A DNA stretch of 64,000 nucleotides from Streptomyces sp. NBC_01216 (GTDB lineage Bacteria; Actinomycetota; Actinomycetes; Streptomycetales; Streptomycetaceae): assembly GCF_035994945.1 (NCBI RefSeq), contig NZ_CP108677.1, forward strand, positions 4,712,001-4,776,000, given 5' to 3'. Both the position numbers and the translations under genes were made by a program. This document shows positions 1 through 64,000 of this stretch, piece after piece (position 1 is the stretch's first letter; each line of letters opens with the position of its first letter). Below the pieces are notes generated by a model. That model did no database searches. It was not told where the DNA came from and worked only from the letters and a program-made list of their open reading frames with translations.

Positions 1-37
1 GCACGAGGGCCGAGTACGGGATCTGTGTGGTTGCCAT
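1..37 (-). CDS. Phage structural-region protein, N-terminus only
   Basis: Only the first 12 codons are inside the window (MATTQIPYSALV). The ATG at 37-35 is preceded by an AGGAG Shine-Dalgarno at normal spacing, and it lies directly after the capsid gene on the same strand. In tailed phages this position is usually held by a head-tail connector or a small decoration protein. The function cannot be read from 12 residues. Confidence 0.5.
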   Translation of the reverse strand, partial: MATTQIPYSALV

Positions 38-49
38 GGGTCAGGCTCC

Positions 50-910
50 TCAGGCGGGGTTGATGAACGCGGCGGCCAGGTGGTCGGGGCGCAGCACCTT
101 CGCCCCGTACAGGGCCAGGCCCTTGACGGCGTCCTCGAAGGAGTTCTCGGGGCGGTATGCCTCGGTCTTGTTGATCTGCTCGGCAAACGTCACCGCGGAC
201 TTCACACCGGCCTGGATGACCGTGGTGTCGCCGGTCGGTACGGGGCAGTTGTTCGACTCGTAGATGTCGAAGCCGGCCGCGCGGCCGACGAACCCGTTGC
301 GCAGGCCGGTGTCCGTGGCCGCCTTGTCCGCGGAGATGAACCGGTCGTCGAGGAGCAGCGAGGCGTAAAACTCGGGCGGGACGATCACGTACCGGCCCAT
401 CTTCGGAACGTTCGCCTTGGTCAGCTTCGTGCGCAGCGGCACAAGGACCTCGTCGTAGGCGTCGGTCGCGGTGGTGTAGGTGTCGATCGGGGAGCCGACC
501 ACGTTCAGGAAGTTCCCGGACGCGATCTGCGTGTACAGGCCCGCCACGTACTGGTCCATGGTGTCCGCGAGCGCGTAGGCCGCCTCGGACATGGCCTGCG
601 GGATCAGGTTCGACTTGGCCTGCCGCTTGTCGACGTCGTCGATGGAGAACGCCCAGTACTTCGACTGGTCCACCACCAGGGTGCGCTGCCCGGTGGTCAG
701 CGACTCCGGCGTGATGACGGTCGAGCCCGGGGTGTAGGTGCCGATCGCCGGCCGGGACACCGAGGTGATGCGGACGGTGTCGCCCGCCTCGCCGATCTCG
801 CCCTCGTAGTCGCGGTTGACCACCGTCGGCGAGGCGTAGATCAATTCTTTGCGGGCCGCGACCATCAGTCGCGAGCTCCAGATCTCGGGAACGAAATTCC
901 TGACGGACAT
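50..910 (-). CDS. Phage major capsid protein (HK97 fold, P22-coat-like)
   Basis: 286 aa. It should form the capsomers of the phage head. The sequence reads as a coat protein: an N-terminal segment (VPEIWSSRLMVAARKEL) followed by a beta-rich E-loop-like stretch with 'GDTVRITSVSRP' and 'TPGSTVITPESL', then a helical spine and a C-terminal region ending LRPDHLAAAFINPA. I place it by these features, its size, and its position after portal, MuF and scaffold genes. There is no visible N-terminal scaffold domain, which fits the separate scaffold gene upstream. The exact subfamily (P22 gp5-like against other HK97-fold coats) is inferred. Confidence 0.8.
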   Translation of the reverse strand: MSVRNFVPEIWSSRLMVAARKELIYASPTVVNRDYEGEIGEAGDTVRITSVSRPAIGTYTPGSTVITPESLTTGQRTLVVDQSKYWAFSIDDVDKRQAKSNLIPQAMSEAAYALADTMDQYVAGLYTQIASGNFLNVVGSPIDTYTTATDAYDEVLVPLRTKLTKANVPKMGRYVIVPPEFYASLLLDDRFISADKAATDTGLRNGFVGRAAGFDIYESNNCPVPTGDTTVIQAGVKSAVTFAEQINKTEAYRPENSFEDAVKGLALYGAKVLRPDHLAAAFINPA

Positions 911-922
911 GCTTCCTCCTGG

Positions 923-1657
923 CTACTTGCCGCCCATGAGGTCGTCGAGACGCCCGTCGATGCGGGCCTTCTCGATCGCCTCCGGGCTCATGGACTTGAG
1001 GTCTGCTCGGGTGAGCTGCTTCGGCCGGGACGCCTTGCGCGCCGCTCCGCCGTCGCCGGTGCCCTGGAACCTCTTCACCGTTGCGGCTGCCAGGTAGGGC
1101 TTGGCCTTGAGGAGATCCTCGATCGCATCCTCGATCTCCTCGGGGTCGATCTCGCCGTCTTCGCCGACCTCGAACTGATCGAGGTCGAGGAAGGTCAGCG
1201 CGTCCTTGGGGTCGTTCAGACGGCCCTTGGCCGCCGCCCGGATCTCCGCCTTAAGGATCCGAGTGTTGGCCTTCGACAGGGCGTCGGCCTCGGCCTGTCG
1301 GCGCGTGTTCTCTGCCTCGTCGGCGCCGTCCTTGGCCGCGAGCTGCTCCTCCAGGGCCTTGCGCTTCTCGCGCTCGCTGTGCCACTTGCCCTTCATCGAC
1401 GCAAGCGCCCGCTTGCCCCGGTCGCCGAGCGCCTCGGCGCCGTCCGGGTCCGGCTCGCCGCCCTCGAGGTCGTCCTCGCCGTCGTCGGCGGGAACCTCCT
1501 CCCCCTCCTCGTCGCCGGCGGGGTCCGGCTCGCCGCCCTCGGGGTCGTCCTCGCCGCCGTCGGCGTACAAGACCGGTGACCACGGGCCGGACGCGTAGGG
1601 GTGGGCCCAGCCGGGCGCGTGCGCGCGGGCATGGCGGGGCAGGGTCGATCGCTGCAT
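923..1657 (-). CDS. Phage head scaffolding protein
   Basis: 244 aa, very acidic. Residues about 30-75 are an Asp/Glu/Gly/Pro-rich tract. Residues about 78-150 look like a coiled coil (KGKWHSEREKRKALEEQLAAKD and following). The C-terminus is basic (KASRPKQLTRADLKSM...), as expected for the capsid-binding end of scaffolds. It sits 12 bp before the capsid gene. The acidic tract contains an internal duplication: DNA 1446-1490 is repeated at 1521-1565 with two mismatches, a 25-codon period. Scaffold proteins guide procapsid assembly and leave before or during DNA packaging. Confidence 0.78.
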   Translation of the reverse strand: MQRSTLPRHARAHAPGWAHPYASGPWSPVLYADGGEDDPEGGEPDPAGDEEGEEVPADDGEDDLEGGEPDPDGAEALGDRGKRALASMKGKWHSEREKRKALEEQLAAKDGADEAENTRRQAEADALSKANTRILKAEIRAAAKGRLNDPKDALTFLDLDQFEVGEDGEIDPEEIEDAIEDLLKAKPYLAAATVKRFQGTGDGGAARKASRPKQLTRADLKSMSPEAIEKARIDGRLDDLMGGK

Positions 1658-1707
1658 GGATGCTCCCGTTGCGGGGTGAGAGCCCGCGCTTTGCGCGCGG
1701 GCAGGGG

Positions 1708-2676
1708 TCAGACGATGTAGCTGTGGGTGCGCAGCAGCCTGATGGCGTGCTCGCGGTCGTCGGCGAGCCGGAAGATCTCCTCCGGCATCAACCGGGGCGT
1801 CTGGCTGACGCGGTAGCGCTGACCGGGCACCTTCTCCAGGTTCTTCAGCCGCTTGCCCGCCAGGCCGCGGCTGGTTACGCCCTCCGAGGTGACCAACAGC
1901 TTCTTCCCGAACACGCTGGCGCTGGACATGCCACGGCGGGCGTTGACGACCTGCGCAATGTCGGCGCCAGCGTCGATGGCCTTCATCCCGGCCTCACCGA
2001 ACGTCTTCCTCCGCTGGGCCGGCGACATCTCGTCGTACAGGTCCTTCGCGTCGAACGGCTCCGGCCGCGACGACGAGGTGACCGGCTCCATACCGCAGTG
2101 GCAGTTCGGGTGCCGCTGAAACGCCGTCGACACCCCGCCCACCCGAATCCCCGCGAGTACCAGACACCGCGAGCACGCACCCGCGTTCGGCACCCGCACG
2201 TAGGTGGTGACGTCCCGGCGAGCGACCATGCCCACTTGGTCCGCAGCCCGGCCCGTGTCCGCCACGGCCGTGCGCACGATGACGTCCAGCAGCGCCTGAC
2301 CGTGTGCCATGGACTGCGCCACCGGCCGGCCTTGGGCAACCAGCCGAAGCGCTGACCACATCGGGGCCATCAGCACCGCAGCCAGCGGTCTGCCCGCACC
2401 GTCCACGCCGACAAGCGAGGACGGCACCAGGCGTTCCTCTGGATACTCGGGCGGCGGCAGACCGAGCAACTGCCGCAACCACAGGTTCGTCGACGAAGCC
2501 GCGGCCAGCTGCCCGCCGGACACGATCGCCAGCAGCCGGCCCAGGAGCAGCAGCCAGGAGCTGTAGATGTTGTCCCGATCAATGTCCCGCCACACCGCGT
2601 GTGTCGCCCGCACCGTCGCCTCAGCGAGCCTCTTCCGCGCTTCGACATGGTCCTGTGCATCGGGTGACGGGCTCAT
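1708..2676 (-). CDS. MuF-like minor head (head morphogenesis) protein
   Basis: 322 aa. An N-terminal helical half is followed by the MuF-type core around residues 150-200: 'RVPNAGACSRCLVLAGIRVG' and then 'RHPNCHCGMEPV', which has the Cys/His pattern typical of the SPP1 gp7/MuF family. These proteins bind the portal and enter the capsid, and in some phages are fused to toxins or proteases. No extra C-terminal toxin domain is obvious here; the tail is about 90 residues of unassigned sequence. The start codon overlaps the portal stop (ATGA), so the two are translationally coupled. Confidence 0.72.
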   Translation of the reverse strand: MSPSPDAQDHVEARKRLAEATVRATHAVWRDIDRDNIYSSWLLLLGRLLAIVSGGQLAAASSTNLWLRQLLGLPPPEYPEERLVPSSLVGVDGAGRPLAAVLMAPMWSALRLVAQGRPVAQSMAHGQALLDVIVRTAVADTGRAADQVGMVARRDVTTYVRVPNAGACSRCLVLAGIRVGGVSTAFQRHPNCHCGMEPVTSSSRPEPFDAKDLYDEMSPAQRRKTFGEAGMKAIDAGADIAQVVNARRGMSSASVFGKKLLVTSEGVTSRGLAGKRLKNLEKVPGQRYRVSQTPRLMPEEIFRLADDREHAIRLLRTHSYIV

Positions 2677-4151
2677 GCCGCTGGATCCTGCCCGCCCTCA
2701 GGCTCCGGCGCGGTCGGCAGGTTGGGGGCGGCCGAGCTGCCGTCCATGAGCTGGCGGGTGATCTCGGCTGTCGGATCCATCTCCAGCTCAGCCTCCTTCA
2801 TCGCCAGCATGTCGGAGACCTCGGTGGGCGTGAGCCCGTACTTGAGGGCCAGCCACTGGAACGGGAACCCCAACTGCTTCAGCTTCAGCAACGCGTCGGC
2901 CATCTGCGCATGGCTGCGGGACTCGGAGTCCGCCCACAGCACGCGGCCCGAGCGCAGCGCGCGGGCCTTGGCCTCCTGCCCCTTCGCGAGGGCGATCAGG
3001 CGGGCGACCTCGCGCAGGCCCTGGCCGAACCACAGCTTCTTCTCGTCGACCCGCTGGACGAGCCCGGTCTCCGCGGCGAGCAGCGAGTCGGCCGACAGGT
3101 TGGCCATCTTCCCGATGAGGTAGTGCTGCGGGGTGCGGGTCTGGGCGGCGAGGTGGCCGACGGCGACCTCGATGATCCCGGTGTACATGGCGAGGTTCGC
3201 GGCCTGCCACTCGGCGATCTTGGTGTCCTTGCCGGAGAACATCATCACGCGGTCCACGGCGAACTTGGTGATGTCGACCAGCTGCTTGCCGACGATCTCG
3301 CCCGCGCTGTTCAGCTTCGGGATCGTGGGCGGCTCGGCGCCGAGGATGACGCGCTGCGGGAACGACGCGTAGTCCGAGGCGGTGAAGAGCTGCGCCCACA
3401 GCAGGTTGATGGCGTCCTGCATGGCAATGACGCCTTGCACGTCGGACATGGGCTCGTCCACCAGCATCGGCTTGTTCGGCAGCTCCACCATCGGCACGAG
3501 GCCCATCGGGTTGGGCTGCGGATTCGGCTCGTCGCCCATGTCCCGCGGCTGCCAACCCTTGATCTCCTCATCGACGTCAGCCATCTGCGGCGACTTGTCC
3601 TGACGCGCGAGCGGCCGGCAGAACTTCCACACCCCATCGGGCAGGTAGAGAGTGGCGTAGTCCTCGCTGCCGTCCTGCCAGCGCTTGAGTGCGGCACGAC
3701 GGCGGGTACGGGAGCCGGGCTCGTAGGCCACGATGGACTGCGAGGCATCCTCGAACGTGACGACCGGCATGTCCGGGTCGTTGGGGTCACCCCACACCAG
3801 GACGAAGCAGCGCGCGCCGGTCACCGCGCCAAGGAACCCAAGCTGCGAGTCGGAGTCCAGGCCGTTGACCTGCCACACCTCCCACAGGTCCTTGTCCGCT
3901 TCCATCTCGCCCGAGGCGAGGAACCCCGTCACGGTCAGCCGCTCCACGGGGGAGTCCGCAACCACCTGGGTCCAGTTGTCGGAGAAGTCCCGGTAGCGCT
4001 CGCCGTGGAACTTTGCAAACTCCTCGCTCGCGAATTTGAGCCGGTGCTTGCCGCGGTAGTAGTCGGTGTGGACGTCGATGCTGCCTCGCCGCCGGATCAG
4101 CTCGCTCTCCAGCAGCGCGACCAGCTGGAGAGCCTGCGCCTCCGTAGCCAT
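2673..4151 (-). CDS. Phage portal protein (SPP1 Gp6-like)
   Basis: 492 aa, the usual length for SPP1-type portals. It would form the dodecameric ring at the capsid vertex through which DNA enters. Recognisable parts are the N-terminal 'LRRRGSIDVHTDYYRGKHRLKFASEEF', the stem/wing region with 'NWTQVVADSPVERLTVTGF', and the C-terminal 'QLGFPFQWLALKYGLTPTEV'. It lies between the terminase and MuF genes, the classical order. The start is 9 bp downstream of the terL stop, and its stop overlaps the MuF start by 4 nt. Confidence 0.82.
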   Translation of the reverse strand: MATEAQALQLVALLESELIRRRGSIDVHTDYYRGKHRLKFASEEFAKFHGERYRDFSDNWTQVVADSPVERLTVTGFLASGEMEADKDLWEVWQVNGLDSDSQLGFLGAVTGARCFVLVWGDPNDPDMPVVTFEDASQSIVAYEPGSRTRRRAALKRWQDGSEDYATLYLPDGVWKFCRPLARQDKSPQMADVDEEIKGWQPRDMGDEPNPQPNPMGLVPMVELPNKPMLVDEPMSDVQGVIAMQDAINLLWAQLFTASDYASFPQRVILGAEPPTIPKLNSAGEIVGKQLVDITKFAVDRVMMFSGKDTKIAEWQAANLAMYTGIIEVAVGHLAAQTRTPQHYLIGKMANLSADSLLAAETGLVQRVDEKKLWFGQGLREVARLIALAKGQEAKARALRSGRVLWADSESRSHAQMADALLKLKQLGFPFQWLALKYGLTPTEVSDMLAMKEAELEMDPTAEITRQLMDGSSAAPNLPTAPEPEGGQDPAA

Positions 4152-4160
4152 AGGCCCTCC

Positions 4161-5795
4161 TCATCCGCCGTAGTAGTAGGACTCGACGCGCTCAGCCAGA
4201 CCGGCGGCGATGACGTCGCCGAGGGCCTCGTGCGCGAGGATGCTCGACACCGTGGCGTCGATCTTCTGCGTGGGTGACGCCTTGCGGAGCACGTAGCGGT
4301 CCATGGGCCGGGCAGCCGCGCGCGTGTTGGCGATGTGCGCCTCGGTGATCGGGCACCCGTCGTGCGTGAAGCTCGATCCGTCACTGTTCCGTTTGACGAC
4401 GTCGGTCTTCAGCCGCTCGGCAGCCGAGTGCATCTGGATGATGCGTCGCGTGTGCCAGCGGATGACGCGCTCCTCGCCGTACTTGTCCACCCACTCGTCG
4501 ACCTCGGTCTCCCAGTACGGCGGATCCGCGTACAGCCGCACCACGTCGTACCGGTGCATCAGCTGATCCATCGCGGCCCGGACTTCCGCCCTGGGCACCT
4601 GCCCGTCGTAGTCCTCCGGGTTCCAGATCGTCGGCTCGTCGTTCGGCCCGTACACGGGCGTGAACTGGTAGCCGTCCATGGTCTCGGCGCGGATCGCAGT
4701 CCAGTCGTCCACGTCCGAGCCGTCGAACCCGAGCACAACCCGAGTCATTGGCCTCACGCGCCGAGGCTTGGCTTTCGCCGCCCACTTCGCCACGTCCAGC
4801 CAGGACGCGGAGCCGGCCACGCACCGGTTGCCGAAGAACCGTTCGGCCTGCGCCGGGTCCTTCTCCATGATCTCGGCCGCCTCAGCCTCAATGGCGTCGA
4901 GGTCCACATGGGCCGACCCGGCGTAGACGATGCTGTGGATCTTCCGGCGCTGCCGCTTGTCCCCGTAGGACAGCGACTTGGGCGCCTGCGGGTGATACCG
5001 GAAGATGTCGCGCGCCTTCGCCTCACTGGTGGTCTGCGCCACCGACTGCTCGGAGGGATCCCACCCGTTCGTCGTCTCCATCGACCGGCCACCCATACCT
5101 GCCGTACCGCGCCGCTGGGTCTCGGCGACACGGCGCAGTTTGTTTGCCGCGTTGTATAGGCCGGTCTCGTCCTGGAGGGCGAAGATGATCGGGTTACCGA
5201 GGCGGGACAGAGCTGAGGACGTGACGACGTCGATGCGCCCGTCGTCGCCGACTCGAGTGAACTCCTCGCCCGCGGTCATCATCTCGGTGAGCGGACCGCG
5301 CTTCACCATCGAGCGGAGCGGCCGGTAGACGTTGGCGACCTGGTCCTCGGATGTCGCCGTGAGCTGGATCAGCGGCGTCGGCCACGGCGTGCCCATCGGC
5401 TCGCCAGGCTCGTAGTCGTACCACCAGCCGCAGCCGCAGCCGTGCTCCGAGCACCGGTAGCGTTCGCCGCCCTTGGCCCACCCGTCGAACACCACGGGGC
5501 CAGCGGCCTCGGCAAGCACGATGGTGGCGGACCACGGACCCTTCCCGGTCTTCTGCGGTGCGACGACCTGCGAGCGCCGGTAGTGGAACGCGGGCGCGAG
5601 CTGGCCGACCCTGGCGTCCGGGCGCACGCGGTAGTGGTTGACGGTGCACCACAGCTGCCACGGGTACAGCTCCATGCGCTCACCGGCGCGGAAGCCGTCC
5701 GGCACCGGACAGTGCTCCTCGATCCAGTCCGGAGCGATCCATAGCGTGGGGAAATCAACGACGAACTCGGCGCCCGCCTCAGCCACCTTCGCCAC
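4161..5795 (-). CDS. Terminase large subunit
   Basis: 544 aa. The packaging motor: an ATPase followed by a nuclease. The ATPase part has 'APQKTGKGPWSA' as Walker A and a later acidic strand 'IIFALQDETGLY' as Walker B. The nuclease part starts near 'RVVLGFDGSDVDDW' (catalytic Asp) and continues with 'VVRLYADPPYW'. An insertion after Walker A carries 'CSEHGCGCGWW', possibly a small metal site. The first 17 nt overlap the end of terS. Confident as TerL; the packaging mechanism (cos or pac) is not settled by the sequence, although the adjacent HNH gene favours cos. Confidence 0.88.
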   Translation of the reverse strand: MAKVAEAGAEFVVDFPTLWIAPDWIEEHCPVPDGFRAGERMELYPWQLWCTVNHYRVRPDARVGQLAPAFHYRRSQVVAPQKTGKGPWSATIVLAEAAGPVVFDGWAKGGERYRCSEHGCGCGWWYDYEPGEPMGTPWPTPLIQLTATSEDQVANVYRPLRSMVKRGPLTEMMTAGEEFTRVGDDGRIDVVTSSALSRLGNPIIFALQDETGLYNAANKLRRVAETQRRGTAGMGGRSMETTNGWDPSEQSVAQTTSEAKARDIFRYHPQAPKSLSYGDKRQRRKIHSIVYAGSAHVDLDAIEAEAAEIMEKDPAQAERFFGNRCVAGSASWLDVAKWAAKAKPRRVRPMTRVVLGFDGSDVDDWTAIRAETMDGYQFTPVYGPNDEPTIWNPEDYDGQVPRAEVRAAMDQLMHRYDVVRLYADPPYWETEVDEWVDKYGEERVIRWHTRRIIQMHSAAERLKTDVVKRNSDGSSFTHDGCPITEAHIANTRAAARPMDRYVLRKASPTQKIDATVSSILAHEALGDVIAAGLAERVESYYYGG

Positions 5796-6261
5796 TGGAC
5801 ACGACCTTCAGCCGGTCCCGGGCCGACGCGCGGCGGACCGGCTCGACGTTGACGGCCGAGCCGACAGGCTCGGCCCCCTCGATAGCCGGGGCGATCTTCC
5901 AACGGTTGCGGTTCATGCCCGCCACGCTCAGCCCGAGACTGTCGAGGTAGCCGCGCACCATCTTCTTCACGTCGACCCTGGCGTCCGGGCGCTCCGCCTC
6001 GGCCAGCGTCCGGACGAACAGCGCGACCTCCAGCTCCTGGCCCATGTCCTCCCAGGCAACAGCCTGAGGCTTGGCCCACAGCTCGCCCCACAGGTCCAGC
6101 TCGCGGTCAGCCGGCGTGGTCAGCGGCCACTCAGGCGCCGGGCCCGGCCGGCCTTCAGCGGGCAGCGTCCGCCACCCACCCTTGTCGGTGGCCTTCGTGC
6201 TGCGAAGCGACCTCGGGTCCGGCGGCGGCCCGGAGACCGCGCGCGCTCCTCCACGGGGCAT
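5779..6261 (-). CDS. Terminase small subunit (P27-like)
   Basis: 160 aa. It recognises phage DNA and recruits TerL. The start is well supported by GAGGAG 9 nt upstream. The chain has a basic Pro-rich N-terminus, a helical middle (ADRELDLWGELWAKPQAVAW...) and 'MVRGYLDSLGLSVAGMNRNRWKI', which resembles the C-terminal 'LGLTPxxRxRL' region of P27-type small terminases. It overlaps terL by 17 nt. The 166 bp upstream to the HNH gene hold C- and G-tract inverted repeats and could contain the packaging site. Confidence 0.75.
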   Translation of the reverse strand: MPRGGARAVSGPPPDPRSLRSTKATDKGGWRTLPAEGRPGPAPEWPLTTPADRELDLWGELWAKPQAVAWEDMGQELEVALFVRTLAEAERPDARVDVKKMVRGYLDSLGLSVAGMNRNRWKIAPAIEGAEPVGSAVNVEPVRRASARDRLKVVSSGEGG

Positions 6262-6427
6262 AGTCGATCACTCCTCGTCGCTGCGTTGCGCAGCCTTGAG
6301 AGCCGTCACCTTGCGTGACGGCGGGGGACCCTCTGAACCCTCCGCACCCCCTCGCGCCCTCCCCCGCGCCTGACCGCCCCCTGCCGGTTGGGGTCATCCC
6401 CCTGGGGGTGGTGGCGGAGAGTGATGG

Positions 6428-6784
6428 CTACTGGCCCCAGGTCTCGCGGGCGGTCTTGCGTGCGTGGTGGCGTTTGCTCATGGCTTGCCAGTTGGTGGGG
6501 TCGAAGCCTCGTGGTCCGAGTGGTCCGAGGCCGTCGATGTGGTCGACCTCTGTTGCGAGGTCGCGTTGGAGGGGAGGCAGGGGGGTGCACTTGTCGCATT
6601 CGCAGTACGGGTGGTCTTGGAGGTAGCGGGGGCTGGCGTTGCGCCAGGTTCTACCTCGTCCTGCGTTGCGGTGTTGGGGGCGGGCTGCCTGGGCTTGGGT
6701 CTGGCATCCGGGGCATCTGCCTTGGGGGGTGAGGTTCGGGCAGCCTGGCGTAGGGCAGACCTGCAATGCCTTACGCGCGGGCAT
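6428..6784 (-). CDS. HNH endonuclease next to terminase
   Basis: 118 aa. Two N-terminal CxxC-type pairs (CPTPGCPN, CPGC) precede the HNH core: 'CECDKC...LATEVDHIDGLGP...DPTNWQAMSKRHHARKTARETWG'. This gives the DH of motif 1, the central N, and the K/RHH...K end. Small HNH nucleases beside terminase genes are commonly needed for cos cleavage in siphoviruses. I chose the ATG at 6784 because residues upstream in the open frame are low-complexity Arg/Pro/His translation of a different frame. Confidence 0.8.
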   Translation of the reverse strand: MPARKALQVCPTPGCPNLTPQGRCPGCQTQAQAARPQHRNAGRGRTWRNASPRYLQDHPYCECDKCTPLPPLQRDLATEVDHIDGLGPLGPRGFDPTNWQAMSKRHHARKTARETWGQ

Positions 6785-6908
6785 GTCCGGGCCTGTACGT
6801 CTGGGGGAAGCGTGCGTACATGTACGCGGCACGTGTGCGGTGGAGATGCCGTAGGGCGCGCTCGCGGTTCGGGTAGGCGCTGGGCATGCGCTCCTCCTGT
6901 GCGTGCGT

Positions 6909-6939
6909 GAGCCCGACCTGCGTGGTGCGGGCCGGGCTC
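6909..6939 (-). terminator. Hairpin after the prophage lipoprotein gene
   Basis: GAGCCCG (6909-6915) pairs with CGGGCTC (6933-6939), with further G/C pairing inside. It begins 12 bp beyond the stop of the lipoprotein gene. There is no clear T-tract, as is common in Streptomyces. Confidence 0.45.
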
Positions 6940-6951
6940 GGGGTGGGTGGG

Positions 6952-7374
6952 TCAGAAGGTGGGGCAGAGGTTCTTGTGCACCGCGTCGAGGATCTGGCCG
7001 CCGGTCTTGGGAGTAGCGATCTCGGGGAAGCGGGTGTCGACGGTGAAGCGGCCCAGCGCGGACTGGATGAGTTTGTCTCTGTCGTCCGGTGACGCCTTGA
7101 TGGAGCTGCACTGGTTCAGGCCGCGGCTGACGGCTTGATCTTCCTTGCCCGGCTTGATGATGCGCGGGTCGATGGCGTTGAGCGCGTCGAGGTACGCCTG
7201 CCGGTGTTGGGCGTCGGGCTCGGGCGGGAGGCCGGCTGCGGCTCGGGCGCTCGCCCGTGCTTCGGGGCTGAGCGTGGTGGGTGCTGCGGGCTCGTCCTTG
7301 CTGCCGCACGCGGTGAGAGCCAGCGCGAGGGTGATGGCGGTTGCTGCCAGGGTGGTGACGGGGCGTCTGCGCAT
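6952..7374 (-). CDS. Prophage-encoded DUF732-like lipoprotein
   Basis: 140 aa. The N-terminus is a lipoprotein signal: basic MRRRP, hydrophobic stretch, lipobox 'LTAC' with Cys at about residue 22. The mature part is about 118 residues with two later Cys residues (near 89 and 137), resembling the small DUF732 exported domain of actinobacteria. It has its own hairpin downstream and no obvious Shine-Dalgarno. Cargo lipoproteins expressed from prophages are known to block superinfection (for example Ltp of TP-J34 and Llp of T5). That role is an inference here; the domain assignment is moderate. Confidence 0.65.
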   Translation of the reverse strand: MRRRPVTTLAATAITLALALTACGSKDEPAAPTTLSPEARASARAAAGLPPEPDAQHRQAYLDALNAIDPRIIKPGKEDQAVSRGLNQCSSIKASPDDRDKLIQSALGRFTVDTRFPEIATPKTGGQILDAVHKNLCPTF

Positions 7375-7430
7375 TGCGTCAGGGTGGCGGATGCGCGGCT
7401 GCCGCGTGACTGTTGTGGCTGTCCTGTGAC

Positions 7431-8549
7431 TTACGCGGGTTCGGGGCCGATGTTTTCCAGGCGGAGGCGCCAGGGGTAGAGGGTGTGGGCGTAGACGGTG
7501 CCTGCGCTGGTGCCGGAGTGGGCGAGGGCGATGGTGGTGTTCCCGGAGCCGTCGATGTGCCCGGCGCCGACGGTGAACATCTCGCCGCTGGTCGCCTTCG
7601 AGAACGCGGTGCTCGGGTACATGGCGGGGTTGCCCTCGGCGAGGGGGCTGGACGTCTCCGAGGCCGCGTACTCCGCGATGGAGCCGGCGCTGTCCAGGAG
7701 CACCCAGTCGAGGAAGTGGGCGCCGGCGTACATGAATCGGCCGTACACCTTGATGCGATCCCCGGCCGCCGCGGCGATGGAGGCTTTCAGCTGGGTTCCG
7801 GCGGAGGTCTGCACGATGGCCCAGGGGGTGGTGGAGGGCAGGCCGGACAGATTGTCGTCGGTGATGCGGACGCTGGCGGTGGTGATGCTGCTGCCTCCGC
7901 CGATGTCATCGAACCGGCTGTCGTCGCCTGCTGCGACGGTGCCGGCGGTGGTGCCGACCGGTAGGAGGGCGGCGTCGCCGAGGCCGAGGGCGGTGCGCGC
8001 GGCGGATGCGTCGGTGAGGTCGGTCAGGTTGTTGCTCTGTGCGAGGAACGCGTTATCGGCGTATGCCCGGTCGCCGTGTGGGTCGGTCGCCTCCGTGTGC
8101 GTCGTGACGGCGCCCGACTGTTCGGCGCCCACGTCGGCGTAGGTGAGGACGACGACGCCAGCCTGCCCGTTGACAGAGGACACGGCGCCGCTTCCAGCGT
8201 CTCCGCCGTCGGGGGCGGGAACGGGGATGAGGGTGGAGATGTCGACGGTGCCGGTGCCGGTGATGTAGGCCCAGAATCGCTGTACGGGGGCGCCGAGGGG
8301 CTCGATGCTGATGCGCCAGCGCCACCCGGCGGGGCCGATGCCGGCAGCGTCGTTGGGGAGGATGGTGGCGGTGAAGGTGCCGTCGGTGATGTCGACGGTG
8401 CCGCCGCCTGGGTAGATCGCGGAGCGGCTGGTGTCGACGAGGTAGGTGGAGGGTGTGAGGACGACGCGGCCGTTGTAGCCGGTGCCTGCGAGGGCGGAGG
8501 GGAGGGTGCCGGTGAGGGTGATGGTGGGGGTGCCTGTGGGGAAGGTCAT
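7431..8549 (-). CDS. Tail-fibre / receptor-binding-like protein
   Basis: 372 aa from the ATG at 8549, which has GGAGGTG nine nt upstream; the 40 residues before it are Pro/His/Arg-rich and not real. Residues about 1-120 look like a beta-sandwich (ITLTGTLPSALAGTGYNGRVVLTPSTYLVD...). Residues about 135-155 carry the tail-fibre hallmark 'VSSVNGQAGVVVLTYADVGA', followed by a linker with an Asn-Asn-Leu-Thr-Asp-Leu motif. The C-terminal 150 residues could be a receptor-binding or carbohydrate-binding fold. It is unusual that it lies before the terminase genes rather than in the tail module. Confidence 0.65.
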   Translation of the reverse strand: MTFPTGTPTITLTGTLPSALAGTGYNGRVVLTPSTYLVDTSRSAIYPGGGTVDITDGTFTATILPNDAAGIGPAGWRWRISIEPLGAPVQRFWAYITGTGTVDISTLIPVPAPDGGDAGSGAVSSVNGQAGVVVLTYADVGAEQSGAVTTHTEATDPHGDRAYADNAFLAQSNNLTDLTDASAARTALGLGDAALLPVGTTAGTVAAGDDSRFDDIGGGSSITTASVRITDDNLSGLPSTTPWAIVQTSAGTQLKASIAAAAGDRIKVYGRFMYAGAHFLDWVLLDSAGSIAEYAASETSSPLAEGNPAMYPSTAFSKATSGEMFTVGAGHIDGSGNTTIALAHSGTSAGTVYAHTLYPWRLRLENIGPEPA

Positions 8550-8689
8550 GGGGTGGCACCTCCGGGCATGACGGAGGCCCCGCCACTGGTGTGGTCGGGG
8601 CCTGGGGTGTGGGTTTCCGGGCATGCCGGAGACGCCCCCATGATGGGGCACGGTCGGGGGGGTTTGCAACTAGGTGCAGAAACGCGAGG

Positions 8690-8717
8690 GCCCCGCCGGG
8701 CGCTGTTCCGGCGGGGC
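8690..8717 (-). terminator. Terminator of the Spd-like operon
   Basis: GCCCCGCCGG (8690-8699) pairs perfectly with CCGGCGGGGC (8708-8717) around an 8-nt loop. It begins 58 bp after the last gene of the 11191-8776 operon. Between it and 8549 are two near-identical 16-nt copies of TCCGGGCATGaCGGAG, the first starting near 8571, of unknown meaning. Confidence 0.55.
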
Positions 8718-8775
8718 TTCGGGTTGAGCAGCAGCGTCGCATGGACGTGTCCACGGTACGGCGTGGGGCTGACAG

Positions 8776-8898
8776 CTACGGCTTCTTCGGGGGCGGTGGG
8801 GGAGGTGTCTGCTGGCGGTTGGCGGCGGCCTGCTGCTGGCTGGCCTGGTTCCGTTCGCGGAGTTCCTGGATGGACATGGTGGTCTTGAAGTCGCCCAT
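8776..8898 (-). CDS. 40-aa coupled microprotein with polyproline tail
   Basis: MGDFKTTMSIQELRERNQ, then a Gln/Ala-rich helix, then a run of six prolines and a KKP end. The start overlaps the previous stop as TGATG, the same coupling used throughout this operon, which is the main reason to believe it is translated. No known family. The polyproline tail could stall ribosomes without EF-P or bind a partner protein. Confidence 0.55.
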   Translation of the reverse strand: MGDFKTTMSIQELRERNQASQQQAAANRQQTPPPPPPKKP

Positions 8899-9530
8899 CA
8901 GGTGCTCCTCGCGGGGGTCTTGGTGTGGCGGCGTTGGGTTTCGGTGGGGTCGGTGACGACGAGCCCGGCGTGGCCGATGGTGGCTACACGCAACCCCTTC
9001 TCGGGTCCCTCTTCCGGGCTGTTGTTGGTGTTGGTGTTGGTGTCTGACCTGCACAAACAACCGGGCTCGTGGTCGGTCGAGAGTGGGGGGATGTCGTCGT
9101 GGTGGACGCCGGGCCCGTTCTTCCCGCCCGCGCGGACGCCACTGCGGATGGGGATGCCGGCCTCGTCGAGCAGGCGGCGGACGGCCTTCGTGTCGGGTAG
9201 CCCGGCATGGTTCTTGAGGTCGGTGAGCAGGACGTGCTGGCCGCCCTTGCTGAGGGCGTGGAGGGCGTCGACGACTTCGATGTGGTCCTCGGCCTCTGGC
9301 TCGTCTGTGGTGTGGCTGCGGCGTCTGGTGGCCCAGGTGCGGGCCCGGCGGATGCCGGCGGTGGTGAGCAGCCCGGCGGCGTAGTACGCGGTCTCCGGGA
9401 CGGTGACGGCGATCGTCCCGGCAGCCGCGACGCCGATCACGAGTAGACATCCCTTGGCGGCGCGCTCGCTGCGCTGCTCCTCGGCGTCCGGCTGCTCCTC
9501 CCCCGTGTCGGGGGTCGTGGTGTCGTCCAT
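8898..9530 (-). CDS. Membrane-anchored winged-helix-like protein (Spd-type operon)
   Basis: 210 aa from the ATG at 9530. An acidic N-terminus of about 25 residues is followed by a hydrophobic segment (GCLLVIGVAAAGTIAVTV..., roughly residues 27-60). Then comes a region that reads like a winged helix: 'EVVDALHALSKGGQHVLLTDLKNHAGLPDTKAVRRLLDEAGIPIRSGVR'. The C-terminus is Thr/Asn-rich and disordered. Both ends overlap neighbours as TGATG. The combination of TM segment and DNA-binding-like domain in a small coupled operon resembles spread genes of Streptomyces conjugative elements. This assignment is by layout, not by a recognised family signature. Confidence 0.6.
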   Translation of the reverse strand: MDDTTTPDTGEEQPDAEEQRSERAAKGCLLVIGVAAAGTIAVTVPETAYYAAGLLTTAGIRRARTWATRRRSHTTDEPEAEDHIEVVDALHALSKGGQHVLLTDLKNHAGLPDTKAVRRLLDEAGIPIRSGVRAGGKNGPGVHHDDIPPLSTDHEPGCLCRSDTNTNTNNSPEEGPEKGLRVATIGHAGLVVTDPTETQRRHTKTPARST

Positions 9531-9615
9531 CAGAAGTGCGTCGTGATCGGGGAGCCGAGGGCGTTCACCGCGGAGGCGAGGGGCACGGCGGCGATGCCTG
9601 CGATGGTGCCGGCCC
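9530..9615 (-). other. -1-frame C-terminal extension of the membrane protein
   Basis: Re-reading the last G of GGG (9615-9613) as the first base of GCC gives AGTIAGIAAVPLASAVNALG and then SPITTHF, ending in TGA whose A is the first base of the next gene's ATG at 9530. Every other junction in this operon is TGATG, so this frame is the ancestral C-terminus. Either one G was lost from a GGGG run (mutation or sequencing error) or there is a programmed -1 shift on the GGGCC site. Confidence 0.6.
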
Positions 9616-10020
9616 GGAGAGGGCTCCGGCAATGATCTTCCAGGCGGGGATTTTCTTGCGGGCCCACAGCAGCAGGGCGACCATCACGACGGTGAGCAGG
9701 AAGAGGACAACGTAGCCGCCGGAGTCGAGGACGAGGGGGGTGGCGCGGGTGATGTCGCGGTCCTGTCCGTCGACTCCCCAGACGAGGCCGATGTGGCCGG
9801 CGAAATTGCCTGCCCAGATGCCGAGCCAGGTGATGGCGCCGAGTGCGGAGACGGAGTTGTAGGCGGAGAGGGCGGCGAGCATGCCGTAGATGAGAGCGAA
9901 AACGAAGGGGATGAGGGCGGTCCAGCGGCCTGCTTCCTTGAACCACCAGCGGATGGCGAAGGCGACGATGATGGCGAGTCCGCAGGAAACCCCGCCGAGG
10001 CTGATCACGGTGTACTGCAT
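9565..10020 (-). CDS. Polytopic membrane protein, apparently frameshifted
   Basis: 151 aa as read without a shift. Four TM segments are clear: about residues 4-26, 33-54, 60-82 and 101-122 (GGYVVLFLLTVVMVALLLW). After 'KKIPAWKIIAGALSG' the frame turns into an unlikely PAPSQASPPCPSPPR end. The -1 frame continues with a natural hydrophobic segment and ends at 9530 with the TGATG coupling typical of the operon. So the working product is probably about 163 aa. Small multi-TM proteins of this type occur among Spd proteins of actinomycete mobile elements. Confidence 0.6.
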   Translation of the reverse strand: MQYTVISLGGVSCGLAIIVAFAIRWWFKEAGRWTALIPFVFALIYGMLAALSAYNSVSALGAITWLGIWAGNFAGHIGLVWGVDGQDRDITRATPLVLDSGGYVVLFLLTVVMVALLLWARKKIPAWKIIAGALSGPAPSQASPPCPSPPR

Positions 10021-10922
10021 CAGGTGTTCCTCCGGGCTTCGCGCAGGTATCGCTTGGCGGTGGCGGGGCTGACGGACAGGGCTTCCTCGACCTGGGCGGC
10101 GGTGAGCCCGGGGTCCTGAGCCAGGAGCTCAGCGACCTTCCCGATGGCCTCGACGCGCTGAGCCGACTGGGCGGAGGTGTGGGCGGAGAACCCGAACGTG
10201 GCGGGCTGCTGGGCCGGGGGCTCAGCGGTGTTGACCAGGGACGATGCCACGCCGGTTGTGGGGCTGAGCGTGGGGGGCTCGGTCGTGTGAGCCAGGGGCT
10301 CAGCCGGGAGCTCATCGGGCTCAGCGGGGCTGAGCGCGAGGGGGGTGCTCACGGTGAGCTCGGCGCGCAGCTCGATGCGGTCGCGGATCATCTGCGCGTG
10401 GGCGCGGTCGCGGGCGCCTGTGATCCGGGCCTGCTGCTGGATCCGCTCGATGACCGCGTCGGCCTGCTGCTGGTCGATGCTCCGCTGAGCCTGGTTGAGC
10501 CGGGCCTGGTACTGGCCGTCGCGGATGACGTCGTTGATGGCGTCCTCCTGCTCTGGGGTGAGCGCGGACGGGTCACGGAGGACGATGAGGGCGATGCTGC
10601 CGACCGTCTTGCCGACGAGGACGACGAACGGGCCCGCGATGGCCTGGGCGACGGACTGCTTGTCGATGCCGTGGAGGACGAGGAGGAAGCCGACGCCGAC
10701 GGCGATGATCCATCCGGCGGCGATGGCGATGCGGCCACCGCGGCGCTGGTGCTCGGCCCACATGACAGTGATCCAGCCGATGTCGCCGGCGATGGCGACG
10801 GAGAGGCCGAAGGGGCCGGAGTTCATGAGGTCGGTGATGGCGTAGGCGGACCAGAGGAGGGAGAGGCCGGCGAGGGTGTAGGCGCCGTACAGGATGGGTG
10901 GCACCTTGGGGAGGCGGGGCAT
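10020..10922 (-). CDS. DUF2637/SpdB-like membrane protein with C-terminal HTH
   Basis: 300 aa from the ATG at 10922. Four TM helices lie at about residues 9-31, 38-56, 64-85 and 92-115. Next is a Gln/Arg-rich coiled coil (about 125-175), a long Pro/Thr linker (about 185-245) and a C-terminal helix-turn-helix: 'VEAIGKVAELLAQDPGLTAAQVEEALSVSPATAKRYLREARR'. This is the architecture of DUF2637 proteins of Streptomyces integrative conjugative elements, where they are thought to help intramycelial spread. Inside a phage arm with terminase and capsid genes it is out of place. TGATG overlaps at both ends. Confidence 0.7.
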   Translation of the reverse strand: MPRLPKVPPILYGAYTLAGLSLLWSAYAITDLMNSGPFGLSVAIAGDIGWITVMWAEHQRRGGRIAIAAGWIIAVGVGFLLVLHGIDKQSVAQAIAGPFVVLVGKTVGSIALIVLRDPSALTPEQEDAINDVIRDGQYQARLNQAQRSIDQQQADAVIERIQQQARITGARDRAHAQMIRDRIELRAELTVSTPLALSPAEPDELPAEPLAHTTEPPTLSPTTGVASSLVNTAEPPAQQPATFGFSAHTSAQSAQRVEAIGKVAELLAQDPGLTAAQVEEALSVSPATAKRYLREARRNT

Positions 10923-11191
10923 CAGGCAACGGCTCCTTCGGCGATGAGGCGGAGCCTGGCGGCGTACTCGGCGCGGGTGTCCTTGGGGCGGATCGGTGGG
11001 AGAGCCGCGACGAGGGCGTGTTCGGCGGTCTCGGCGGCTTCGGTGGGGCCGTGGGCGTGCTCGGCGACGATGAGGGCTTGGGCGAGGGCGAGGGGTTCGC
11101 TCATGGCGTGGTTGGCGCGGCGTGCGACGAGACGGTCGGCGAGTGCGGTGAGGAGGGTGTGGACGTTGGGGGGTTGGTCGATACGCTGCAT
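10922..11191 (-). CDS. Small helical protein, first gene of Spd-like operon
   Basis: 89 aa from the ATG at 11191, with GGAG nine nt upstream; the extra 19 upstream residues of the open frame are Pro/Gly-rich and skipped. It is predicted almost all helical (VHTLLTALADRLVARRANHAMSEPLALAQALIVAEHA...). The stop overlaps the DUF2637 gene start as TGATG. Similar small genes stand at this place in actinomycete conjugative elements, but I do not recognise a function. Confidence 0.6.
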   Translation of the reverse strand: MQRIDQPPNVHTLLTALADRLVARRANHAMSEPLALAQALIVAEHAHGPTEAAETAEHALVAALPPIRPKDTRAEYAARLRLIAEGAVA

Positions 11192-11223
11192 GGGCCTGCT
11201 CCAGGTGATGTCTGGGGTGGACA

Positions 11224-11260
11224 CGCCCCCGGCCGGGCTTCCAGACACCGGCCGGGGGCG
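11224..11260. terminator. Perfect 13-bp GC hairpin in a divergent promoter region
   Basis: CGCCCCCGGCCGG (11224-11236) and CCGGCCGGGGGCG (11248-11260) pair perfectly around an 11-nt loop. It lies between the Spd-like operon start (11191, minus) and the 26-bp palindrome (11289). For minus transcripts it would be in the leader, so attenuation is possible. On the plus strand it is followed by CTTTG. Confidence 0.5.
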
Positions 11261-11288
11261 CTTTGTTGGTGCCGGTTCGAGAGTAGCT

Positions 11289-11314
11289 ACTTCCTTGTTT
11301 TAAAACAAGGAAGT
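11289..11314. promoter_or_regulatory. Perfect 26-bp palindrome, probable operator
   Basis: ACTTCCTTGTTTT followed directly by AAAACAAGGAAGT, with no loop and no mismatch. It is AT-rich against a background near 70% GC. It ends 15 bp before the ATG of the plus-strand HTH gene (11330) and lies about 100 bp upstream of the minus-strand operon at 11191, so it can control both. The HTH protein encoded next door is the simplest candidate ligand. Confidence 0.65.
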
Positions 11315-11329
11315 TGAGAGGATGGGGGC

Positions 11330-11653
11330 ATGCCCAACTCCCCTGAGGGAGACGACGTGCAGGCGAGAGGAGGCCCGGACATGGTGACGTTCCCGGAGAT
11401 CCCGGATCGGCTGGAGCAGGCGCAACTGAAGCGGTTGACCGTCCAGCGCGTCCGGCAGCTTGCCGAGACGGATCCGGACTGGCCGATCCCGCTGGACCAG
11501 GCGCCGAAGGTCGGCCGGATGCGGCTCTTCGACTGGCACGTCCTGGAGCCGTACTTCCGCAACCGGAAGTCGCGGCAGGGGCAGCGAACGGACCGCCCAA
11601 GAGCAAGGGAGACCCCTGGTGACGCGAGTAGCCCAGACGCAGCAGGCAGCTAA
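11330..11653 (+). CDS. Small HTH DNA-binding protein (excisionase/MerR-like)
   Basis: 107 aa. GAGAGGA stands 7 nt before the ATG. Residues about 28-75 read as a winged HTH of the AlpA/excisionase type: 'LKRLTVQRVRQLAETDPDWPIPL...VGRMRLFDWHVLEPYFRNRK'. The last 35 nt overlap the GTG start of the next gene. It is one of only a few plus-strand genes in the prophage and sits right behind a perfect palindrome, which suggests autoregulation. It may control the GIY-YIG partner and the divergent Spd-like operon. Confidence 0.65.
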   Translation: MPNSPEGDDVQARGGPDMVTFPEIPDRLEQAQLKRLTVQRVRQLAETDPDWPIPLDQAPKVGRMRLFDWHVLEPYFRNRKSRQGQRTDRPRARETPGDASSPDAAGS

Positions 11654-12182
11654 GTCAGACCGCCCGGCTGCTGTCTACCGCTACTGGTCCGACAGCGGCG
11701 AGCTGTTGTACGTCGGCTCCGCCTACGATCCGAGCGAGCGGGCGAAGACCCACAAGAGCAAGGAGTGGTGGGCGTCCGTTGCTCGTCGAACGGACGAGTG
11801 GCACGACAACCGGCAGGCGGCCTATGCGGCGGAGACGGAGGCGATCGCCGCCGAGAGCCCTGCCGCGAACAAGATCAGCGGTCCGGGAACTGTCGCGCTC
11901 CCGGCGCCTAAGGTGCGTTCTCAGGTGCGCCTCATCAGTCCCGATGAGGCCGAGGAGATCTTCGCGCAGCTGGAAGGCGAGCGACCAGAGGTCCGATTCA
12001 GGGCCTGCACCTTCCTGATGGAGTGTCTGGACTACACCGCCCAGGTCGTCCGACGGCAGACCGTGCGGGATCTGCGGGCGCGGGGTATGGCGTACCGGCA
12101 GATCGCGAAGGAGCTAGGCATCAGCTTCGGTCGGGTGCGGCAGATCCTCGCGGAGGAAGTGCCCCCGCCGGCCGCCGAGTAG
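11619..12182 (+). CDS. GIY-YIG nuclease-domain protein with C-terminal HTH
   Basis: 187 aa from GTG at 11619, preceded by AAGGGAG; the ATG far upstream in the open frame gives only Arg-rich sequence. Residues about 16-85 form a GIY-YIG domain: 'AAVYRYWSDSGELLYVGSAY', the Arg in 'DPSERAKTH', the Glu in 'YAAETEAI', and the final Asn in 'PAANKI'. Residues about 145-180 form a sigma-type HTH (DLRARGMAYRQIAKELGISFGRVRQIL). A nuclease joined to a DNA-binding helix could cut or nick a specific site; homing, defence or DNA-processing roles are all open. Confidence 0.72.
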   Translation: MTRVAQTQQAAKSDRPAAVYRYWSDSGELLYVGSAYDPSERAKTHKSKEWWASVARRTDEWHDNRQAAYAAETEAIAAESPAANKISGPGTVALPAPKVRSQVRLISPDEAEEIFAQLEGERPEVRFRACTFLMECLDYTAQVVRRQTVRDLRARGMAYRQIAKELGISFGRVRQILAEEVPPPAAE

Positions 12183-12197
12183 CCGCGCCCGCGCGAG

Positions 12198-12223
12198 GCC
12201 CCCGTCCGGTTTCGGGCGGGGGC
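12198..12223. terminator. Bidirectional terminator between convergent genes
   Basis: An 11-bp stem, GCCCCCGTCCG (12198-12208) with CGGGCGGGGGC (12213-12223; one G-T pair), around GTTT, followed by TTT. It ends the plus-strand GIY-YIG transcript (stop 12182) and, in reverse, the minus-strand early operon (stop 12240). Confidence 0.7.
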
Positions 12224-12239
12224 TTTGGCGTGTCTGGGG

Positions 12240-12881
12240 TCAGGCGGCGACGACACCTTTCTCGGTCCACCAGGCGCCGCAGTGTCGGCAGCGGGCGGTG
12301 GGGGTGTCGCCGGCGCCTCCGGTGATGATGATGCGGCCGCCGCAGGGGCAGGCGTGCTGGGGGGAGAGTTCGCGGGTGTCGGTGGCGAGGTCGAGGGCTT
12401 GCTCGACGCGGCGGAGGGCTTCGGTGGCGACGCGGCTGAGGTGGCGCTTCTGGGGCTCCGACAGGGCGCGTCCGGGCCAGAACACGCCGTCGGCCCTCGC
12501 GGACAGCCAGAGGGCGGTCTCGGCGGCGCCGCGGGGCCTGCCGGTGTACTGCCAGCGGTGCAGGTGGGACGTCTTCACGCTGTACTGGTTGGTGGCGGCG
12601 ATCTGGGTGGCGGTCTCGTGGAGGGCGGCTTCGACGGTGCGCATGGTGTCCATGATCCGCAGGTTGACCGGGACGGGCCGGTTGCCGAGCTGGTCGGGGG
12701 AGCGCTCCAGGGCGCGGAGGCCGGCGGTCTCGGTGCGGTCGTGGTGGTCGAGGGCGTTGAGGTAGGTGCGGAGGCTGGCCGGGGGCCAGGTGGTGGTGGT
12801 GGGTGTGCCGAGGGCGGTCTGGAGGTCGGGCCAGAGGCGGGCGATGCGGCGCAGCTGGGTGGCGGTGTCGGTGGTGGTCAC
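12240..12881 (-). CDS. Early-operon protein with C-terminal zinc ribbon
   Basis: 213 aa from GTG with GGGAG upstream. The N-terminal 150 residues are helical and unassigned. The C-terminus has a zinc ribbon: 'CPCGGRIIITGGAGDTPTARCRHC' (CxC...CxxC), which suggests DNA or RNA binding. It is the last gene of the early operon, separated from the preceding gene by 99 nt that contain a strong hairpin. No known function. Confidence 0.65.
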   Translation of the reverse strand: MTTTDTATQLRRIARLWPDLQTALGTPTTTTWPPASLRTYLNALDHHDRTETAGLRALERSPDQLGNRPVPVNLRIMDTMRTVEAALHETATQIAATNQYSVKTSHLHRWQYTGRPRGAAETALWLSARADGVFWPGRALSEPQKRHLSRVATEALRRVEQALDLATDTRELSPQHACPCGGRIIITGGAGDTPTARCRHCGAWWTEKGVVAA

Positions 12882-12925
12882 GGTGGGCTCCCTTGATACA
12901 GAGGGCGGTACAGTGATTCCACCTG

Positions 12926-12964
12926 GGGGCGCGCCCGGTCCGGGAAGACATGTGGGCGCGCCCC
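12926..12964 (-). terminator. 11-bp GC hairpin inside the early operon
   Basis: GGGGCGCGCCC (12926-12936) pairs with GGGCGCGCCCC (12954-12964). It lies 17 bp beyond the stop of the 42-aa gene. It may end the main early transcript, leaving the zinc-ribbon gene under read-through or its own promoter. Confidence 0.5.
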
Positions 12965-12980
12965 TTCGCGCTGTGCGGGG

Positions 12981-13109
12981 TCAGGTGTTGTCGGCGTCGT
13001 GGCAGACACAGTCGCAGGTGATGAGGTAGATCGATTCGCCGTTGTCGGTTGCGTACTGGTTGGGGTAGTCGCAGCACGGGCCAGGGGTGAAGACGGTCAG
13101 GTCGCTCAC
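12981..13109 (-). CDS. 42-aa Cys-rich microprotein
   Basis: MSDLTVFTPGPCCDYPNQ... with a later 'TCDCVCHDAD'. Five cysteines and a histidine suggest a small metal-binding fold. The GTG start overlaps the preceding stop as GTGA, the coupling used by its neighbours, which is strong evidence that this short frame is translated. Confidence 0.6.
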   Translation of the reverse strand: MSDLTVFTPGPCCDYPNQYATDNGESIYLITCDCVCHDADNT

Positions 13110-13471
13110 GGCTGGGGCTCCTGGGGGTCGAGGGCGGCGAGGATCCGCTCGCACTGGTCGCGTCGGAACTGGTGGGAGTGTCGGCTTTCTAGGGTGGCCG
13201 TGCACTCGGCGCGGACGCGTTCGATAGCGGCCTCGGCCTTCTCGGCGCGGGCGTGGAGCTGGTCGAGTGCGTTCGAGGTGATGGTGTCGGCGGTGTGCCG
13301 CGCGGCGGGCTGGGTGGGCTGCGCCTCGGGGTTGTAGAGCGTCTCCCGGACGCACGGCGTGAGTGCGCACTGGCAGTCGGCGCAGGGCCAGCAGAAAGGC
13401 TGCTGGCTGTAGTTGTGGTAGGTGACGTTGGGGCTGCCGCACACGCAACACTGCTCGGCGGGCTGGGTCAC
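13106..13471 (-). CDS. Zinc-binding early protein with coiled coil
   Basis: 121 aa from GTG at 13471. The N-terminus has 'CCVCGSPNV...CWPCADCQC...PC', at least two CxxC knuckles. The C-terminal half is a helix with heptad-like 'LDQLHARAEKAEAAIERVRAEC'. GTGA overlaps mark both ends. The function is unknown; the layout of a zinc knuckle plus coiled coil fits a small DNA- or protein-binding factor. Confidence 0.6.
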   Translation of the reverse strand: MTQPAEQCCVCGSPNVTYHNYSQQPFCWPCADCQCALTPCVRETLYNPEAQPTQPAARHTADTITSNALDQLHARAEKAEAAIERVRAECTATLESRHSHQFRRDQCERILAALDPQEPQP

Positions 13472-13830
13472 GACGGTTCCTCTCCGAGGATGGCGCGGGC
13501 GACCGCGAGGGCGTGCTGAGCGTCCTCGGGGAGCGAACCGGCCTCGTACAGGTCGATGCTGGTCCAGGACTCCAGCCACTTGGCGAGGGCCGTGCCGACG
13601 CCGGGGTGCATGGCGGCGATGTAGTCGGCTGTCGTCGGCGGGTGGCTGGGGTCGGTCGTGGTACTGGCCACGACGTAGGGCACACCGATGTTGGAGATGG
13701 TCTGGGGATAGGGGCGCTGCTCCCGATTCACGACGTACCAGGGGCCACGGCAGTCGTCGAGGTCGGTGACGAGCTGGCGGAGCTTCTGGGCTGCTGCGCG
13801 GAGGGTGTCGGCGGGGCTGGGCTGGGTCAT
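13468..13830 (-). CDS. Conserved early phage protein, unknown function
   Basis: 120 aa. Its segments 'TLRAAAQKLRQLVTDLDDCRGPWYVVNREQRPYPQ' and 'TADYIAAMHPGVGTALAKWLESWT' match the style of a widespread actinophage/Streptomyces family with an N-terminal helix and a 'HPGVALALADWL' helix. No catalytic motif is seen. Overlaps both neighbours by 4 nt (ATGA, GTGA). Confidence 0.65.
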   Translation of the reverse strand: MTQPSPADTLRAAAQKLRQLVTDLDDCRGPWYVVNREQRPYPQTISNIGVPYVVASTTTDPSHPPTTADYIAAMHPGVGTALAKWLESWTSIDLYEAGSLPEDAQHALAVARAILGEEPS

Positions 13831-14111
13831 CGGGCGTCTCCCACTCCGCGTGTGGCGACCGCGCGCTTCACGGCGTTGACGTGCTCGTCCAGGCGCGCGG
13901 TGACGCCGGCGACGGCTCCGGTGAGCTGGGCCAGGGTGGACGTGATGCGCAGGGCGTCGGGCTGTTCCAGCAGCTCGGTGGCTGCCTCCGGGTGGAGGCA
14001 GTCGAGGCGGGCGCAGGTGACGTAGCCGCCTTCGCCGAGGAAGAGACTGGTCTTGCCGCAGGCGGGACAGCGGCCTTGGACGGTGGCGCCGAAGTGGCTG
14101 GGCTGGGTCAC
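13827..14111 (-). CDS. Small zinc-ribbon early protein
   Basis: 94 aa from GTG at 14111. The N-terminal zinc ribbon is 'CPACGKTSLFLGEGGYVTCARLDC' (CxxC...CxxxxC), followed by an amphipathic helix (DALRITSTLAQLTGAVAGVTARLDEHVNAVKRAV). Coupled by 4-nt overlaps on both sides. Probably nucleic-acid binding; the role is unknown. Confidence 0.6.
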   Translation of the reverse strand: MTQPSHFGATVQGRCPACGKTSLFLGEGGYVTCARLDCLHPEAATELLEQPDALRITSTLAQLTGAVAGVTARLDEHVNAVKRAVATRGVGDAR

Positions 14112-14914
14112 AGGTACTTCCCTTCGGGATGGATGTCGGTCACGGGCGGGTCGTCGGGGGTGCTGGTGTCGGCGGCGTTGTTGAGGATCGCGGCCCGGTA
14201 CTCGGTGATCAGGTGGTGGCGGACCTGTGCGTGCCGGACGCCTCGGGTGAGTTCGGCGTACAGGTTGTCGTAGGCGCGCTGCTCGGTCTCGTCGGTGTCG
14301 GGCTGGGTGGCGGGCTGCCGCCCGACAGCGGGGGTGGCGCGCGGGCTGCTCGCTCCCTGCTGGGGGAAGCAGACGCTGTACCCGCCGGGAACGTGGACCC
14401 AGATCGAGTACCAGTTGCTGTGCTCCTGGATGAGCGGGTGGCCCCGGTCCTCGATCTCCAGGCCGCAGTGCGCGCACCGGGTCTCCTTGTAGGGTCCGGC
14501 GAGGTCTTGGCGGAGCACGTTGGCGCGCTCTCGGTCGAGCTCTAGCCAGTACGGCTCCCGGCCGGGCCCGGACATGCAGACGATCAGCGTCCCGTCGTCG
14601 CTGTGGAGGACGTCGTTCAGGCCCCAGCGGAGCGGGGTCGGGTCGTCGGCGGGGGCCACCTTGCAGCAGCGGCAGTTGGGCGGGCAGGGGCACTCGCCCG
14701 CGTAGCTCGCGGGGTGGCAGACGGCGGCCGGCGGTTCGGTGGTCTGGCGGGCAGCGGGGGTGGCGAAGGCGCGGCAGCCGCACCGGTTCTCTCCTGCTCT
14801 GACCTGGCAGCGCTTGCCGGGCGTGTGCCAGGAGAAGGTGTGGGTGCAGGACGCGCAGGGTGTGGAGAGCGGCACGGCGTACTGGTCGCGGAGGTCGGCG
14901 GTCTGGTCGGTCAT
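14108..14914 (-). CDS. Multi-zinc-site early protein
   Basis: 268 aa from the ATG at 14914. It is rich in Cys pairs: 'CASCTHTFSWHTPGKRCQVRAGENRCGC', 'CPCPPNCRCC', and 'CAHCGLEIEDRGH...WVHVPGGYSVCFPQQG'. The last segment resembles a rubredoxin/zinc-ribbon-like fold seen in many Streptomyces small proteins. The C-terminal 60 residues are helical (LYAELTRGVRHAQVRHHLITEYRAAIL). Overlaps the next gene as GTGA. No enzymatic motif is seen. Confidence 0.6.
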   Translation of the reverse strand: MTDQTADLRDQYAVPLSTPCASCTHTFSWHTPGKRCQVRAGENRCGCRAFATPAARQTTEPPAAVCHPASYAGECPCPPNCRCCKVAPADDPTPLRWGLNDVLHSDDGTLIVCMSGPGREPYWLELDRERANVLRQDLAGPYKETRCAHCGLEIEDRGHPLIQEHSNWYSIWVHVPGGYSVCFPQQGASSPRATPAVGRQPATQPDTDETEQRAYDNLYAELTRGVRHAQVRHHLITEYRAAILNNAADTSTPDDPPVTDIHPEGKYL

Positions 14915-14951
14915 GGTCCTGCTCCTGGTGGTCTCGTAGGCTGGGTGGCGG

Positions 14952-14980
14952 GCCCCCGCGCGCTTCGATCGCGCGGGGGC
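14952..14980 (-). terminator. 11-bp hairpin after the PAPS-reductase-like gene
   Basis: GCCCCCGCGCG (14952-14962) pairs with CGCGCGGGGGC (14970-14980) around a 7-nt loop, 11 bp beyond the stop codon at 14991. It interrupts the otherwise tightly packed early operon, so it may reduce rather than stop transcription. Confidence 0.5.
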
Positions 14981-14990
14981 TGCTGCGTGG

Positions 14991-15764
14991 TCAGGCGGCA
15001 TCGGTGAAGCAGCCGCAGCCGCCTTCGTCGAACAGGTCAAGCTGGCCGCGCTGCTCGATCCGTTCACGCAGCGCGGCCAGCGTGAGCGGCTTCGTCGTGC
15101 CACCGGTGCGGTCGCGGAGGAACGACACGTCCTTGTCGAGCAGCGTCCGCATCCGGGCCTCAGCGGCCTCCGCCCGGGCGTATCGGTCCGGAAAGACCTC
15201 CAGGAGCCGCGCCCACTGCGCCTGGCCGCCCTTTACGCAGGCGCCCCCGCAGTTGTTGTGGGCGAAGCCGAGCCGGTAGAGGCGGGGCACAGGCAGGCCG
15301 GCTGCGCGGGCCTCGGCGAGCAGCTGCTGCTTGTGGCGGATCGGGGGGCGGGTGAGCGGGGCGTCGACGGTCCAGGGCGCCCAGCCACGGACGATGCCGG
15401 GCAGGCGCTCCTCCTCGGTCCAGTCGATGCCGACGTACAGCGTCGTCTGCGAGGGGTCGGTGTTGTCGGTCAGCCAGTCCCTGCACGGTCCCTGCTTGAG
15501 GAGGTGGCTGCACTGGGCGAGGCGTGTGTTGCCGAGCCAGCGCTTGTCCTCGAAGACCTGCCAGGGGTCACGACCGTCGGCGACTCGGGTGATCGGGACG
15601 CCGAGCTGTTCGCTGGCCGCGCTGTTGAAGGCGTAGAGGTCTTCGTCCTCGATGAGGGTGTCGGCGAACAGCAGGGTGACGCTGGCCGTGCCGCGTTCGG
15701 CGATGACGTGGCGTGCGGTGGCCCAGGAGGTGATGCCCCCGGACCACATGACTACGTGCTTCAT
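14991..15764 (-). CDS. PAPS-reductase-like PP-loop ATPase
   Basis: 257 aa. The N-terminal 'VVMWSGGITSWATARHV' is a PP-loop (SGGxxS) as in PAPS reductases, TilS and DndC. The middle has 'LFADTLIEDEDLYAF', and the C-terminal half has 'FAHNNCGGACVKGGQAQW' plus a 'GGCGC' tail, Cys residues that could hold a metal or carry sulphur. Phages often encode this family without a sulphate pathway, so nucleic-acid modification or sulphur transfer is more likely than assimilatory reduction. It lies in the same operon as the C5 methyltransferase. Confidence 0.72.
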   Translation of the reverse strand: MKHVVMWSGGITSWATARHVIAERGTASVTLLFADTLIEDEDLYAFNSAASEQLGVPITRVADGRDPWQVFEDKRWLGNTRLAQCSHLLKQGPCRDWLTDNTDPSQTTLYVGIDWTEEERLPGIVRGWAPWTVDAPLTRPPIRHKQQLLAEARAAGLPVPRLYRLGFAHNNCGGACVKGGQAQWARLLEVFPDRYARAEAAEARMRTLLDKDVSFLRDRTGGTTKPLTLAALRERIEQRGQLDLFDEGGCGCFTDAA

Positions 15765-15804
15765 GGGGTGGTGCTCCTGTCGTGTGTGGTGGTGGACCCG
15801 GAGG

Positions 15805-16032
15805 TCAGGCGGCGGGTCGGGTGCAGGTGTCGTGGCGGTGGCAGCGGCACTCGCCGCAGGCGGCGCACATCTCGTCGTGCTCGGTGTCGCAGATGCCGCA
15901 GCCGCCGAGGAGGCTGGTTTCCAGGTCGTGGGCGGCGAGCATGCGGTCGACGTTGTGGCGGGCGGCCGTGCGGGCGTTGTGGGCGAGGGCGTAGCCGATC
16001 GCGTCGCCGATGGTCGGGTGGTACTCGGGCAT
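15805..16032 (-). CDS. 75-aa Cys/His-rich early protein
   Basis: A helical N-terminus (IGDAIGYALAHNARTAARHNVDRMLAAHDL) is followed by 'CGICDTEHDEMCAACGECRCHRHDTC', eight Cys with interspersed His, likely binding two zinc ions. The start context AGGACACCCAC-ATG is part of a 35-nt sequence repeated exactly at the start of the methyltransferase gene. Function unknown. Confidence 0.65.
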   Translation of the reverse strand: MPEYHPTIGDAIGYALAHNARTAARHNVDRMLAAHDLETSLLGGCGICDTEHDEMCAACGECRCHRHDTCTRPAA

Positions 16033-16059
16033 GTGGGTGTCCTTCAGGCGGCGGGGGTG
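16025..16059. repeat. 35-nt exact direct repeat, copy A
   Basis: It covers the end of the methyltransferase gene (TPAA-stop), the ribosome binding site AGGACACCC and the start (MP) of the 75-aa gene. It is identical to 16705-16739. Together the copies bracket the methyltransferase gene. Confidence 0.85.
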
Positions 16060-16712
16060 ATGGCGAGTTGGGTGATGAGCTGTTCGCCGAGGAAGCGGGT
16101 GTAGGCGGGCGGGATGGCCTCGGTCAGCTCCTCGTGGACGTTGGTCCAGTCGATGCCGAGGGCGGTCTGCATTTCGGCGACTGAGCCCTTGCCGCCGCCC
16201 TTGCCGTAGGCGGCGATGTAGGGGCCGTTGTGGTAGGTGCCGTGGCGCCATCCGCGGACCCGGCCGCGGTGCTTGGTGTGGGGCGGGGCCATGGGGGTCC
16301 AGCCGTGGACCTCGAACTTGCGGTGGCGGAGGATCGGGAGGCCGAACTGGGTGCCGCAGAGGACGATGTCGGGTCGGGCGGCGGTGGTCTCGATGATCCA
16401 GGGCCGGCCGGTCGCGAGCATCGTTTCGCGGCCTTGGGCGTACAGGTCGGCGTAGGTGTCGCGGAGGTGGGCGTTGGTGCCCTTGGTGATGGCGGCGTCG
16501 TGCTGGCAGGGCCAGGAGGCGTGGATGGCGTCGTACTCGTGGCCGTGGTCGGCGATGTACTGGAAGGCGTTGGCCTGGATGAATGTGAAGGGGTAGTTGG
16601 GGCGGGGCTGGATGTCGATGCCGGTGACGTCGAATCCGGCGTGGTGGTAGCCCATGCTGGCGCCGCCGGCGCAGCAGCAGGCGTCGAGGAGGCGGGGGCG
16701 GGTGTCGGGCAT
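16044..16712 (-). CDS. C5 cytosine DNA methyltransferase (compact phage type)
   Basis: 222 aa. Motif I is 'RLLDACCCAGGASMGYHHAGFDVTGIDI' (SAM binding). Motif IV has the catalytic Cys as 'ASWPCQ'. The motif VI ENV is replaced by 'WIIETTAARP', keeping the Glu, and 'LPILRHRKFEVHGW' matches motif VIII (RxRxF). The usual 300-400 aa target-recognition region is much shortened. It would methylate cytosine in DNA, probably protecting phage DNA or marking it. It lies between exact 35-nt direct repeats, as if inserted or deletable as a unit. Confidence 0.75.
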   Translation of the reverse strand: MPDTRPRLLDACCCAGGASMGYHHAGFDVTGIDIQPRPNYPFTFIQANAFQYIADHGHEYDAIHASWPCQHDAAITKGTNAHLRDTYADLYAQGRETMLATGRPWIIETTAARPDIVLCGTQFGLPILRHRKFEVHGWTPMAPPHTKHRGRVRGWRHGTYHNGPYIAAYGKGGGKGSVAEMQTALGIDWTNVHEELTEAIPPAYTRFLGEQLITQLAITPAA

Positions 16713-16739
16713 GTGGGTGTCCTTCAGGCGGCGGGGGTG
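16705..16739. repeat. 35-nt exact direct repeat, copy B
   Basis: It covers the end of the helicase gene (TPAA-stop), the AGGACACCC ribosome site and the methyltransferase start (MP). It is identical to 16025-16059, offset by 680 bp. Recombination between the copies would remove the methyltransferase and leave the helicase joined in phase to the 75-aa gene. Confidence 0.85.
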
Positions 16740-18448
16740 TCGTGTTCGAGGCAGGTGGTGTATCCGCGGTCGAGTCGGTAGCCGTGGAGTGGGGTGTCGC
16801 AGACGGTGCAGCAGGGGGCGGGCTGTTCCACCTGTCCCCTCCCTAGAGGAGGGGGGAGGGGACAGGTTGGATCTACGGCCTGTCCCGTACTGTCCCCGTC
16901 CTGTCCGGGACAGGTTTGGCCTGGGGTTTTGCCTGTCCCTGTCCCCGGGATGGGGTCAGGTGTGGTCGGCAGGGCCGGGGACAGGTTCGGGGACAGGTGT
17001 TCCGTCCCGTTCTGTCCGGTCTTGTGTTTCCGAATGCGGGCGACTTCGGCGAGGAGTTCGGTGCGGGCCTGGATTCCGATGCGGATGCACTCGGAGCGGA
17101 GTCGGTCGCGGCCGTAGTGGGCGGGCACGCCGGCCTGATCAAGCTGCTGGGCGATGTAGCCGGCGGTGCCGGGCAGGGGGCCGTTCTGGGTGAGGTCGAG
17201 GGACTCCAGGACAACGGAAGTGACCGGCCGGCCGTCGGGTTTCTGTTCGCCGTCGAGGGTGACGACCTTGAGGCCGAACTGGAGGTCGTCGCCTTCCTCG
17301 TCGTCCTTCTGCTTGCCAACTTTGAAGGTGACGATGATGTTGGAGGCGTTGTCGCCCTTCTTCGACACGTGGAACTCGGACTGGAGCGCACCCTTGGCGG
17401 CCGAGGCGCCGCGGCCGTGCTCACCGATGTGCCCGGTGTGGTGGATGACGAGGACACATGCCTCGGTGGCGCGGCGGAGGTCGTCGAGGCGCTCCACGAC
17501 GATGCCCAGCTCCGTGTTGGAGTTCTCCTCGACGCCGACGGACACGCGGGCCTGGGTGTCGATGATGATGAGCGCGGGCTGGAGGCGCCGCATGGCCTCG
17601 ATGAACGTGTCCCACTCGGGGCCGCGGGTTTGCACGGGGCGCGGCATGAACAGAACGTGGTCCATCTTCACGCCGTTGTGCTTCTCCCAGGCCCGGACGC
17701 GCTTGCGGATGCCGCGGGCGCCTTCGGCGACGAGGTAGACGACGGTGCCCTGCCGAACATGGTGGCCGTGCCAGGGCTTGCCGGTGCCGACATGGGCGGC
17801 GATGTCGATGACGACGAAGGACTTCATATGCCCGGAGGGGCCGATGATCCGGGCCAGGGAGTCGAGGTGGAGGAGGTCGCCGACGAGTGGCTCCAGGACG
17901 GGCATGTTGTCGAGGCTGGAGGCGTCGAGGAGTTCGGCTAGAAGCGCGTCGGCGGGGTCGCCGGAGCGGCCGGCGGCGCGTTCCTTCTGCCGCTGGAGGT
18001 AGTCGTCGATGAAGGTGACGGAGACGCCGGGCTCGGCGCCTTCGGCGGTGGCGGCCTGGACGATGCGGCGGCCGAGGTCAGCCTCGGTACGTAGGTCAGA
18101 TGCGGCGCGGACTTTGCTGGCCCAGTGGTCGGCGTCGCCGCCTCCGACGTAGTCGGCAAGGATGGTCAGGTAGGGCAGACCGCCGGCGCGGCGGAGTTCC
18201 TTGGTGCGGTCGAGCTCGGCGGCGACCGAGGTGTAGAGGGTGGCTGCGCCGCGGTCGACGAGGGCGCAGATAGTGTTCCAGATCAGCTCGTGGGCGGGCT
18301 TGCTGAAGTCGGCGCCGCGGATGAGGCCGCGCATGATGTGGACGGTGCGGGCGTCGTTCATGGCGGTGCCGAGGACGAACCGCTCGGAGTCGAGCAGGTT
18401 GAGGTCGTCATGGTCCGCCTGGTGCGGGAAGGGGCGGACGTTCTCCAC
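16724..18448 (-). CDS. Replicative AAA (RepA/DnaB-like) helicase-primase protein
   Basis: 574 aa from GTG at 18448 with AGGAG upstream. The N-terminal about 130 residues resemble a DnaB-N helical domain (LLDSERFVLGTAMNDARTVHIMRGL...). A RecA-like AAA_25 core follows: 'LARIIGPSGHMKSFVVIDIA' as Walker A, 'ALIIIDTQARVS' as Walker B and 'VLVIHHTGH'. The C-terminal 90 residues are low-complexity Pro/Thr/Gly, with a final 'CCTVC' zinc-type motif. It probably unwinds the phage origin. The DNA of the low-complexity part holds iteron-like repeats (16831-17020). Confidence 0.75.
   Translation of the reverse strand: MENVRPFPHQADHDDLNLLDSERFVLGTAMNDARTVHIMRGLIRGADFSKPAHELIWNTICALVDRGAATLYTSVAAELDRTKELRRAGGLPYLTILADYVGGGDADHWASKVRAASDLRTEADLGRRIVQAATAEGAEPGVSVTFIDDYLQRQKERAAGRSGDPADALLAELLDASSLDNMPVLEPLVGDLLHLDSLARIIGPSGHMKSFVVIDIAAHVGTGKPWHGHHVRQGTVVYLVAEGARGIRKRVRAWEKHNGVKMDHVLFMPRPVQTRGPEWDTFIEAMRRLQPALIIIDTQARVSVGVEENSNTELGIVVERLDDLRRATEACVLVIHHTGHIGEHGRGASAAKGALQSEFHVSKKGDNASNIIVTFKVGKQKDDEEGDDLQFGLKVVTLDGEQKPDGRPVTSVVLESLDLTQNGPLPGTAGYIAQQLDQAGVPAHYGRDRLRSECIRIGIQARTELLAEVARIRKHKTGQNGTEHLSPNLSPALPTTPDPIPGTGTGKTPGQTCPGQDGDSTGQAVDPTCPLPPPLGRGQVEQPAPCCTVCDTPLHGYRLDRGYTTCLEHDTPAA
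16831..17020. repeat. Iteron-like CCTGTCC/GGACAGG cluster
   Basis: About ten copies of CCTGTCC or its complement GGACAGG (some changed at one end) lie in 190 bp, for example at 16831, 16858, 16879, 16900, 16907, 16932 and near 16978 and 16988. One pair forms CCTGTCCGGGACAGG (16900-16914). Next to them CCCCTCC-CTAG-AGGAGGGG (about 16836-16854) can form a hairpin. They sit inside the 3' part of the helicase gene and could be the phage replication origin. Confidence 0.55.
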
Positions 18449-18456
18449 GGGCTCTC

Positions 18457-18753
18457 CTAGAACAGGGTGGTCGGCTCGGCGGGCGGGCAGCGGTGTTCGG
18501 TGACGTGCGCGTGTGGGCAGTCGGGTGGGTGCCAGCGTTGGAGCCAGCGGAGTTCGGGCCCGTTGCGGGTCTGGCGGAGGCACCAGATGAGCCGGTTGGG
18601 CTCCCAAAGGGCTGCCTGCTGCTCGGCCGTGAGGGGCGTCAGGTCGGCGGTCACCTTCAGTGCGGCGCGTTGGCCGACCCATTGGGTGACGGTGGGGGCC
18701 GCGCACGACGGGCACCGGGTGGTGGCGGGGCCCGTCGTGCGGCGGCCGGCCAT
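18457..18753 (-). CDS. Zinc-ribbon early protein (98 aa)
   Basis: An N-terminal 'CPSCAAPTVTQWVGQRAALKV' knuckle is followed by an amphipathic segment and 'WCLRQTRNGPELRWLQRWHPPDCPHAHVTEH' with a second Cys/His group. It resembles a small Streptomyces/actinophage family whose members carry 'RLxWCLR...LRWL'. It is 8 bp upstream of the helicase start, and its own start overlaps the 18-aa microprotein stop as TGATG. Confidence 0.62.
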   Translation of the reverse strand: MAGRRTTGPATTRCPSCAAPTVTQWVGQRAALKVTADLTPLTAEQQAALWEPNRLIWCLRQTRNGPELRWLQRWHPPDCPHAHVTEHRCPPAEPTTLF

Positions 18754-18809
18754 CAGGCTGCGTCGATCTCGTCGAGGGTTCCGGCGTCGATGTGGATGGG
18801 GTGGCTCAT
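18753..18809 (-). CDS. 18-aa acidic microprotein MSHPIHIDAGTLDEIDAA
   Basis: The start overlaps the previous stop as ATGA, and the stop overlaps the next start as TGATG. Two overlaps of the same kinds used elsewhere in the operon make chance unlikely. It may be a functional peptide or only a coupling element that keeps ribosomes running into the next gene. Confidence 0.45.
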   Translation of the reverse strand: MSHPIHIDAGTLDEIDAA

Positions 18810-19024
18810 GCTGCTTCTCCTTGCTGGTGGTGGGTCTGCTGGTGGGTGGCTCGGATGGTGGCGACGAACGCCTTGACGGCGGTTTCGCCGACGACGGGGC
18901 CGTCGGTGGTGCCGCAGGTGAGGCACTCGTACTTCGCTCGCGGGGGTCGGGCCCAGTCGCCGTTGCGGCGGGGCTGGCCGCAGTCGATGTACAGGGCGCC
19001 GGTGACGATCTGCGGGCCTGTCAT
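18806..19024 (-). CDS. 72-aa early protein with CxxC knuckle
   Basis: It has 'LYIDCGQPRR' and 'YECLTCGTTDGPVVGETAVKAFVATIRATH'; the CxxC and downstream His residues suggest a single zinc site. The start overlaps the WhiB-HNH stop as ATGA. Function unknown. Confidence 0.6.
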   Translation of the reverse strand: MTGPQIVTGALYIDCGQPRRNGDWARPPRAKYECLTCGTTDGPVVGETAVKAFVATIRATHQQTHHQQGEAA

Positions 19025-19602
19025 GCGGCCTGCTGGTGGTCTCGCTGCCAGCGGGTGAGGTTGTCGCCCAGGTGCTCGGCGGCCACGCAGTACGGTTGGC
19101 CGCAGAACGCCTTGACGTGGCCCTCGGGCCGGCGCCTGTGCTTGAGCTCGAACGCGATCTGGGCGGGCGTGTAGCAGCGGCCCGCGACGGACACGGACGT
19201 CACGGCCCGCGTCCACCAGACGTGGCCGTCGTCGCCCTGGATGGTGCGCCGAAGGTAGGTGTCGACGAGCGGGTCCCGGGTGTCGCGGGTCCACGCGGCC
19301 TGGACGAACTTGGTGATCTGCTCGCCGGTGAGGTCGCCCTTGCGTGCGATGGTGAGGCGCTGGCCCTCAGTGAGCCCTCCGTAGATGCCGTCGGAAATGC
19401 GTTCCCGGATGGCCCACTGGGCGCAGGTGAGGGCGACGGGGCACTCGCGGCAGAACGCCTTGGCGTCGTCGGCCTGGTCGAGGTAGGGGCCGGTGGTGCC
19501 CTTCGGGAACCACCACTCAGGGTCGGTGCCGGGGCGCTGGCAGTCGGCCTGAGTGCGCCAGTCCGGTGTGTTGTCGGTGCTGATGCCGCGGGTGTCGCTC
19601 AC
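19021..19602 (-). CDS. WhiB-like protein fused to a degenerate HNH domain
   Basis: 193 aa from GTG at 19602. Residues about 10-75 are a WhiB domain: 'WRTQADCQRP...FCRECPVALTCAQWAIRERISDGIYGGLTEGQR', with four Cys for an Fe-S cluster and the G(V/I)xGG turn. Residues about 115-190 follow the HNH_3 pattern ('GHVWWTRAV...YTPAQIAFELKHRRRPEGHVKAFCGQPYCVAAEHLGDNLTRWQRD'). The usual catalytic HVDH is HVKAF, while the C..C..HL part is kept. So the second domain probably binds DNA without cutting. WhiB proteins of phages can alter host transcription. Coupled at both ends by 4-nt overlaps. Confidence 0.75.
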   Translation of the reverse strand: MSDTRGISTDNTPDWRTQADCQRPGTDPEWWFPKGTTGPYLDQADDAKAFCRECPVALTCAQWAIRERISDGIYGGLTEGQRLTIARKGDLTGEQITKFVQAAWTRDTRDPLVDTYLRRTIQGDDGHVWWTRAVTSVSVAGRCYTPAQIAFELKHRRRPEGHVKAFCGQPYCVAAEHLGDNLTRWQRDHQQAA

Positions 19603-20195
19603 CGGTTCACCCCCATGTCCGGCCAGCGCACTCCGCCGAGCGCGGCGCGGTACCCGTCCGGGACGGAGACGAGGGCCTGGCCGAGCCAGTCGAGGCCCAT
19701 GGCGCGCAGGATCAGTGCGTCGGCCTCGTCGTCGGTCGGGAGGATCGCGCCGTACCGCTGCTGCGCGGCGTCCAGGACGGCGGTTTTGCGGGCGTTGCCG
19801 CGGCCGGTGGCGTACTTGGCGCGGGAAGTGGGCGGGATGACGGCGACGGGCATCTCGCGGCCGATGAAGGACGACACGATGCGCCACCACAGCCCGGCCC
19901 GGTCCCAGGTGGAGCCGCCGGGCTGCTGGTAGGAGACGGGGCCCTCGACGCAGACGAGGTCGACGGTGCCGACTTCTTCGAGGACGCGGCCGGTGATGTA
20001 CTTCAGGCGGGTGTCTCGTTCGGCGAGGGAGTCGGCGCGGCGGCCAGCGGTGGGGACGCGGGTGGTGCCGCCGATGGTGGCGATGCCGGTGCCGGTGAGG
20101 CTGATGTCGAGGCCGGCGACGCGGTGGAGGCGGGTGGTGCCCGCGGCCGGGAGGGGAGTCGTCATCCCGGGCGCGGGGGTCTCGGTGAGTGTCAC
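19599..20195 (-). CDS. RuvC-like Holliday junction resolvase
   Basis: 198 aa from GTG at 20195. RNase-H-fold motifs are visible: 'RVAGLDISLTGTGIATI' (first Asp), 'VDLVCVEGPV' (Glu), and 'TDDEADALILRAMGLDWL' (final acidic pair). Other signatures are 'VIPPTSRAKYATGRGNARKTAVLDA', close to the 'PxxxKK...G.G.A.K..V' of RuvC. It would cut branched DNA before packaging or during recombination. GTGA overlaps mark both ends. Confidence 0.78.
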   Translation of the reverse strand: MTLTETPAPGMTTPLPAAGTTRLHRVAGLDISLTGTGIATIGGTTRVPTAGRRADSLAERDTRLKYITGRVLEEVGTVDLVCVEGPVSYQQPGGSTWDRAGLWWRIVSSFIGREMPVAVIPPTSRAKYATGRGNARKTAVLDAAQQRYGAILPTDDEADALILRAMGLDWLGQALVSVPDGYRAALGGVRWPDMGVNR

Positions 20196-20491
20196 AGTGC
20201 GGCCTCGGCGTTCTCGCGGGCCTGGCGGGCCATCTCCTCGTTGGACGCCTGCACGTCGCACAGCTGCTGCTCCAGGGAGGTGTACGCGGCCTTGAGGCGG
20301 GCGTGCTCGGCCGTGGTGACGGTGGTGGTGCTCGGGCGGGCCGCGCGGTCGCGGAGCTTCTCGATCTCCTCGGCGTAGCTGGCGCACAGGCTGCGGGACG
20401 CCGTGAGGCTGGTGCGGGCCGTGTCGCGCTGCTCCAAGGCCAGCTCGTAGCGAGCCTGGAGCGCGAGGTAGGTACGGCGGCGGACAGGCAT
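20192..20491 (-). CDS. Coiled-coil early protein (99 aa)
   Basis: Almost entirely helical: 'YLALQARYELALEQRDTARTSLTASRSLCASYAEEIEKLRDRAAR', then 'TTAEHARLKAAYTSLEQQLCDVQASNEEMARQARENAEAAL', with heptad spacing of Leu/Ala. Probably dimerises. It lies between the exonuclease and the resolvase genes. No known family. Confidence 0.62.
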   Translation of the reverse strand: MPVRRRTYLALQARYELALEQRDTARTSLTASRSLCASYAEEIEKLRDRAARPSTTTVTTAEHARLKAAYTSLEQQLCDVQASNEEMARQARENAEAAL

Positions 20492-20492
20492 G

Positions 20493-21188
20493 TCAGGCTC
20501 CGATCTGGCGGGGGATGAGGGGCCACTCGGGCGCGCAGTACGCGGTGGGGTCGGTCTTGCGGAGGTGGGCCTGGAGGCTGGTGGCCTGCTCGGCGGCCCA
20601 ACCGACTTGGGCGGTGTGCAGCTCGGCGAGTTGGAGCGTCGCGATGGCCGGGTGGGTGTTGCCGATTCGCCAGGCGACGCGGCAGGCGGCGAGCGCGTCC
20701 GCGGACGAGGTGTGCGCCGCGCCGAGTTCGACCTGGTAGTGCTCGCACAGGGCCGTCAGGGTGCGGAGGCCCTTGCGGTAGCGGTCGACGTGCTTGTCGA
20801 GGACGAGAGGGTCGATGACCGGCCCGGCCAGGAGCGGAGGCAATCCGTGGCGGGCGGCCTCGCGGTCCAACAGGGTCAGGTCGTAGCGGGCGTTCATCGC
20901 CACAATCGGGATGCCGGCCGCGATGATCTGCCCGAGGGCGGCGAGGATGTCGGCGACGACCTCCGGGGCGGGCTTGCCCTCGGCGCGGGCCTTTTCGGTG
21001 GTGATGCCGTGGACCTGCGCGGCGCCTTCGGGGATGTCGATGTTGGGGTCGGCGAGCCAGTCCGCAGCTGCGACGGGTTGGCCGCCGCCGACCTGGACGA
21101 CGGTGGCGGTGACGATGCGGTCGGTCTCGACGTCGGTGCCGGTGGTCTCCAGGTCGAAGCCGCACAGGCGGCCGGTGTGCCAGCTCAT
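20493..21188 (-). CDS. DnaQ-like 3'-5' exonuclease
   Basis: 231 aa from the ATG at 21188. ExoI 'CGFDLETTGTDVETDRIV' (DxE), ExoII 'VAMNARYDLTLL' (NxxxD) and ExoIII 'AAHTSSADALAA' (HxxxxD) form a complete DEDDh active site. It likely works with the RecB-type nuclease and resolvase in replication or recombination. The first 4 nt overlap the Gp3-like gene stop; its own stop is 1 nt before the coiled-coil gene start. Confidence 0.85.
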   Translation of the reverse strand: MSWHTGRLCGFDLETTGTDVETDRIVTATVVQVGGGQPVAAADWLADPNIDIPEGAAQVHGITTEKARAEGKPAPEVVADILAALGQIIAAGIPIVAMNARYDLTLLDREAARHGLPPLLAGPVIDPLVLDKHVDRYRKGLRTLTALCEHYQVELGAAHTSSADALAACRVAWRIGNTHPAIATLQLAELHTAQVGWAAEQATSLQAHLRKTDPTAYCAPEWPLIPRQIGA

Positions 21189-22216
21189 CGTCGGGCCCCC
21201 GCTCCAGGCGCCGTGACGGCGGGCCACTCGGCCGGGGCGTCGTCCTCGACGACCTCGGCCTCGTAGGCGCCGTCCTCGTCCGGGCCGGCCTCCGCCGCCC
21301 ACGAGCCCTCGCCCGCAGCGTCGGTGACCTCCTCAACGTCCTTCCGGGCAGCGATGGCCATGAGGTCCTTGGACAGCTGGTCCTCGCCCTTCGCATGGAC
21401 GTGCCCGGCGGCGGCGGCCTGCCGCCACACGTCGCGGACGTCGTCCGAGGACAGCGCGCCCTCAGCAAGCGCCAGATAGTTCGGCCGCGGAGCCTCGATC
21501 GCAGCCACAGCTCGGGCCCCGGCCGGATCCAGCGCAGCCGCGGCCGACAACGGGCCGGCCAGCGCCTGCCGCGGGGTCACCCCGCGTAGCTCGACCACGA
21601 CGACCGGGAATTTTTTCGTCTCGCCGTTGCGGACCGCCTGGCGGGGCTCGATCCGCAGGTTCACCGGGACGAAGCCCTGCCCGTTCGTTCCGGCGAGGAC
21701 CATGTCGACCATGCCGCCCCACTCCGACGCGGCGTAGAACGAGTGGGTCTCGGCCCGCCACATGCCCATGCCGGTCAGGTCCGGGAGCATCACGCTCAGG
21801 CGAGAGGTGGCGGAGCAGACGCGGCCCTTGGGCTGGGTGTGCCAGTCGTCGCCGAACTGGCGGGCGCACAGGCACGGCTGCCGGGTCAGGAGTTCGGTCT
21901 GGCCGTCGCACCGGCGCTGGCAGCCGCCCTTGGACCACATCTCGTTGTACTGGTTGAGCGGGTCGCCGGGCGTGATCAGGGCCTCGATGGAGGCGGCCTT
22001 GGTGATGACCCTCCACTGCTCGATGGTGGAGTTCAGCGGCTTCCACGACTCCGGGGTACCGCCCCACAGCTCGGCGGCGGTGCGGACATGGTCCTCGGAG
22101 TGGGAGGTGATGACCCAGGTGGCGGAGCGGACGGGCCGGTTGCCCTGGGTGTAGCCGGTGCGGAGCCGGCCGTGCTCGGCGGCGCGGCGCTGGGTGTTGA
22201 GGAGGCGGGAGCCCAT
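21185..22216 (-). CDS. phiC31 Gp3-like (recombination directionality factor family) protein
   Basis: 343 aa. The N-terminus 'LNTQRRAAEHGRLRTGY...RPVRSATWVITSHSEDHVRTAAELWGGTPESWKP', the Cys cluster 'GGCQRRCDGQTELLTRQPCLCARQFG', and 'FVPVNLRIEPRQAVRNGETKKFPVVVVELRGVTPRQAL' fit the actinobacterial 'hydrolase or metal-binding protein'/Gp3-like family. In phiC31, Gp3 switches a serine integrase to excision. This prophage has a tyrosine integrase, so a different role (perhaps in recombination together with the neighbouring nuclease) is likely. The acidic C-terminal tail is about 70 residues. Confidence 0.68.
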   Translation of the reverse strand: MGSRLLNTQRRAAEHGRLRTGYTQGNRPVRSATWVITSHSEDHVRTAAELWGGTPESWKPLNSTIEQWRVITKAASIEALITPGDPLNQYNEMWSKGGCQRRCDGQTELLTRQPCLCARQFGDDWHTQPKGRVCSATSRLSVMLPDLTGMGMWRAETHSFYAASEWGGMVDMVLAGTNGQGFVPVNLRIEPRQAVRNGETKKFPVVVVELRGVTPRQALAGPLSAAAALDPAGARAVAAIEAPRPNYLALAEGALSSDDVRDVWRQAAAAGHVHAKGEDQLSKDLMAIAARKDVEEVTDAAGEGSWAAEAGPDEDGAYEAEVVEDDAPAEWPAVTAPGAGARR

Positions 22217-22217
22217 G

Positions 22218-23045
22218 TCAGGCCGCCTTTCCGGTGCTGGGCGCGTCCGGCGGGGCTGTGAGCGCGGGGTACGAGGAGGGCGCGGCGTGCAGCCAGCGGG
22301 TGCCTTCGAGGAGGCCGCGGAAAGCGCGATGCGCGGACCGGTCGGCCGGCATCGGCACCAGGGCGTGCGAGCGGGCGCGGAGGTTCAGGACGCCGGTCCG
22401 CTCGATGCGCGGCATCGGGGCGTCGGTGTCGTCGGGGAGGAGAACGGTCTCGCAGTAGCGGAGCGCGGCGAGCTGCAGCGTGTTCTCCGGGTAGACGCTC
22501 TTGGCGGAACGGGTCGCGGAGGACTTGTAGTCGATGAGCCACAGCTCCAGGCGCCCGCCGGGACCGGTCGGCAGCCAGATCAGCAGATCGGCGGTGCCGG
22601 CGTAGCCAAGGCGCCGGTGCAGGCAGGTGATCTCGGTGGCCTCGATGTGCTTGTTGAGGTCGACGCCCCAGGAGGCGAGCCACCGCTTCAGCTGGTGCAG
22701 GTACGGGGCGACTTCGGGGTCGTCTGCGACGGGGGCGCCGAGGACGTGGGCTTCGGCTGCGGCGTGGACGCGGTCGCCGAGGTTGGCGGCGCGGTCCTTG
22801 GCGTCGCGGTGGACGGCCTTGATGTCGCGGGTGAGTGCGGGGCGCTCGTCGTCGATGCGGGTCTGGACGTCGTAGAGGTTGTCCAGGACGTGCTCGACGG
22901 TCAGCTTGACGGCCCACGGGATGAGGGCCTTCTTGGCGACGGCGGTGTCGAGGACGTTGGTGACGGACACGAGGTCGGGGCCGCCGGCGGGGTCGCTGTA
23001 GTAGCGGCCCCGCTCGGTGTCCCGCGCGTGGCGGGGCTGGGTCAC
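22218..23045 (-). CDS. RecB/Cas4-type PD-(D/E)XK nuclease
   Basis: 275 aa from GTG at 23045. The nuclease core is visible: 'AEAHVLGAP' helix, 'RLGYAGTADLLIWLP' (motif II Asp), 'LELWLIDYKSSATRSAKSVYPENTLQLAALRYCE' (D-x-K and the QxxxY of motif IV). Phages use such enzymes for 5' end resection, often with an annealing protein, and the adjacent Gp3-like gene could fill that place. GTGA overlap with the TM microprotein gene upstream. Confidence 0.8.
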   Translation of the reverse strand: MTQPRHARDTERGRYYSDPAGGPDLVSVTNVLDTAVAKKALIPWAVKLTVEHVLDNLYDVQTRIDDERPALTRDIKAVHRDAKDRAANLGDRVHAAAEAHVLGAPVADDPEVAPYLHQLKRWLASWGVDLNKHIEATEITCLHRRLGYAGTADLLIWLPTGPGGRLELWLIDYKSSATRSAKSVYPENTLQLAALRYCETVLLPDDTDAPMPRIERTGVLNLRARSHALVPMPADRSAHRAFRGLLEGTRWLHAAPSSYPALTAPPDAPSTGKAA

Positions 23046-23146
23046 AGTGCTCTCCCGATGGCGATGAGGATGATGGCGATCAGCGCCCAGAGGGCGGCGG
23101 AGGCGATCAGGCCGTAGAGGCAACCGCGGGCGGGTCCGGGACTCAT
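23042..23146 (-). CDS. 34-aa single-TM microprotein
   Basis: MSPGPARGCLYG is followed by a hydrophobic helix of about 19 residues (LIASAALWALIAIILIAIG) and RAL. ATGA overlap with the upstream gene and GTGA overlap with the nuclease gene lock its frame. Phage single-TM peptides can act in lysis timing, exclusion or membrane targeting; nothing here distinguishes these. Confidence 0.55.
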   Translation of the reverse strand: MSPGPARGCLYGLIASAALWALIAIILIAIGRAL

Positions 23147-23601
23147 CGGGTGCCTCCACGGAGCTGCTGCGCGGAGCCGACCGCCATGTCGTAGAGCGCC
23201 CGAATCCCCAGCGCGAGGTTCATCGCGTCCTCGTCTCTCTCCTTGCTGACGAGAGCGTCGAAGAGGGCGTAGGCGGTCTGGTGCTGCCCGTTCAGCACCG
23301 CGGTGCTGAACTGGGCGGCGAACCGCCAGCCCGGCGGCATGGCGCTGGTGTCAGTCGGCACGCCGTGGTGGATGGGGACGAAACCGAAAGTGCCGCGATG
23401 GCCGGGGTTCTGTCGGTCGGCGTTGAGGGCGATCATGCTGGCGAGGGCCGCGCACATGGACACGGTCTTGACGGGCCCGCCGAGGATGAAAGGTTCGAGG
23501 AGCTTCAGGCCGGTCTCGCGGTTGCCGGTCATGCCGTGCGCGATGGCCGCCATGATCGTGTCCGCCGGGTCCTTGCACGGAGTGGTGGGGATTTCGCTCA
23601 C
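23143..23601 (-). CDS. Conserved early protein of unknown function (152 aa)
   Basis: GTG at 23601 with GGAGG upstream. The chain is helical: 'DPADTIMAAIAHGMTGNRETGLKLLEPFILGGPVKTVSMCAALASMIALN', then a Gly/Pro/His-rich loop, then 'WRFAAQFSTAVLNGQHQTAYALFDALVSKERDEDAMNLALGIRALYDMAV'. The repeated helix pairs could form a small solenoid. Coupled by overlaps on both sides. Confidence 0.6.
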   Translation of the reverse strand: MSEIPTTPCKDPADTIMAAIAHGMTGNRETGLKLLEPFILGGPVKTVSMCAALASMIALNADRQNPGHRGTFGFVPIHHGVPTDTSAMPPGWRFAAQFSTAVLNGQHQTAYALFDALVSKERDEDAMNLALGIRALYDMAVGSAQQLRGGTR

Positions 23602-23666
23602 GCGCCACCTCCGGTGCACGTGCAGTCCTCGAAGGTGCGGCAGCACACTGGGCAGTTGCCAGTCAC
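23598..23666 (-). CDS. 22-aa zinc-knuckle microprotein
   Basis: MTGNCPVCCRTFEDCTCTGG plus GA: five Cys in 22 residues (CPVCC...CTC). GTG start at 23666 overlaps the previous stop as GTGA; its stop overlaps the next GTG as GTGA. Double coupling plus the CxxC pattern argue for a real gene that automatic callers would miss. Confidence 0.5.
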   Translation of the reverse strand: MTGNCPVCCRTFEDCTCTGGGA

Positions 23667-24040
23667 GACGCCCTCCGGTCCTGCTGCGCGGGCACCGACT
23701 TCAGTGCACCGAGGGACAGCAGCCGATCCGCGAGACGCAGCACCTGCACCCCGTACACCGGGACCCGCCCGTCGTCCGCGACCTCGGCCAGCAGATCGGC
23801 GACCCGCTCGTCCCGCTCATGCGCCGCATGCGAATCGATGCCCTGGTGGGCGGCGGACCGGGCGCACTCCGCGATGTGGACCAGCTCGGCGAGCAGGCCC
23901 TCACCGTCCTCCTCGGCCGCCGACGCCAGGTTCAACAGCACCGAGGTGAGGTAGTGGGACAGGTCGAGCGTCACCCCGGCGGGCAGCGCGTCGACGTAGA
24001 TGCGGTACGGCCCGTCGACGGGCATGCGGTCAGCGGGCAT
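23663..24040 (-). CDS. Helical early protein (125 aa)
   Basis: ATG at 24040 with GGAGG at close spacing. The sequence 'YRIYVDALPAGVTLDLSHYLTSVLLNLASAAEEDGEGLLAELVHIAECARSAA' is followed by 'ERVADLLAEVADDGRVPVYGVQVLRLADRLLSLGAL'. It overlaps the upstream gene by 11 nt. Unknown function; two helical halves joined by an acidic loop. Confidence 0.6.
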   Translation of the reverse strand: MPADRMPVDGPYRIYVDALPAGVTLDLSHYLTSVLLNLASAAEEDGEGLLAELVHIAECARSAAHQGIDSHAAHERDERVADLLAEVADDGRVPVYGVQVLRLADRLLSLGALKSVPAQQDRRAS

Positions 24041-24740
24041 TGGTGCCTCCGAGGACGGTCATGTTGTGGAGGAGCCGGATGGCGTCGGTCTGGAGGGTGG
24101 CGGTGGTGGGCTGGAGTGCGTCCCCGTCGGCGGCCCTGGCGGCAGCCCAGGCGGCGTCCCCGGCGGCGACGGCCAGGAGCAGCTTCTCGCGGTCGTCCCC
24201 GTCGGCGGCCCTGGCGGCAGCCCTGGCGGCGTCCCCGGCGGCGTCCCAGGCGGCAGCCCAGGCGGCAACCCAGGCGACAGCCCCGGCGACAGCCCCGGCG
24301 GCTCGCGCCACATCACGCGCCTCCCGCACCACCGGACCCGCCAGCCCGGCCGACTCCAAGTCCACAATCCGAGGCAGCCCCCGCACCGACGCCGCAGCAT
24401 CGCCCAGGCCCCCAGCCTCCAGCCACGTCGGCAGATACACGCGCACCAGCCAGTCCAGCGCCATGTAGCTACGCGCCTCGTCGTGCCCGTCGCCAGCCGT
24501 CCCGGCCATCAGCGGCACCAGCGGCACCAGTTCCTGCCGCATGTCCTGCGGCAGGACGTCGTTCAGGTTGCGGCCGAAAGTGCCCAGGACCGGGCTGACG
24601 CACTTCGGGGCGTCGCCGTGGGGCTCGCCCGCCCACCAGGCGACAGCTTCCAGCAGGCACACACCATCGGTGCGGGTCGCGTGCTGGCCGTGGGACAGGG
24701 TGAGCGTGGTCAGGTCGATGGGAGTGGTCTGGTCAGGCAT
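24030..24740 (-). CDS. Early protein with Ala/Trp/Asp repeat tail
   Basis: 236 aa, GGAGG before the ATG. The N-terminal 115 residues form a conserved actinophage-type domain (GVCLLEAVAWWAGEPHGDAPKCVSPVLGTFGRNLNDVLPQDMRQELVPLVPLMAGT...ALDWLVRVYLPTWLEAGGL). The C-terminal half is a long Ala-rich helix with repeated 'DAAWAAARAADGD' units, encoded by a 48-nt near-exact DNA repeat (24120-24167 and 24195-24242). The repeat tail may vary in length between relatives. Function unknown. Confidence 0.62.
   Translation of the reverse strand: MPDQTTPIDLTTLTLSHGQHATRTDGVCLLEAVAWWAGEPHGDAPKCVSPVLGTFGRNLNDVLPQDMRQELVPLVPLMAGTAGDGHDEARSYMALDWLVRVYLPTWLEAGGLGDAAASVRGLPRIVDLESAGLAGPVVREARDVARAAGAVAGAVAWVAAWAAAWDAAGDAARAAARAADGDDREKLLLAVAAGDAAWAAARAADGDALQPTTATLQTDAIRLLHNMTVLGGTNAR
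24120..24242. repeat. 48-nt tandem-like direct repeat, 75-nt period
   Basis: 24120-24167 and 24195-24242 differ at one base. The period of 75 nt is exactly 25 codons, so copy-number change keeps frame and would lengthen or shorten the Ala-rich helix of the 236-aa protein. Confidence 0.8.
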
Positions 24741-24813
24741 CGGTGCCTCCGAGGAGCAGTTCGAGGAGCCAGAAAGAGAGGACGGCGAGGGCGAAAACGA
24801 TCAGCCAGATCAC
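24733..24813 (-). CDS. 26-aa single-TM microprotein
   Basis: MIWLIVFALAVLSFWLLELL continues with LGGTDA: essentially one TM helix. GTG at 24813 overlaps the upstream stop as GTGA, and the 3' end covers the ribosome site and start of the next gene. The tight context and the hydrophobic purity support translation. Role unknown. Confidence 0.5.
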   Translation of the reverse strand: MIWLIVFALAVLSFWLLELLLGGTDA

Positions 24814-25268
24814 GGCGCCACCCCCGGCAGCGCGCGCGGTGCGAGGTGCTCGAAGGGGTGGTCGAGGGCGTCCATCAGGTGCCGCTGCTCCGCCTCACGA
24901 CCAAGGCGCGCCTCCAAAACAGCGATGCGGTCGCGCTGCACCCGCAGCGCCTCGGCCGCATCGGACAACGCCTCGTTCGTCGAGTGCCGCTCCGCCTGGA
25001 GCCGGTCCCGCTCCTCCTCGGCCCGCCGCCGACGGCCCATCTCCTGGCTCATGACCACGCGCCACTCCTGGACCTCGGCCTCGGCCTCCGCCGCGCGAAG
25101 CCTCCACGCCAGCTGCGTACGCCGCTGCTCGGCCGCTGTCTCCGGGGACTGGAGCATGCACACCGAATCCAGCACGAAAGCCAGCGAGTACGGCTCCCGA
25201 TTCCCCCGGTCCATCGCATCCCGCAGCACCTTCGCCGCCGCGTCGATCAGCCTCGGGTCGATACTCAT
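24810..25268 (-). CDS. Coiled-coil early protein (152 aa)
   Basis: ATG at 25268. Residues about 1-40 are a helical cap (DPRLIDAAAKVLRDAMDRG...), then a long Glu/Arg/Ala coiled coil (about 55-135: 'AAEAEAEVQEWRVVMSQEMGRRRRAEEERDRLQAERH...'). This resembles the many small coiled-coil proteins in actinophage early regions. Overlaps its neighbours as ATGA and GTGA. Confidence 0.6.
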   Translation of the reverse strand: MSIDPRLIDAAAKVLRDAMDRGNREPYSLAFVLDSVCMLQSPETAAEQRRTQLAWRLRAAEAEAEVQEWRVVMSQEMGRRRRAEEERDRLQAERHSTNEALSDAAEALRVQRDRIAVLEARLGREAEQRHLMDALDHPFEHLAPRALPGVAP

Positions 25269-25546
25269 ACCGCACCACCCAGCGTCCGCACCGGGGAGAA
25301 CCACGCGACGATCGCGGCCGGCGTCCACGGGTACGACGGCCCGTCGCCCCGGTCCTCCGGCGCCTGCGGCGAGTCACACACCATCAACGGCTCACCCGAC
25401 GCGGTCACACCGGCCTGCCGCCACACGTCACCGTCACGGTCCACCAGCACAAGAGCCACCGGCACCGGCCGGGACGGGGCGGTGAACTCGACGCGGACCG
25501 TGCGCCGATCACCGCTCGGGATGTTGGTGGGTAGGGTGATATCCAC
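25265..25546 (-). CDS. First gene of the early operon (93 aa)
   Basis: GTG at 25546 with AGGA upstream. The product looks beta-rich: 'MDITLPTNIPSGDRRTVRVEFT', 'PVPVALVLVDRDGDVWRQAGVTASGEPLMVC', ending 'AAIVAWFSPVRTLGGAV'. No family recognised. A hairpin (25579-25608) lies directly upstream, so expression depends on read-through from the switch region or on a promoter in 25547-25617. Confidence 0.6.
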   Translation of the reverse strand: MDITLPTNIPSGDRRTVRVEFTAPSRPVPVALVLVDRDGDVWRQAGVTASGEPLMVCDSPQAPEDRGDGPSYPWTPAAIVAWFSPVRTLGGAV

Positions 25547-25578
25547 GGTGTCCTCATTTCTGTCTTCGTGAGGTTCCG

Positions 25579-25608
25579 GGGGCCGTTCCGGTCGGACGGA
25601 GCGGCCCC
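25579..25608 (-). terminator. Terminator/attenuator between switch and early operon
   Basis: GGGGCCGTTCC (25579-25589) pairs with GGAGCGGCCCC (25598-25608), with one G-T pair. It follows the xis-like gene stop (25618). If functional, it separates the immediate-early HTH genes from the delayed-early operon. Confidence 0.55.
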
Positions 25609-25617
25609 GTTTTGCTG

Positions 25618-25887
25618 TCAGCCGATGCGGCGGGTACTGCCCCGCGCGGGAAGCGGCCGAAGTGCGGCAAGCGGGTGCGGACCCGCCGCCGACGCCGGAA
25701 CGGTGGCGAGGGGGCCAACCGTCGGCTCGTGATGGAAGATCGCGTCGATGCGATCCAGGTCCGCGTCTGTGAAGGTGACGACGCGGCCCTTCTTCGAGTG
25801 CGGAAGTTCCTTGATGTGGCGCCGGAGCCAGGACTCTTCGATCCGCAGTTCCTCGGCGGCCTCGGGGTACGTGTAGCGCCGTGTCAT
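25618..25887 (-). CDS. Excisionase-like HTH protein
   Basis: 89 aa from the ATG at 25887. 'RRYTYPEAAEELRIEESWLRRHIKELPHSKKGRVVTFTDADLDRIDAIFHHEP' is an AlpA/MerR-type winged helix typical of Xis and small phage regulators. It overlaps the stop of the Cro-like gene as ATGA. Because the integrase is a tyrosine recombinase, an Xis is expected nearby, and this is the best candidate. Confidence 0.65.
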   Translation of the reverse strand: MTRRYTYPEAAEELRIEESWLRRHIKELPHSKKGRVVTFTDADLDRIDAIFHHEPTVGPLATVPASAAGPHPLAALRPLPARGSTRRIG

Positions 25888-26216
25888 GCCGTGTCCGTGA
25901 GGCGGAGGTGAGGAGTGCTGGAGTCGGCACGCTGGGAGGGGATGAAAAGAATCAGGAGGTCGACTCCGATCCGCTGTGCGATGGCCTGGGCGGTGGTGGC
26001 CGAGACCGTGTCGCGTGCTCCGGTGAGGAGTTCGCCGATGATGCCGTGGGCGACGCCCACGTCGCGGGCCAGCTGTCGGCCGGTGACGGCCGATCCGATG
26101 CCGGTTCGCTGCATCAGAGTGCGAAGCAGATCGGCGCTGACAAGCCGGTACTTCGGTGCGTCTGCGATCACATTTACCGCCATGAACGGAGTGTTGTCCT
26201 GGGTGAACAACTCCAC
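25884..26216 (-). CDS. XRE-family regulator (Cro-like position)
   Basis: 110 aa from GTG at 26216; an ATG start at 26183 (MAVNVIAD...) is possible. The HTH is 'ITGRQLARDVGVAHGIIGELLTGARDTVSATTAQAIAQRIGV' in style (here VTGRQLARDV...). It heads the minus-strand early transcript and faces the plus-strand repressor-like gene across a quasi-palindromic region, the arrangement of Cro. No clear Shine-Dalgarno for GTG, so leaderless translation is possible. Confidence 0.7.
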   Translation of the reverse strand: MELFTQDNTPFMAVNVIADAPKYRLVSADLLRTLMQRTGIGSAVTGRQLARDVGVAHGIIGELLTGARDTVSATTAQAIAQRIGVDLLILFIPSQRADSSTPHLRLTDTA

Positions 26217-26229
26217 TGTGGCACACCGT

Positions 26230-26327
26230 GAACGCTTTGTCCATCAGAAACAACAGCGCGGTGACGATCCGGCCAAGGAGCCGAGCGCCACTAGCGCTCG
26301 GTGTTGCTCTTCATGGACAATCCGTTC
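26230..26327. promoter_or_regulatory. Lysogeny switch operator region
   Basis: GAACGCTTTGTCCAT (26230-26244) and ATGGACAATCCGTTC (26313-26327) are inverted copies with two mismatches. Between them CCGAGCGC-CACTA-GCGCTCGG (26281-26301) is a perfect 8-bp hairpin/operator. The region lies between divergent regulators (26216 minus, 26430 plus) and is the natural site for repressor/Cro competition. Confidence 0.6.
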
Positions 26328-26429
26328 AGCGCACGCAATGGCGCATGCGCTCCACCTGGGGGTTTTCGCCATACGCACCGCGAGTCACATGGACACCCCA
26401 CAGCCCATGACATGACACGGAGTGGCAGG

Positions 26430-26843
26430 ATGAGCCCTATGGCTACCGCAGATCGACCCACCACGCTCACGGGGCGGACCGATCTATCCGACCTCGTCAG
26501 GGACCGCCGCGCCGAGCTCCGCCTCAGCCTGCGAGGTGTGGAGGGGCGCACGGTCGACCCGGCCACGGGCGAGCCGCTGTGCAAGTACAGCTGGGTCAAC
26601 AAGCTGGGGAAGGGCCTCGCGGTCGACGCGCCGACCTACCCGCAACTCCGGGCCCTCGCCGTGGCACTTGAGCTCCCACTTGGCAAGATCCAGGATGCGG
26701 CCGGCGCGCAGTTCTTCGGCATCGACACTGTGTGGAGCGTCAGCGGTGAGGCGCGCGCACTCGCCGTTCGCGCCGACCGGATGACGCCCGAGCAGCGCGA
26801 GCAGTTGCTCCGCCTGATTGAGACCTTCGCGCCGTCCGAGTAA
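26430..26843 (+). CDS. Probable prophage repressor (HTH type)
   Basis: 137 aa from the ATG at 26430 with GGAG 7 nt upstream; ATG at 26439 is nearly as good. The N-terminal half reads as an XRE-type domain: 'LSDLVRDRRAELRLSLRGVEGRTVDP...SWVNKLGKGLAVDAPTYPQLRALAVALELPLGKIQDAAGAQFF', and the C-terminus is 'MTPEQREQLLRLIETFAPSE'. It is the only rightward regulator in the switch, so it probably maintains lysogeny. No self-cleavage (LexA/CI) domain is visible. Confidence 0.7.
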   Translation: MSPMATADRPTTLTGRTDLSDLVRDRRAELRLSLRGVEGRTVDPATGEPLCKYSWVNKLGKGLAVDAPTYPQLRALAVALELPLGKIQDAAGAQFFGIDTVWSVSGEARALAVRADRMTPEQREQLLRLIETFAPSE

Positions 26844-27026
26844 GGCGTATGTCCTTGGCCATGACCGGCACTCTGCGTAGTGTGTACGTGCAGGGTGTAG
26901 TCAGAAGTTGTTCAAAGTGGCAGCATTGGTGATCCGCCTGGGGGGCGTGGTTGTCCGGTAGCCTGCATGTTCTGTCCGAGTCGAACTGACGAGCGAATAT
27001 GCGGGTCGCGCGCACTTGGGGGTTCC

Positions 27027-27275
27027 ATGGCCGAAAGTGAAGGAATGTCGTTGGCGGGCATGCGCATCGAGGTGGCACCCGCAGACGCCATGCCAGAGGG
27101 CCGCCTGGTGGTCCCCGTCATCGACAGGGCGGGGGAGGTGGTCTGGGTCGTACGCGAGGACAAGATGCCCGACGACCTCCGCCGAGAGTTCAACGCCCAC
27201 TTCGAGAACATCACCCACAACCACCTCCTCGACCCGCTGACAGACGAGAAGCCCCCGCCTGGTCACCCGCACTAG
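27027..27275 (+). CDS. Small protein convergent with integrase (82 aa)
   Basis: ATG at 27027 after GGGGG. 'IEVAPADAMPEGRLVVPVIDRAGEVVWVVREDKMPDDLRREFNAHFENITHNHL' is a plausible folded domain with beta strands then a helix. The stop TAG (27273-27275) overlaps the integrase stop (27274-27272) on the other strand. Antisense overlap at the ends could link repressor-side expression to integrase level. Function unknown. Confidence 0.55.
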   Translation: MAESEGMSLAGMRIEVAPADAMPEGRLVVPVIDRAGEVVWVVREDKMPDDLRREFNAHFENITHNHLLDPLTDEKPPPGHPH

Positions 27276-28528
27276 GCGCTGCGCACCGACCGCAGCCCCG
27301 AACCCTGCACCGGCACCCCCATGACCGCCTCCACGGCCACTGCGATGTCGTCGTCGAGACCCTGCACCAGATGCCCGTACCTGTCCACCGTCGTCTGAAT
27401 GCTCTCGTGCCCCAGCCGGATTTGAATCGCCGGCAGAGGGATCCGCGCAGCGATCAGCCACGACACATGCGTGTGCCGAAGGTCATGAAGCCGGGGCCGC
27501 TTCGGCAGCCCCTTCTCCATCGCCTTCTGCACCGCGGGCAGCCATTTTCGGTTGTAGTAGTTCGCGTGCCGCCAGGCCCCGCCCATCGCGGCCCGGAACA
27601 CGTAGTCATCCGGCTTTCGCCCGGCCACGTGCCGCCGCACCAACTCCACCTGCGCCGGCGCGAGACGCAGCAGGCGCCTCGCCTTCTTCGTCTTCGGCGG
27701 CCCCAGGTAGTACGCCCCGCCTGGTGCGCCTTTCTTCGCCTTCTTCCACGCCCGCTGGATGCTTGCTGACGGCCGGTCGCCAGTCAGGTTCAGGTCGGAC
27801 ACCTTCAGCGCCGCTGCCTCGCTCCACCGCATCCCGGTGCCGACGAGCCAGTCAGCCAGGTCCCGGGCGTCCGGGTCGGTGATCTCCGCGGCGATTCGCT
27901 GGTACTCGTCGCGCTCCAGGAAAGTCATCTCCTCGTCCGTGTGGTCGTCCACGCGGGGGAGTCGGGTCTTGGCGCAGCAGTTCTTCGTGCGGAGCTGCGG
28001 CTCGGCCTCCACGGCGGCCTGGACGACGCAGTAGAGGAGCCCGTGGCGGTTGCGGATGGACTTGGGGTCGGCCTCGCGGCGCAGCCACTTCTCTGGGTCG
28101 TCAGGGTCCCGTTCGCCGTCCTCCTCTGTGCGCACCCAGTCGGACACGTCGTCCTGGGTGAGGGTGCAGATCGTCGCCTCGCGTTCCACGCCGGCCGGGT
28201 CGAGGTGCTTGATCAGAGAGAAGTGGATGCGGATCTCGCGGTGGTAGTCCTCGCGGGTCCGGTCGTCGATGCCGGTGAGTCGGTCGACGTAGCGGCTTGC
28301 GTAGGCCACGAGGGGCATGTCGCCGGGAGTCTTCGGCTGCTCGACGAAGCCTTCGCCGCGTACCCAGCCGTGCGGCCAGCGGCCACCGTGAGCCTCCACG
28401 AGGCCCTTGAACTGATCGGCCGCCGGGCGCTCGCCGAAGTTCTCCGTCTGCCATGTGCCGTCCTGGCGCCACTTCACCTGGAAGGTGCAGGTGCCGTCCT
28501 TCTTGGGCCGTTCCACGATGCTCGCCAT
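27272..28528 (-). CDS. int: Tyrosine integrase
   Basis: 418 aa from the ATG at 28528 (the open frame starts 35 residues earlier, but MASIVERPKKDGTCTFQVKW is the normal beginning). An N-terminal arm-binding beta-sheet is followed by a SAM-like core-binding helix region and the catalytic domain. Catalytic residues: R234 (TGMRWSE), H348 and R351 (HDLRHTH), H374 (RLGH), Y384 (DRYGHL). The gene starts 110 bp from the 3' end of tRNA-His, as expected for site-specific integration there. Confidence 0.9.
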   Translation of the reverse strand: MASIVERPKKDGTCTFQVKWRQDGTWQTENFGERPAADQFKGLVEAHGGRWPHGWVRGEGFVEQPKTPGDMPLVAYASRYVDRLTGIDDRTREDYHREIRIHFSLIKHLDPAGVEREATICTLTQDDVSDWVRTEEDGERDPDDPEKWLRREADPKSIRNRHGLLYCVVQAAVEAEPQLRTKNCCAKTRLPRVDDHTDEEMTFLERDEYQRIAAEITDPDARDLADWLVGTGMRWSEAAALKVSDLNLTGDRPSASIQRAWKKAKKGAPGGAYYLGPPKTKKARRLLRLAPAQVELVRRHVAGRKPDDYVFRAAMGGAWRHANYYNRKWLPAVQKAMEKGLPKRPRLHDLRHTHVSWLIAARIPLPAIQIRLGHESIQTTVDRYGHLVQGLDDDIAVAVEAVMGVPVQGSGLRSVRSA

Positions 28529-28637
28529 GGCCCGACGATACGACCGGCGGATGGCATTGTGTTCCCGTTGTGTTCCCAAGGATTCGAGCACGACGAAGGG
28601 CTGACCTGTTCTCACAGGCCAGCCCTTGATCATTCAG
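28529..28637. other. Probable prophage end (att junction) beside tRNA-His
   Basis: The 109 bp between integrase start and tRNA 3' end hold the integrase leader and, next to or inside the tRNA 3' part, one attachment core. The core cannot be delimited because its partner copy is outside the window. TTCTCACAGGCC and the CCA-less tRNA end at 28638 are the nearest landmarks. Confidence 0.5.
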
Positions 28638-28711
28638 GGTGAGTAACGGGACTCGAACCCGCGACATCCTGGACCACAACCAGGTGCTCTACCATCTGAG
28701 CTATACCCACC
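28638..28711 (-). tRNA. tRNA-His (GTG)
   Basis: A cloverleaf can be drawn on the minus strand: acceptor GTGGGTA / TACTCAC, D arm AGCTCAGATGGTAGAGC, anticodon stem CCTGG / CCAGG with loop TTGTGGT (anticodon GTG), T arm GCGGG-TTCGAGT-CCCGT. The base at 28711 gives G-1 opposite discriminator C73, the histidine identity pair. CCA is not encoded. It is the likely prophage integration target, with its 3' end facing the integrase. Confidence 0.95.
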
Positions 28712-28777
28712 ATGACCGGGGGTTTCCCTGAGGTTTCCCCGACCGGCCGAGAAGAAGTCTACAGGGTCCCGACGGGT

Positions 28778-28808
28778 GCTCGCGCCCGCATTCACGGCGA
28801 GCGCGAGC
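28778..28808 (-). terminator. Terminator after orn
   Basis: GCTCGCGC (28778-28785) pairs with GCGCGAGC (28801-28808), immediately past the orn stop codon at 28815. Confidence 0.5.
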
Positions 28809-28814
28809 GGCGTC

Positions 28815-29417
28815 TCATTCCGCGGGCAGGACGTGGCGCGCGGCGATCCTCTTCGCGGTGTCCGAGTCGGGGCCGGGCTGCGGGACGAAGACCGCCTCGC
28901 GGTAGTAGCGCAGCTCGGCGATGGACTCGCGGATGTCGGCGAGCGCCCGGTGGTTTCCGCTCTTCTCCGGGCTGTTGAAGTACGCCCTCGGGTACCAGCG
29001 CCGGGCCAGCTCCTTGACCGAGGAGACATCGACGATCCTGTAGTGGAGGTACTCCTCCAGCGCCGACATGTCGCGGGCGAGGAAGCCGCGGTCGGTGCCG
29101 ACCGAGTTTCCGCACAGGGGCGCCTTGCGGGGCTCCTTCACGTGCTCGCGGACGTACGCCAGGACCTGGGCCTCGGCGTCGGCGAGCGTGGTGCCGTCGG
29201 CCAGCGCGTCGAGCAGGCCCGAGCTGGTGTGCATCTGCCGCACGATCTCCGGCATGGTCTCCAGGGCCGAGTCCGGCGGGCGGATCACGATGTCCACACC
29301 GTCGCCGAGCACGTTCAGTTCCGAGTCGGTGACCAGTGCGGCCACCTCGATGAGTGCGTCGTCCGTCAGCGAGAGCCCGGTCATCTCGCAGTCGATCCAC
29401 ACCATGCGATCGTTCAT
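28815..29417 (-). CDS. orn: Oligoribonuclease
   Basis: 200 aa. It degrades 2-5-nt RNAs, including pGpG from c-di-GMP turnover, to mononucleotides. DEDDh motifs: '[13 protein letters not shown]' (D, E), '[17 protein letters not shown]' and '[18 protein letters not shown]' (H, D). The length matches bacterial Orn with a short extended C-terminus. In Streptomyces it stands beside adpA, as here. In this window it is the first chromosomal gene beyond the prophage end. Confidence 0.95.
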
Positions 29418-29485
29418 GCGTCCACCTTAGGGGGTGGCCTGTGGATCGGACCCCGCACGGCACCTCGGACACCGCCCTTCGTACG

Positions 29486-29525
29486 CCGACGGGCGCCCGG
29501 GGTGGTGTCCCCTGGCGCCCGTCGG
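29486..29525 (-). terminator. Terminator after adpA
   Basis: CCGACGGGCGCC (29486-29497) pairs perfectly with GGCGCCCGTCGG (29514-29525). It is 47 bp beyond the adpA stop and before orn. Confidence 0.6.
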
Positions 29526-29571
29526 TCTGGGCTGCGCGGCTTGTGGCGCGCGGTCTTGCGGACGCGTCCCC

Positions 29572-30735
29572 TCAGGGGGTGCGCTGGCCCGGCAGAGCCG
29601 GACGTCCGGAGGCGTAGGCGTCCGGGTGGGGCTTGCTGCCCGGCTCCGGGGCCCCGGGCGCGCGCCGTGCCGTCGCCTGCGCGGGCACGACCGGCTCCAG
29701 GACCGAGGTCGCCGCGTCACCCTGCGGGCGCCGGGCCCGGTAGGCGGCCCGGTAGGCCGCCGGAGAGGAGCCGAGCTGCCGCCGGAAGTGGCCGCGCAGG
29801 GCCACCGGCGAGCGGAAGCCGCACCGGCCCGCGACCTCGTCGACCGAGTAGTCGGAGGTCTCGAGCAGGCGCTGCGCCTGCAGCACCCGCTGAGTGATCA
29901 GCCACTGGAGCGGGGCCGAGCCCGTCAGCGAGCGGAACCTCCGGTCGAAGGTCCGCCGGGACATGTACGCGCGGGCCGCGAGCGTCTCCACGTCGAACTG
30001 CTCGTGGAGGTGCTCCAGTGCCCAGGCGACGACCTCCGCGAGCGGGTCGGCGCCGATCTCCTCGGGTAAAGACCTGTCGAGGTAGCGCTCCTGACCGCCG
30101 CTGCGCCGCGGCGGGACGACCAGCCGGCGCGCCAGTGCACCCGCTGCCTCCGTGCCGTGGTCGGTCCGCACGATGTGCAGACAGAGATCGATTCCGGCCG
30201 CGGTGCCGGCCGATGTCAGCACGTCCCCGTCGTCGACGAAGAGCTCCCGCGGGTCCACGTGGACCGACGGGTAGCGCTTGGCGAGCGTGGGCGCGTACAT
30301 CCAGTGTGTGGTGGCCGGCCGTCCGTCGAGCAGACCGGCGGCGGCGAGCACGAACGCTCCCGTGCACAGTCCGACGATCCTGGCCCCCTCTTCGTGTGCC
30401 CGGCGCAGCGCGTCGAGCGCTTCCGGCGGCGGCGGCGAGGTGATCGACCGCCAGGCCGGCACCACGACGGTTCCGGCCCGGCTGATCGCGTCCAGGCCGT
30501 ACGGCGCGGTGAGTTCCAGCCCGCCGGTGGTCCGCAGCGGACCCTCCTCGCCGGCGCAGACGAGCAGCCGGTAGCGCGGCACGCCCGCGTCCTGTCGGTC
30601 GATGCCGAACACGGAGAGCGGGATGGAACTCTCGAAGATGGGGCCACCGCTGAACAGCAGCACCGCGACGACTTCGCGACGGCGGCGCCCGGACAGTTTC
30701 CGTGCGGCCTCCGGTGCGGCGGAGTCCTGGCTCAT
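29572..30735 (-). CDS. adpA: AdpA, AraC-type master regulator of development
   Basis: 387 aa, close to known AdpA (about 400). The N-terminal DJ-1/GATase-like dimer domain (residues about 22-190) contains 'RRREVVAVLLFSGGPIFESSIPLSVFGIDRQDAG' and 'IVGLCTGAFVLAAAGLLDG'. The C-terminal AraC domain (about 240-335) has 'AARAYMSRRTFDRRFRSLTGSAPLQWL' and 'DEVAGRCGFRSPVALRGHFRRQLGSSPAAYR'. AdpA switches on aerial growth, secreted enzymes and antibiotics. Codon 223 (30069-30067) is TTA, in the linker, so translation needs the bldA tRNA. The Leu is in 'RSLPEEIG'. Confidence 0.95.
   Translation of the reverse strand: MSQDSAAPEAARKLSGRRRREVVAVLLFSGGPIFESSIPLSVFGIDRQDAGVPRYRLLVCAGEEGPLRTTGGLELTAPYGLDAISRAGTVVVPAWRSITSPPPPEALDALRRAHEEGARIVGLCTGAFVLAAAGLLDGRPATTHWMYAPTLAKRYPSVHVDPRELFVDDGDVLTSAGTAAGIDLCLHIVRTDHGTEAAGALARRLVVPPRRSGGQERYLDRSLPEEIGADPLAEVVAWALEHLHEQFDVETLAARAYMSRRTFDRRFRSLTGSAPLQWLITQRVLQAQRLLETSDYSVDEVAGRCGFRSPVALRGHFRRQLGSSPAAYRAAYRARRPQGDAATSVLEPVVPAQATARRAPGAPEPGSKPHPDAYASGRPALPGQRTP
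30067..30069 (-). promoter_or_regulatory. TTA (bldA) codon in adpA
   Basis: The codon lies in frame (codon 223 counted from 30735) between AGG-TCT and CCC-GAG. It is the classical translational control point of adpA between its two domains. Confidence 0.9.
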
Positions 30736-31132
30736 GACGCTAAGCCCCCCTCGGTGTTCGCGTCTCCCTGGTCCTGTCGCTCCTGCACTTTTCCCCTTGG
30801 TTTTGCACGAGACCCCAGTCTTCGATACCCATGATCGAATCTACTGTGTCCGGCACCGCCGGAGTGACAAGTTCTCCAACCGGCACATTGTCGACATGGC
30901 CACTTGGCGTGAAGCATTCGATCACGAAGTGTTCCGCTCGTGGGTCGTGCGGGGAGACCCGTGGCTCACGTATGGCCCGTCCGCAGGCGGTGTGCGCGCC
31001 TGGCGCAGGGCTTTCCCCCCTGGTGGCGCAAGGGTTGAAGAGACGTTCCGCCAAAGACACGCCGGTGTCGGGAAGTTGGCTGAAAACATACGGGTGCGTC
31101 TGTGCGACCTTGTCAGCTCCGGGGTGATGGCG
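30736..31132. promoter_or_regulatory. adpA upstream region, no gene seen
   Basis: About 400 bp without a convincing coding frame. AT content is higher than around it (30780-30950). AdpA genes have long 5' regions with several regulator sites. I see a short palindrome TCCGGC-ACC-GCCGGA near 30848-30862 but no motif I can assign. Confidence 0.5.
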
Positions 31133-31555
31133 TCAGCTGCGCCGCTCCCCGTCGGGCTCCCGCTCCCGGAAGTACGCGCCGGTCCGAGGCTGTCGGCCGC
31201 CCGGGTTCTCCCTCTCGGCGCGCAGGCCACGCTCCGAGCGTCGCAGCAGGAAGCGGCAGGCCGCCGTCACCGCCGCGAGGCCGAGGGCCGCGCCGGCGGC
31301 CCCGCCCAGTGAGGTGCCGTAGACGACGAGGACCACGGGGACGAGGACGCAGCAGAAGGCGGCCCACCCGACGACGTCCTCCGTGGCGTCCCCGGCCGCC
31401 GTGCCCGCCCGGTCCCGGCCGCCCGGCCCGTCCGGCGGCACCGCGCTCCCGCCCGGTGCGCCCGGCCCCGCGGAGGGTGGTGCCGTCCGGCGCAGGCTCG
31501 GGTGTCGGCCGGGGGCCGCGGCGGACTGGGGGGTGGTGGCCGGTGGTGCGGGCAC
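31133..31555 (-). CDS. Small membrane protein, Pro-rich N-terminus
   Basis: 140 aa from GTG with GGGAG upstream. The first 60 residues are Pro/Ala/Gly/Arg-rich and cytosolic-looking. Two TM segments follow, about 63-82 (VGWAAFCCVLVPVVLVVYGTS) and 84-102 (GGAAGAALGLAAVTAACRF), then a basic tail. Same strand as adpA and about 400 bp upstream of it. Conserved hypothetical type; no function. Confidence 0.6.
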   Translation of the reverse strand: MPAPPATTPQSAAAPGRHPSLRRTAPPSAGPGAPGGSAVPPDGPGGRDRAGTAAGDATEDVVGWAAFCCVLVPVVLVVYGTSLGGAAGAALGLAAVTAACRFLLRRSERGLRAERENPGGRQPRTGAYFREREPDGERRS

Positions 31556-31887
31556 GGGCGGGCTCCCTGATCGGTGGCTGGACCTGTGGCAACGAGGAAC
31601 GGAAGGTTCCGGTCACTACGGAGCGCGTCCGTTCGGCCGCGTGCGGGGACACCTGTAGGGCACATCCGGCATTGCCATATCGGGACGGGCTCGTGCATGC
31701 TCCCTGGAATGCCGTGAGGCGGTCGCGTGTGGCATGGCCGTCTCTGGGCAGGAGGAGAGTGTCGCCGTACCCTTGGGGGTATGGGCTTGGGAAGATGATT
31801 CCCGGACACAGCTCCGCCCGCCAACCGTTGTTCCGTACGCCGTACTCTTCCGTCCCCTCCACGAGGATCTTCTTCGCCGAGACACCG
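31556..31887. other. Intergenic between membrane protein and usp
   Basis: 332 bp with divergent flanking genes, so promoters for both should be here. The open frames across it are Arg/Pro-rich and unlike proteins. AGGAGGAGAG near 31750-31758 resembles a ribosome site, but no good start follows. Nothing else is recognised. Confidence 0.4.
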
Positions 31888-32409
31888 ATGGCCGGTCACG
31901 AATTCCCCGAACCCGCGGACCGCAAGCGCGTCGCCGACTCCACGGTCGACCCCCTCGCGGTGGAACAGCCACGCCACCCCTGTGATCCTGCCTTCCGGCA
32001 CGGGGTGGTCGTCGGCTTCGACGGCTCCACCTCCAGTGAGCGTGCCCTCGCCTACGCCATCGGCATGGCCAGGCGCTCGGCGTCCGGCCTGATCATCGTG
32101 CACGTGGCCAACCGGCTGCCCACCACCGTCTGGGCCGGCTGTGAGCCCCCGGTCTTCGTGGACGTGCCCGATCACCGGACCGAGGTGCTCGGTCTGGAGC
32201 TGGCCTGCGCCGACTACCTGACCGAGGTCCCCTGGATCCTCGTCGAGCGGGGTGGGGACATCTGTCACGAACTGGAGGAGGTCGGCCGGGAGTACTCGGC
32301 CGACGCGATCGTGGTGGGATCCACGCACGGCATCGTCGGCCGGATCTTCGGTTCGGTGGCCGGCCGGCTCGCGAAGCGCGCCCAGCGGCCCGTCGTCGTC
32401 ATCCCCTGA
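31888..32409 (+). CDS. Universal stress protein (UspA family)
   Basis: 173 aa from ATG at 31888. The core starts at about residue 38: 'RHGVVVGFDGSTSSERALAYAIGMARRSASGLIIVHV', and ends with 'SADAIVVGSTHGIVGRIFGSVAGRLAKRAQRPVVVIP', the G-x2-G-x9-G(S/T) ATP-binding loop. A single Usp domain with a 35-residue N-terminal extension. Probably induced by stress or hypoxia like relatives. The start has only a weak ribosome site. Confidence 0.85.
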   Translation: MAGHEFPEPADRKRVADSTVDPLAVEQPRHPCDPAFRHGVVVGFDGSTSSERALAYAIGMARRSASGLIIVHVANRLPTTVWAGCEPPVFVDVPDHRTEVLGLELACADYLTEVPWILVERGGDICHELEEVGREYSADAIVVGSTHGIVGRIFGSVAGRLAKRAQRPVVVIP

Positions 32410-32410
32410 C

Positions 32411-32431
32411 GCGCCGCCGGTGCGGCGGCGC
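32411..32431 (+). terminator. Terminator after usp
   Basis: GCGCCGCCG (32411-32419), loop GTG, CGGCGGCGC (32423-32431): a perfect 9-bp stem two bases after the stop codon. Confidence 0.7.
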
Positions 32432-32572
32432 CGGGCGAGGGGCCATCAACTCCGCCTGGATGGAATAAATCTGGCCACCCTCAGGTGAATTGTGTGCTTG
32501 TGAAGGGTAGATAAGTGCCATCGGAGCACAGCGGCCCAAGCAGCACGACTGCGTACCTGAAGGGAGCCCGCC

Positions 32573-33145
32573 GTGGACAACGAAGTCGCCGCGGGAAACA
32601 CCACCTCCACGCTCGGCCATCTCGCCCTCGGACTGACCCTGCTGGCCTTCGGCATCGGCAGCACGGGCGTGATCGACAACGTCGCGGCATCGGACGCCGC
32701 GGGCCTCGCCACCTGGGTCGGCGGGGTGACGCTGTTCCTCGTCGGCCTGCTCGCCCTGCGGGCGGGCAACACCGGCGAGGGGACGGCCTGTTCGGCGCTC
32801 GGCGCCTTCTGGTTCACCTGGGGTGTCGGCGTGGGCGGCGCCGCCGTCTCGTCCGAGGCGGCCGGGCTCTTCCTGCTGCTGTGGGCACTGCTCGCGCTCA
32901 CCCTCACCCTCGCGGCCTCCGGCGGTGGGCTGCTCGGGCAGGGCGTGTACGGGCTGCTGTTCGTCGCGCTGCTCCTGCTGGGGATCGGCGCGCTCGCCGG
33001 CAACGGAGGGCTCGCCAAGGCGGGCGGCTGGGTCGCCGCGGTCGCCGGTCTCGCCGCCTGGTACCGCGCGACGGCGGCGGTGGCCGACTGGCCGACCTCG
33101 CTCGGACGCGCCGCGGGACGCCGGGGAGTGACGGCCACCGGCTGA
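32573..33145 (+). CDS. Acetate transporter family protein (GPR1/FUN34/SatP)
   Basis: 190 aa from GTG with AAGGGAG upstream. Six TM helices. The N-terminal 'NTTSTLGHLALGLTLLAFG' stands at the place of the family NPAPLGL motif, and 'CSALGAFWFTWGVGVGG' matches the family's central 'YGAFW' signature. SatP proteins carry acetate or succinate, or form proton-linked channels. It is followed by a double hairpin separating it from glmS. Confidence 0.75.
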   Translation: MDNEVAAGNTTSTLGHLALGLTLLAFGIGSTGVIDNVAASDAAGLATWVGGVTLFLVGLLALRAGNTGEGTACSALGAFWFTWGVGVGGAAVSSEAAGLFLLLWALLALTLTLAASGGGLLGQGVYGLLFVALLLLGIGALAGNGGLAKAGGWVAAVAGLAAWYRATAAVADWPTSLGRAAGRRGVTATG

Positions 33146-33247
33146 CGCGGCTACGGGGTCGCGCCCCGCTCGGGGTGGCGCGACCCGGGGCCGGTGAGCG
33201 GGCGGCCCGCCCGCGCCCCTCCGGGGGTGAACCGGCCCCATGGAAGC

Positions 33248-33324
33248 GGTCCCCGCGCATGGGTGGCGTGCGCGGGGACCGTTCGCGTCCGGGCGGCCGG
33301 ACCGGCGGGTGCCCGGACGCGAAC
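33248..33324. terminator. Two adjacent hairpins between convergent genes
   Basis: Stem 1: GGTCCCCGCGCA (33248-33259) with TGCGCGGGGACC (33269-33280). Stem 2: GTTCGCGTCCGGGC (33281-33294) with GCCCGGACGCGAAC (33311-33324). They stop the SatP-family transcript (plus) and the glmS transcript (minus). Confidence 0.7.
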
Positions 33325-33353
33325 AGGTCGCCGGGGGCGGCCCTTCCGGGCCG

Positions 33354-35171
33354 CTACTCGACCGTGACGGACTTGGCCAGGTTGCGCGGCTTGTCGATGT
33401 CGCGGCCCATGGCGAGTGCCGTGTGGTACGCGAAGAGCTGGAGGGGGATGCCCATCAGGATCGGGTCCAGCTCGTCCTCGTTCTTCGGCACGACGATGGT
33501 GTGGTCGGCCTTCTCCTGGTGCTGGTGGGCGACCGCGAGGATGCGGCCGCTGCGGGCCTTGATCTCCTCCAGGGCGGCGCGGTTCTTCTCCAGCAGGTCG
33601 TCGTCGGGGACGATCGCGACCGTCGGCAGGGCCGGCTCGATCAGTGCGAGCGGGCCGTGCTTCAGCTCGGAGGCGGGGTACGCCTCGGCGTGGATGTAGG
33701 AGATCTCCTTGAGCTTCAGGGACGCCTCCAGCGCGACCGGGTAGCCGCGCACCCGGCCGATGAACATCATCGACTGGGCGCCCGCGTACTCCCGTGCGAG
33801 CCTCTCGATGTCGCCCTCGGACTCCAGGATCTCGCTGATCTGCGCGGGGAGCCTGCGCAGGCCCTCGATGATCCGCTTGCCGTCGGTGACCGACAGGTCG
33901 CGGATGCGGCCCAGGTGCAGGGCGAGCAGCGCGAAGGCGACGACGGTGTTGGTGAAGCACTTGGTGGAGACCACGCAGACCTCCGGACCGGCGTGCACGT
34001 ACATGCCGCCGTCGGCCTCGCGGGCGATCGCCGAGCCGACGACGTTGACCACGCCGAGGACGCGGGCGCCCTTGCGCTTCAGCTCCTGGACGGCGGCCAG
34101 CACGTCGTACGTCTCGCCGGACTGGGAGACGGCGATGTAGAGGGTGTCGGGGTCCACGACCGGGTTGCGGTAGCGGAACTCGGAGGCCGGCTCGGCGTCG
34201 GCGGGGATGCGGGCCATGGACTCGATCAGCCCGGCACCGATCAGGCCGGCGTGGTACGAGGTGCCACAGCCGAGGATCTTGATGCGGCGGATGCCGCGGG
34301 CCTCGCGCGCGTCCAGGTTGAGGCCGCCGAGGTGGACGGTGGAGAAGCGGTCGTCGATCCGGCCGCGCAGCACGCGGTCGACCGCGTCGGGCTGCTCGGA
34401 GATCTCCTTGTGCATGTAGGTGTCGTGGCCGCCCATGTCGTAGGAGGCGGCCTCCCACTCGACCGTCTCCGGGGTGGCGGTCGTGGACGCGCCCGAGGTG
34501 GTGTACGTGCGGAAGTCGTCGGCCTTGAGGGTGGCCATCTCGCCGTCGTCCAGGGTGACCACCTGGCGGGTGTGGGCGATCAGCGCGGCGACGTCGGAGG
34601 CGACGAACATCTCCTTCTCGCCGATGCCGAGGACGACCGGGGAGCCGTTGCGGGCCACCACGATGCGGTCGTTGAAATCGGCGTGCATCACGGCGATGCC
34701 GTAGGTGCCCTCGATGACCTTGAGCGCCTCGCGGACCTTCTCCTCCAGGGTGGTGGCCTGGGAGCGGGCGATCAGGTGGGTGATGACCTCGGTGTCCGTC
34801 TCCGACGCGAAGACGACGCCGTCGGCCTCCAGCTTGGCGCGCAGCTCCGCGGCGTTGTCGACGATGCCGTTGTGGACGACGGCGACCTTGTTCTCGGGGT
34901 CGAGGTGCGGGTGCGAGTTGACGTCGCTGGGGGCGCCGTGGGTGGCCCAGCGGGTGTGGGCGATGCCGGTGGTGCCGGAGAAGCGCTTGGGCACGCGGGC
35001 CTCCAGGTCACGCACCCGGCCCTTGGCCTTCACCATCTTCAGGCCGGCGGCCTTCGGGCTGGTGATCACGATGCCGGCGGAGTCGTACCCCCGGTACTCC
35101 AGCCGCTGCAGGCCCTCCAGCAGCAGCGGGGCGACGTCGCGCTTTCCGATGTAACCGACGATTCCGCACAT
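33354..35171 (-). CDS. glmS: Glucosamine-6-phosphate synthase (isomerising)
   Basis: 605 aa. It makes glucosamine-6-phosphate from fructose-6-phosphate and glutamine, the first step to UDP-GlcNAc. N-terminal class-II amidotransferase: Met-Cys (nucleophile Cys2), 'RLEYRGYDSAGI', 'TRWATHGAPSDVNSHPH'. Two SIS domains follow: 'ILGCGTSYHAGLIGA...VSQSGETYDVLAA' and 'FIGRVRGYPVALEASLKLKEISYIHAEAYPASELKHGPLALI'. The end 'DKPRNLAKSVTVE' is canonical. It fits next to the hexosaminidase in an amino-sugar neighbourhood. Confidence 0.97.
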   Translation of the reverse strand: MCGIVGYIGKRDVAPLLLEGLQRLEYRGYDSAGIVITSPKAAGLKMVKAKGRVRDLEARVPKRFSGTTGIAHTRWATHGAPSDVNSHPHLDPENKVAVVHNGIVDNAAELRAKLEADGVVFASETDTEVITHLIARSQATTLEEKVREALKVIEGTYGIAVMHADFNDRIVVARNGSPVVLGIGEKEMFVASDVAALIAHTRQVVTLDDGEMATLKADDFRTYTTSGASTTATPETVEWEAASYDMGGHDTYMHKEISEQPDAVDRVLRGRIDDRFSTVHLGGLNLDAREARGIRRIKILGCGTSYHAGLIGAGLIESMARIPADAEPASEFRYRNPVVDPDTLYIAVSQSGETYDVLAAVQELKRKGARVLGVVNVVGSAIAREADGGMYVHAGPEVCVVSTKCFTNTVVAFALLALHLGRIRDLSVTDGKRIIEGLRRLPAQISEILESEGDIERLAREYAGAQSMMFIGRVRGYPVALEASLKLKEISYIHAEAYPASELKHGPLALIEPALPTVAIVPDDDLLEKNRAALEEIKARSGRILAVAHQHQEKADHTIVVPKNEDELDPILMGIPLQLFAYHTALAMGRDIDKPRNLAKSVTVE

Positions 35172-35233
35172 GAGGTCTGAACCCCTCCAGGTTGTGGGTG
35201 TGTGCTCGGGCGTGGACGAACCGGAAGGCCGGT

Positions 35234-35509
35234 TCAGCCGTAGACGATGCGCCGCAGCTGGCGGAGCGAGAGCTCCGGCGGAGCCACGGCGCGGTGCGGC
35301 AGTTCCGCCGCGATGCGTTCGAAGATCTCCGCGTTCACGGCCCCACCGGACTGCAGTTCACGGTGGCGGCGGCGGACGAATTCCTCGGCCGGCTCGTCGA
35401 AGTACGCCAGCACGTCGAGCACCACCCGGGCGGCCTCCCCGCGCTGGAGCGCGGTGCTGCGCACCAGGTGGTCGATGAGGTCGTCATGGGACGGGCGGCG
35501 ATCGAGCAC
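35234..35509 (-). CDS. Conserved hypothetical protein upstream of glmS
   Basis: 91 aa from GTG at 35509. All-helical: 'SHDDLIDHLVRSTALQRGEAARVVLDVLAYFDEPAEEFVRRRHRELQSGGAVNAEIFERIAAELPHRAVAPPELSLRQLRRIVYG'. Small proteins of this type precede glmS in Streptomyces; the role is unknown. 62 bp separate it from glmS on the same strand, so they may be co-transcribed. No strong ribosome site at the GTG, so the start is uncertain by a few codons. Confidence 0.7.
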   Translation of the reverse strand: MLDRRPSHDDLIDHLVRSTALQRGEAARVVLDVLAYFDEPAEEFVRRRHRELQSGGAVNAEIFERIAAELPHRAVAPPELSLRQLRRIVYG

Positions 35510-35598
35510 TCGTGCATATTGAGGGGTTCCGACCTCTCTCCGCAAGAATCCTGCCCGATATCGGGCAGGGTGGGCCTGATCGGGGCCTTCAAGGGCCC

Positions 35599-35614
35599 CT
35601 TGGTCCATACCTTG
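35599..35614. promoter_or_regulatory. Possible DasR (dre-like) site before hexosaminidase
   Basis: CTTGGTCCATACCTTG matches the known dre consensus A(C/G)TGGTCTAGACCA(C/G)T at the central TGGTC-x-A-x-ACC positions, about 10 of 16 bases. It lies about 85 bp before the GTG of an N-acetylglucosamine-releasing enzyme, a typical DasR target class. Assigned from consensus and context only. Confidence 0.45.
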
Positions 35615-35695
35615 CCGTCCGGCGGGTGCCGCGGTACGCATGGTGACCGTGGGGTACACCCCGCGCCCGCCGGCCCGTCGAAGGGGACCACGCCC

Positions 35696-37327
35696 GTGCA
35701 CCGGCTCAGAACGTCTCCGCGTCTTCTCGGCGCCCTGCTCCTGCTCGCCGCGGCCGGTGCCCCGGCCGCCGGGGCAGCCCCGTCCGTCGCCTCCGCCACC
35801 CTGTCCTCCGCGCCCCGGCCGCTCGGCCGGATCGTCCCGGCGCCCGCCTCCGTCACCCCCGGCGGACCGCCCTACACGCTCACCGCCGCCACCCGCATCC
35901 GGGTCGACCGGGGCCACCGTGCGGCCCGCGCCGTCGGCCACTACCTCGCCGGCGTCCTGCGCCCCTCCACGGGCTTCCCGCTGCCCGTCGTCGACGCGGC
36001 GGCGGCGCGCGGCGGCATCCTGCTGCGGCTGCGCCCCGCCGACGCCGCGCTCGGCGACGAGGGCTACCGGCTGGAGTCCGGGCCCGGCGGCGTCACCCTG
36101 ACGGCCCGCGGGCCCGCCGGGCTCTTCCACGGCGTCCAGACCCTGCGCCAGCAACTGCCGGCCGAGGTGGAGCGGGACACCGTGCGGCCCGGTCCCTGGA
36201 CGGTGGCCGGGGGCGCCGTCACCGACGTCCCGCGCTTCGCGTACCGGGGCGCGATGCTCGACGTCTCCCGCCACTTCTTCACCGTGGCCCAGGTCAAGCG
36301 CTACATCGACCGGCTCGCCGTCTACAAGATCAACAAGCTGCATCTGCACCTCTCGGACGACCAGGGCTGGCGGATCGCCGTCGACTCCTGGCCCCGCCTC
36401 GCCACCCACGGCGGCTCCACCCAGGTCGGCGGCGGCCCGGGCGGCCACTACACCAAGGACGACTACCGGGAGATCGTCCGCTACGCGGCCTCCCGCTACC
36501 AGGAGGTCGTCCCCGAGATCGACATGCCCGGGCACAGCAACGCGGCGCTCGCCTCCTATCCCGGACTCAACTGCGACGGAGTGGCCCCGCCGCTCTACAC
36601 CGGCACCTCGGTGGGCTTCAGCTCGCTGTGCGTGGCCGAGCCCAGGACATACGACTTCGTGGACGACGTGATCCGGGAGCTCGCCGCCCTCACCCCCGGC
36701 CGTCACCTCCACATCGGCGGCGACGAGGCGCACTCCACCGGCCACGCCGACTACGTGGCCTTCATGGACCGCGCGCAGCGCATCGTCGCGAAGTACGGCA
36801 AGTCCGTGATCGGCTGGCACCAGCTGACCGGCGCCGTACCGGCGCCGGGGGCCCTCGTCCAGTACTGGGGCCTCGACCGTTCCCCGGCGGCGGAGAAGGA
36901 GCGGGTGGCCCTCGCCGCGCGGAACGGCACCGGGCTGGTCCTCTCGCCCGCAGACCGGGTCTACCTCGACATGAAGTACACCGCGGACACCCCGCTGGGG
37001 CACACCTGGGCGGGCTACGTCGACGTGCGCCGGTCCTACGACTGGGACCCCGGGGCGTATCTGCCGGGCGTGCCGGAGTCGGCGGTGCGAGGGGTCGAGG
37101 CGCCGCTGTGGACGGAGCGGATCGCGACGGACGCGCAGCTCGACCGGATGGCGTTCCCGCGGCTGCCGGGCGTGGCGGAACTCGGCTGGTCGCCGGCGGC
37201 CACCCACGACTGGGAGACGTACCGGGTGCGGCTCGCCGAGCAGGGGCCGCGGCTGGCGGCGCTGGGAATCGACTACCACCGCTCGTCCCAGGTGCCCTGG
37301 CCCGTCGGACCGGTGCCCGGCGGGTGA
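35696..37327 (+). CDS. Secreted beta-N-acetylhexosaminidase (GH20)
   Basis: 543 aa from GTG with AAGGGGA upstream. A signal peptide (RLRTSPRLLGALLLLAAAGAPAAGA) is followed by the GH20b N-terminal domain and the TIM barrel. The catalytic Asp-Glu pair is 'RHLHIGGDEAH', and 'FAYRGAMLDVSRHFF', 'HLHLSDDQGWRI' and 'EIDMPGHSNAAL' are family hallmarks. It releases GlcNAc from chitobiose outside the cell, feeding the amino-sugar pool that GlmS otherwise makes. Ends before a hairpin shared with desD. Confidence 0.93.
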   Translation: MHRLRTSPRLLGALLLLAAAGAPAAGAAPSVASATLSSAPRPLGRIVPAPASVTPGGPPYTLTAATRIRVDRGHRAARAVGHYLAGVLRPSTGFPLPVVDAAAARGGILLRLRPADAALGDEGYRLESGPGGVTLTARGPAGLFHGVQTLRQQLPAEVERDTVRPGPWTVAGGAVTDVPRFAYRGAMLDVSRHFFTVAQVKRYIDRLAVYKINKLHLHLSDDQGWRIAVDSWPRLATHGGSTQVGGGPGGHYTKDDYREIVRYAASRYQEVVPEIDMPGHSNAALASYPGLNCDGVAPPLYTGTSVGFSSLCVAEPRTYDFVDDVIRELAALTPGRHLHIGGDEAHSTGHADYVAFMDRAQRIVAKYGKSVIGWHQLTGAVPAPGALVQYWGLDRSPAAEKERVALAARNGTGLVLSPADRVYLDMKYTADTPLGHTWAGYVDVRRSYDWDPGAYLPGVPESAVRGVEAPLWTERIATDAQLDRMAFPRLPGVAELGWSPAATHDWETYRVRLAEQGPRLAALGIDYHRSSQVPWPVGPVPGG

Positions 37328-37388
37328 CCCGGCCGACCGCCCAGCTTCGCGAAGCCCAGAGCCTGTCGGGTGGCCTTCGGGGCGGAAA

Positions 37389-37432
37389 CGGCGCGGGCCC
37401 GGCGCAGGACCGTACTCCGCCGGCCCGCGCCG
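37389..37432. terminator. Bidirectional terminator between hexosaminidase and desD
   Basis: CGGCGCGGGCC (37389-37399) pairs perfectly with GGCCCGCGCCG (37422-37432), two bases before the desD stop triplet on the minus strand. Confidence 0.65.
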
Positions 37433-37434
37433 GT

Positions 37435-39207
37435 CTATCGGGCGAACCGCGCGATCGGGTTCACCAGGTCGCCGACGAGCTGGAGGGCCCCGGACGGGTC
37501 CGCCAGATCCACCATCTGCCGGTTGTCGCGGAGCTGCAGCCGGTTGAGGGCGGACAGCGCGAAGGTCTCGGCGAACATGTCGTACCGCGCGTACTTGTCC
37601 GCCATCTCCGGCACCGACTCCTGGTAGCCGCGCACGCACTCCGCGACCGTCCGCCAGAAGCCGTCCTCGTCCAGGACGCCCTCGGCCGCCAGGGTGGCCG
37701 CCAGGAACCGGAAGAAGCAGTCGAAGACGTCCGTGAAGACCGAGAGCAGCCGCATGTCCTCGGGGACGTCGGCGCGGACCCGCTCCACCGCCGGCGGCAG
37801 GACCGCGTCCGGGTCCATGACGCAGATCTCCTCGGCGATGTCCTTGAAGACGGCGCGCGCGACCGCGCCCCGCTCGTCGAGCACCAGGATGACGTTCTCG
37901 CCGTGCGGCATGTACGCCAGGTCGTACGCGTAGAAGCTGTGCAGCACCGGAAGCAGGTACGCGTCCAGGTAGCCGCGCAGCCACTGCGCGGGGGCGAGTC
38001 CCGAGCCCTCGATCAGGGCGCCCGCGAAGGACGCGCCCGTGTGGTCGACATGGAGCAGCGAGGCCATCGTGGCGAGCCGCTCGCCCGGCTCCAGGGACGC
38101 CACCGGCGACTCGCGCCAGAGCGCGGCGAGCATCTTGCGGTAGGGGGAGTACCGGTCGGTGGCGGCCTCGTACTCCAGGTGCCGGTAGCCGACCGCCGCC
38201 CGCTCGCGGATGATCGAGAAGCGGGCCGCCTTCAGGACGGGGTCGGCCTCGACCAACCCGGCCAGCCAGTCGTTGATCGCCGGGGTGGCCTCCATGTAGG
38301 CGGCCGAGAGCCCTCGCATGAAGCCCATGTTGAGCACGGACAGGGCCGTCTTGACATAGTGCTTCTCCGGCGCGGAGGTGTTGAAGAAGGTCCGGATGGA
38401 CTGCTGCGCCAGATAGGCGTCGTCGCCCTCGCCCAGGTAGACCAGCCGCTCCTGGGCGACCTCGGCGGCGAAGGTGACCGACAGTTTGTTCCACCACTGC
38501 CAGGGGTGCGCCGGGATCAGCAGGTAGTCGGCCGGGTCCAGGCCCCGCCCGGTGAGCGTGGCGGCGAAGCCTTCGACGGCCCGGTCGCCCAGCTCGTCCC
38601 GGACGAAGGTCTCGTAGGCGAGACCGGCGCCGGCGGTGAAGGTGGCGCGGTCACGGTGCGCCGCCAGCCAGATCAGGCGGACCTCGCTCGCCGCCTCCGG
38701 GGCGTACGCGCGGAACTCGTCCACGCCGAAGCCGAGCCGGCCGTTGTTGGCGACGAAACAGGGATGGCCTTCGGTCATCCCGGTCTCGATCGCCTGGAAG
38801 CCGGCGCGCGCCAGCACGGCCGCCGGGACGAGCGGCTTGCTCGCCTTGAAGGCCGTCCCGGCCAGGGTGGAGGAGATCTCCTCCAGGTACACGGGCAGGA
38901 CCTCGTCGCTCAGCCCCAGCGCGCCGCGCAGCTCGGTGATGAAGCGGAGCGCGTCGAGCGGGAGCTGTTCGCCGTCGCGGTGGCAGCTGACGGACTCGGG
39001 ACGGACCTGCCAGTGGTCGAGCGCGAAGCGGTCGGCGGTGAAGCGGTACTCGGTGGCGCCGTCGTCGCCGAGTACCCGGTAGCGGTCCTCGCCGAGCTCC
39101 TGCGGGTCGATCAGCCGTTCGTGGGCGAACTCGGCCAGGCCCTTGCGGATCAGTGCCCGGTTGGCGTCGGCCCAGCGTGCGGGGGTGAGGTGGGCGACGG
39201 GGTTCAC
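37435..39207 (-). CDS. desD: DesD, NIS-type desferrioxamine synthetase
   Basis: 590 aa from GTG at 39207. IucA/IucC family enzyme that uses ATP to join N-hydroxy-N-succinylcadaverine units and close the ring of desferrioxamine E (or linear B). Family motifs: 'GHPCFVANNGRLGFGVDEFRAYAPE' (NIS nucleotide-binding), 'LLIPAHPWQWWNKL', 'STAPEKHYVKTAL'-like 'NTSAPEKHYVKTALSVLNMGFMRG', and 'MPHGENVILVLDERG'. The GTG overlaps the desC stop as GTGA. Last gene of the iron-regulated desABCD operon. Confidence 0.95.
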   Translation of the reverse strand: MNPVAHLTPARWADANRALIRKGLAEFAHERLIDPQELGEDRYRVLGDDGATEYRFTADRFALDHWQVRPESVSCHRDGEQLPLDALRFITELRGALGLSDEVLPVYLEEISSTLAGTAFKASKPLVPAAVLARAGFQAIETGMTEGHPCFVANNGRLGFGVDEFRAYAPEAASEVRLIWLAAHRDRATFTAGAGLAYETFVRDELGDRAVEGFAATLTGRGLDPADYLLIPAHPWQWWNKLSVTFAAEVAQERLVYLGEGDDAYLAQQSIRTFFNTSAPEKHYVKTALSVLNMGFMRGLSAAYMEATPAINDWLAGLVEADPVLKAARFSIIRERAAVGYRHLEYEAATDRYSPYRKMLAALWRESPVASLEPGERLATMASLLHVDHTGASFAGALIEGSGLAPAQWLRGYLDAYLLPVLHSFYAYDLAYMPHGENVILVLDERGAVARAVFKDIAEEICVMDPDAVLPPAVERVRADVPEDMRLLSVFTDVFDCFFRFLAATLAAEGVLDEDGFWRTVAECVRGYQESVPEMADKYARYDMFAETFALSALNRLQLRDNRQMVDLADPSGALQLVGDLVNPIARFAR

Positions 39208-39734
39208 GGGGCGGCTCCTACGGCGGCGTCGAACTGCTCGCGGGTGCAGAAGCTGAGCAGTGCCCGCTTCTCCGGCTTTTGGATCTCGCGCTCCGGCACG
39301 AAACCGACGGCCTCGTTGAGCGCGTGGACGGCCGTGTTGCGCACGTCCGGCTCGACGACGACCCGCGCGGTCGCCGGGTCGGCGAACAGCTCCCGCATCA
39401 CGGCGGTGATCACCCCGCGGGTGAAGCCGTGGACGGGCTTGTCGGTGGGGGCGACCAGGAAGTGCATGCCGACGTCCCCGGGCCGCGGTGCGTACAGGCC
39501 GGCCAGTTCCACGTGCCGGGGGTCGTAGCGCTCCATGAGGACGGCGGGCTCGCCGTCGGCCAGGCCGATGAACGCGTCGTGGTGCGGGTGCGCGGCTATC
39601 GCCATGTACGCGCGCTCCACGTCCTGGAGCCGCGCGTCCCCCATCATCCAGAAGGCGGACTTGGGATGGGTGACCCAGGTGTGGACCAGTTCGGCGTCGG
39701 CCGTCGGGTCGAGGGGGCGGAAGCTGACGGTCAT
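39204..39734 (-). CDS. desC: DesC, N-hydroxycadaverine acyltransferase
   Basis: 176 aa. GNAT-type acyltransferase (IucB/RhbD-like) that adds succinyl or acetyl to N-hydroxycadaverine. Visible: '[30 protein letters not shown]', '[63 protein letters not shown]' (acetyl-CoA loop and C-terminal strand). Starts inside the desB stop (ATGA) and ends inside the desD start (GTGA), so the three are coupled. Confidence 0.95.
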
Positions 39735-41002
39735 ACGGCGAACTCCTGGAACGCGATGGTCTTCTCGACGGGGTAGTGCTCGCGGCCCAGCATCTCCGCG
39801 ATGATGCGGGCGTTGCGGTACGCGCCCATGCCCAGGTCGGGCGAGGTGACGGAGTGGGTGTGCACACCGGCGTTCTGCAGGAAGACGCCCCGGCCGGTCG
39901 TGTCGACCGCGTAGTTGCGCGCCACGTCGAAGCGGCCCCGGCCGTCCCAGGTGATCCGGTCGCGCAGCGGCTCCAGGAAGGCGGGGACGGTGTAGCGGTA
40001 GCCGGTGGCGAGGATCAGGCCCTCGGTCTCCACGGTGAAGTCCTTCCGCTGCTCCTCCTGGTGGAAGCCCAGGGTGTACGTGCCGTCCGTGGCGTCGTAC
40101 GCGGCGGAGCGGAGGGCGGAGTTGGTGAGCAGGCGGGTGGGGACCGGGCCCACCAGGTTCTTCTGGTACAGCAGGTCGAAGACGGCGTCGATCAGGGCGC
40201 CGTCGATGCCCTTGAAGAGGCTCTTCTGCCCGCTCTCCAGGCGGTAGCGGGTCTCCTCGGGCAGGGCGTGGAAGTAGTCCACGTACTCCGGCGAGGTCAT
40301 CTCCAGGGTGAGCTTGGTGTACTCCAGCGGGAAGAAGCGCGGGGAGCGGGTGATCCAGTTCAGCCGGTAGCCGTGGACGTCGATCTCGGAGAGGAGGTCG
40401 TAGTAGATCTCGGCCGCGCTCTGGCCGCTGCCGACCAGGGTGATCGACTTCTTGGCCTGGAGGGCCGCCTTGTTCGGCAGGTAGGCCGAGTTGTGGATCA
40501 GGTCGCCGCCGAGGCCGCGGCAGGCTTCGGGAAGGTGGGGCGGAGTGCCCGTGCCGAGCACGATCCGACGGGCCCGGAACGTTTCTCCGCCCTCGGTGCG
40601 CACCACGTACAGGTCCTCGGACTCCTCGTGGGCGACGGAGGTGACCGTGGTCGAGAAGCGTATGGAGGAGAGCTTTCCGGCCGCCCAGCGGCAGTAGTCG
40701 TCGTACTCCGTCCGCAGCGGGTAGAAGTTCTCGCGGATGTAGAAGGAGTACAGCCGCCCCTTCTCCTTGAGGTAGTTGAGGAAGGAGTACGGCGAGGTCG
40801 GGTCGGCCATGGTGACCAGGTCGGACATGAACGGGGTCTGGAGGTGGGCGCCTTCGAGGAACATGCCCGAGTGCCATGAGAAGTCCGGCTTCGACTCCAG
40901 GAAGAGGCCGTTCAGTTCGTCGATGGGCTCCGTCAGGCAGGCGAGCCCGAGATTGAACGGACCGAGCCCGATGCCGATGAGATCAAGAGGCTGCGTGGAC
41001 AA
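39731..41002 (-). CDS. desB: DesB, cadaverine N-monooxygenase
   Basis: 423 aa from TTG at 41002 with GGAG upstream. Flavin-dependent N-hydroxylating monooxygenase (IucD family). FAD site '[17 protein letters not shown]', NADPH site '[19 protein letters not shown]', and the C-terminal '[18 protein letters not shown]' (ATGY motif) are present. It hydroxylates cadaverine made by DesA. The rare TTG start lies 20 nt inside the end of desA, which would set a lower, coupled translation rate. Confidence 0.95.
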
Positions 41003-42428
41003 GGTTCTCTCCCAGGTACTGCTCGGCGTGGCCGGCTATCAGATCGAGGACGGCGGCGATGTCGGCCACGGTCGTCTCGGGGTTGAGCAGGGTGAACTTC
41101 AGGTACTGGCGGCCGTCGACCTTCGTTCCGGCGACGACGGCCTCGCCCGAGGCGAACAGCGCCTTGCGGGCGTGGAGGTTGGCCCGGTCGATCTCGGCGG
41201 GGGAGGTCACGGCCTCGGGGACGTAGCGGTAGACGAGGGTCGACAGCCGCGGCTCGACGACGACCTCGAAGCGCGAGTCGCGGCGGAGCAGGTCCCAGCC
41301 GGCCCCGGCCAGGTCGCAGACCTCGTCGAAGAGCCGGCCGACGCCGTCGGCGCCCATCACGCGCAGGGTCATCCACAGTTTCAGGGCGTCGAAGCGGCGC
41401 GTCGTCTGGAGGGACTTGTCGACCTGGTTGGGGATCAGTTCCTCGACGCTGCGCCGGGGGTTGAGATAGTCCGCGTGGTACGTCGCGTGCCGTAGCGCGT
41501 GGCGGTCGCGGACCAGGACGGCGGAGGAACTGACCGGCTGGAAGAAGGACTTGTGGTAGTCGACGGTGACCGAGTCGGCGCGCTCGATGCCGTCCAGGAG
41601 GTTTCGGCGGGTGCGCGAGGCGAGTAGGCCGCAGCCGTAGGCGGCGTCCACGTGCATCCAGGCGCCGTACTCGGCGGCCAGGGCGGCGATCTCGGGCAGG
41701 GGATCGAGGGAACCGAAGTCCGTGGTGCCGGCGGTGGCGACGATCGCCATGGGGATCAGTCCCTCGGCGCGGCAGGTCTCCAGTTCGGCGGCGAGGACGA
41801 CCGACTGCATGCGCTTGTCGCGGTCGACGGGGACGGAGACGACGGCGTCCCGGCCGAGTCCGAGGAGCGTGGCGGACTTCTGGACGCTGAAGTGGCTGCA
41901 CTCCGAGGCGAAGATCCGCAGTCTGCCCAGGTCCGCGGTGCCGGACTCCTCGCGGGCCAGCAGCAGGGCCTGGAGGTTGGACTGGGTACCGCCGCTGGTG
42001 AACACGCCGTCCGCGGCCGGTCCGAGACCGATGCGGGCGGTGGTCCAGTCGATCAGTTTCCGCTCGATGAGGGTGCCGCCGGCGCTCTGGTCCCAGGTGT
42101 CGAGCGAGCTGTTGACGGCCGAGAGGACGGCCTCGCCGAGGACGGCCGGGATCACCACCGGGCAGTTGAGGTGGCCCAGGTAACGGGGGTGGTGGAAGTA
42201 GACGGCGTCGCGGAGGTAGACGTTCTCCAGTTCGTCGAGAGCCGCGGAGGTGTCTCCCAGGGGCTTGTCGAGGTCGACGGCGTCGATCGCCGGGGCGAGT
42301 TCGGCGGGGGTGACACCCGTGAACGGGCGCCGCGTCGTGGCGAGTCTGTCCGCCACCCGCTCGACTCCCTCGGTGACGGAGCGTCGATAGCTCTCCGCCG
42401 TGGCGTCGTTGAGCAGGTGCGAGCGCAT
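40983..42428 (-). CDS. desA: DesA, lysine decarboxylase of siderophore synthesis
   Basis: 481 aa from ATG at 42428 with GGAGG upstream; the longer frame crosses the iron box and is not used. PLP group II decarboxylase: '[19 protein letters not shown]', '[35 protein letters not shown]' and the PLP-lysine '[16 protein letters not shown]'. It makes cadaverine from lysine, the first step to desferrioxamines. Its promoter region holds a perfect iron box. Confidence 0.96.
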
Positions 42429-42499
42429 GCAGATCCTCCCGGATGCGGGACTCGGTCGCTCCCTCCGGACAGGGGAGAGGGGGGCGAGGGGCGACAGCA

Positions 42500-42524
42500 A
42501 ACTTAGGTTAGCCTAACCTAAGTT
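42500..42524. promoter_or_regulatory. Iron box (DmdR/DtxR operator) of desABCD
   Basis: TTAGGTTAGCCTAACCTAA (42503-42521) sits at the centre of a palindrome with 12-bp arms (42500-42511 and 42513-42524) around one C. This matches the actinobacterial iron-box consensus, so desABCD should be repressed by Fe2+-DmdR1. Confidence 0.92.
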
Positions 42525-42552
42525 GCGTGCGCAATGATCCCTCACCCCCCTC

Positions 42553-42573
42553 GGGGCGCACCGGCCGCGCCCC
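42553..42573 (-). terminator. Terminator after siderophore-interacting gene
   Basis: GGGGCGC (42553-42559) pairs with GCGCCCC (42567-42573), 17 bp beyond the stop at 42590 and just ahead of the desA iron box. Confidence 0.45.
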
Positions 42574-42589
42574 GGGTGTCGGTGGCGGG

Positions 42590-43438
42590 TCAGGCGGCTT
42601 CCGCGGCCTCGTCCGGCGCCTCCCGCAGGGCGTCCTCGGACAGCCCCTTGCGCCAGTAGCCGACGAAGGTGACCCGGCGGCGGTCCAGTCGCCGCTCCTG
42701 GACGAGGTGGCGGCGCAGTTCCTTGACCGAGCCCGACTCGCCGGCGATCCAGACGTACGGTGCCGCGCCGGGCAGTTCGGCCGCGCGCACCGCATCCACG
42801 GCGGACGGGGCGCCCTCCTCGCGTACCAGCCAGGTGATCGTCGCGTCGGCCTCGGTCGCCGGCTCCATCCGGTCCCCGGTGTACGGCACTTCGAGGTACA
42901 CCTGCGCGCGGGTGTCGGCGGGCAGCCATTCCAGGATCGCGCAGGCCGCCGGCAGGGCTGTCTCGTCCGCCCAGATCAGCACCGAGTCCGCGTCGGCCGG
43001 CAGCCGGAAACGGACGCCGGTGTTGACCGGTACGGCGGGGCCGAGGGCGACCACCCGGTCGCCCTTCGCCGCCTGCCGGGCCCAGCGGCACGCGGGGCCG
43101 CCGTCCTCGTGCAGGGCGAAGTCGATGTCGAACTCGCCGGGACGCGAGCGCTGCTCCCTGACGGTGTAGGAACGCATCACGGCGCGCTCGTCGCCGGGCA
43201 TCGCGCGCCAGGCACCGAGGACCGCGTACAGATCGTCCGTGTCCAGCGGCGGCATGACCGGTTCCGGCTGCCCGGGGTGCGGGAGGAAGAGCGACAGCGA
43301 CTGGTCGCGGCCCCCCGAGGCGAAGGCGTCGAGGTCCTCCCCGGTGAAGGTGATCCTGACCAGGGACGGGCCGAGCCGCTTCGTCCGGTCGACCTGGAGC
43401 GCGAAGAAGCGGAAGGGGGCGGTCTCAGCGGTCGTCAT
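42590..43438 (-). CDS. desF: Siderophore-interacting FAD/NAD(P)H ferric reductase
   Basis: 282 aa. SIP family (ViuB-like): FAD-binding domain with 'VMRSYTVREQRSRPGEFDIDFALH' (RxYT), then the NAD(P) domain with 'VLIWADETALPAACAILEWLP' and 'YVWIAGESGSVKELRRHLVQERRLDRRRVTFVGYWRKG'. It reduces imported ferrioxamine-bound Fe3+ to release iron. It has its own iron box at 43510-43528. The symbol desF follows use in Streptomyces for the gene beside desABCD. Confidence 0.88.
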   Translation of the reverse strand: MTTAETAPFRFFALQVDRTKRLGPSLVRITFTGEDLDAFASGGRDQSLSLFLPHPGQPEPVMPPLDTDDLYAVLGAWRAMPGDERAVMRSYTVREQRSRPGEFDIDFALHEDGGPACRWARQAAKGDRVVALGPAVPVNTGVRFRLPADADSVLIWADETALPAACAILEWLPADTRAQVYLEVPYTGDRMEPATEADATITWLVREEGAPSAVDAVRAAELPGAAPYVWIAGESGSVKELRRHLVQERRLDRRRVTFVGYWRKGLSEDALREAPDEAAEAA

Positions 43439-43509
43439 CGGGGCGGGCCACCTTCTGGACGGACGGCTGGATCGATCGAGGGGATCGACCCGACGGAAGC
43501 GATCGAAAG

Positions 43510-43528
43510 ATAGGTTAGCCTAACCTCA
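43510..43528. promoter_or_regulatory. Iron box of the siderophore-interacting gene
   Basis: ATAGGTTAGCCTAACCTCA: 17 of 19 positions agree with the desA box, with the TAGGTTAGCCTAACCT core intact. It lies 72 bp before the ATG at 43438. Confidence 0.88.
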
Positions 43529-43576
43529 CATGTTCCGTCAGGGTGGGGTGCGGAATCCGCACGCCGCCGGACGCGC

Positions 43577-43610
43577 CCGTGCCCGCCACCCCGGAGGGCG
43601 ACGGGCACGG
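43577..43610 (-). terminator. Terminator of the leucine-catabolic operon
   Basis: CCGTGCCCG (43577-43585) pairs with CGGGCACGG (43602-43610), 24 bp beyond the acdH stop. Confidence 0.55.
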
Positions 43611-43634
43611 GGACGTGGCCGGGAGGAGCCGCCG

Positions 43635-44801
43635 TCAGGCGGGCAGCCCCAACTCGCGGGCGATCAGCATGCGCTGGACCTCGCTGGTGCCCTCGCCGAT
43701 CTCCAGGATCTTGGAGTCGCGCCACATCCGGGCCACCGGGTACTCGTTCATGAAGCCGTAGCCGCCGTGGATCTGCGTGGCCTCCCGCGCGTTGTCCACC
43801 GCCACCGTGGAGGAGTACAGCTTCGCCAGCGCGGCCTCCTTCTTGAACGGCTCGCCGAGCACCAGCCGCGAGGCCGCGTCACGCCAGCCGACGCGCGCCA
43901 TGTGCGCCCGCATCTCCATGTCCGCGATCTTGAACTGGATCGCCTGGTACTCGCCGATCGGCCGGCCGAAGGACACCCGCTCCTTCGCGTACTTCACCGA
44001 CTCATCGACACACCCCTGCGCCAGCCCGGTCGCCAGCGCCGAGATCGCGACCCGCCCCTCGTCCAGGATGCGGAGGAACTGCGCGTAGCCGCGCCCCTCC
44101 TCGCCGAGCAGGTTCGCCGCCGGGACCCGCACGTCGTCGAAGGACAGCTCGCGGGTGTCGGAGGCGTTCCAGCCGACCTTGGAGTACGGGGCGGCCACCG
44201 TGAAGCCGGGCGTGCCGGACGGGATGATGATCGAGGAGATCAGCGGACGGCCGTCGGGCTTGCGGCCGGTCACCGCCGTCACCGTGACCAGACCCGTGAT
44301 GTCCGTACCGGAGTTGGTGATGAAGCACTTCGAACCGTTGACGACCCACTCGCCGGTGGACTCGTCCCGCACGGCCGTGGTGCGGGTGCCGCCCGCGTCC
44401 GAGCCGGCGCCCGGCTCGGTCAGGCCGAACGCGCCCAGGATCTCGCCCGAGCACATCCGCGGGAGCCACGCGCGCTTCTGCTCCTCGGTGCCGAAGAGGT
44501 GGAGGGGCATCGCGCCCAGCGAGACCCCCGCCTCCAGGGTGATGGCCACGGAGGAGTCGACCCGGGCCAGCTCCTCCAGGGCGATGCCCAGCGCGAGGTA
44601 GTCGCCGCCCATGCCGCCGTACTCCTCGGGGAAGGGCAGGCCGAACAGGCCCATGCGGCCCATCTCACGGACGATCTCGTACGGGAACTCGTGGCGCTCG
44701 TAGTAGTCGCCGATCTTCGGTGCGACGACGTCGTGGGCGAACTCCTCGACGGTACGGCGGAGTTCCTCGTGCTCTTCGGAGAGCCGGTGGTCGAGGGGCA
44801 T
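43635..44801 (-). CDS. acdH: Acyl-CoA dehydrogenase (isovaleryl-CoA type)
   Basis: 388 aa. FAD enzyme: 'CSGEILGAFGLTEPGAGSDAGGTRTTA', 'WVVNGSKCFITNSGTDITGLV', 'YSKVGWNASDTRELSFDDVRVPAANLLGEEGRGY' and the C-terminal 'REATQIHGGYGFMNEYPVARMWRDSKILEIGEGTSEVQRMLIARELGL'. In this operon it should convert isovaleryl-CoA (and perhaps other branched acyl-CoAs) to the enoyl-CoA. Two bp after the HMG-CoA lyase gene. Confidence 0.9.
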   Translation of the reverse strand: MPLDHRLSEEHEELRRTVEEFAHDVVAPKIGDYYERHEFPYEIVREMGRMGLFGLPFPEEYGGMGGDYLALGIALEELARVDSSVAITLEAGVSLGAMPLHLFGTEEQKRAWLPRMCSGEILGAFGLTEPGAGSDAGGTRTTAVRDESTGEWVVNGSKCFITNSGTDITGLVTVTAVTGRKPDGRPLISSIIIPSGTPGFTVAAPYSKVGWNASDTRELSFDDVRVPAANLLGEEGRGYAQFLRILDEGRVAISALATGLAQGCVDESVKYAKERVSFGRPIGEYQAIQFKIADMEMRAHMARVGWRDAASRLVLGEPFKKEAALAKLYSSTVAVDNAREATQIHGGYGFMNEYPVARMWRDSKILEIGEGTSEVQRMLIARELGLPA

Positions 44802-44803
44802 TG

Positions 44804-45742
44804 CTAGGACTCCTTGTGGGAGAGCGCGCGAACGGTACGGGAAGGGCTGGGTCGGCCCAGTCGGTCGGCCATCCACACGCTGGTGGCGGTGAGGGCGGCC
44901 AGGTCGACACCGGTCTCGATGCCGAGACCGTCGAGCATCCACACGAGGTCCTCGGTGGCGAGGTTGCCGGTGGCGCTCTTGGCGTACGGGCAGCCGCCGA
45001 GGCCGCCGGCGGACGCGTCGACGGTGGTGACGCCGCACCGGAGCGCGGCGAGGGTGTTGGAGAGTGCCTGGCCGTAGGTGTCGTGGAAGTGCACGGCCAG
45101 CCGGGACGCGGGCACGCCGGCCTCGGCGAGCGCGCCGAGCAGCGCCTCGACGTGCCCGGGGGTGGCGACGCCGATGGTGTCGCCGAGGCTCAGCTCGTCA
45201 CAGCCCATGTCGGCCAGCTCCCGGGTGACCCGGACGACCTGCTCGACCGCGACCGGCCCCTCCCAGGGGTCGCCGAAACACATGGAGAGGTATCCGCGCA
45301 CCTTCACGCCGTGCTCTATGGCCCGGGTGACGGTCGGCCGGAACATGGACAGAGCCTCGTCGACGGTCCGGTTCAGATTGGCGCGGGCGAAGGACTCGGT
45401 GGCCGAGGCGAAGACGGCGATCTCCCGGGCGCCGAGCGCCAGCGCGCGGTCCAGGCCGCGCTCGTTGGGCACCAGGACGGGCAGCCGGGCGGGCACCCCG
45501 GCCAGCAGCGGGAACAGCTCCTCGGCGTCGGCCAGCTGGGGCACCCACCTGGGGTGCACGAAGCTGGTCGCCTCGACGGTGCCGAGCCCGGCCGCCGCGA
45601 GACGCCGTACGAACTCGGCCTTGACCGCGGTCGGGACGACGCTCTTCTCGTTCTGGAGCCCGTCGCGGGGTCCGACCTCGTGGATCCGGACCCGGGCGGG
45701 CAGCCCGGGGGCGGGCACGCGCAGGGGCAGGCCCGTGGTCAT
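44804..45742 (-). CDS. Hydroxymethylglutaryl-CoA lyase
   Basis: 312 aa. HMGL/DRE-TIM family: '[31 protein letters not shown]' (metal Asp), '[15 protein letters not shown]', '[17 protein letters not shown]', '[19 protein letters not shown]', and '[24 protein letters not shown]' with the catalytic Cys in the flexible loop. It splits HMG-CoA to acetoacetate and acetyl-CoA, the last leucine-catabolic step. Overlaps the carboxylase alpha gene as ATGA. Confidence 0.93.
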
Positions 45743-47742
45743 GATTCCTCCCTGGGGGTCACCACGGCGAGCACCTGGTCCATGGCGACGGTGTTGCCGG
45801 GTGTGACGTCCAGCTCGGTGACGGTGCCCGCGTGCGGGGCGGAGATGACGTGCTCCATCTTCATCGCCTCGACGACCAGCAGACTCTGTCCCGCCGCCAC
45901 CTCGTCCCCGACGGCCACCTTGACGACGGTGACCGTGCCGGGCATGGGCGCGGAGAGCGTGTCCGCGCCGGCGTGCGCGGCACCGGACAGGGCGCTGGCC
46001 ACCGGATCGTGGTCGAGCACGTGCCAGGCGTCCCCGTCGCGGCCGAGCCAGACCCCCTCGGCGGAGCCGGCGCGGTGGAAGTGGTGGGTCAGCCCGTCCA
46101 GCCGGACGGAGACACGGTCCGCCGAGATCTCCCCGACCCCGGCCCGCGCCGGGGCCTCCCCGGCCGCGGTGTCGCCGAGGACGAGCTCGGCCTCCGCCGC
46201 CGTCCCCCGCACCCGCACCGTCGACGGTTCCCGGCCCGGGACGCGGAAGGGCCGTGGAGTCCAGGCCGGCCGGCCGCCGAGCCGCCAGCCGTCGGCGGCG
46301 TCGAAGGGGTCCGTCCAGCCCGAGGCGTCACCGGACTCCGGCGCGAACTGGCGCAGCAGCGCCGCCGCCGCGTACACCTCCTCCGGCACGCCCTCGGGTA
46401 CCAGCCCGTCCGCCTCACGTTCCACCAGACCCGTGTCCAGGTCGCCGGCCACCACGTCCGGATGGGCGAGCAGCCGACGCAGGAACCCCGCGTTGGTGGG
46501 GACGCCCAGCGTCACCGTGTCCGCCAGGGCCGCACGCAGCCGGCGCAGCGCGGTGGCCCGGTCCGGCGCGTGCACGATGACCTTCGAGAGCATCGGGTCG
46601 TAGAGGCTGGAGACCTCCGTGCCCTCGCTCAGGCCCGAGTCCGTCCGCACCCCGTCGCCCCGCGGCTCGCGCAGGGACAGGACCGTCCCGCCGGACGGCA
46701 GGAAGCCGCGCGCCGGGTCCTCCGCACAGATCCGCGCCTCGATCGCGTGACCTGTCAGGCGCACGTCGGACTGGCCGAAGCCCAGCGGCTCGCCCGCGGC
46801 CACCCGCAGCTGCCACTCCACCAGGTCGACGCCGGTCACCAGCTCGGTCACCGGGTGCTCCACCTGGAGGCGGGTGTTCATCTCCATGAAGTAGTACGAG
46901 GAGGGGTCCACGCCCGGCACGATGAACTCGACCGTGCCCGCGCCGACATACCCGCAGGAGCGGGCCGCCTCCACGGCCGCCGCGCCCATCGCGGCCCGGG
47001 TCTCCTCGTCGAGCAGCACACTCGGCGCCTCCTCGACGACCTTCTGGTGGCGCCGCTGGAGCGAGCACTCGCGCTCCCCGAGGTGCACCACGTTCCCGTG
47101 CGCGTCGGCGAGCACCTGGATCTCGATGTGGCGCGGGCGGTCGATCCACCGCTCCACCAGCAGGGTGTCGTCGCCGAACGAGGACCGCGCCTCGCGCCGC
47201 GCCGACGCGATCTCGTCCGTCAGCGTCGACAGGTCGCGCACCAGACGCATGCCCTTGCCGCCGCCGCCCGCGGACGGCTTCAGCAGGACCGGCGCGCCCA
47301 GCTCCCGCGCGGCGGACTCCAGTTCGGGGTCGGCGGCGCCCGGCACCACGGGCACGCCCGCCGCCTTCACCGTCTCCTTCGCCCGGATCTTGTCGCCCAT
47401 CAGGGCGATCGCGGACGCCGGCGGGCCGATGAAGGCCAGCCCCGCGTCCGCGCAGGCCCGCGCGAAGACGGCGTTCTCGGCGAGGAAGCCGTAGCCGGGG
47501 TGGACCGCCTGCGCGCCGGTACGGCGGGCGGCCTCCAGCAGCCGCTCCACGGACAGGTAGCTGTCGGCCGCCGGCGCCGGTCCCAGCCGGACCGCCGTGT
47601 CGGCCTCCCGCACGTGCCGGGCGTCACGGTCCGCGTCGCTGAAGACGGCGACGGAACGGACGCCCATGGCGCGCAGCGTGCGGATGACCCGCACCGCGAT
47701 CTCGCCGCGGTTGGCGACCAGGACTGTGTCGAACATGGTCAT
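45739..47742 (-). CDS. Methylcrotonyl-CoA carboxylase biotin subunit
   Basis: 667 aa. Biotin carboxylase domain: '[24 protein letters not shown]', ATP-grasp '[16 protein letters not shown]', '[36 protein letters not shown]'. A middle BT-type domain (about 470-580) and a C-terminal biotinyl domain '[20 protein letters not shown]' with the biotin Lys follow. The size and the BT domain fit MCC/acyl-CoA carboxylases that pair with a separate beta chain, encoded just upstream. ATGA overlap with the lyase gene. Confidence 0.92.
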
Positions 47743-47749
47743 CTGTCAC

Positions 47750-49366
<1,617 letters not shown>

Positions 49367-49386
49367 CCCTCGAGCTCCCTTGCTCG

Positions 49387-49431
49387 GTTAATGAGCGTTA
49401 ACGTATGTCCTCCAGGTTAACGACCGCTAAC
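49387..49431. promoter_or_regulatory. Two matching operator sites between MCC operon and TetR gene
   Basis: GTTAATGAGCGTTAAC (49387-49402) and GTTAACGACCGCTAAC (49416-49431) share the pattern GTTAAyGAsCGyTAAC, each an inverted repeat, with centres 29 bp (about three turns) apart. They lie between the divergent starts at 49366 and 49454, so the TetR product probably represses both. Confidence 0.75.
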
Positions 49432-49453
49432 GGCATTGTCTAGAATCGGATCC

Positions 49454-50041
49454 ATGACCACCACCGCCAGGACCGACGCCCCGACGCGCCGCGAGCAGAT
49501 CCTCAAGGAGGCCGCCCGCCTCTTCGCCGAGCGCGGCTTCCACGGGGTGGGGGTGGACGAGATAGGGGCTGCCGTCGGGATCAGCGGCCCCGGGCTCTAC
49601 CGGCACTTCGCGGGCAAGGACGCGATGCTGGCGGAGCTGCTCGTCGGGATCAGCGAGAGGCTGCTCGACGGCGGGCGGCTGCGGGCGGGCGAGGCCACCG
49701 GAGACCCGCGGGCGCTGCTCGGCGCGCTCATCGACGGCCACATCGACTTCGCGCTCGACGACAGGCCGTTGATCACCCTCCACGACCGGGAGCTGGACCG
49801 GCTGAAGGACGAGGACCGCAAGCGGGTTCGCCAGCTCCAGCGGCAGTACGTGGAGCTGTGGGTGGCGGTCGTGCGCGAGCTGTACCCGGCGGCGGGGGAG
49901 TCGGAGGCGCGGGCGGCGGTCCACGCGGTGTTCGGGCTGCTGAACTCGACCCCGCACCTCGCGGCGCTCGGCCGCCCGTCGATGGAGAAGCTCCTCAGAC
50001 GCCTGGCGCACGGGGCCTTCGGAGCGCTGGCCGAGGCGTGA
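49454..50041 (+). CDS. TetR-family regulator of the leucine operon
   Basis: 195 aa from the ATG at 49454 (the TTG at 49436 is unlikely). HTH: 'TRREQILKEAARLFAERGFHGVGVDEIGAAVGISGPGLYRHFAGKDAMLAELL'. The C-terminal ligand domain is all helical. Divergent from the MCC operon and immediately beside two operator sites, so it probably senses an acyl-CoA intermediate. Inference from arrangement; the family itself is certain. Confidence 0.88.
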   Translation: MTTTARTDAPTRREQILKEAARLFAERGFHGVGVDEIGAAVGISGPGLYRHFAGKDAMLAELLVGISERLLDGGRLRAGEATGDPRALLGALIDGHIDFALDDRPLITLHDRELDRLKDEDRKRVRQLQRQYVELWVAVVRELYPAAGESEARAAVHAVFGLLNSTPHLAALGRPSMEKLLRRLAHGAFGALAEA

Positions 50042-50102
50042 CCACCGGTCCACGGCGTGGGACCCGGCGGCCGCCGGCGCCGCGGCCCGGCAGAATGTCC
50101 CC

Positions 50103-50879
50103 ATGCCGATACTCAGCCGCCCCGCCCTCGTCGAGCACCTCGTCCGGACCCGTATCGCGGGAGACGTCGCCACCCCGCGCGACAACAACCTCTCCCACTA
50201 CCGCAAGCTCGCCAACGGCGACCGGCACTACTGGCTCGGCCTGGAACTCGGTGACCGGTGGGCCGACGAGCAGGACGTGCTCGCCGTGATGGCCGAGCGG
50301 TGCGGTGTGATCGATGATCCGGCCCATCGCGCCGGGCAGGACACCATCGACCCCGAACTGACCGTCGACGCCCTCGACCGGATGGCCGCCCGACTGCGCA
50401 AGGCCGCCGCCGGCAAGGAGCGGGTGCTCTTCGCGACCGGGCACCCCGGCGCCCTGATCGACGCCCACGGCCGGGTCGCCGCCGCCCTGCGGGCGAAGGG
50501 CTGCGACATCGTCCGCATCCCCGGTGGACTGGTCGCCGACGAGGGCTACGTCGTGCAGTTCGCCGACGTCGCCGTCTTCGAGCGCGGCGCCAGCCTCTGG
50601 CACACTCATTCCCCGGAGCCGATGAACGCCGTCCTGGACGCCCTCGGGGAGGACGGCCGGCCGGATCTCGTCGTGGCCGACCACGGGTGGGCGGGCCGCG
50701 CTGCGCAGCGCGGCGTCGACTCCGTCGGCTACGCCGACTGTAACGACCCGGCCCTGTTCATCGGCGAGGCCGAGGGCACGATGCAGGTGACGGTCCCGCT
50801 CGACGACCACGTCGTGGACCCGCGTTTCTACGAGCCGATGACGGCGTACCTGCTGGACGCGGCGGGGCTCACGGCCTGA
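50103..50879 (+). CDS. Putative phosphatase (conserved actinobacterial)
   Basis: 258 aa. Motif-like segments are 'RVLFATGHPGALIDAHGRVAAALRAKGCDIVRIPGGLVADEG', 'GASLWHTHSPEPMNAVLDAL', 'DLVVADHGWAGRAAQRGVDSVGYADCNDPALFIGEAEGTMQVTVPLDDHV'. Actinobacterial homologues are usually annotated as phosphatase; I see conserved His/Asp/Asn clusters but no classical DxDx or RHG motif. Starts 61 bp after the TetR stop on the same strand and may be co-transcribed. Confidence 0.65.
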   Translation: MPILSRPALVEHLVRTRIAGDVATPRDNNLSHYRKLANGDRHYWLGLELGDRWADEQDVLAVMAERCGVIDDPAHRAGQDTIDPELTVDALDRMAARLRKAAAGKERVLFATGHPGALIDAHGRVAAALRAKGCDIVRIPGGLVADEGYVVQFADVAVFERGASLWHTHSPEPMNAVLDALGEDGRPDLVVADHGWAGRAAQRGVDSVGYADCNDPALFIGEAEGTMQVTVPLDDHVVDPRFYEPMTAYLLDAAGLTA

Positions 50880-51025
50880 GGTTCTGGGGCCCGTCGGGAG
50901 TCCGCGGCGCCCCGGCCGCCGGGGGACTGGTCGGGTCCGGTCACCCGCTCGCCCTCCCGGGCCGTGGTCCGCCGGAGGCCGGTCGGGAGCCGTCGTTCAG
51001 GGGCCGCCGCCCCGGGGGCGGTCGC

Positions 51026-51844
51026 TCAGGGCGTGTCCCGCAGGAAGCGGATGACGGTCTCCGCGTACTCCTGCGGATGCGTGACATGGGGGACGTGCCC
51101 GGCGCCCTCGAAGAGGTGGCGCCGTGCCTGGGGCAGCGCCGCGGCCAGCCGTTCCAGGACCACGGAGCACCACCTCGGGCTGGTGCCGCCGCCGGACAAC
51201 AGCACGGGAGCCGCGCAGGCGGACAGCCCGTCCAGGTCGAGATCGGCCCAGCCGGGGTCGGTCTGTTCGTCCAGCCACGTGCCGGCGTGGGTCACGAACG
51301 ACGCGCGCAGGTGTTCGGGGAGCTGGTCCCACATGCCGGGCCCGAGGGTGACCTCCTCGACGAACAGTCGAGCCCCCTGCTCGTACTCCCCCCTGCGGAG
51401 GTGGTCCATGACGGCGTCGACCGAGGTCATCATCGGCTGCATCTCGGCGAGGGTGTCCGGGTCGTCGGCCACGATCCCGACGAGCGGCGGTTCGTGGACC
51501 ACGACGCGCCGCAGCAGTTCGGGGCGGCGGGTGGCGAGTCCCAGCGTGACGGAGGCCCCGAAGGAGCCGGCGGCGACGTGCGCGGAGCCGTCGCCGAGCC
51601 GCTCGATCAGCTCGGCCAGGTCGTCCTCGTCCCGGCGCCGGGTTCCCTGACCCTCGGTGTCCGTGCTCCGCCCGTGGCCGCGGCGGTCATAGCGGATGAC
51701 ACGGAAGGACGATCCCAGCCCGGCGTCGACGGCGGGCTGCCAGCTCCGGTGGTCGTTCCACGACCCGTGGACGAGGATCAGCGGCTCTCCCTCTCCCGTG
51801 ACCTCGTAGAAAAGTTCGACTCCGTTGGCGCTCAGCTGTGGCAT
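51026..51844 (-). CDS. Alpha/beta hydrolase
   Basis: 272 aa. Oxyanion 'LILVHGSWNDHRSW', the strand 'VIRYDRRGHGRSTDTEG', the nucleophile elbow 'VAAGSFGASVTLGLA' (G-x-S-x-G shifted to GSFGAS, Ser in place), and the late His 'LFEGAGHVPHVTHPQEYAETVIRFL'. The substrate cannot be told. Same strand as the tesB/acyl-CoA dehydrogenase pair but 142 bp away from it. Confidence 0.82.
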   Translation of the reverse strand: MPQLSANGVELFYEVTGEGEPLILVHGSWNDHRSWQPAVDAGLGSSFRVIRYDRRGHGRSTDTEGQGTRRRDEDDLAELIERLGDGSAHVAAGSFGASVTLGLATRRPELLRRVVVHEPPLVGIVADDPDTLAEMQPMMTSVDAVMDHLRRGEYEQGARLFVEEVTLGPGMWDQLPEHLRASFVTHAGTWLDEQTDPGWADLDLDGLSACAAPVLLSGGGTSPRWCSVVLERLAAALPQARRHLFEGAGHVPHVTHPQEYAETVIRFLRDTP

Positions 51845-51986
51845 GCCGTGTTCCTACCAGCGCCGGTCCGCGCGGTACCCGGGACCGCGCCGGGGGTCAC
51901 GCGTACGGCGGAGCCCGGCGCGGGGCATCGCGCGCCGGGCGGCCCAGGTCCGGGGTAGCCCCGGGCAGAGGCCACCCGACAGGCTC

Positions 51987-52859
51987 TCAGCCGCGCGGCA
52001 CGCGGACGACGCCCTCCTGGATGACCGAGATCGCCAGCTTCCCGTCCTGGGTGTAGATCCGGGCCTGGCCGAGTCCGCGTCCGCCCGAGGCGGACGGGGA
52101 CTCCTGGTCGTACAGCAGCCACTCGTCGGCCCGGAACGGCCGGTGGAACCACATCGCGTGGTCCAGCGAGGCGCCCACCACGTCGCCGACGGCCCAGCCG
52201 CCCCGCCCGTGGGCGAGGAGCACCGAGTCGAGCAGCGTCATGTCGGAGACGTAGGTGGCCAGGCAGACGTGCAACAGCGGATCGTCGGCCAGCTTGCCGT
52301 TGGTGCGGAACCACACCTGCGAGCGTGGTTCGCGCGGTTCGCCGACGCTGCCCCACGGGGGTGCGTCGACGTACCGCAGGTCCACCGCGCCGCGCGCCTG
52401 GACGAGCCGCTCGGCCACGTCCGCCGGAAGGTACCGGGGCAGCATCTCCGCCGCCGTCGGCAGGGTCTCCGGGTCCGGTGCCGAGGGCATCGGGTACTGG
52501 TGCTCCAGCCCCTCCTCGTCTGCCTGGAAGGAGGCGGAGAGGTGGAAGATCGGCTGCCCGTGCTGGACGGCGACGACCCGGCGGGTGGTGAAGGAGCGGC
52601 CGTCCCGGATGCGATCGACCGTGTAGACGATCGGCGCGCCGGGGTCACCCGGCCGCAGGAAGTAGGCGTGCAGGGAGTGCGCGAGCCGGTCCCCGGGGAC
52701 GGCCCGGCCGGCCGCCACCAGCGCCTGGGCGGCCACCTGGCCGCCGAAGACGCGGGGTACCACGGCCGACCGCGACTGTCCGCGGAAGATGTTCTCCTCG
52801 ATCCGCTCCAGGTCGAGCAGATCGAGGAGGCCATCCAGTGCGCTGTGCTCCTCGGGCAC
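51987..52859 (-). CDS. tesB: Acyl-CoA thioesterase II
   Basis: 290 aa. Double hot-dog TesB: 'ENIFRGQSRSAVVPRVFGGQVAAQALVAAGRAV', 'LHAYFLRPGDPGAPIVYTVDRIRDGRSFTTRRVVAVQHGQPIFHLSASF', 'VLLAHGRGGWAVGDVVGASLDHAMWFHRPFRADEWLLYDQESPSASGGRGLGQARIYTQDGKLAISVIQEGVVR'. The Asp/Gln/Thr active-site region is present. It starts where the acyl-CoA dehydrogenase stops (no gap), so the two form an operon in fatty acyl-CoA turnover. Confidence 0.93.
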   Translation of the reverse strand: MPEEHSALDGLLDLLDLERIEENIFRGQSRSAVVPRVFGGQVAAQALVAAGRAVPGDRLAHSLHAYFLRPGDPGAPIVYTVDRIRDGRSFTTRRVVAVQHGQPIFHLSASFQADEEGLEHQYPMPSAPDPETLPTAAEMLPRYLPADVAERLVQARGAVDLRYVDAPPWGSVGEPREPRSQVWFRTNGKLADDPLLHVCLATYVSDMTLLDSVLLAHGRGGWAVGDVVGASLDHAMWFHRPFRADEWLLYDQESPSASGGRGLGQARIYTQDGKLAISVIQEGVVRVPRG

Positions 52860-54017
52860 TTACAGGCCCATCGACTTGGCGATGATCGACTTCATGATCT
52901 CGCTGGTGCCGCCGTAGATGCGGTTGACGCGGTTGTCGGCGTAGAGGCGGGCGATCGGGTACTCGTTCATGTAGCCGTAGCCGCCGTGCAGCTGGAGGCA
53001 GCGGTCGATCACGCGGTGCGCGACCTCGGTGCAGAACAGCTTGGCGCTGGCGGCCTCGGCGGGGGTCAGCTCGCCCGCGTCCAGGGCCTCCAGCGCGCGG
53101 TCGGCGACGGCCTCGGCGGCGTCCACCTCGGCCTGGCAGGCGGCCAGCTCGAACTTCGTGTTCTGGAAGTGCGCGACCGGCTTGCCGAAGACCGTGCGGT
53201 CCGTGACGTACTCCTTGGCGAACCGGATCGCCGCCTTGGCCTGGGCGTAGGCGCCGAAGGCGATGCCCCAGCGCTCGGAGGCCAGGTTGTGGCCGAGGTA
53301 GGAGAAGCCCTTGCCCTCCTCGCCGAGCAGGTCCTCGACCGGCACCTTCACGTCGACGAACGCCAGCTCGGCGGTGTCGGAGGTGCGCAGGCCGAGCTTG
53401 TCCAGCTTGCGGCCGATGGAGTAGCCCTCGGACGTGGTGTCCACGGCGAAGAGGGAGATGCCGAAGCGGCGGTCCTCGGCCGTCGGGGCGGAGGTGCGGG
53501 CGCAGACGATCACGCGGTCGGCGTGGACGCCGCCGGTGATGAAGGTCTTGGCACCGTTGAGGACGTAGTGCGTGCCGTCCTCCGCGAGCTTGGCGGTGGT
53601 CTTCATGCCCGCGACGTCGGAGCCGGTGCCCGGCTCGGTCATCGCCAGCGCCCACATCTCCTCACCGGAGACGAACTTCGGGAGGTAACGCTTCTTCTGC
53701 TCGTCGGTGGCGAGCATCTTGATGTAGGGCAGAGCGAGCAGCACGTGCACGCCGGAACCGCCGAACTGCACGCCGGCGCGCGAGGTCTCCTCGTAGAGGA
53801 CCGCCTCGAACTTGTGGGTGTCCAGCCCGGCGCCGCCGAACTCCTCGGGCACGTTGATGCCGAAGACGCCCAGCTCGCCGAGCTTGTCGTAGAACTCGCG
53901 CGGCGCCTGGCCCGCGGCGAACCACTCGTCGTAGACGGGAACGACCTCGGCCTCGATGAAGGCGCGGATGGTCTCCCGGAACGCCTCGTGGTCCTCGTTG
54001 AATACGGTACGGCGCAC
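52860..54017 (-). CDS. Acyl-CoA dehydrogenase
   Basis: 385 aa from GTG at 54017 with GGAG 7 nt upstream; the longer frame is not needed. 'GINVPEEFGGAGLDTHKFEAVLYEETSRAG', 'MTEPGTGSDVAGMKTTAKLAEDGTHYVLNGAKTFITGGVHADRVIVCART', 'LDKLGLRTSDTAELAFVDVKVPVEDLLGEEGKGFSYL', 'LQLHGGYGYMNEYPIARLYADNRVNRIYGGTSEIMKSIIAKSMGL'. Active-site Glu lies near the 'GGTSEI' end as in long-chain types. Distinct from the isovaleryl-type enzyme at 43635. Confidence 0.9.
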   Translation of the reverse strand: MRRTVFNEDHEAFRETIRAFIEAEVVPVYDEWFAAGQAPREFYDKLGELGVFGINVPEEFGGAGLDTHKFEAVLYEETSRAGVQFGGSGVHVLLALPYIKMLATDEQKKRYLPKFVSGEEMWALAMTEPGTGSDVAGMKTTAKLAEDGTHYVLNGAKTFITGGVHADRVIVCARTSAPTAEDRRFGISLFAVDTTSEGYSIGRKLDKLGLRTSDTAELAFVDVKVPVEDLLGEEGKGFSYLGHNLASERWGIAFGAYAQAKAAIRFAKEYVTDRTVFGKPVAHFQNTKFELAACQAEVDAAEAVADRALEALDAGELTPAEAASAKLFCTEVAHRVIDRCLQLHGGYGYMNEYPIARLYADNRVNRIYGGTSEIMKSIIAKSMGL

Positions 54018-54305
54018 GGTACGACTCCTCCGATGTGCGGGCCCTTGGCTAAGCGCTTGCTCAGTCAAGTTACCCGTCGGTCGTCGAAACTGTCCAGAGT
54101 GATACGTCCCACGCCGCGTCCCGGTGGAATCCGGCCACCCGGCCGTCTCCCCTGTCACCGCGGCGCTCGTCGTGCGGCCGGCCCCATGACCTCCGCCCGG
54201 CCGCCAGCGCGATCCCTCCACCGAAGTGTTCGAATTCGTTGAGAAGGGCCTGAGGGCCGCCGGGTACTGATACGAAACGGCCGTTCGCGCTCAGGGTTAG
54301 GACCT
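54018..54305. other. Non-coding region before a decayed gene
   Basis: It holds the promoter of the acyl-CoA dehydrogenase (GCTAAGCGCTTGCTCAGTCAAG near 54047-54068, with the palindrome AAGCGCTT as possible TetR-type operator). The rest, to 54305, shows no convincing coding frame. Confidence 0.4.
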
Positions 54306-54686
54306 GTGCGTCGACCAGTAGCTCTTCCAGGCGTCCCGGTTCCCTTCGCTGCCGCGCCGGATCGACTGCCGCGTCGGCCGGGAGTGGGCCGGCGGCCGCG
54401 TCCAGCCGCGGGCGGCACGAACGGGGGGCGCGGAGCCGATGGTGGACGTGGCCGACCTCACCGCCGCTGGGGCGGCTGCCTCCCGCCAAGAGACCAGGCC
54501 GGAGTCGGCCGCATGCGTCTGGGGTGGCCGCTGTTCCAGCTGCCCACGCATCTCGTCGACTACGTGATCGCCCCTGAGCTCGCCCACGTGCGTGCGTCCG
54601 GGCACGGGGCGGACTTCCGGCGCCGGCTCGGACGGGCTCCGCCCGAATACGAGGAGAGACGAACCGGACGAACTCGGGCGGCGTAG
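54306..54686 (+). pseudogene. Decayed M48/YgjP-type metallopeptidase fragment
   Basis: The frame 54306-54686 ends with 'RRWGGCLPPRDQAGVG...LPTHLVDYVIAPELAHVRASGHGADFRRRLGRAPPEYEERRTGR', the 3' part of the DUF45 metallopeptidase family ('RWGSC...VDYVVxHELAHLxxxxHGxxFW'). The zinc-site HELAH reads PELAH, and the upstream part of the frame is random-looking, so the gene has lost its first half and its active-site His. It ends 36 bp before the convergent PucR gene stop. Confidence 0.65.
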
Positions 54687-54722
54687 GTGGAGGGGGGACA
54701 CCACGTAGCCCCAAGCCGTGGA

Positions 54723-56168
54723 TCAGGCTCCGGCCCGCACGGAGCCGAGCGCGAACCACAGCTCCATCCGCACGTCCGGGTCGTCCAGGTCCCGTTCGAG
54801 CAGGGCCGCGCAGCGGGCGATCCGCTGCCGGACGGTGTTGCGGTGCACGCCCATCGCCACGGCCGTCCGGTCCCAGCCCCCGTGCAGCGAGAGCCAGGAA
54901 CGCAGGGTCTCGGTGAGCGGTTCACCGTCCAGTGGAGCGAGCAGGGCGCGGGCATGGGCCGCGGCCTCGTCGGTGTCCACGAGGGACGTGAGGCCGCCCG
55001 GGTGGTGGCGGACCAGGGGCCTCCGGGTCGCCTCCGCCCGGCGCAGCGCCCGCGCCGCCTGTGCGTCGGCTGCCACGAGGCCGGACGCCCCGGCGGGGGA
55101 GCTCACCCCGAGGGTCCAGCCGGGCCGGGCCGTGGCGGGGGACGAGGCGGGCAGGAGGAGGCGTACGGGGGAGTCCCCCTCCAGCAGCGTCGTCCCCAGT
55201 GCCGCCGCCAGGCCCGCCGCCGCGAACGGGGTGCCGTCGCCGCCCCTCGCGTGGACCACCGTCCACGGGCCCGGGTCCAAGGCGGACGCGGCTTCGGCCG
55301 GGGAGGCGCCCAGGAGCAGCCGGACCAGCGCCCCGTCCCGTACGGCCGCGTCCGCGCCCCGGTGCGGGGCCGTCAGCAGGGAGAGCAGCACCACGGCCAC
55401 TCCCGCGATCGTGTGGTCGCCCGGCTCGCGCCGCTCCGTCGCCACGCCCAGGGTGAGCCCCTCCTCTCCACCGAGCGCGTAGGCGGCGAGCCGCAGCCCG
55501 CCCCCGTCGCCGCTCGCCGAGGCCGGCGCGCCCGGACGCGGCCCCAGGACGCCGGCCAGCTCCGCGAGGGCCCGCGCGGCGTCCGCGGGGACCGCGCGGC
55601 CGGCCGCCGCGGACACCGCGCCGTCCGGTCCGAAGAGCTCCGCCCGGCCGCCCAGCCGGGACGCGAGCGCGCCGAGGACCGCCGGCACCGGGGCCGGCCG
55701 GGCAGCCGCCACCGCCAGTGACTGCTGGGCCTCGGTCACCCGGCGCAGCTCGTGGTGGCGAGCCTCGGCCATCAGCCGCCAGACCGCCCGTGCCACCGCC
55801 GTGAACGGGGTGCCCGGCGGTACTTCGAGCAACGGCAGCCCGTGCCGCGCGCACGCGTCGACCAAGGCCGCCGGAACCGTGTCGTACACCGGCGTCACCC
55901 CGAAGCCGAGGGCCGCCGCCCCCGCCTCCACCACCCGCTCGACGTACCGCTCCGGGTCGGCCAGCTGCACACCCGCCGTCATCAGCAGCTCGCCGCCGAG
56001 CAGGTACGGATAGGGATCGGACATCTCCGAGGTGTGTACCCAGTGGAGCGACGTGTCGCGCGGCCCCGTGAGCAGCCGCAGGCCGAGGTCGCCCCGCTCC
56101 AGGAGCGCGCCGAGCGCCACGGGAGGGGCGGGGGGAGTGGAGATGCGCTCCGGCACGGACACGACCAT
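54723..56168 (-). CDS. PucR-family transcriptional regulator
   Basis: 481 aa from ATG at 56168 (AAGGG upstream), five residues inside the longest frame. N-terminal PucR domain (about 10-130): '[51 protein letters not shown]'. C-terminal PucR HTH: '[53 protein letters not shown]'. Members control purine or amino-acid-derived nitrogen catabolism. Divergent from the ureohydrolase gene with a 110-bp shared region, so it probably controls that pair. Confidence 0.88.
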
Positions 56169-56278
56169 GGACCCTTCGTACATTCAAGAGCTACGCGATG
56201 GAGGAAACGTACACTTCTGTGGTGGCGTCCCGCGACCTACTGTCGAGGCACACCCCCAGGCATCCAGGAGGACCCGAC

Positions 56279-57256
56279 ATGAGCAGCAGCGACCAGAACG
56301 CGTTCCGCGGCCCGACCGACTCGTCCCGCGTCCCGCGGTACGCCGGTCCCGCGACGTTCGCCCGGCTGCCGCGGCTCGACGAGGTCGGCACCGCCGACGT
56401 GGCCGTCGTCGGTGTCCCCTTCGACAGCGGTGTCTCCTACCGCCCCGGGGCACGCTTCGGCGGCAACGCGATCCGCGAGGCGTCCCGCCTGCTCCGCCCC
56501 TACAACCCGGCGCAGGACGCCTCGCCGTTCGCCCTCGCGCAGGTCGCGGACGCCGGCGACATCGCCGCCAACCCGTTCGACATCAACGAGGCCGTCGAGA
56601 CCATCGAGGCCGCCGCGGACGACCTGCTCGGCACCGGCGCCCGCATGATGACCCTCGGCGGCGACCACACCATCGCGCTGCCGCTGCTGCGCTCGGTCGC
56701 CAAGAAGCACGGCCCGGTCGCGCTGCTCCACTTCGACGCGCACCTCGACACCTGGGACACGTACTTCGGCGCCGAGTACACCCACGGCACGCCGTTCCGT
56801 CGTGCCGTGGAGGAGGGCATCCTCGACACCGAGGCGCTCTCCCACGTCGGCACCCGCGGCCCGCTCTACGGCAAGCAGGACCTCACCGACGACGAGAAGA
56901 TGGGCTTCGGCATCGTCACCTCCGCCGACGTCTACCGGCGCGGCGCCGACGAGGTCGCCGACCAGCTGCGCCAGCGCATCGGCGACCGCCCGCTGTACAT
57001 CTCCATCGACATCGACTGCCTCGACCCGGCGCACGCGCCCGGCACCGGCACCCCGGAGGCGGGCGGCATGACCTCCCGCGAGCTGCTGGAGATCCTGCGC
57101 GGCTTGTCCTCCTGCAACCTGGTCTCCGCCGACGTCGTCGAGGTCGCCCCCGCCTACGACCACGCCGAGATCACCTCCGTCGCCGCCTCCCACACGGCCT
57201 ACGAGCTGACGACGATCATGTCGCGGCAGATCGCCGCGAGCCGTACCGCGGGCTGA
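56279..57256 (+). CDS. Ureohydrolase (agmatinase/guanidinobutyrase)
   Basis: 325 aa from ATG with AGGAGG upstream. Mn-binding motifs: '[19 protein letters not shown]' (GGDH), '[15 protein letters not shown]' (DAHxD), and '[34 protein letters not shown]' (DxDxxDP). Releases urea from a guanidino compound. The pairing with a TPP decarboxylase downstream favours guanidinobutyrate over agmatine, but family sequence alone does not separate them. Confidence 0.88.
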
Positions 57257-57266
57257 CGCCCCCGTC

Positions 57267-57291
57267 GCGCCGGGGCCGGCCGCCCCGGCGC
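57267..57291 (+). terminator. Hairpin after the ureohydrolase gene
   Basis: GCGCCGGGGC (57267-57276) pairs perfectly with GCCCCGGCGC (57282-57291) around a 5-nt loop. It may act as a partial terminator before the TPP-enzyme gene. Confidence 0.55.
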
Positions 57292-57394
57292 GCACCGGGA
57301 GCCGCGCCCGCCGCCCCCGGTGTCCCGTGCCGCCCCGGGCCCCGCGCCCGGCCCTCGCCCCGCTGCCCGCACGCCACCTCCGACGGGACCGTCC

Positions 57395-59077
57395 ATGACC
57401 CACGACCACGACCTGGTGCTGCGCCCCACCGAGGCGCAGACGGCCGCCGCGCTCCACCCGCCGGCCGGCCGCACCGGCGGCGACCTCGTCATCGAGACCC
57501 TCTCCGGGCTCGGCGCGACCACGGTCTTCGGCCTGCCCGGACAACACGCCCTGGGGATGTTCGACGCGCTGCGCCGCTCGACGCTCCGGTACGTCGGCCT
57601 GCGCGTGGAGAACAACGCGGGCTTCGCCGCCGACGCCTACGGAAGGGTGACCGGCGAGGCGGCCCCGCTGCTGCTGTCCACCGGGCCGGGCGCGCTGATG
57701 TCGCTGGCGGCGCTCCAGGAGGCCGCGGCGGCCTCCGCCCCCGTCCTGGCGATCGGCAGCCAGATCCCGGCGGCCGGCCTCGGCGGCGGGCGACACGGCT
57801 ATCTCCACGAACTGCGCGACCAGCAGGCGTCCTTCCGGGACGTCGTGAAGTCCGTGCACACCGTCCGGACCCCCTCGCAGATCCCCTCGGCGATCGCGGC
57901 GGCCTGGGAGTCGGCGCTGACCGCCCCGCACGGTCCGGTGTGGGTGGAGATCCCTCAGGACGTGCTGCTCACGGAGACGATCCTGCCGGTCGTCACGGCG
58001 ATGGACGCCACGCCGGAGGAGGTCGTACCCCGCCCCGAGCTGACGGCGGTGGCGGCCCATCTGCTGGCGCACGCCGAACGCCCCGCGATCATCGCCGGCG
58101 GCGGTGTGGTGCGCGCGGACGCCTCGGGCAAGCTGCGCGCGCTCGCCGAGCGGATCGACGCGCCGGTCGTCACCACCTTCGGAGGCAAGGGCGCCTTCCC
58201 GTGGGAGCACCCGCTCTCGCTCCAGTCCTGGCTGGAGGACCGCCACACCACCGAGTTCCTGGAGGACGCGGACGTCCTGCTGGTGGTCGGCTCCGGACTC
58301 GGCGAGCTGTCCTCGAACTACCGCACCTTCGCCCCGCGCGGCCGGGTGATCCAGATCGAGGCCGACGCCGGGAAACTGGAGTCCAACCACCCCGCGCTCG
58401 GCATCCACGCGGACGCCCGTCTCGGTCTCGCGGCCCTCCTGGAGACGGTGCCGGTCCGTACGGACACGGGCGCCCCGGAACGTGTGGCCGACGTCCTGAC
58501 CCGGATCAGCGACCGGATCGCGGCACAGGACCTGGGCCTGGAGCAGCGGGTCGTCGCCTCGGTCCGCGCGGCGCTGCCCGACACCTCGCCCAGCTTCTGG
58601 GACATGACGATCCTGGCCTACTGGGCCTGGTCCGCCTTCGACGCCCGCCACCCCAACACCATGCACTCCGCCCAGGGAGCCGGCGGCCTCGGCTACGGCT
58701 TCCCGGCGGCCCTGGGCGCGGCGGCGGCGGACCCGACCCGGCCGGTGCTGGCGGTGTCGGGTGACGGCGGCGCGATGTACTCGATCGCGGAGCTGGCGAC
58801 GGCGAAGCAGTACGGGTTCGACGTGACCTGGCTGATCGTCGACGACGGCGGCTACGGCATCCTGCGCGCGTACATGACGGACGCCTTCGGCGAGGCCACG
58901 GGCACCGAACTGGCCCGCCCGGACTTCGTGGCGCTGGCCGAGTCCTTCGGCGTGCCGGCGGTCCGCGCGACACCGGAGTCCCTGACGGAGGACCTCAGGG
59001 AGGCCCTGGCGACCCCCGGCCCTTCGGTGGTGGTCCTCCCCGCCCTGCTGAGGATGTTCGAACCGACCCACCTCTGA
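57395..59077 (+). CDS. TPP-dependent decarboxylase (AruI-like, 2-ketoarginine?)
   Basis: 560 aa from ATG at 57395. Three TPP-enzyme domains: 'GGDLVIETLSGLGATTVFGLPGQHALGMFDALRRSTLRYVGLRVENNAGFAADAYGRVTG' (catalytic Glu in VENN), the central 'PAIIAGGGVVRADASGKLRALAERIDAPVVTTFGGKG', and the TPP motif 'LAVSGDGGAMYSIAELATAKQYGFDVTWLIVDDGGYGILR' (GDG...N replaced by D/G). 560 aa matches AruI. Next to a ureohydrolase, decarboxylation of 2-ketoarginine to guanidinobutyraldehyde is the best guess; acetolactate-synthase-like or benzoylformate-type use is possible. Confidence 0.75.
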   Translation: MTHDHDLVLRPTEAQTAAALHPPAGRTGGDLVIETLSGLGATTVFGLPGQHALGMFDALRRSTLRYVGLRVENNAGFAADAYGRVTGEAAPLLLSTGPGALMSLAALQEAAAASAPVLAIGSQIPAAGLGGGRHGYLHELRDQQASFRDVVKSVHTVRTPSQIPSAIAAAWESALTAPHGPVWVEIPQDVLLTETILPVVTAMDATPEEVVPRPELTAVAAHLLAHAERPAIIAGGGVVRADASGKLRALAERIDAPVVTTFGGKGAFPWEHPLSLQSWLEDRHTTEFLEDADVLLVVGSGLGELSSNYRTFAPRGRVIQIEADAGKLESNHPALGIHADARLGLAALLETVPVRTDTGAPERVADVLTRISDRIAAQDLGLEQRVVASVRAALPDTSPSFWDMTILAYWAWSAFDARHPNTMHSAQGAGGLGYGFPAALGAAAADPTRPVLAVSGDGGAMYSIAELATAKQYGFDVTWLIVDDGGYGILRAYMTDAFGEATGTELARPDFVALAESFGVPAVRATPESLTEDLREALATPGPSVVVLPALLRMFEPTHL

Positions 59078-59079
59078 GC

Positions 59080-59106
59080 GCCCGCCGCCGGCCTCCGGCG
59101 GCGGGC
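59080..59106 (+). terminator. Terminator after the TPP-enzyme gene
   Basis: GCCCGCCGCCGG (59080-59091), loop CCT, CCGGCGGCGGGC (59095-59106): a perfect 12-bp stem two bases past the stop. Confidence 0.8.
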
Positions 59107-59161
59107 TCCGGCCGGGGCCGTCCTCTCCCCGCGCCGCGTCACGAGGTCGGGCGTCGCCACC

Positions 59162-59215
59162 CCCGGGACCGTCCTAGGACCGTCCTGGCGCCGGCCCGGG
59201 ACCGTCCTAGGACCG
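59162..59215. promoter_or_regulatory. Two exact 21-nt direct repeats before the ABC exporter gene
   Basis: 59162-59182 and 59195-59215 are identical, each with the palindromic core GTCCTAGGAC, 33 bp apart start to start (about three turns). They end 55 bp before the ATG at 59271. A dimeric repressor binding both faces would explain them; no regulator gene is adjacent in the window. Confidence 0.65.
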
Positions 59216-59270
59216 GGAGAGGCCGGGCTGGGTCCTCGGACCGTACTTCGCGGACCTTCGCCGCCGCGGG

Positions 59271-62200
59271 ATGAAATCACGCGCCCGCCGCGTTGGTGCC
59301 TTCCGGCAGATCAGGACGAACGGGAGGCGCCAGGTGGCGGCGGTGGGGCACACAGAGCAGGGCTGGGCGCGCAGGCTGGCCGGGTACGCGTGGCGGTACC
59401 GGGCGAACGTCGTGCTCGCACTCGGGTCCTCCCTCGTCGGCATGGCCGTACTGGCCCTGGCGCCGCTCATCACCAAGGTGATCATCGACGACGTCATCGG
59501 CGAGGGCACCCGTTCCCTCGGCGTCTGGACCGGACTCCTGCTCGGCTCCGCCGTCCTCGTCTACGGCCTCACCTACATCCGGCGTTACTACGGCGGCCGG
59601 CTCGCGCTCGACGTCCAGCACGACCTGCGGACCGATATGTACGGGACCATCACCAGGCTCGACGGCCGCCGCCAGGACGAACTGTCCACCGGCCAGGTCG
59701 TCGGACGGGCCACCAGCGACCTCCAGCTCATCCAGGGCCTGCTCTTCATGCTCCCGATGACCATCGGGAACTTCCTGCTCTTCCTCATCTCCCTGGTCGT
59801 GATGGCCTGGCTGTCCCTTCCGCTCACCCTCGTCGCCCTCGCCGTCGCCCCCGCGCTCTGGTTCATCGCCAAGCGCAGCCGTACCCGGCTGCACCCCGCC
59901 ACCTGGTACGCGCAGGCGCAGGCCGCGGCCGTGGCCGGTGTCGTCGACGGCTCCGTCACCGGTGTCCGGGTCGTCAAGGGCTTCGGACAGGAGGACCAGG
60001 AGACCGGCAAGATCCGCGCGGCCGGCCGCAAGCTCTTCGCGGGCCGACTGCGGACCATCGGGCTGAACGCCCGGTACACCCCCGCCCTGCAGGCCGTTCC
60101 CGCCCTCGGTCAGGTCGCCGTCCTCGCCCTCGGCGGCTGGCTCGCCACCCGCGGCCAGATCACGCTGGGCACCTTCGTGGCCTTCTCCACCTACCTCGCC
60201 CAGCTCGTCGGCCCCGTCCGCATGCTCGCCATGGTCCTCACCGTCGGCCAGCAGGCCCGCGCCGGCGTCGATCGCGTCCTGGAGCTCATCGACACCGAGC
60301 CCACCCTGCGGGACGGCACCAAGGAGCTCCCCTCGGACGCCGCGGCCACCGTCGAGTTCGACGACGTGAGTTTCGCCTACGACGACGGCCGCCCCGTCCT
60401 CGACGGCTTCTCCCTGCAGATCCGCTCCGGTGAGACCGTCGCCGTCGTCGGCGCCTCCGGCAGCGGCAAGTCCACCGTCTCGCTCCTGCTGCCCCGCTTC
60501 TACGACGTCACCCACGGCGCGATCCTCGTCGGCGGCCACGACGTCCGCGAACTGACCCTCGACTCGCTGCGCGCCGCCATCGGACTCGTACCGGAGGACA
60601 GCTTCCTCTTCTCCGACACCGTCCGCGCCAACATCGCGTACGGCCACCCCGGCGCCACCCAGGAGCAGATCGAGACCGCCGCCCGCGCCGCCCAGGCGGA
60701 CCGCTTCATCGCCGCGCTGCCCGACGGCTACGACACCAAGGTCGGCGAACACGGCCTGACCCTCTCCGGCGGTCAGCGCCAGCGCGTCGCCCTCGCCCGC
60801 GCCATCCTCACCGACCCCCGGCTGCTCCTCCTCGACGACGCCACCTCCGCCGTCGACGCGCGTGTGGAACACGAGATCCACGAAGCGCTCTCCTCCGTGA
60901 TGGCCGGCCGCACCACCCTCCTCATCGCCCACCGGCGCTCCACTCTCGGTCTCGCCGACCGGATCGCCGTCCTCGACGACGGCCGGCTCTCCGACATCGG
61001 CACCCACGACGAGCTGGAGAAGCGCTCCGCGCTCTATCGCAGACTGCTCACCGACCCCGATGAACTCGGCGGCGTCTCACCCGGACACCTCCCTGCGGCC
61101 GAGACCCCCGAGGACGACTCCCTCCGCGCCGAGCTGGACGCCGAGTTCGACGCCGAGCGCGGCATCACCCCCGCCCTCTGGGTCCGCGAGGAGGAGCCGG
61201 CCGGGGAGGCCGCCGCACCCGGCGCCACACCCGAACTGCTCGCCGCCGTCGAGGCCCTCCCCCCGGCCACCGGCACCCCCGGCATCGACGAGGCCCGCGC
61301 CGTCGCCCCCGAGGTCTCCTACGGGCTTCGCCGGCTGCTGCGCGGCTTCGGGCTGCCGCTGCTCCTCAGCCTCGGCCTGGTCGCCGTCGACGCGGGCATG
61401 GGCCTGCTGCTGCCGGTCCTGATCCGCCACGGCATCGACGACGGCGTCAACAGGCTCGCCCTGGCCGCCGTCTGGACCGCGTCCGCGCTCGCCCTGCTGG
61501 CCGTCCTCGTGCAGTGGGTCGCGCAGACCGCCGAGATCCGGATGACCGGCCGCACCGGCGAGCGGATCCTCTACGCCCTGCGGCTGAAGATCTTCGCCCA
61601 GCTCCAGCGGCTCGGCCTCGACTACTACGAGCGCGAACTGACCGGCCGGATCATGACCCGGATGACGACGGACGTGGACGCCCTCTCCACCTTCCTCCAG
61701 ACCGGTCTGGTCACCGCCTTCGTCTCCGTCGTCACCTTCTTCGGGATCATGGTCGCGCTGCTCGTGCTCGACCTGCACCTCGCCCTGGTCGTCTTCGCGA
61801 CGCTCCCCGTCCTCGCCGTCGGCACTTACTTCTTCCGCCGCTCCAGCGTCAAGGCGTACGAACTCGCCCGCGAGCGGATCAGTGTCGTCAACGCCGACCT
61901 CCAGGAGTCGGTCTCCGGCCTGCGGATCGTGCAGGCGTTCCGCCGCGAACGCGACGGTGTGGCCCGGTTCACCGCGCGCAGCGACGACTACCGCGACGCG
62001 CGCGTCCGGGGACAGTGGCTGATCTCGGTCTACTTCCCCTTCGTCACGCTCCTGTCGTCCGTGGCCGCCGCCGCCGTCATGGTCATCGGCGCCAACCGGA
62101 TCGAGGCGGGCACCCTGACCACCGGTGCCCTGGTCGCCTACCTCCTCTACATCGACCTGTTCTTCGCACCCGTGCAGCAGCTCTCCCAGGTCTTCGACGG

Positions 62201-63047
62201 CTACCAGCAGGCCACCGTCTCGCTGGGGAGGATGCAGGAGCTGCTCCGCGAGCCGACCTCCACGGCCCCGGCCGACCGGCCTCTCGACGTGTCGTCGCTG
62301 CGCGGCGAGATCGCCTTCGAGAACGTCTCCTTCGCCTACGGCTCCGAGGAGGAGGCCCTGACCGGGATCGACCTGCGCATCCCGGCAGGCCAGACCGTCG
62401 CCTTCGTCGGCGAGACCGGCTCCGGGAAGTCCACCCTGGTCAAGCTGGTCGCCCGGTTCTACGACCCGACCGGCGGCCGGGTCACCGCCGACGGCACCGA
62501 CCTGCGGGACCTGGATCTCACGGCGTACCGCCACCGGCTCGGCGTGGTGCCCCAGGAGGCGTACCTCTTCGCCGGCACGGTCCGCGACGCCATCGCCTAC
62601 GGCCGTCCCGACGCGACCGACGCCGAGGTCGAGGCGGCGGCCCGCGCGGTCGGCGCGCACCATGTCATCGCCACCCTGGACGGCGGTTACCTGCACGAGG
62701 TCGCCGAACGGGGCCGCAACCTCTCGGCCGGTCAGCGTCAGCTGATCGCGCTGGCCCGCGCGGAACTCGTCGACCCGGACGTCCTCCTCCTCGACGAGGC
62801 GACGGCCGCGCTCGACCTGGCCACCGAAGCCCAGGTCAACCAGGCCACCGACCGCCTCGTGGGCCGCCGTACGACCCTGGTCGTCGCGCACCGCCTCACC
62901 ACCGCCGCCCGCGCGGACCGGGTGATCGTGATGGCCGACGGCAGAGTCGCCGAGGACGGCACCCACGACGAACTGCTGCTGCGCGGAGGCGCCTACGCGG
63001 AGCTGTGGCGCACCTTCATAGGCGAGGAGGAGCCCGAGCGGGTCTGA
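59271..63047 (+). CDS. Fused ABC exporter, two TMD-NBD units
   Basis: 1258 aa, about twice a half-transporter. Unit 1: TM 1-6 (about 40-330), Walker A 'VVGASGSGKST', signature 'LSGGQRQ', Walker B 'LLLLDDATSAVD'. Linker about 590-680 is acidic. Unit 2: TM (about 690-960), Walker A 'FVGETGSGKST', signature 'LSAGQRQ', Walker B 'LLLDEATAALD'. Unit 1 has Asp where the catalytic Glu belongs, so only one site is fully competent, as in heterodimeric exporters. Likely a drug or lipid/peptide exporter. An internal GTG start some 20 codons later is possible. Confidence 0.9.
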   Translation: MKSRARRVGAFRQIRTNGRRQVAAVGHTEQGWARRLAGYAWRYRANVVLALGSSLVGMAVLALAPLITKVIIDDVIGEGTRSLGVWTGLLLGSAVLVYGLTYIRRYYGGRLALDVQHDLRTDMYGTITRLDGRRQDELSTGQVVGRATSDLQLIQGLLFMLPMTIGNFLLFLISLVVMAWLSLPLTLVALAVAPALWFIAKRSRTRLHPATWYAQAQAAAVAGVVDGSVTGVRVVKGFGQEDQETGKIRAAGRKLFAGRLRTIGLNARYTPALQAVPALGQVAVLALGGWLATRGQITLGTFVAFSTYLAQLVGPVRMLAMVLTVGQQARAGVDRVLELIDTEPTLRDGTKELPSDAAATVEFDDVSFAYDDGRPVLDGFSLQIRSGETVAVVGASGSGKSTVSLLLPRFYDVTHGAILVGGHDVRELTLDSLRAAIGLVPEDSFLFSDTVRANIAYGHPGATQEQIETAARAAQADRFIAALPDGYDTKVGEHGLTLSGGQRQRVALARAILTDPRLLLLDDATSAVDARVEHEIHEALSSVMAGRTTLLIAHRRSTLGLADRIAVLDDGRLSDIGTHDELEKRSALYRRLLTDPDELGGVSPGHLPAAETPEDDSLRAELDAEFDAERGITPALWVREEEPAGEAAAPGATPELLAAVEALPPATGTPGIDEARAVAPEVSYGLRRLLRGFGLPLLLSLGLVAVDAGMGLLLPVLIRHGIDDGVNRLALAAVWTASALALLAVLVQWVAQTAEIRMTGRTGERILYALRLKIFAQLQRLGLDYYERELTGRIMTRMTTDVDALSTFLQTGLVTAFVSVVTFFGIMVALLVLDLHLALVVFATLPVLAVGTYFFRRSSVKAYELARERISVVNADLQESVSGLRIVQAFRRERDGVARFTARSDDYRDARVRGQWLISVYFPFVTLLSSVAAAAVMVIGANRIEAGTLTTGALVAYLLYIDLFFAPVQQLSQVFDGYQQATVSLGRMQELLREPTSTAPADRPLDVSSLRGEIAFENVSFAYGSEEEALTGIDLRIPAGQTVAFVGETGSGKSTLVKLVARFYDPTGGRVTADGTDLRDLDLTAYRHRLGVVPQEAYLFAGTVRDAIAYGRPDATDAEVEAAARAVGAHHVIATLDGGYLHEVAERGRNLSAGQRQLIALARAELVDPDVLLLDEATAALDLATEAQVNQATDRLVGRRTTLVVAHRLTTAARADRVIVMADGRVAEDGTHDELLLRGGAYAELWRTFIGEEEPERV

Positions 63048-63061
63048 GCTCAAAGCCGCGA

Positions 63062-63090
63062 GCCTGCCGGGTGGCCTTCGACCGGCAGGC
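63062..63090 (+). terminator. Terminator after the ABC exporter gene
   Basis: GCCTGCCGG (63062-63070) pairs with CCGGCAGGC (63082-63090), 15 bp past the stop codon. Confidence 0.65.
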
Positions 63091-63424
63091 GGACGCGTGC
63101 CATGGCGCGTCCGCCCGCCGGCCGAAGTGCCGGGACGGCCGGCCCTGCCCGCCGACCGTCCCTCCGGACCGCCGCCGCCCGGATCGCTTCTCCCGTCCGT
63201 CGCGGCTTCCGCCCGGCCGTCCCGCCCGCCACCGGTCCCGGTGGTTCCGTCACCGGTTACTTCCGGCCAATCTCCCCGCGCCCGCCGCACACGGCCGAGG
63301 GGGAGCGGCCGGGGCGCGGCCCGGTGGGTCCCGGCCGATCGCGGGTGAGGCCGACGGCCGAGGCAACCGCCCGGGGCTCCCGTGCGTCGTACGCAAGTAC
63401 GACACAGGGACGGGAGGGGTTCGC
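63091..63424. other. Intergenic region
   Basis: 334 bp before the secreted-protein gene. Open frames across it are Arg/Pro-rich and unlike real proteins. The GGGACGGGAGGGG just before 63425 is the ribosome site of the next gene. No other signal recognised. Confidence 0.4.
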
Positions 63425-63832
63425 GTGTTCGGTAGGGCGGGACGGGGAAGGCACGGAACGTGCTGGCTCGCGCAGTTGACGGCGGCCTTCCTCACAGCGG
63501 GCGCGCTCCTCCTCGGCGGGCCTGGCGTGGCCTCCGCGGACGCCGCCTCGGTGTGCAGCGGGCGGCCCGCGAAGACCGTGCGCTTCGCCACCGGCGAGTT
63601 GCGCCTCTACAGGACCCGGCAGTACGTGTGCGCCCTGACCGTCGCCAAGAACCCCGGGGCCCGGCGGGCGATGTCCGTCTCGCTCCAGCCCCGCGGAGGG
63701 CGTCCCGTCGTCGACGGCGGACGCTTCACCCGCCAGGCCGGCCCCGTCACCGTCCACGCCCTGCACCGCTGCGTCCGCGCCTCCGGCAGCATCGCGGGAC
63801 ACCGTGTGGCGACCGGGTGGATCCTCTGCTGA
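63425..63832 (+). CDS. Small secreted protein
   Basis: 135 aa from GTG at 63425 with GGAGGGG upstream. Signal peptide 'LAQLTAAFLTAGALLLGGPGVASADA', then a mature part of about 97 residues with four Cys (SVCSG, YVCALT, HRCVR, WILC), probably two disulphides. Rich in Arg/Gly/Val beta strands. It looks like one of the many small Streptomyces exported proteins; no named family. Confidence 0.72.
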   Translation: MFGRAGRGRHGTCWLAQLTAAFLTAGALLLGGPGVASADAASVCSGRPAKTVRFATGELRLYRTRQYVCALTVAKNPGARRAMSVSLQPRGGRPVVDGGRFTRQAGPVTVHALHRCVRASGSIAGHRVATGWILC

Positions 63833-63921
63833 AATCCCGCCGCAAGGGTCAACTTCGTCTGGCGGCACATGTGTTCGCCCCGCTAGGTTCGCGACACCGT
63901 TGTGAGTCAAGGGGAGGGTGA

Positions 63922-64000
63922 ATGCGCAAGTCGCTGAGATGGCTGCTGTCGCTCGCGGTGCTCATAGGCACCGTCGGTGCGACCGGCGCGGCTACCGCCG
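63922..64000 (+). CDS. Secreted protein, N-terminus only
   Basis: AGGGGAGGGTGA precedes the ATG at 63922. The visible 26 codons are a signal peptide (MRKSLRWLLSLAVLIGTVGA, then TGAATA). The rest lies beyond the window. It is in tandem with the small secreted protein upstream. Confidence 0.6.
   Translation, partial: MRKSLRWLLSLAVLIGTVGATGAATA

Follow-up and report, generated by a model that had tools for sequence, protein, structure and literature searches.

A SpdB-related membrane module in a Streptomyces prophage, possibly serving spread of phage DNA through the mycelium

Five minus-strand genes of a prophage in Streptomyces sp. NBC_01216 very probably constitute a module of the Spd type. 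As judged from sequence comparison, the product of gene B belongs to a family homologous to the genuine SpdB of pIJ101, and the short sites found within B genes appear to follow the sequence type of the exchangeable helix-turn-helix (HTH) tail that B carries. That a temperate phage lacking its own DNA pump uses the module as its spread (Spd) apparatus is, in our view, about as likely as not.

The prophage and its five-gene module

The stretch of DNA analysed, hereafter the window, comprises 64,000 nt of Streptomyces sp. NBC_01216 (NZ_CP108677.1, 4,712,001–4,776,000 of the forward strand), and coordinates are relative to it. The prophage that hosts the module is about 41.3 kb long and adjoins tRNA-His; copies of its terminal repeats, of at least 60 bp, lie at window position 28588 and 12,723 bases to the left of the window. 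The relevant features are:

7431–8549, minus strand: tail-fibre-like gene flanking the module beyond E (phrog_16641, E 5e-7)
8690–8717, minus strand: GC-rich, terminator-like hairpin downstream of E, 10-bp stem, no T run (-28.6 kcal/mol, z -3.2)
8776–8898, minus strand: gene E, 40 aa, small proline-rich protein, TGATG overlap with D
8898–9530, minus strand: gene D, 210 aa, N-terminal transmembrane (TM) region and winged helix (phrog_34550, E 6e-24)
9565–10020, minus strand: gene C, 151 aa in its present form, multi-TM (phrog_16379, E 2.4e-6)
10020–10922, minus strand: gene B, 300 aa, SpdB family; four TM helices with a helical stalk, then a disordered linker and a type-I HTH tail at the C-terminus
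10103–10501: TGAGCC/GGCTCA cluster in gene B, 9 sites of the 26 in the 40-kb prophage
10922–11191, minus strand: gene A, opening the operon and encoding a small soluble protein of 89 aa (phrog_28251, E 3e-4)
11224–11260, minus strand: attenuator-like 5' leader hairpin, 13-bp exact arms, 11-nt loop (-36.4 kcal/mol, z -3.7)
11289–11314: candidate operator, a perfect palindrome of 26 bp lying between the divergent genes and unique in the window (0 expected)
11330–11653, plus strand: divergent putative regulator, 107 aa, HTH by comparison and reading, no Pfam or other family hit
11619–12182, plus strand: GIY-YIG endonuclease-like protein, 187 aa, C-terminal HTH (PHROG endonuclease E 6.6e-15; Pfam GIY-YIG 21.6 bits, slightly below cut-off)
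27272–28528, minus strand: tyrosine integrase of the prophage (Phage_integrase E 9.6e-19)
28637–28710: tRNA-His beside the integrase

A first-pass annotation had described five minus-strand genes at 8776–11191 next to a tail-fibre-like gene, and both the open reading frames A–E and this neighbour were recovered. The TGATG sequence it had read at the gene junctions is present at all four, although at C/D the TGA is not the stop codon of C itself. The open frame of C ends 35 bp before that TGA, and the usual C-terminus of the family continues in another frame up to it; C is therefore frame-disrupted in this strain (near residue 135 by alignment, the 21 aligned relatives being 162–168 aa long), and the copy of the module present here may in consequence be impaired. 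Three TM segments are predicted in C as it stands, in keeping with its description as a second multi-TM protein. For D, said to combine a TM region with a winged-helix-like domain, AlphaFold places a confident winged helix at residues 81–142 (block pLDDT 84–96); the PDB matches of this domain are weak (best Foldseek E 0.039), and D also carries a conserved GNGPGVH-like motif and an Asn-rich tail. No significant relative of B, C or D was found among solved structures.

The module had further been credited with its own promoter region and terminator, and hence with separate control. A consensus scan gave neither a sigma-70-type promoter nor a T-run terminator on the strand of the module, and what was found instead is the 26-bp palindrome, the leader hairpin and the GC-rich hairpin. 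Separate control as such is supported by the divergent regulator and the operator-like palindrome. These two co-vary among relatives; in L138 the palindrome is near-identical to that of the window and the regulator 83% identical over 71 aa. The combination of int, rep and FtsK-type tra that marks an actinomycete ICE (AICE) is incomplete in the prophage, where an integrase is present and no tra was found.

Kinship of B with SpdB and the sites within its gene

Assignment to Spd/SpdB calls for homology to a genetically defined SpdB, for a protein that is integral to the membrane and can also bind DNA, and for an operon with a TraB-type transfer gene. As to the first, pIJ101 SpdB matches the B-family profile at E 1.4e-9 across 136 columns (against 0.013 for reversed SpdB and, as best values, 0.022 among 30 block shuffles and 0.067 among 26 other multi-TM proteins), a tool replicate gave E 5.4e-6, and window B compared directly with pIJ101 SpdB shows 27% identity over 140 aa (single-comparison E 6e-4). 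As to the second, the AlphaFold prediction agrees with the four-TM protein with C-terminal HTH originally read from the letters, having membrane helices at residues 9–32, 36–58, 63–88 and 91–115, a long helix at 123–192 and the HTH at 251–298. The third is absent from the window prophage and present in its pCQ3 and pCQ4 relatives. Beyond the homologous four-TM domain, B and pIJ101 SpdB both continue with a long stretch and then a C-terminal domain, and the small TM-protein gene that follows spdB in pIJ101 has a counterpart, a 46–59-aa two-TM gene, in 10 of 28 contexts. Unlike pIJ101 SpdB, B sits in a phage without tra, and its in-gene site cluster is missing from pIJ101 spdB.

Of the label DUF2637/SpdB-like that had been given to B, the second half thus stands while the first does not. 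None of the five proteins reaches Pfam DUF2637 (PF10935) at E<=1 (gathering cut-off 22.8 bits), a search of the window region at E<=0.001 gave no match, and B was rejected as a member of that family. Pfam does place DUF2637 proteins at the position of B in prophages L049, L055 and L057, as does our own profile in nine IMG/VR contigs. The family shows a distant profile match to the extended family of B at E 1.7e-4, against 0.3 for the reversed control and 0.064 for the best of 30 shuffles; the B profile without the c2b subgroup gave only E 0.078 against our own DUF2637 profile. Many B homologues bear the precomputed label PF27080, the PHROG matches of B are limited to weak HTH matches, and tblastn against named phages gave no match for window B, window C or L051 C. 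Like B, gp25 of phiC31 combines a TM domain with a Pro/Glu linker and a C-terminus resembling an HTH (Foldseek E 2.5e-3). It matches DUF2637 (profile E 0.0015), but profile comparison with the B family of the window gave nothing significant (0.3–0.5), and it is taken as a lead only.

GGCTCA/TGAGCC occurs nine times in gene B against at most five in 200 codon shuffles, a repeat cluster that exceeds codon and peptide constraint and is a candidate cis site of clt/TRS type, and the cluster is kept while the linker peptides diverge. Tail types were defined by us on a first gene set and then applied to a second set of 40 B genes. There, all six genes with type-I (window-type) tails contained the TGAGCC cluster, compared with 3 of the 34 genes whose tails are of another kind, or 3 of 28 once duplicates are removed. 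Five of the 40 tails were unassigned at E 1e-4, including the three non-type-I genes bearing the type-I motif, and L118 was placed in type I at 34% identity. Two of the 40 genes repeat first-set loci (L103 = L025, L136 = L051) and four pairs are near-duplicates, which left our estimates as they were. For several type II and IV tails the sites are weak or missing, and one hexamer, CGCATC, is not strictly tail-specific, being found also in a type III gene.

A precedent is provided by SpdA2/sps of pIJ101, a plasmid DNA-binding protein with its site inside its own gene (according to the portion of PMC4170104 drawn on here); sps is palindromic, as opposed to 6-bp sites in both orientations here, and SpdA2 is another kind of protein. 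The clt/TRS repeats bound by TraB are likewise clusters of short repeats acting as cis sites of transfer (PMC3583192, in part), whereas the candidate sites described here lie within the B gene, co-vary with the B tail and belong to an element without TraB.

Recurrence in phages and links to plasmid transfer regions

The order of B, C and D is constant: D comes after C in all 16 of the earlier loci and in all 29 viral contigs where both occur. These 29 contigs have 25 distinct C proteins, one identical to that of an earlier locus. Since this order is found in dozens of prophage and viral contigs, mostly with a terminase gene further on, the module is not stray cargo, and its first interpretation as a cargo does not stand as written. 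The terminase ascribed to the phage is a weak call in the window: the terminase-like protein has no PDB match, and its L049 homologue reaches 17.5 bits, below the TerL_nuclease cut-off of 24. A wide occurrence of the same order in phages with a known role had been named as grounds for dropping the spread proposal; the order is indeed widespread, but the significant PHROG matches of C and D are families of unknown function. D has 133 homologues at E<=0.001 and 20 invariant positions in an alignment of 53 sequences; its sole tblastn match among named phages is TurkishDelight (two records), and there was none in 72,556 plasmid records.

The relatives of B extend into plasmid transfer regions. In pCQ3 and pCQ4 a B relative lies immediately upstream of traA and traB (pCQ4 TraB scores 847.7 against an NCBIfam cut-off of 800), and pCQ4 B is 69% identical over 203 aa to the B of L026 and 50% over 300 aa to that of L019. 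Relatives of pSAM1 have the B family near FtsK-like genes, and pSAM1 B matches seven large Streptomyces phage records (tblastn). Gp73 of pZL12, whose gene lies two genes away from that of the FtsK-like gp71, shows homology to the c30 proteins that occupy the B slot in L051–L053 and L063 (best E 2.8e-11); in element L029 a window-type B occurs together with a Tra protein that shares 81% identity with gp71. These tra regions resemble the window in the B-slot protein, the divergent regulator and the small genes, and a terminase lies further on in pCQ4, in the NBC_01238 plasmid and in L029; they differ in having a TraB or FtsK-like gene where the window has C and D, and a regulator mostly annotated as GntR family. 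Three related phage contigs (L104, L106, L109) carry a TraB/FtsK-like gene at the place of C and D, and no TraB-like gene was matched in the window prophage, the L009 and L019 contigs or phage TurkishDelight. For these searches PF01580 proved too insensitive, giving no match in pZL12, pSAM1 or TurkishDelight, and was replaced by our own profile A1, which includes pSAM1 and pZL12 sequences. The idea that a phage-borne spread system would be new does not hold in that form, as Streptomyces plasmid-phages with transfer genes are already known (pZL12, 2010, as cited in the portions of PMC3583192 and PMC4487206 drawn on here).

Proposed function and alternatives

We suggest that the divergent regulator would repress the operon at the 26-bp palindrome. 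On release, B would enter the membrane, its stalk and HTH tail extending into the cytoplasm, where the tail could bind the short-site cluster in the B gene and so tether the phage genome at the membrane. C and D, the latter as a membrane-anchored winged helix, would complete a complex acting at hyphal cross-walls, where it would pass on or position the phage DNA and so lead to spread through the mycelium without lysis; the pump may perhaps be a host or co-resident one of FtsK/TraB type. That B is a membrane DNA tether we consider probable, while mycelial spread as the role of the module is plausible but slightly less likely than not. Counted against an Spd apparatus are the lack of a TraB-like pump in the prophage, the disrupted frame of C, the failed DUF2637 membership, the lack of any relative of C or D detected in the plasmid tra operons inspected and of D in the plasmid records, the uneven sites of type II and IV tails together with the hexamer shared between tail types, and the site cluster, which is absent from pIJ101 spdB and marginal in pZL12 gp73 and phiC31 gp25.

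The strongest alternative, though in our view an unlikely one, is that the module, anchored in the membrane, organises replication, partition or packaging of the phage itself, with B and D tying DNA within one compartment and no transfer, much as p16.7 of phi29 ties phage DNA to the membrane within the compartment. It would suit the position between early and structural genes, the missing pump, and L058 and L064, where the same hexamers are enriched also in another upstream gene, as replication iterons might be; moreover SpdA2/sps of pIJ101, of related function, affects stability and not spread (PMC4170104, in part). It sits less well with a B of SpdB type, coupled to TraB in pCQ3 and pCQ4, and with the replacement of C and D by TraB/FtsK-like genes in related contigs.

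Considerably less probable is superinfection or plasmid exclusion, the module blocking entry or spread of other SpdB/TraB elements at the membrane. The membrane location, the module's own regulator and operator-like site, and exchangeable scaffolds and tails fit for element-specific discrimination would favor it, but members of the SpdB family belong to transfer operons and no exclusion-function PHROG was found for B, C or D, the sole “Ren-like exclusion” match of the B HTH being at chance level (E 0.27). A functionless relic of a tra operon after loss of traB, as the absence of TraB and the broken C might indicate, is improbable given that order and reading frames are kept across many divergent phages, along with the invariant D positions and a site cluster maintained despite diverging linkers. 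Holin or lysis-accessory proteins, HMM matches to which had been set down beforehand as refuting the spread proposal, are rejected as highly improbable: small multi-TM proteins and an amidase gene a few genes downstream of the module in L009 (Amidase_2) and, by reading only, in L028 are outweighed by the distance of about 18 kb to the prophage's Amidase_2 endolysin near the other end (L023:9385–10329, beside a 75-aa gene), by the predicted DNA-binding domains of B and D, and by the lack of any significant lysis PHROG for B, C or D (B with a chance-level holin match, E 0.67).

Returning to spread through the mycelium, the fixed gene order common to many related viruses and the SpdB relatives suggest that such viruses may move DNA between compartments without particles. 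A bolder and rather doubtful extension, which we offer tentatively, would be a pump-less modular SpdB machine in Streptomyces temperate phages, in which interchangeable scaffolds (SpdB-like, DUF2637, pZL12 gp73-like) carry swappable HTH tails that each read sites in their own gene, C and D replace TraB, and DNA of the prophage or of the replicating phage passes between hyphal compartments without virions. The in-gene site clusters and operators give direct and cheap predictions of DNA binding, and the module offers a compact system for the old question of how Spd proteins work, no further information being available on spd genes other than SpdB2 according to the part of PMC4170104 drawn on here. 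Phages of mycelial bacteria meet cross-walls within one organism; if such a pump-less machine exists, it would be a third route of phage spread besides lysis and vertical inheritance, and an SpdB-type module that is conserved in many phages and prophages and can change places with the transfer genes of plasmids would connect phage biology with that of conjugation.

An SpdB-like membrane protein in a prophage module

The 7.7-Mb host genome carries a prophage of about 41.3 kb, bounded at one end by a direct repeat of at least 60 bp at 28588, adjoining tRNA-His and the integrase, and at the other by the same repeat, 12,723 bases to the left of the window. All five genes that the first-pass annotation had described as a conjugative spread operon are present, with TGATG at four of four junctions:

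11330-11653, plus strand, divergent putative regulator of 107 aa, opposite gene A
11289-11314, 26-bp perfect palindrome between gene A and the regulator
10922-11191, minus strand, gene A
10020-10922, minus strand, gene B
9565-10020, minus strand, gene C
8898-9530, minus strand, gene D
8776-8898, minus strand, gene E

In the AlphaFold models, B combines four membrane helices and a long stalk with a disordered linker and an HTH, and D has a winged helix predicted with confidence. Gene C is frame-disrupted near residue 135, past which 21 aligned relatives continue; the third TGATG (C/D) is in frame with an alternative frame bearing the family C-terminus, not with C as it stands, and that C-terminus can be read through to D's TGATG (9530-9640). 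The break could be either real decay or a sequencing error, and this copy of the module may be partly defective. The terminase claimed for the phage arm stands as a terminase-like gene at 4161-5795, weakly supported as such (17.5 bits for its homologue in locus L049, against a cut-off of 24) and with no PDB match. By reading of the sequence, a further prophage gene (14991-15764) resembles a PAPS-reductase/ATP-pyrophosphatase family protein, and four genes at 37435-42428 resemble a desferrioxamine-type siderophore cluster.

The same annotation had placed the B protein with DUF2637 and SpdB together, and only the second assignment survives. None of the five module proteins reaches PF10935 at E ≤ 1 in an HMM search; elsewhere, the host genome has eight DUF2637 matches. 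The comparison with SpdB of pIJ101, annotated as a plasmid transfer protein, decided the matter: the B-family profile matches it at E 1.4e-9 over 136 columns, as against 0.013 for reversed SpdB, 0.022 for the best of its 30 block shuffles, 0.067 for the best of 26 other multi-TM proteins of the same loci and 0.31 for the gene C family. An independent tool gives 5.4e-6 for the family, and the window's B alone reaches 6e-4 in a single comparison. The link to DUF2637 is weaker, at 0.078 for the B profile alone and 1.7e-4 once the divergent subgroup c2b is added (reversed, 0.3; best of 30 shuffles, 0.064). Profile comparison shows that B is homologous to SpdB.

Several observations concern the wider family. 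In phiC31, the best-studied Streptomyces phage, gp25 and gp26 lie at L088:6292-7639. Like B, gp25 combines a TM domain with a Pro/Glu linker and ends in an HTH-like part, and it is possibly a distant family member; gp26 reads as GntR-like. Large Streptomyces phages (184-200 kb) have a gene for a B-like membrane protein (EhyElimayoE gp105, L074:5941-7050), and three membrane-protein genes compared from its neighbourhood showed no C or D relative. Several B homologues (P0011, P0020, P0021, P0028) carry a GIY-YIG label (PF10544/PF13455), and a GIY-YIG gene directly precedes B in loci L029 and L079. PHROGs places the DUF2637 B-slot protein of L049 in phrog_733 (E 2.6e-25), whose label 'excisionase' is probably wrong here.

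Conserved gene order and exchange with transfer genes

At E ≤ 1e-10, 9 of 295 sampled Streptomyces genomes carry a window-type B, and at E ≤ 1e-8, 16 of 392 carry D, with the window's own genome included. The gene order described by the first-pass annotation recurs in its C-D part: among 28 contexts from earlier loci, C and D are both present in 16, with D directly after C in every one. Scanning IMG/VR with B and C alignments yielded a second set of 45 distinct new viral contigs, which come without host information. Of these, 40 have a B-slot gene, 32 have C and 38 have D; in all 29 that carry C together with D, D again comes directly after C (the 29 contain 25 distinct C proteins, of which one is identical to that of an earlier locus). 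Those of B, C and D that were found share one strand in 45/45. The 40 B-slot genes comprise 24 of the window type or c2b, nine DUF2637 by our own profile, two of the c30 family (pZL12 gp73-like) and five that are unassigned. A gene of our terminase clusters, two of which have members above the Pfam terminase cut-off and two only below, lies 4 to 15 genes further on in 30/45 of the fetched stretches. Both sets were picked by B, C or D, and these frequencies are not those of phages at large. Gene order shows the module to be conserved.

B relatives also occur near conjugation genes. In plasmids pCQ4 and pCQ3 a B relative immediately precedes traA and traB, with a terminase gene further downstream in pCQ4; the pCQ4 TraB, at 847.7 bits, clears the NCBIfam cut-off of 800. 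The B proteins of loci L026 and L019 are 69% (203 aa) and 50% (300 aa) identical to that of pCQ4. In pSAM1, which PMC11302927 describes as a plasmid predicted to contain prophage-like sequence, and in three relatives, a gene annotated as conjugative DNA transfer/FtsK follows B by five or six genes, and in one of the four a terminase gene lies beyond. In pZL12, gp71 carries an FtsK/SpoIIIE-like annotation, and gp73 shows homology to the c30 B-slot family (E 2.8e-11). Element L029 combines a window-type B with a Tra protein that shares 81% identity with gp71, and has a terminase further on; two B scaffolds thus occupy an equivalent position next to the same pump. In genome G048 a B relative has as neighbours an ATPase, which matches TraB weakly (E 6.9e-6, well short of the cut-off), and a resolvase-type recombinase, an ICE-like arrangement.

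Three of the 45 new contigs (L104, L106, L109) have, after B, a gene matching the TraB profile (E 2.2e-10, 7.9e-10 and 5.8e-56) in place of C and D; these contigs have 3 to 8 genes in common with C- or D-bearing contigs, at 32-92% identity. The L109 protein matches NCBIfam TraB over its full length at 711.8 bits, below the 800-bit cut-off; that of L106 has an FtsK match (E 6.6e-5), and that of L104, 90% identical to it, matches only an HTH family. Our TraB profile found no such gene in the window's prophage, the whole L009 and L019 contigs or phage TurkishDelight, the search in other contigs covering fetched stretches only. Comparison of gene content thus shows interchange with tra genes.

Control region and sites within gene B

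The palindrome occurs only once in the window, against an expectation of 0. Palindromes (arms ≥8, loop ≤4) occur in 14 of 29 divergent gaps of the new contigs versus 41 of 900 random 240-bp stretches. Contig L138 has a near-identical palindrome and a regulator 83% identical to the window's over 71 aa; four loci with regulators 36-41% identical (L089, L124, L136, L051) have another palindrome in common, and L093, at 46%, showed none. Regulators of the c41 type accompany GTGTGGACA-type palindromes in 3/3 of the first set but not in L104, and those of the c5 type several different palindromes or none. By comparison, these patterns show a dedicated regulator with an operator-like site. The operon leader contains a very stable hairpin (11224-11260, -36.4 kcal/mol), possibly an attenuator.

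Gene B itself holds nine copies of TGAGCC/GGCTCA, out of 26 in 40 kb of prophage, where 200 shuffles keeping protein and codon use gave at most five. When 264 locus genes were ranked by hexamer excess, the 24 B-slot genes took ranks 1-5, 7, 8, 10 and 11, the remainder falling at 15 to 95. The motif tracks the HTH tail (classed as types I-V), not the membrane scaffold: GGCTCA is enriched for each of the seven type-I tails in the first set, which span three scaffold groups, and, with tail types and motif set in advance, in 6/6 type-I genes of the second versus 3/34 others. Without first-set repeats and near-duplicates this becomes 6/6 versus 3/28 (about 6e-5, hypergeometric, ignoring remaining relatedness); the three exceptions are DUF2637 genes with unassigned tails. 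Tail V goes with CGCATC/GCATCA in pSAM1-type plasmids and 2/2 new contigs, CGCATC being enriched in one type-III gene also. Sites are weak for types II and IV, some genes having none, and no cluster was found in pIJ101 spdB. The encoded peptide does not explain the type-I sites, since the 202 in 16 genes lie on both strands and in five strand-and-frame classes. The site-tail association may instead reflect co-inheritance, linker and tail moving together, rather than recognition. In L058 and L064 (TurkishDelight) a second gene, gene 2 (about 290-305 aa, upstream of the module), has the same enriched hexamer as B (CGGACA and GGGGAC, respectively), perhaps as replication iterons common to B.

The literature searched, which covered few subscription papers and not the one on pZL12, contains no description of SpdB-type modules in integrated phages or of clustered sites within spdB genes, which is not proof of absence. 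Two precedents are reported in PMC4170104: SpdB2, from pSVH1, is a membrane protein that oligomerises, binds DNA non-specifically and interacts with TraB, and SpdA2 binds a site within its own gene. We suggest that B would bind the sites inside its own gene and tether DNA at the membrane, and that the module would spread DNA across septa.
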